Below are positions 1 to 9,546 of a stretch of 9,546 nucleotides of DNA, in pieces; position 1 is the stretch's first letter, and the number at the start of each line of letters is the position of its first letter. Below the pieces are notes generated by a model that was not told the DNA's origin, ran no database searches, and saw only the letters and a program-made list of their open reading frames with translations. The stretch covers positions 1 to 9,546 of the forward strand of contig JBFLYA010000145.1 in the NCBI GenBank assembly GCA_040757115.1, given 5' to 3'. A program made the position numbers and the translations under genes. The stretch is from a bacterium. GTDB taxonomy: Bacteria; UBA9089; CG2-30-40-21; SBAY01.

Positions 1-126
1 TTCCACAATCAATTTCTACCTATTTCTATAAATTTCAATCTATTTCTATTATCTTATCTCCATATCACTCTTATCTCCTTATCCCCTTTCTTACACTTTT
101 GATATATAGCCTGAACGGTTACCAAA
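1..126 (-). repeat. Copy 1 of MITE-like element arm (exact inverted match to 8279-8404)
   Basis: All 126 bases are the perfect reverse complement of 8279-8404 (position p pairs with 8405-p). The match breaks at 127 and is cut on the other side by the window edge. The element terminus is CCTGAACGGTTAC at 110-122, facing the barrel-protein gene and 27 bp past its stop codon. The other end of this copy lies outside the window, so its length and any target duplication (candidate CAAATACC, 123-130) cannot be checked here. No coding content is visible. Confidence 0.9.
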
Positions 127-149
127 TACCAGTATCTCCCAGTCTTTAC

Positions 150-3047
150 CTAAAAAGTATAGCTCAGGGAGGTAGTAACATTTCTTGTTGTAGGTCTTTC
201 AGTGGAAGGGCGGTCTTGTAGAAAACTGATGTTTAGTGAAAGATTGTCCAGGAAAGAATAATTACCCGCAACATTCAAGTTCTCACTTTCACTATCGTTA
301 GATTTAGTAGAACTAAATGTGGTTGTAAGTCCAAAAGGCGCTTTTGTAATCTCCATGCCTACTGTTCGGGAAATAGTTTCCTGGTTAATTGTCGTTGTTT
401 TCCCCTTATTTATGTTATAGGCATAAGATGTTGAAACTATCTCGGTTATAGGAGCGCGGATGGAAACCTTCGTCTCTGTATCTATTTTATCTGTGTCATC
501 CGGGGAATAGATATAAGTTTGCCCAAAAGTAAGTGGAAAATCCCGATTTTTTATCCTCAAATTGTAATTTATATCTGTGCTGTAATTGTGTGTTATATTT
601 CTTTCTGTGGCTTTCTGCTCAGCCAAAACATAACCTATTTGATAGTCCAGGTTTTCAAAGACTGGCTGAGAAAGTTGGAGAGTAAGATTATGAGTAAGAT
701 TTCGTGTCTTTTCATCTAAGGAATAAGACTTATCAACACAATTACTGAAATTACAAGATAGAGTCATCTCTTTTATAAGATTAAAGAGAAGGTTCAAGGT
801 ATATCCGGTATTTTCAGATTTAGGGTTACCTTGTTCATCCTTTATCTTTGTTGACTGAAATTCAATCCCTGTTTGCCCCAAAAACCTTTTTTCCCCTATA
901 TCGTAAGTCATACCTGCGGTTGTCAGATGCGTTTTAGCACTATTGGCAGATTCTTCTGTATCAGATAAGTTATAGCCCACACGGAAGATTAAAGAAGATA
1001 ATGCTTGCCAGGAGAGTCCATAATCCTGGGTAAATGTTTTAATATCTGTCTCTGTGGTCTGGGATTTAGAAAGGTTATTATTTAAGTTAAATTTAGTTAT
1101 AAATTTTAATTTCTCATTAATCTGGCTGATAAGTCCTGCCATATAGTTTTCCGACTCAGATGAGGTTTTTAAACTTTCATCATCAGGTATGTTATCAGTA
1201 TCAGAAGATTGAATATCAAGGTTTAACTCGAAGATTTTCTTGAAAGGGATATTTGATGTTAGCCCAATAGATTTTACCTTAGTTTTATTCTTTTCAACAA
1301 AGTCCTGTGTTTTGCCAAGATTTAGAATAATATCCGTGGTCGCCTGCCCTAACTTACTCCCCAGAGAGAAGTTAAAATCTTCTGTTTTAACTTCTTTATC
1401 TGAACCAACATTCTCTCTTGTATTTTTATTATCTGAATTAGAGTAATTGAATTGTATAGGGAAGTTATTAAATACGGATATACCCAGACCAATCTTCATA
1501 GAATCATCTTTACTCTTGTAATCGGTTTCATCGAAGGTATTCAAGCTATCTTCTGTCTTGCCCGATAACGCCAATTCCCACAAAGGATTTTTTATACCTA
1601 CATCAAGGTCGGCTTTTTGTTTCCCGCCGGTTGTGAACTCTTGCTTATTTGCCTTAATCTCGCTTCTTATTTCAACTCCATTGTCGAGAGAGCGTGTCTG
1701 ATTTACCGCGACATTGGTCGATAGGGCATGTTGAGTTTGATTCTGTTCATCTTCTACTGTTTGATAGCCTGTGGTAATTCCACCGGATGCCCCATCTACT
1801 TCAAATTCAGTCCAGTCTATTTGTGTTGGTTGTCCGCTTGTCCCATCCACATCCCCATATTCCCATCCGCCTTCCATCTCTCCTCCATCCCACTCTTCGC
1901 CCTCTTCCATTTCTTCTTCTGGCTCTGGTTCTTCCTCTGGTTCTACTGGTGGTTCTTCCTCTGGCGCTATTGGTGATTCTTCCTCTGATTCTATTGGTGG
2001 TTCTTCCTCTGGCTCTATTGGTGGTTCTTCCGGACTAATAGGAAGGGGAATTACTATTCTTCCTGGATTGGGATAGATTATTTGAACTTCCAATTTACGG
2101 ACTCCAGCTGGAATAAAAGGAGAGACTATCACATCGTTATTTTTTGTTGCCGGAACTTTGAAACTACGCCAGCCCTTGCCATCGAGATAAATATTTCCCC
2201 TGACATCTCCAATTCGTGTCTCTGAAGTTCTTAATTTGATGCCGACTTTGAATTCTTTTTTCTTTTGAATGTCTTTTTTGGGTAAGATAACTTTCATCCC
2301 TTTTACTCTAAACAGCTCATCTCTTAGAGTAGTGCGAACCTCTATTTGAATTGGAGAACTACCGCGAATCGGATTACCGAGGGTATCATAGCCTGAAAAT
2401 GTGCGGCTAATCGTAAATTTACCGTTTGCCTTTCCTGACAGTGCCTGTGCCCTTTTCATATCATCAAGGATAATTGGTCTATTTAACCGTTTGGGAGCCC
2501 CTGGTGTAATATTTTCAGAGATGAGAAAAACCTCTGTTTTTGTCCCATTCCCAAATCGATACATAACCTCCTCCCGGGTTATCCTGGCGCCAACAGGACC
2601 ATTTAGCGAGAGGGTATAGGATAAATTAGCCCTCTTTTCGCCTTTATAAAATATTAAGGCATTAGGTGATGGCGTAACACGGAGAGTTGTAGCCACAATA
2701 TTTACTTTGATGCCATCAGAAGATTTCCATTGCTGACCATAAGCATCTCTAACCGCGAAGTAGTAAGTTTTACCCTGGGTCAATGATAAACCAGACCTCG
2801 TCACACTCGTTCCTGTGGCAAATGTCCAGGTAACTACATCTGTTCCGCCGCGGGTTGTCCCAATGGCATACAGATAACCGTTGGCACCTACTACTGGTGC
2901 CCAGTTTGCGGACAATTGTGTTGTTGACCGTGTCCAGTCTTCATCTGCACCGAGACCATCATTTACCCAAGCTGGTGCTTGAGCGAAACCTACCTCTGCG
3001 GTCAATAAAATCCCTAAAACTATACCCAAAGTTTTTATCCTGTCCAT
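150..3047 (-). CDS. Secreted Fn3-like / Pro-Glu linker / outer-membrane beta-barrel protein
   Basis: A 965-residue exported protein of unknown specific function. Residues 1-22 form a signal peptide with likely cleavage at GFA|QA. Residues about 25-118 resemble a fibronectin type III-like domain (LSANW, then a GLSLTQGKTYYFAV block). Residues 120-335 look like further beta-rich domains. Residues about 339-375 are Pro-Glu octapeptide repeats, followed by a Glu/Gly-rich stretch to about 410. From about 425 to the end the sequence alternates polar and hydrophobic residues, with Asn/Thr/Ser-rich turns, and finishes in SLSYTF. A terminal Phe after alternating residues is the classical signature for barrel insertion by BAM. 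The ATG start is supported by AAGGAGG at 3056-3062, 8 nt away. The gene is divergent from the 3453-6492 operon. A pore or surface-scaffold role is inference; no enzymatic motif was seen. Confidence 0.85.
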   Translation of the reverse strand: MDRIKTLGIVLGILLTAEVGFAQAPAWVNDGLGADEDWTRSTTQLSANWAPVVGANGYLYAIGTTRGGTDVVTWTFATGTSVTRSGLSLTQGKTYYFAVRDAYGQQWKSSDGIKVNIVATTLRVTPSPNALIFYKGEKRANLSYTLSLNGPVGARITREEVMYRFGNGTKTEVFLISENITPGAPKRLNRPIILDDMKRAQALSGKANGKFTISRTFSGYDTLGNPIRGSSPIQIEVRTTLRDELFRVKGMKVILPKKDIQKKKEFKVGIKLRTSETRIGDVRGNIYLDGKGWRSFKVPATKNNDVIVSPFIPAGVRKLEVQIIYPNPGRIVIPLPISPEEPPIEPEEEPPIESEEESPIAPEEEPPVEPEEEPEPEEEMEEGEEWDGGEMEGGWEYGDVDGTSGQPTQIDWTEFEVDGASGGITTGYQTVEDEQNQTQHALSTNVAVNQTRSLDNGVEIRSEIKANKQEFTTGGKQKADLDVGIKNPLWELALSGKTEDSLNTFDETDYKSKDDSMKIGLGISVFNNFPIQFNYSNSDNKNTRENVGSDKEVKTEDFNFSLGSKLGQATTDIILNLGKTQDFVEKNKTKVKSIGLTSNIPFKKIFELNLDIQSSDTDNIPDDESLKTSSESENYMAGLISQINEKLKFITKFNLNNNLSKSQTTETDIKTFTQDYGLSWQALSSLIFRVGYNLSDTEESANSAKTHLTTAGMTYDIGEKRFLGQTGIEFQSTKIKDEQGNPKSENTGYTLNLLFNLIKEMTLSCNFSNCVDKSYSLDEKTRNLTHNLTLQLSQPVFENLDYQIGYVLAEQKATERNITHNYSTDINYNLRIKNRDFPLTFGQTYIYSPDDTDKIDTETKVSIRAPITEIVSTSYAYNINKGKTTTINQETISRTVGMEITKAPFGLTTTFSSTKSNDSESENLNVAGNYSFLDNLSLNISFLQDRPSTERPTTRNVTTSLSYTF
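1921..2031 (-). repeat. 24-bp in-frame tandem repeat coding for Pro-Glu octapeptides
   Basis: Three consecutive 24-bp units (1948-1971, 1972-1995, 1996-2019) plus partial flanking units lie inside the barrel-protein gene. On the coding strand they give octapeptides of the type EEPPIEPE, EEPPIESE and EESPIAPE. The unit is a multiple of three, so gain or loss of copies would change linker length without a frameshift. Pro-Glu spacers are usually extended and rigid, as in TonB-type proteins. Here the spacer separates the soluble N-terminal domains from the barrel. Confidence 0.9.
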
Positions 3048-3076
3048 TTCTCGTTCCTCCTTATTCCTCTATTGTC

Positions 3077-3243
3077 GTGTTGAACAAATAACGCACGGAA
3101 TTTAATTCTGGTAACTGGTGATTGGTAACTGGTAATTAAATACCGTTTGGCTGATCTCAGGACGAAACTATTTAACCAGTTACCAGTTATCCGTTTGCAG
3201 GTTATGAAATCTGATGATACGCCGTGCAAAACTTACTCAACAC
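3077..3243. repeat. MITE-like palindromic element with 22-bp terminal inverted repeats
   Basis: The ends 3077-3098 and 3222-3243 are equal-length inverted repeats. GTGTTGA pairs with TCAACAC at the outside and GCACGG pairs with CCGTGC at the inside, with mismatches between. Weaker pairing extends outward to about 3073/3247. Inside is a nested inverted repeat, GGTAACTGG...TAAATA (3124-3142) against TATTTAACCAGTTACC (3169-3184). A 14-bp direct tandem, GGTAACTGGTGATT then GGTAACTGGTAATT, occupies 3110-3137. No ORF fits inside. The element lies 15 bp upstream of the Shine-Dalgarno of the barrel gene, so it would be transcribed as part of that gene's 5' leader. Family unknown; CTA on both flanks (3069-3071, 3248-3250) is too short to count as a target duplication. 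Confidence 0.7.
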
Positions 3244-3265
3244 CACACTAGCAAGTTTATAAACA

Positions 3266-3322
3266 GGAATTTAGGCTTTAGCCTTTCATTGCAACGAATG
3301 AAACCCTACGAGGGTAAATTCC
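3266..3322. repeat. 57-nt fully paired cloverleaf palindrome
   Basis: An outer 8-bp stem, GGAATTTA (3266-3273) with TAAATTCC (3315-3322), encloses three hairpins with no linker bases: GGC-ttta-GCC (3274-3283), TTTCATT-gcaacg-AATGAAA (3284-3303) and CCC-tacga-GGG (3304-3314). Every base is in a stem or a hairpin loop, which makes a four-way junction. It is not a tRNA: it has no T-loop consensus, no anticodon arm of the right size and no CCA. It may be a dispersed palindromic element of the REP/RUP/MITE type, or a structured 5' leader of the minus-strand gene. Confidence 0.75.
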
Positions 3323-3341
3323 ATCTTAAATTTATAATATA

Positions 3342-3370
3342 AATATAACATAATAACACTATAAAGTCAA
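3342..3370 (-). promoter_or_regulatory. Candidate sigma70-type promoter for the barrel-protein gene
   Basis: On the minus strand, -35 TTGACT (3365-3370) and -10 TATATT (3342-3347) are 17 bp apart, each one base from consensus. Transcription would start near 3335 and give a leader of about 290 nt that contains both palindromic elements before the AAGGAGG ribosome site. The surrounding DNA is very AT-rich, so chance -10 matches are common. The good -35 and exact spacing are what support it. Confidence 0.5.
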
Positions 3371-3391
3371 AACTTTTTTTAAAAAAACTTC

Positions 3392-3421
3392 TTGACAAAA
3401 TAATAATAGTTAAGATATAAT
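3392..3421 (+). promoter_or_regulatory. Consensus sigma70-type promoter for the three-gene operon
   Basis: TTGACA (3392-3397) and TATAAT (3416-3421) are both perfect consensus hexamers separated by 18 bp. The expected start is near 3428, about 25 nt before the ATG at 3453. A T7A7 tract at 3374-3387 lies immediately upstream and could act as an UP element. The ribosome site AAGGGG (3438-3443) follows. No operator other than the dyad itself is obvious. Confidence 0.8.
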
Positions 3422-3452
3422 AAAAAATGGTTGTTTTAAGGGGAATAAGAAG

Positions 3453-3902
3453 ATGTTAGCAAAGGAGTCAAGACCATTATTTGTCCTGTTTTGGGGAATT
3501 GTTCTCCTGTGTGTTATCCTTTCATCTCAGGGAAGAGTAATGGGCAAGGTAGAAAAAACGGTTAAACCAAAGATAATTATTTCAGTTTCTTCCTGTGGCA
3601 AAGAGGCAGATTTTCCATCAAAAGATAAACTTGTGACTATGGGGAAGGAGATAATTCAGAGCATTTTCCCTTTGGAGATAGAAAAGAGTCGTCGAGTAAA
3701 AGGGGAGATTAGCTTTATCGGGCGGAAGGGAAAAGTGCCGATGTTTAAGATGGATTGCCTATTCCTCTACAAGACAACTTATACCGCTGTTACTCACCAT
3801 GTTGTCTTTAAACTCCATGTAACCGGATACATCATTGTATCCGTTGATGATAAATTATGGGACACCACAAGCGTAAAATCTAAAATAAAAAGGAGGAAAT
3901 AG
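3453..3902 (+). CDS. Exported protein of unknown function, first gene of operon
   Basis: A 149-residue protein that I do not recognise. A hydrophobic segment at residues about 9-24 follows a short basic N-terminus, so it is either a cleaved signal peptide (possible cut near RVMG|KVE) or a signal anchor. The rest is basic and beta-rich, with Cys48, Cys102, a His115-His116 pair and a Lys/Arg-rich tail ending KIKRRK. Residues about 102-131 (with KTTYTA at 107-112) weakly resemble residues 107-137 of the next gene product (KTTYSA at 113-118). The start is supported by AAGGGG 9 nt upstream and by the consensus promoter at 3392-3421. The stop is 2 nt from the next start, and the AGGAGG of the downstream gene lies inside this reading frame, so translation is probably coupled. 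Confidence 0.75.
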   Translation: MLAKESRPLFVLFWGIVLLCVILSSQGRVMGKVEKTVKPKIIISVSSCGKEADFPSKDKLVTMGKEIIQSIFPLEIEKSRRVKGEISFIGRKGKVPMFKMDCLFLYKTTYTAVTHHVVFKLHVTGYIIVSVDDKLWDTTSVKSKIKRRK

Positions 3903-3904
3903 AT

Positions 3905-5452
3905 ATGAAGACTTTTTTATTTTCAGTTTTTTTCTCAATGTGTTGTATCCCATTAGCATGGGCACAACAACTGTTTCCAGGAGCCAAAATAATCGATGAC
4001 AAGGTGATAAAGATTCCCTCAGTGGTTCAGGTTGCGACGAATATTAGAGATGTTCAATTGACCACGCGCCTGACTCTTGAGCAGATAGATAAACAAAATG
4101 TGGAGAAAGCAACTAAGTTACTGATTAATCAACAGCTTGCGACTCTGGTTGGTCGGAGTAGTTCAGTAAGACCAATAGTAACGGTGCTCCAAAGAGTTGG
4201 CAAGAAACTTTTGGTTGAATCGCTGGTTGTTTTCCGTGATAAAACAACATATAGTGCTACACTTTCAAAGATGGACTATGAAGTCGAAGGTGACCAGGTC
4301 ATTTTAAAGCAGAAGATTGATGACTATAGTCCACGGATAGCCGTTTTACAGAAACCCGGCGCTCCAAAGGCTGAAACACTAAAGATTAAAAAGGATATTC
4401 TTGCCAATCTAAAGATTTCTCTACCGCAGGGATATGGGCCAAAGGCACTTGCCAATACACCTTGCGATGATATTTCTACAGCAGTGCAATATACAAACCA
4501 GATACACAATATCTTTGTTCAGGCATTTGGACTGGCGGAAAAAAAGATTGGTAACAAGAGCACAAAAGCCGCCCTGATGAATATTCTACAAAAGGGCACA
4601 CGGCTTCTGGCATGGAATAACATCGGGCACGGAAATCCAGACCTGATTGTCGAGTGGAATGACAAATTAATAACGCATGCCGATTTTAATACGCCAACTT
4701 CGTTTGAAGGTGTTTATAATGCCGTCATTCTTCTAAACTCGTGTGATACCTGTGCCTCACCATACCATCTCAAAAATGCGATTATGAACCACAATCCTCG
4801 CACCTTCATTGCAGGCAGTAAAGGTTTACCAATTGGCTCATCAGAAGAAGTGGATTATCATTTCTGGAACTATTCACTTCTTCAAAATCAGACTATGGCC
4901 TGGTCTTTAAATGAGGCAGAGAAAAAGAAAAACCTTCTTGGCTATTTCTGTCTGAATGGCTACAATGGGAAATTTGCAGAAGTTGAGGCGGCAAAATTCA
5001 CCGAAGATTGCATACCATTTGACTATAAGAAAGTAAAGGCTAAAAATGTAAATGGTCGGTGGAAAGTAGTTCAAGGGAGTATGTGGATGCTTGATTTCGG
5101 AACCAATAAATCTCAAGCAGAAAAGGCTATTGAGATTATGAAACACTACAAGCTTGACCGTCAATGCTTTGTTGGACGACCTGATGCTCCGATGCAATAC
5201 TATACCACAGGTGGAAAAGCACCTCAGGGGAGCCTGGCTGGTGAGGATTGCATTTCGTTCAATCCTAACAATGTAACCGCTAAAAATATCGGTGGACATT
5301 GGAAGGTTGTTGATGGCTCACACTGGCTCCTTGATTTTGGTAACAAAGAAGCGGAATCAAAGATTGCCGTAGAAATCATAAAATTTTATGGTTTCAAGCA
5401 GATATGTTTTGTGGGAAGACCAAATGCGCCAATGATGTATTTTAAAAAGTAG
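3905..5452 (+). CDS. Secreted caspase-fold-like (clan CD) protein with duplicated C-terminal CFVGRP repeat
   Basis: A 515-residue exported protein. Residues 1-20 are a signal peptide ending WA|QQ. Residues 21-180 are an unassigned N-terminal region. Residues about 190-350 have the layout of clan CD cysteine peptidases (caspase, gingipain and CHAT types): IGHGN with His242 after a hydrophobic strand, then 38 residues on a second strand ending LLNSCDT with Cys280, then a TFIAGSKGLPIGSSE segment like the post-Cys strand and loop of such folds. His242/Cys280 are the proposed dyad. Residues 368-434 and 448-515 are two copies of a roughly 67-residue module (DCI..F, G.WKVV.GS.W, LDFG, CFVGRP.APM.Y). 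The gene has a strong AGGAGG site (3891-3896) 8 nt before its ATG. Peptidase activity is inference; it could be an inactive caspase-like fold. The operon suggests an envelope or extracellular role. Confidence 0.82.
   Translation: MKTFLFSVFFSMCCIPLAWAQQLFPGAKIIDDKVIKIPSVVQVATNIRDVQLTTRLTLEQIDKQNVEKATKLLINQQLATLVGRSSSVRPIVTVLQRVGKKLLVESLVVFRDKTTYSATLSKMDYEVEGDQVILKQKIDDYSPRIAVLQKPGAPKAETLKIKKDILANLKISLPQGYGPKALANTPCDDISTAVQYTNQIHNIFVQAFGLAEKKIGNKSTKAALMNILQKGTRLLAWNNIGHGNPDLIVEWNDKLITHADFNTPTSFEGVYNAVILLNSCDTCASPYHLKNAIMNHNPRTFIAGSKGLPIGSSEEVDYHFWNYSLLQNQTMAWSLNEAEKKKNLLGYFCLNGYNGKFAEVEAAKFTEDCIPFDYKKVKAKNVNGRWKVVQGSMWMLDFGTNKSQAEKAIEIMKHYKLDRQCFVGRPDAPMQYYTTGGKAPQGSLAGEDCISFNPNNVTAKNIGGHWKVVDGSHWLLDFGNKEAESKIAVEIIKFYGFKQICFVGRPNAPMMYFKK
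5006..5449 (+). repeat. Two tandem 67-residue modules with about 80-residue period
   Basis: The two copies encode residues 368-434 and 448-515 of the caspase-like protein. Shared positions include DCI, AKN, G.WKVV.GS.W.LDFG, EI.K.Y, CFVGRP and APM.Y. A short Gly-rich spacer (TTGGKAPQG) joins them. Each copy carries two conserved Cys (369 and the CFVGRP Cys in copy 1; 449 and its equivalent in copy 2), consistent with one disulfide per module in an oxidising compartment. I recall similar modules at the C-termini of other bacterial secreted proteins but cannot name a family. A surface-binding or sorting role is inference. Confidence 0.8.
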
Positions 5453-5469
5453 CGAAATAAGAGGTTGGG

Positions 5470-6492
5470 ATGGGAATAAAAAGAGCAACCAAAATTTCCA
5501 TAGGATGGGTATGTATCCTATGTATGTTCTCTCCAGTGGTATATGGAAAGGTAAAAGAGCCTCATCCCATCCCTATTTATGTCATCGAACGAGATACACT
5601 GCAAACAAGAAATTTCATCCCCGTAGTAAATCATGAAACGATGATTATTAATCTGGGGAAGAGAAGTGTGAGACTCGACCTGGTGTCGAAAATTCCAGAG
5701 GGTAAATATCGGGAAGGAGAAGGATATCCTGCTTTTTTAGAAGACTCTCTCCTTCCCGAACCACTTTTTTCTCTCAAAGATATCTCACCAAAAAAAACCT
5801 TATATTTGGAACATCCTGAATTCGATAAGGATGAAAACGCATATATCTGGAAAGGGATATTACTTCCGCCAGCTCAGAACCTCATAGCTCAGTATGACAA
5901 TTATTTTGGGGAATATAGTCATTACTGGACAGCGCAGGGTTTTGATTTTCAAGGTATTAAAATAAAAACCTCCTACATCTCCTCCAAACTCAATGAATCC
6001 GAATGGGAACTTTCATTGAGTTATGATATTGAAAATGCTACTGGATACCAGGTCAAAGATTTTTCTATGAGTGTTTTTCTCCCGGTAAAAGAAATCAGGA
6101 AAGAAGATGAAGTATCTTTTATTGATTTACAGCAAATTTGTGCCTCACCAAATATAGAGGTATCCCAGGTAACAAAATCAGATGGATATGGTTGTGCGGC
6201 GTATGGGGTTATGGCGAATTTGGGCACAAGTGAGTTTGACGCAGAGGGAAAAATCAGGTTTTTTGTGTGTATTGCCGGGGCATTATTACCCAATAATGGA
6301 AGTATTTGGCCCACCATAAATATCACCGGACGCCTTTTTAATCAGGAATCCTGCTGGCCAGCAACTCTTATAAAAACAGATATTCCCGTCGCAGAAGAGC
6401 ACTTTTCCTACACTTCATACAATCTGGTTATAAAAGATAGTCATACCTTTACATTTCATCAAGGAGAAGTTGTTGTTCAACAAGAACGATGA
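5470..6492 (+). CDS. Exported protein of unknown function, third gene of operon
   Basis: A 340-residue protein that I do not recognise. The N-terminus has basic residues, then a hydrophobic stretch (about residues 8-25) and a plausible signal-peptidase site at VYG|KV. The mature part is rich in beta-prone and aromatic residues without membrane segments, and reads as one or two beta-sandwich-like domains. Visible Cys residues at the ICASP, GCAAY, FVCIAG and ESCWP positions could form disulfides. It follows the caspase-like gene by 17 nt, with an AGAGG ribosome site at 5460-5464, so it is almost certainly co-transcribed. A substrate, chaperone or surface partner of the upstream proteins is possible but unsupported by any motif. 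Only 34 bp separate its stop from the convergent cytochrome gene, and no clear terminator hairpin is seen there. Confidence 0.75.
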   Translation: MGIKRATKISIGWVCILCMFSPVVYGKVKEPHPIPIYVIERDTLQTRNFIPVVNHETMIINLGKRSVRLDLVSKIPEGKYREGEGYPAFLEDSLLPEPLFSLKDISPKKTLYLEHPEFDKDENAYIWKGILLPPAQNLIAQYDNYFGEYSHYWTAQGFDFQGIKIKTSYISSKLNESEWELSLSYDIENATGYQVKDFSMSVFLPVKEIRKEDEVSFIDLQQICASPNIEVSQVTKSDGYGCAAYGVMANLGTSEFDAEGKIRFFVCIAGALLPNNGSIWPTINITGRLFNQESCWPATLIKTDIPVAEEHFSYTSYNLVIKDSHTFTFHQGEVVVQQER

Positions 6493-6526
6493 ATATTTTC
6501 TCTTCTGCTCGCTTTCTCACTTGCTC

Positions 6527-7873
6527 CTAATGGCTTACCTTTCTTTTATCCTTCTCAAAATTAAACTTTGGGTCTTTATCCGTGGTATGGCATTTTGTGC
6601 AAATCCCGCTTGAATCTACCTTGCCAGGTTTATCCCCAATCTTTGCTATCTGCTTATCTACAAAAGGGTTTTGACGGGTGATTAGATGCACCATTCCTAA
6701 TTTATGGCACTCCTCACACCCAACATTAATAAAATCAGGTGTCGTCTGATAGTCTGAAAAACCATTATCTTCTTTGAAATGGGTCGTATGACATTTAAGG
6801 CATTCAGGATTTTTTTCCTCCTTAACTCTCTGGAGGGATTGAAATGCCTTTGCATGTTTTGTCTTTTTCCATTGTTTATATTGTTTGTCGTGGCAGGTAC
6901 TACATCTTTTTGTTCCGGCATATATCGTTCGAACAAATGGGTTAGCGGGTTGACTTATGCCTTTCTCCTGGGTTTCTTTCTTATATTCCTCAATTATTTT
7001 GGCTATTTTTTCATCCACTGGCACAGATTCCTCAAGAACACTATTTTTTTCTTCAAAAGAGGTTATTCCTTTATCAAGATAGACCTTAATACATCTTCCT
7101 TCATCCCCTTTAGATGATGGTTGGAGAATTAAAGTGTGGTTAGTCTTGATTACCCCTCCTTCTTTTGTCACTCTAAACAATTCATCACAAATTATAATAT
7201 CTATTCCCTCAACTCCTTTTACCAGGTCTAAAGATTCTCCTTTGGTTAGTTGAGTTAGAGCAATAACAAGGTTACATCTATCCCTTAATGATTTGACGAT
7301 TTCTTTAGCAACATCGATTGGGTCTTTTATAATTAACCCTTCTTCTAATTTGATTTGTCTGGATAGTCCAAAGATACCTATTTTAATTTCTTTGTCAACA
7401 CCAGGAAAAGATTTAATTATGTATGGGGCTGTAAGTAATTTATCTTTGTCAAATATATTGGCAGAAACAAATGGGAGATTATATTTTTCTTTTAAATTAA
7501 TCAGCGTATTTTTGTCAAGATGTGGTATATCTTTTTCACTTAGATTTATCGCATCATAGTGCATTTGTGCCATTGCTCTGGCGATATATTCATTTTTCAC
7601 ATCTTTTATATTTTTTTGGCTTGAGACAAAATAGCCTGAATCGAGGACAAGATTTATGGGTGCATTTTGCGTATTTTCTTTAATAAAAGTAGCCCATCTG
7701 ACCAGACCGCCGCCTCTTTTACCTCCACACCCACAGGGCTCTAAATAGCCTTTTATATTACCCGAATAAAATATTTGAATTGTGGGAATAGAAATATTTG
7801 TCTCTTTTCCTTTGACTGGTGACTGCATTCCAGCCAGAGAAATTACTAATAATAAAAGTAATAACCTCTTCAT
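6527..7873 (-). CDS. Periplasmic 5'-nucleotidase-like / tetraheme cytochrome c554-like fusion protein
   Basis: A 448-residue protein likely to take part in periplasmic electron transfer. Residues 1-22 are a signal peptide. Residues about 30-290 resemble the UshA-like metallophosphoesterase fold, with YSGNIKGYLEPCGCGG (36-51) where active enzymes have a TND.HG metal motif, a LDSGYF block and SANIF. The usual Asp/His metal ligands appear replaced, so phosphatase activity is doubtful. The C-terminal third has four c-type heme sites: C324-C327-H328, C358-C361-H362, C386-C389-H390 and C425-C428-H429. Extra histidines H340, H365, H396 and H448 could serve as distal ligands. The pattern fits the cytochrome c554 family. 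The third site reads CHKLG where relatives often have CHGPG. The ATG has AGAGG (7881-7885) 7 nt upstream. The gene lies just downstream of tRNA-Glu on the same strand, so read-through transcription is possible. The protein ends 19 residues after heme 4, on a His. Confidence 0.88.
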   Translation of the reverse strand: MKRLLLLLLVISLAGMQSPVKGKETNISIPTIQIFYSGNIKGYLEPCGCGGKRGGGLVRWATFIKENTQNAPINLVLDSGYFVSSQKNIKDVKNEYIARAMAQMHYDAINLSEKDIPHLDKNTLINLKEKYNLPFVSANIFDKDKLLTAPYIIKSFPGVDKEIKIGIFGLSRQIKLEEGLIIKDPIDVAKEIVKSLRDRCNLVIALTQLTKGESLDLVKGVEGIDIIICDELFRVTKEGGVIKTNHTLILQPSSKGDEGRCIKVYLDKGITSFEEKNSVLEESVPVDEKIAKIIEEYKKETQEKGISQPANPFVRTIYAGTKRCSTCHDKQYKQWKKTKHAKAFQSLQRVKEEKNPECLKCHTTHFKEDNGFSDYQTTPDFINVGCEECHKLGMVHLITRQNPFVDKQIAKIGDKPGKVDSSGICTKCHTTDKDPKFNFEKDKRKVSH

Positions 7874-7924
7874 TTTTCAACCTCTTTGTATAATTAGTGA
7901 TTCAATTAAGTAGTAGCAGGGAAC

Positions 7925-8000
7925 TGGTAGCGCCACGGGGATTCGAACCCCGGTCTGATGGCTGAGAACCACCTATCCTGGACCCCTAGACGATGGCGCC
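7925..8000 (-). tRNA. trnE: tRNA-Glu (anticodon CUC)
   Basis: A 76-nt cloverleaf with encoded CCA. The acceptor is GGCGCCA with TGGCGCT (first pair G-U), discriminator A. The D arm begins GTCTAG, as is typical for bacterial Glu tRNAs. The anticodon stem GGTGG/CCATC holds loop TTCTCAG, giving anticodon CUC that reads GAG. The T arm is CGGGG-TTCGAAT-CCCCG. The wobble G-U pair closing the acceptor stem is mildly unusual. The cytochrome fusion gene begins about 50 bp downstream. Confidence 0.96.
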
Positions 8001-8059
8001 GTAATGTGAGGGAGATATTCCCTGCAAAATGTCTTCAACACAACAACCCGGAGCACCTG

Positions 8060-8095
8060 CCAGAAATGCTGGGATGTTTTTTTCAGTGTTTCTGG
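8060..8095. other. Imperfect hairpin upstream of tRNA-Glu
   Basis: CCAGAAATGCTG (8060-8071) and CAGTGTTTCTGG (8084-8095) form a 12-bp stem with two mismatches around a T-rich 12-nt loop. Nothing else is recognised between 8001 and 8111. It could be a remnant of a repeat or a weak processing or terminator structure; the evidence does not decide. Confidence 0.35.
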
Positions 8096-8111
8096 TCAAG
8101 TCCAGCGATTT

Positions 8112-8151
8112 GTAACCGTTCAGGTAATCCTTTACCGCAGAGACGCAGAGT
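8112..8151 (+). repeat. Solo MITE-type end followed by ACCGCAGAGACGCAGAG repeat word
   Basis: GTAACCGTTCAGG (8112-8124) is identical to the terminus of the 237-bp element at 8283 and to the inverted terminus at 110-122, but the sequence after it is different. It is followed at 8135-8151 by ACCGCAGAGACGCAGAG, a word I recall as a widespread dispersed repeat in environmental genomes. No matching opposite end was found nearby, so this is probably a truncated or different member of the family. Confidence 0.55.
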
Positions 8152-8154
8152 TTA

Positions 8155-8274
8155 ATGCAAATATCAAAATGTAAAAATCAAAAGGACAAAGCAAAATGCA
8201 AAAATAGTTGTAAGGCAACAAAAAAAATCAAATATTAAATATTAAAAATCAAAAATAAGAATAAAAGAATTCCT
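8155..8274 (+). repeat. A-rich dispersed repeat (ATATCAAA / AATATTAAA words)
   Basis: This stretch is built from variants of AAATATCAAAATG, AAAAATCAAA and AAATATTAAATATT with almost no G or C. The same vocabulary recurs in reverse complement at 8528-8592 and directly at 9493-9546. No ORF, tRNA or promoter of note is present. It appears to be repeat-derived spacer rather than functional sequence. Confidence 0.6.
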
Positions 8275-8527
8275 TAATTTTGGTAACCGTTCAGGCTATA
8301 TATCAAAAGTGTAAGAAAGGGGATAAGGAGATAAGAGTGATATGGAGATAAGATAATAGAAATAGATTGAAATTTATAGAAATAGGTAGAAATTGATTGT
8401 GGAAAACAACAAATTTCCATAAATTTCTATTAGTTTCTATTAATTTCAATTTTTTTAATAATATCTCCCTATCTCCTTAATCTCCACATCTCCTTTTGTT
8501 ACACCACCTGAACGCTTACTAATTTTG
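8275..8527. mobile_element. IS66-like MITE: 237-bp inverted-repeat element with 8-bp target duplication
   Basis: The element runs from GTAACCGTTCAGG (8283-8295) to CCTGAACGCTTAC (8507-8519), inverted ends that differ at one base. It is flanked immediately on both sides by TAATTTTG (8275-8282 and 8520-8527), a perfect 8-bp direct repeat consistent with target-site duplication. The two halves are imperfect inverted copies over their whole length, sharing GGAGAT, TAGAAAT and ATTGAAATT blocks, so transcribed RNA or single-stranded DNA could form a very long hairpin. There is no transposase ORF, so it is non-autonomous. Ends starting GTAA with 8-bp duplications are what I recall for the IS66 family, which makes that the best guess for the mobilising transposase. 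Confidence 0.75.
8279..8404 (+). repeat. Copy 2 of 126-bp perfect inverted repeat (partner 1-126)
   Basis: This is the left arm of the MITE-like element plus four flanking bases, and it matches the reverse complement of 1-126 at every position. The right arm of the same element (8405-8519) is a diverged copy, so the match to the distant copy is far better than the match between the element's own arms. That points to the two elements being recent copies of one parent, or to a recombination or assembly event. Confidence 0.92.
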
Positions 8528-8592
8528 ATATTTGCTCTTTGATTTTTGATATGATATTTGATATGTCATTTTCCATTTTAATATTTAATGTG
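8528..8592 (-). repeat. Reverse-oriented copy of the A-rich dispersed repeat
   Basis: Read on the minus strand this is a run of ATATCAAA, AAAATCAAA and AATATTAAA words like those at 8155-8274 and 9493-9546. Together with 8155-8274 it places the MITE between two inversely oriented A-rich stretches, so the MITE probably inserted into an older repeat cluster. No gene is seen in it. Confidence 0.55.
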
Positions 8593-8652
8593 TTTAAAGT
8601 GGTTTCGCACTAAATCAGTACTATTCATTTGTGCTCTCTGACCACGCTAAAC
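8592..8652. other. Interrupted stem-loop between repeat cluster and tRNA-Gln
   Basis: GTTTA (8592-8596) pairs with TAAAC (8648-8652), GTGGT (8599-8603) with ACCAC (8641-8645), and GCAC (8607-8610) with GTGC (8631-8634), with small symmetric or near-symmetric interruptions and a 20-nt loop. No promoter or T-tract is attached. It could be another small palindromic element or chance. The rest of the gap to 8708 shows nothing further. Confidence 0.35.
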
Positions 8653-8708
8653 AGGTACTTATATCTTCTTATCGCTAACATTAGTAATTATCCACTTACC
8701 CTTTTGCC

Positions 8709-8782
8709 TGGCTGGGGAGCAAGGATTCGAACCTCAACTAACAGATCCAGAGTCTGCTGTCCTACCATTAGACGACTCCCCA
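8709..8782 (-). tRNA. trnQ: tRNA-Gln (anticodon CUG)
   Basis: A 74-nt cloverleaf with encoded CCA. The acceptor is TGGGGAG with CTCCCCA, with the unstable U-A first pair and G discriminator typical of Gln tRNAs. The anticodon stem GCAGA/TCTGT holds loop CTCTGGA, giving CUG that reads CAG. The T arm is TGAGG-TTCGAAT-CCTTG with two G-U pairs. It lies on the same strand as accB, 81 bp after its stop. A TATGAT box at 8788-8793 precedes it without a convincing -35, so it may be read from accB. Confidence 0.96.
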
Positions 8783-8818
8783 ATAAAATCATAGCATTCA
8801 CGGATATTTAACTACCCT

Positions 8819-8870
8819 GGAGTAATGGAGAAGTGGATTTAGACCCAATTTCCCAACACTTCATTACTCC
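8819..8870 (-). terminator. Hairpin overlapping the accB stop codon
   Basis: On the minus strand GGAGTAATG (8862-8870) pairs with CATTACTCC (8819-8827). The stem continues as AAGTG (8857-8861) with CACTT (8831-8835) after a 3-nt bulge, giving 14 bp around a 21-nt loop. It starts within the last accB codons and covers the TAA. There is no U-tract after it, so it is not a classical Rho-independent terminator. It may instead protect the mRNA 3' end or mark a processing point before tRNA-Gln. Confidence 0.45.
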
Positions 8871-9298
8871 AATACCATCGGCTCAATTAAGAAAAGTATT
8901 TCTCCTTCTTTTACTTGCGCACCATTTTTTACCATAATTTTAATAACCTTCCCCGATACCTCAGATTTTATCTCGTTAAACAATTTCATTGCCTCAATTA
9001 TACAAACAGTTTTTCCCCGCTCAATAACATTGCCTTGCTCTACATAAGGTTCATCATCAGGTGCCGGGGCACGATAAAATATACCCGTCAAAGGAGAAAT
9101 AATTTTCTCATATTTATCCTGCTCTATTGGCACTTCTTCTTCCTCAGGAAGTTCCGGGATTAATTCCGTTTCTTGAGGGATTACTTTTTTTTTAATTCTT
9201 ATTCGTCTTTTTCCTTCACAAATCTCTAATTCCTCAAGGTTGGCTGTTGTCGCCAATCCAATAATCTCATGAAGTGTTTTTTCTATATCTTTTCCCAT
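8864..9298 (-). CDS. accB: Biotin carboxyl carrier protein of acetyl-CoA carboxylase
   Basis: A cytoplasmic 144-residue subunit that carries biotin between the biotin carboxylase and carboxyltransferase parts of acetyl-CoA carboxylase, the first step of fatty-acid synthesis. The N-terminal helix and strand (KDIEKTLHEI, then LEELEICEGKRRIRIKKK) are followed by a Pro/Glu-rich linker (about residues 39-62) and a biotinyl domain. That domain contains the EAMKLFNEI motif, whose Lys105 is the biotinylation site, and a thumb-like APAPDDEPYVEQG insert characteristic of AccB. I chose the ATG at 9298 over an in-frame TTG at 9334 because family members start right before this helix. Neither start has a Shine-Dalgarno. 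accC, the usual downstream partner, is absent; tRNA-Gln follows instead. Length is normal for the family. Confidence 0.95.
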   Translation of the reverse strand: MGKDIEKTLHEIIGLATTANLEELEICEGKRRIRIKKKVIPQETELIPELPEEEEVPIEQDKYEKIISPLTGIFYRAPAPDDEPYVEQGNVIERGKTVCIIEAMKLFNEIKSEVSGKVIKIMVKNGAQVKEGEILFLIEPMVLE

Positions 9299-9305
9299 AG
9301 TTTTT

Positions 9306-9334
9306 ATTTTACTATATAATTTTCGATAATGCAA
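9306..9334 (-). promoter_or_regulatory. Candidate accB promoter implying a leaderless mRNA
   Basis: On the minus strand -35 TTGCAT (9329-9334) and -10 TAAAAT (9306-9311) are 17 bp apart. The -10 ends 7 bp before the accB ATG, so transcription would begin at or next to the A of the start codon. This fits with the lack of any ribosome-binding sequence before the ATG. The region is AT-rich, so a chance match remains possible. Confidence 0.45.
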
Positions 9335-9546
9335 GTATTTTTTTATTGATTTTAATAAAAAAATATGATATGATAATAATTAGAGGTCAGAAGACAGAGG
9401 ATAGAAGGCAGAATATTTGGTGGTGTCTTAATCTAGCATAAAGGTTAAAATAGTGTATAGGGTTCTGCAAAATAGGATTTGAGGGAGACAACAAATAAAT
9501 ATCAAATATTAAATATCAAAATGCAAAATTACAAATCAAATTTCAA
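9335..9546. repeat. Intergenic repeat-derived sequence upstream of accB
   Basis: There is no gene here. Positions 9383-9412 are purine-rich with iterated CAGAAGACAGAGGATAGAAG-type words, a style of dispersed low-complexity repeat. Positions 9493-9546 are a run of AAATATCAAATATT and AAAATGCAAAATT words matching the A-rich repeats at 8155-8274 and 8528-8592. Nothing is recognised between 9413 and 9492. Confidence 0.55.

Follow-up and report, generated by a model that had tools for sequence, protein, structure and literature searches.

Does the 515-aa protein encoded at positions 3905–5452 (+) of the window, by which we mean the whole 9,546-nt stretch of DNA analyzed here, represent an exported peptidase of the caspase type, and does its gene belong to a larger unit? 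The open reading frame, P0001, is preceded just 5' by an AGGAGG ribosome-binding site (3892–3897, +). Its first 20 residues (3905–3964, +) resemble a Sec signal peptide in sequence and hydropathy, with a hydrophobic core followed by AWA|QQ and probable cleavage after AWA. A similar hydrophobic start is present in all aligned homologues, in agreement with the signal peptide proposed in the initial annotation. No sorting signal beyond export was recognised by eye. Based on this export-signal-like N-terminus we infer that P0001 is exported.

The remainder of the protein is divided into four parts. The N-terminal domain (residues ~40–140; 4022–4324, +) was modelled by AlphaFold with eight sequences at a pLDDT of mostly 70–90, and is followed by a caspase-like domain (residues ~175–357; 4427–4975, +), supported by homologues and by alignment to C25 and CHAT profiles. 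Two CFVGRP modules, recognised in the sequence, complete the protein: module 1 (residues 367–434; 5003–5206, +; pLDDT ~70–93) and module 2 (residues 447–514; 5243–5446, +; pLDDT ~79–92). The motif IGHGN begins at residue 240, LLNSCDT at residue 276 and CFVGRP at residues 421 and 501, which places the codons of His242 (in IGHG) at 4628–4630 (+) and of Cys280 (in LNSC) at 4742–4744 (+). The coordinates and motifs originally assigned to the protein were thus correct.

A scan of genome contigs with P0001 alone returned no homologue, the peptide patterns being specific to the single sequence. The first relative (L007) came from a whole-genome search and belongs to Candidatus Aerophobetes (L057); weaker matches below it (L009, L010 and L012) were inspected and rejected as unrelated proteins. 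A contig scan with a two-row alignment identified members in Geobacter GAC1 (L051), Syntrophus (L052), Geobacter UBA2189 (L053), Holophagaceae (L054 and L055) and a Methanosarcinales archaeon that carries the gene twice in tandem (L056). The eight homologues are thus from Geobacter (two), Syntrophus, Holophagaceae (two), Aerophobetes and the archaeon (two). Identity to the window protein in the caspase-like domain is 74–76% for Geobacter and Syntrophus, 56% for Holophagaceae, 41% for the archaeon and 29% for Aerophobetes.

The family is rare. None of the 18 further genomes of the phylum to which the window belongs, one of them from the same genus, contains a member; among genomes around Geobacter GAC1 the count was 2 of 391, and among those around the archaeon 1 of 245. 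Plasmids yielded nothing for the archaeal homologue or for the downstream gene product P0002, and viral contigs yielded nothing with four profiles. The high identity across phyla together with the patchy presence suggests horizontal transfer, although all homologue records are metagenome-assembled genomes, in which binning errors for single loci are possible. The archaeal locus (L056:2-4361) carries, in addition to the two tandem homologues, the end of an apparent third with a similar C-terminal domain, which suggests repeated tandem duplication.

The initial annotation had proposed His242 and Cys280 as a catalytic dyad and had set their conservation beforehand as the test by which the proposal could fail. 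Both residues are retained in all eight homologues, as in the window protein. In the eight-sequence alignment, 28 of the 200 columns spanning residues 158–357 are invariant down to 25–29% identity, among them N239, I240, G241, H242, G243, N278, S279 and C280, as well as R299, S313, F320 and W321. His242 and Cys280 are the only invariant histidine and cysteine in this domain alignment, and the second archaeal paralogue, which is partly masked and lies outside the eight rows, also has IGHG and NSC. Judged from these alignments, the conservation of the dyad is more than chance. Clan CD is defined by a His-Cys dyad with a glycine next to the histidine (PMC4357240, PMC12445089), and NIGHG and NSC provide the glycine beside the histidine, and the histidine before the cysteine, in all aligned homologues. 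The measured spacing from His to Cys is 38 residues in P0001, as compared to 35 in a C25 member, 41 in CHAT and 49 in C11. Between the window protein and its Geobacter GAC1 homologue, identity is 76% in the caspase-like domain, 63% in the modules and 41% in the N-terminal domain. The caspase-like domain is thus the most conserved part of P0001, as would be expected if an enzyme core were coupled to a rapidly evolving prodomain.

Comparison with sequence libraries assigned the protein to no family. P0001 had no significant match in Pfam, NCBIfam, PADLOC, PHROGs or PDB sequences, the family profile found no significant relative in the PDB, and the eight aligned members had no significant match to a peptidase family in Pfam. 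None of the eight matched the profiles of C25 (PF01364) or CHAT (PF12770) at E up to 1, and neither C14 (PF00656) nor C13 legumain (PF01650) was listed in their Pfam scan. Five true C25 domains elsewhere in the source genome match PF01364 at E 1.5e-58 or better, and three other loci match PF12770, showing that such domains are readily detected when present. Since the profile tests failed for C25, CHAT, C11, C13 and C14, we filed the family under none of these.

The relationship to clan CD was further analyzed by aligning the family domain, using hhalign, with alignments of C25 and CHAT domains from this and related genomes. These contain five rows each, which makes all of the following shuffle controls rough. 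The alignment scores are weak, being reached by 17 of 300 column shuffles for C25 and 15 of 300 for CHAT (p ~0.05). In the unconstrained alignments, His242 was placed on the family histidine and Cys280 on the family cysteine for both C25 and CHAT. When the catalytic columns were fixed and the rest shuffled, both residues were in register in 6 (C25) and 8 (CHAT) of 300 rough controls; for each family, 0 of 300 combined this register with the observed score. A single C11 sequence aligned with the dyad out of register.

Structure prediction was confident outside the caspase-like region only. A single-sequence AlphaFold model of P0001 had a pLDDT of 35; with eight sequences, the N-terminal domain and the modules were confident and the caspase-like region remained at ~30–54, a level at which the fold is not confirmed. 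This low-confidence model has a strand at residues 234–240 just before His242, a hairpin at 249–256, a helix at 258–262, a strand at 274–279 just before Cys280, a strand at 299–302, and helices at 314–326 and 331–342. In the clan CD plan, strands 3 and 4 end at the dyad residues and a glycine adjoins the histidine (PMC4357240); the order of elements modelled at pLDDT ~30–54 fits this plan. No clan CD structure was among the matches of Foldseek or VIA-align; their search effectively covered residues 45–146 and is uninformative on the caspase-like domain. Thus, a caspase-type fold, as originally proposed, appears likely from the dyad register with C25 and CHAT and from the modelled order of elements; on the other side stand the lack of a confident structure and of a clan CD match in Pfam.

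Immediately upstream of P0001 lies a gene for a small exported protein of 149 aa, P0003 (3453–3902, +), which ends 2 nt before the P0001 gene and is a free-standing copy of the P0001 N-terminal domain. A profile of this domain built without P0001 matched P0003 at E 1e-10, with ~30 bits as compared to at most ~5 for shuffles, and P0003 was also matched by profile A8 in the whole-genome search (E 1.1e-5). Counterparts of P0003 are located upstream of the homologues in Geobacter GAC1, Syntrophus and both Holophagaceae. No counterpart is present in Geobacter UBA2189, where other genes occupy that place, and none was seen in Aerophobetes, where the contig offers 531 bp upstream of the homologue, so that P0003 is not essential to the unit. 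Genome G391 has another standalone gene for the domain at the end of a contig (L042:5564-5788, -); it is closest to the Aerophobetes N-terminal domain, and the genes that follow it are those of an oligopeptide transporter and not the peptidase.

In the eight-sequence AlphaFold model, the N-terminal domain is predicted to consist of a helix and a four-stranded antiparallel sheet. The best Z scores against cystatin/NTF2-like structures were 6–7.5, below the value of 8 that marks the tool's common-chance level, and Foldseek gave no match at E up to 0.001, so that the modelled resemblance to these folds is a lead only. The domain is prodomain-like by its position. Two clan CD enzymes are relevant here: C25 gingipain, whose N-terminal prodomain acts as its inhibitor (PMC4357240), and legumain, for which cystatins have that role (PMC9579014). 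It is by analogy with these two cases that we propose the N-terminal domain as a prodomain and P0003 as a regulator in trans.

Downstream, the gene for P0002 (5470–6492, +) starts 17 nt after the P0001 gene and encodes an exported partner of 340 aa with the motif ERDTLQTRNF..VNH...NLG and no known family. In Aerophobetes, the next gene after that of the P0001 homologue encodes a homologue of P0002 (30% identity, E 2e-45), and this neighbour is kept even though the CFVGRP modules are absent there. Genes in the same position at L051, L052, L053 and L054 also encode homologues of P0002; the contig of L055 ends too early to show a counterpart, and the archaeal locus has none. P0001 thus sits in a conserved three-gene unit, P0003-P0001-P0002, that is usual in the family but not universal. 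The initial interpretation captured the dyad but missed this wider unit, to which both flanking genes belong. The Aerophobetes contig (L041:2-9231) encodes three more proteins of interest 3' of the homologue and its partner: a clostripain (C11) whose C-terminal domain is type IX-like and whose gene lies two genes downstream of the homologue, a member of the PorV family, and a large beta-barrel protein.

The duplication of the CFVGRP modules, which had also been noted initially, is real: residues 367–434 and 447–514 share 54% identity over 67 aa (E 6e-30). Pfam and NCBIfam scans gave no family for the module, and neither a literature search for "CFVGRP" nor a phage search found anything. The modules occur in 3 of 376 sampled genomes and in two relatives of the window's order, and the double module is found on three unrelated kinds of protein. 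In one of these two relatives, an exported-looking protein (L002:1-2097, -; G006:C79) carries four modules and, after them, a cohesin-like domain (PF00963, E 1e-10), and its gene adjoins one resembling a PorV-type outer membrane protein. The modules also occur on Rhodovulum plasmids: in NZ_CP020385.1, a locus of the contractile-injection type (L083:7948-18480), with tail sheath, baseplate V, gp25 and baseplate J genes, encodes a PASTA-domain protein that ends in a double module. The modules are absent from the Aerophobetes and archaeal homologues of P0001 and present on unrelated proteins, which argues that they are a separable accessory and not part of the core. Judged from their position, their role is probably binding or anchoring.

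The rest of the window contains genes of other kinds. A 965-aa exported protein (150–3047, -) includes an acidic segment rich in Pro and Glu and probably ends in a beta-barrel, with only a weak match to OMP_b-brl (E 0.02). A protein of the UshA-like (seleno)protein family (6527–7873, -; NF041198, E 2e-69 but below the cut-off) has an EPCGC motif and a C-terminal cytochrome c554 domain. Genes for tRNA-Glu and tRNA-Gln are located at 7925–8000 and 8709–8782 (-), 1.4–2.3 kb beyond the cassette, and no integrase was seen.

Our favoured reading, which we consider reasonably probable, is that P0001 is an exported His-Cys peptidase of the caspase/haemoglobinase type and the core of a three-gene cassette with a prodomain-like N-terminal domain. 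The catalytic dyad would consist of His242 and Cys280, which would terminate two successive strands. By analogy, the N-terminal domain would probably serve as a prodomain, holding the enzyme in a latent state or aiding its folding, and P0003, which supplies this domain separately as an exported protein in its own right, would probably be a regulator or inhibitor in trans. P0002 would be the exported partner, perhaps a substrate, adaptor or scaffold, and the two modules probably an accessory binding or anchoring part. P0001 may also be a self-processing surface protein, as suggested in the initial annotation. Some caspase-fold proteins do not cut proteins; P0001 is probably proteolytic, and a candidate for a new clan CD family that is rare and outside the libraries searched.

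Three other explanations were weighed against this reading. The caspase-fold domain could serve autoprocessing only: a single cut in its own chain, between N-terminal domain, core and CFVGRP modules, would yield the mature form of an exported binding protein, and no other protein would be a substrate. The clearly separate domains of P0001, joined by low-confidence stretches in the AlphaFold model, are consistent with such a cut, as are the modules on other exported-looking proteins and the self-cleaving domains, such as C80, that clan CD includes (PMC4357240). Yet the Aerophobetes and archaeal members have no modules to release and keep the dyad, Aerophobetes also keeps the partner gene, and the standalone N-domain gene would be left unexplained, so that we regard autoprocessing alone as unlikely. 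Somewhat less probable still is a non-proteolytic exported protein, in which the histidine and cysteine would serve acyl or thioester transfer, metal binding, redox chemistry or structure. The pocket could serve another enzyme type, given that N239, N278, S279, R299, S313, F320 and W321 are invariant too, and neither a confident fold nor a sequence match to any peptidase family speaks for a protease. The order of GHG and SC, their spacing of 38, between 35 in C25 and 41 in CHAT, and the dyad register with both families nevertheless argue against it.

The last alternative concerns the neighbours, which might be independent exported genes that travel together by chance and form no functional unit. 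Block transfer of a rare and patchy family, and the absence of the small gene from L053, would agree with this; however, the adjacency of P0002 holds as far as Aerophobetes, at 30% identity and long after the blocks diverged, and P0003 shares a domain with the enzyme. We therefore consider chance linkage improbable, the least probable of the three, and retain the exported peptidase with its cassette as our reading. A bolder version of it is possible but doubtful: an undescribed exported clan CD peptidase family, with an operon-borne prodomain-like copy as dedicated trans inhibitor or activator and a dedicated exported partner, spread horizontally across several bacterial phyla and into archaea.

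Only eight named families of clan CD are given in a 2025 review of MEROPS (PMC12445089). The P0001 family would add a candidate ninth, which is rare and exported, keeps its dyad invariant, matches no profile and comes with its own three-gene unit. The cassette would further add a bacterial case in which the N-terminal domain of an enzyme is also encoded alone next door, and its three proteins make a small set that lends itself to direct testing.

Among known systems, the C25 gingipain type is alike in being exported, in having GHG followed by C with the dyad in register, and in carrying an N-terminal domain before the catalytic domain. It differs in that P0001 has no PF01364 match and an N-terminal domain without demonstrated relation to the gingipain prodomain. 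To our knowledge, neither a free-standing copy of the N-terminal domain nor a partner gene accompanies C25. CHAT shares with P0001 an alignment over the whole domain, from before the histidine to the C-terminal strand, with the dyad in register and a common FW..sLl..q.m..aLneA pattern after the cysteine. There is no PF12770 match, and the export signal of P0001 sets it apart from the characterised TPR-CHAT of Craspase, which is an intracellular CRISPR partner (PMC9729208). Clostripain C11 is likewise an exported clan CD peptidase, but was rejected as the closest relative since the dyad is out of register; P0001 also has no PF03415 match, and the C11 spacing is 49. YabG, although a sporulation protein and likened here by description only, is a precedent for a case such as P0001: a His-Cys peptidase whose sequence resembles no other clan CD family, and itself proposed as a new family of the clan (PMC12445089).
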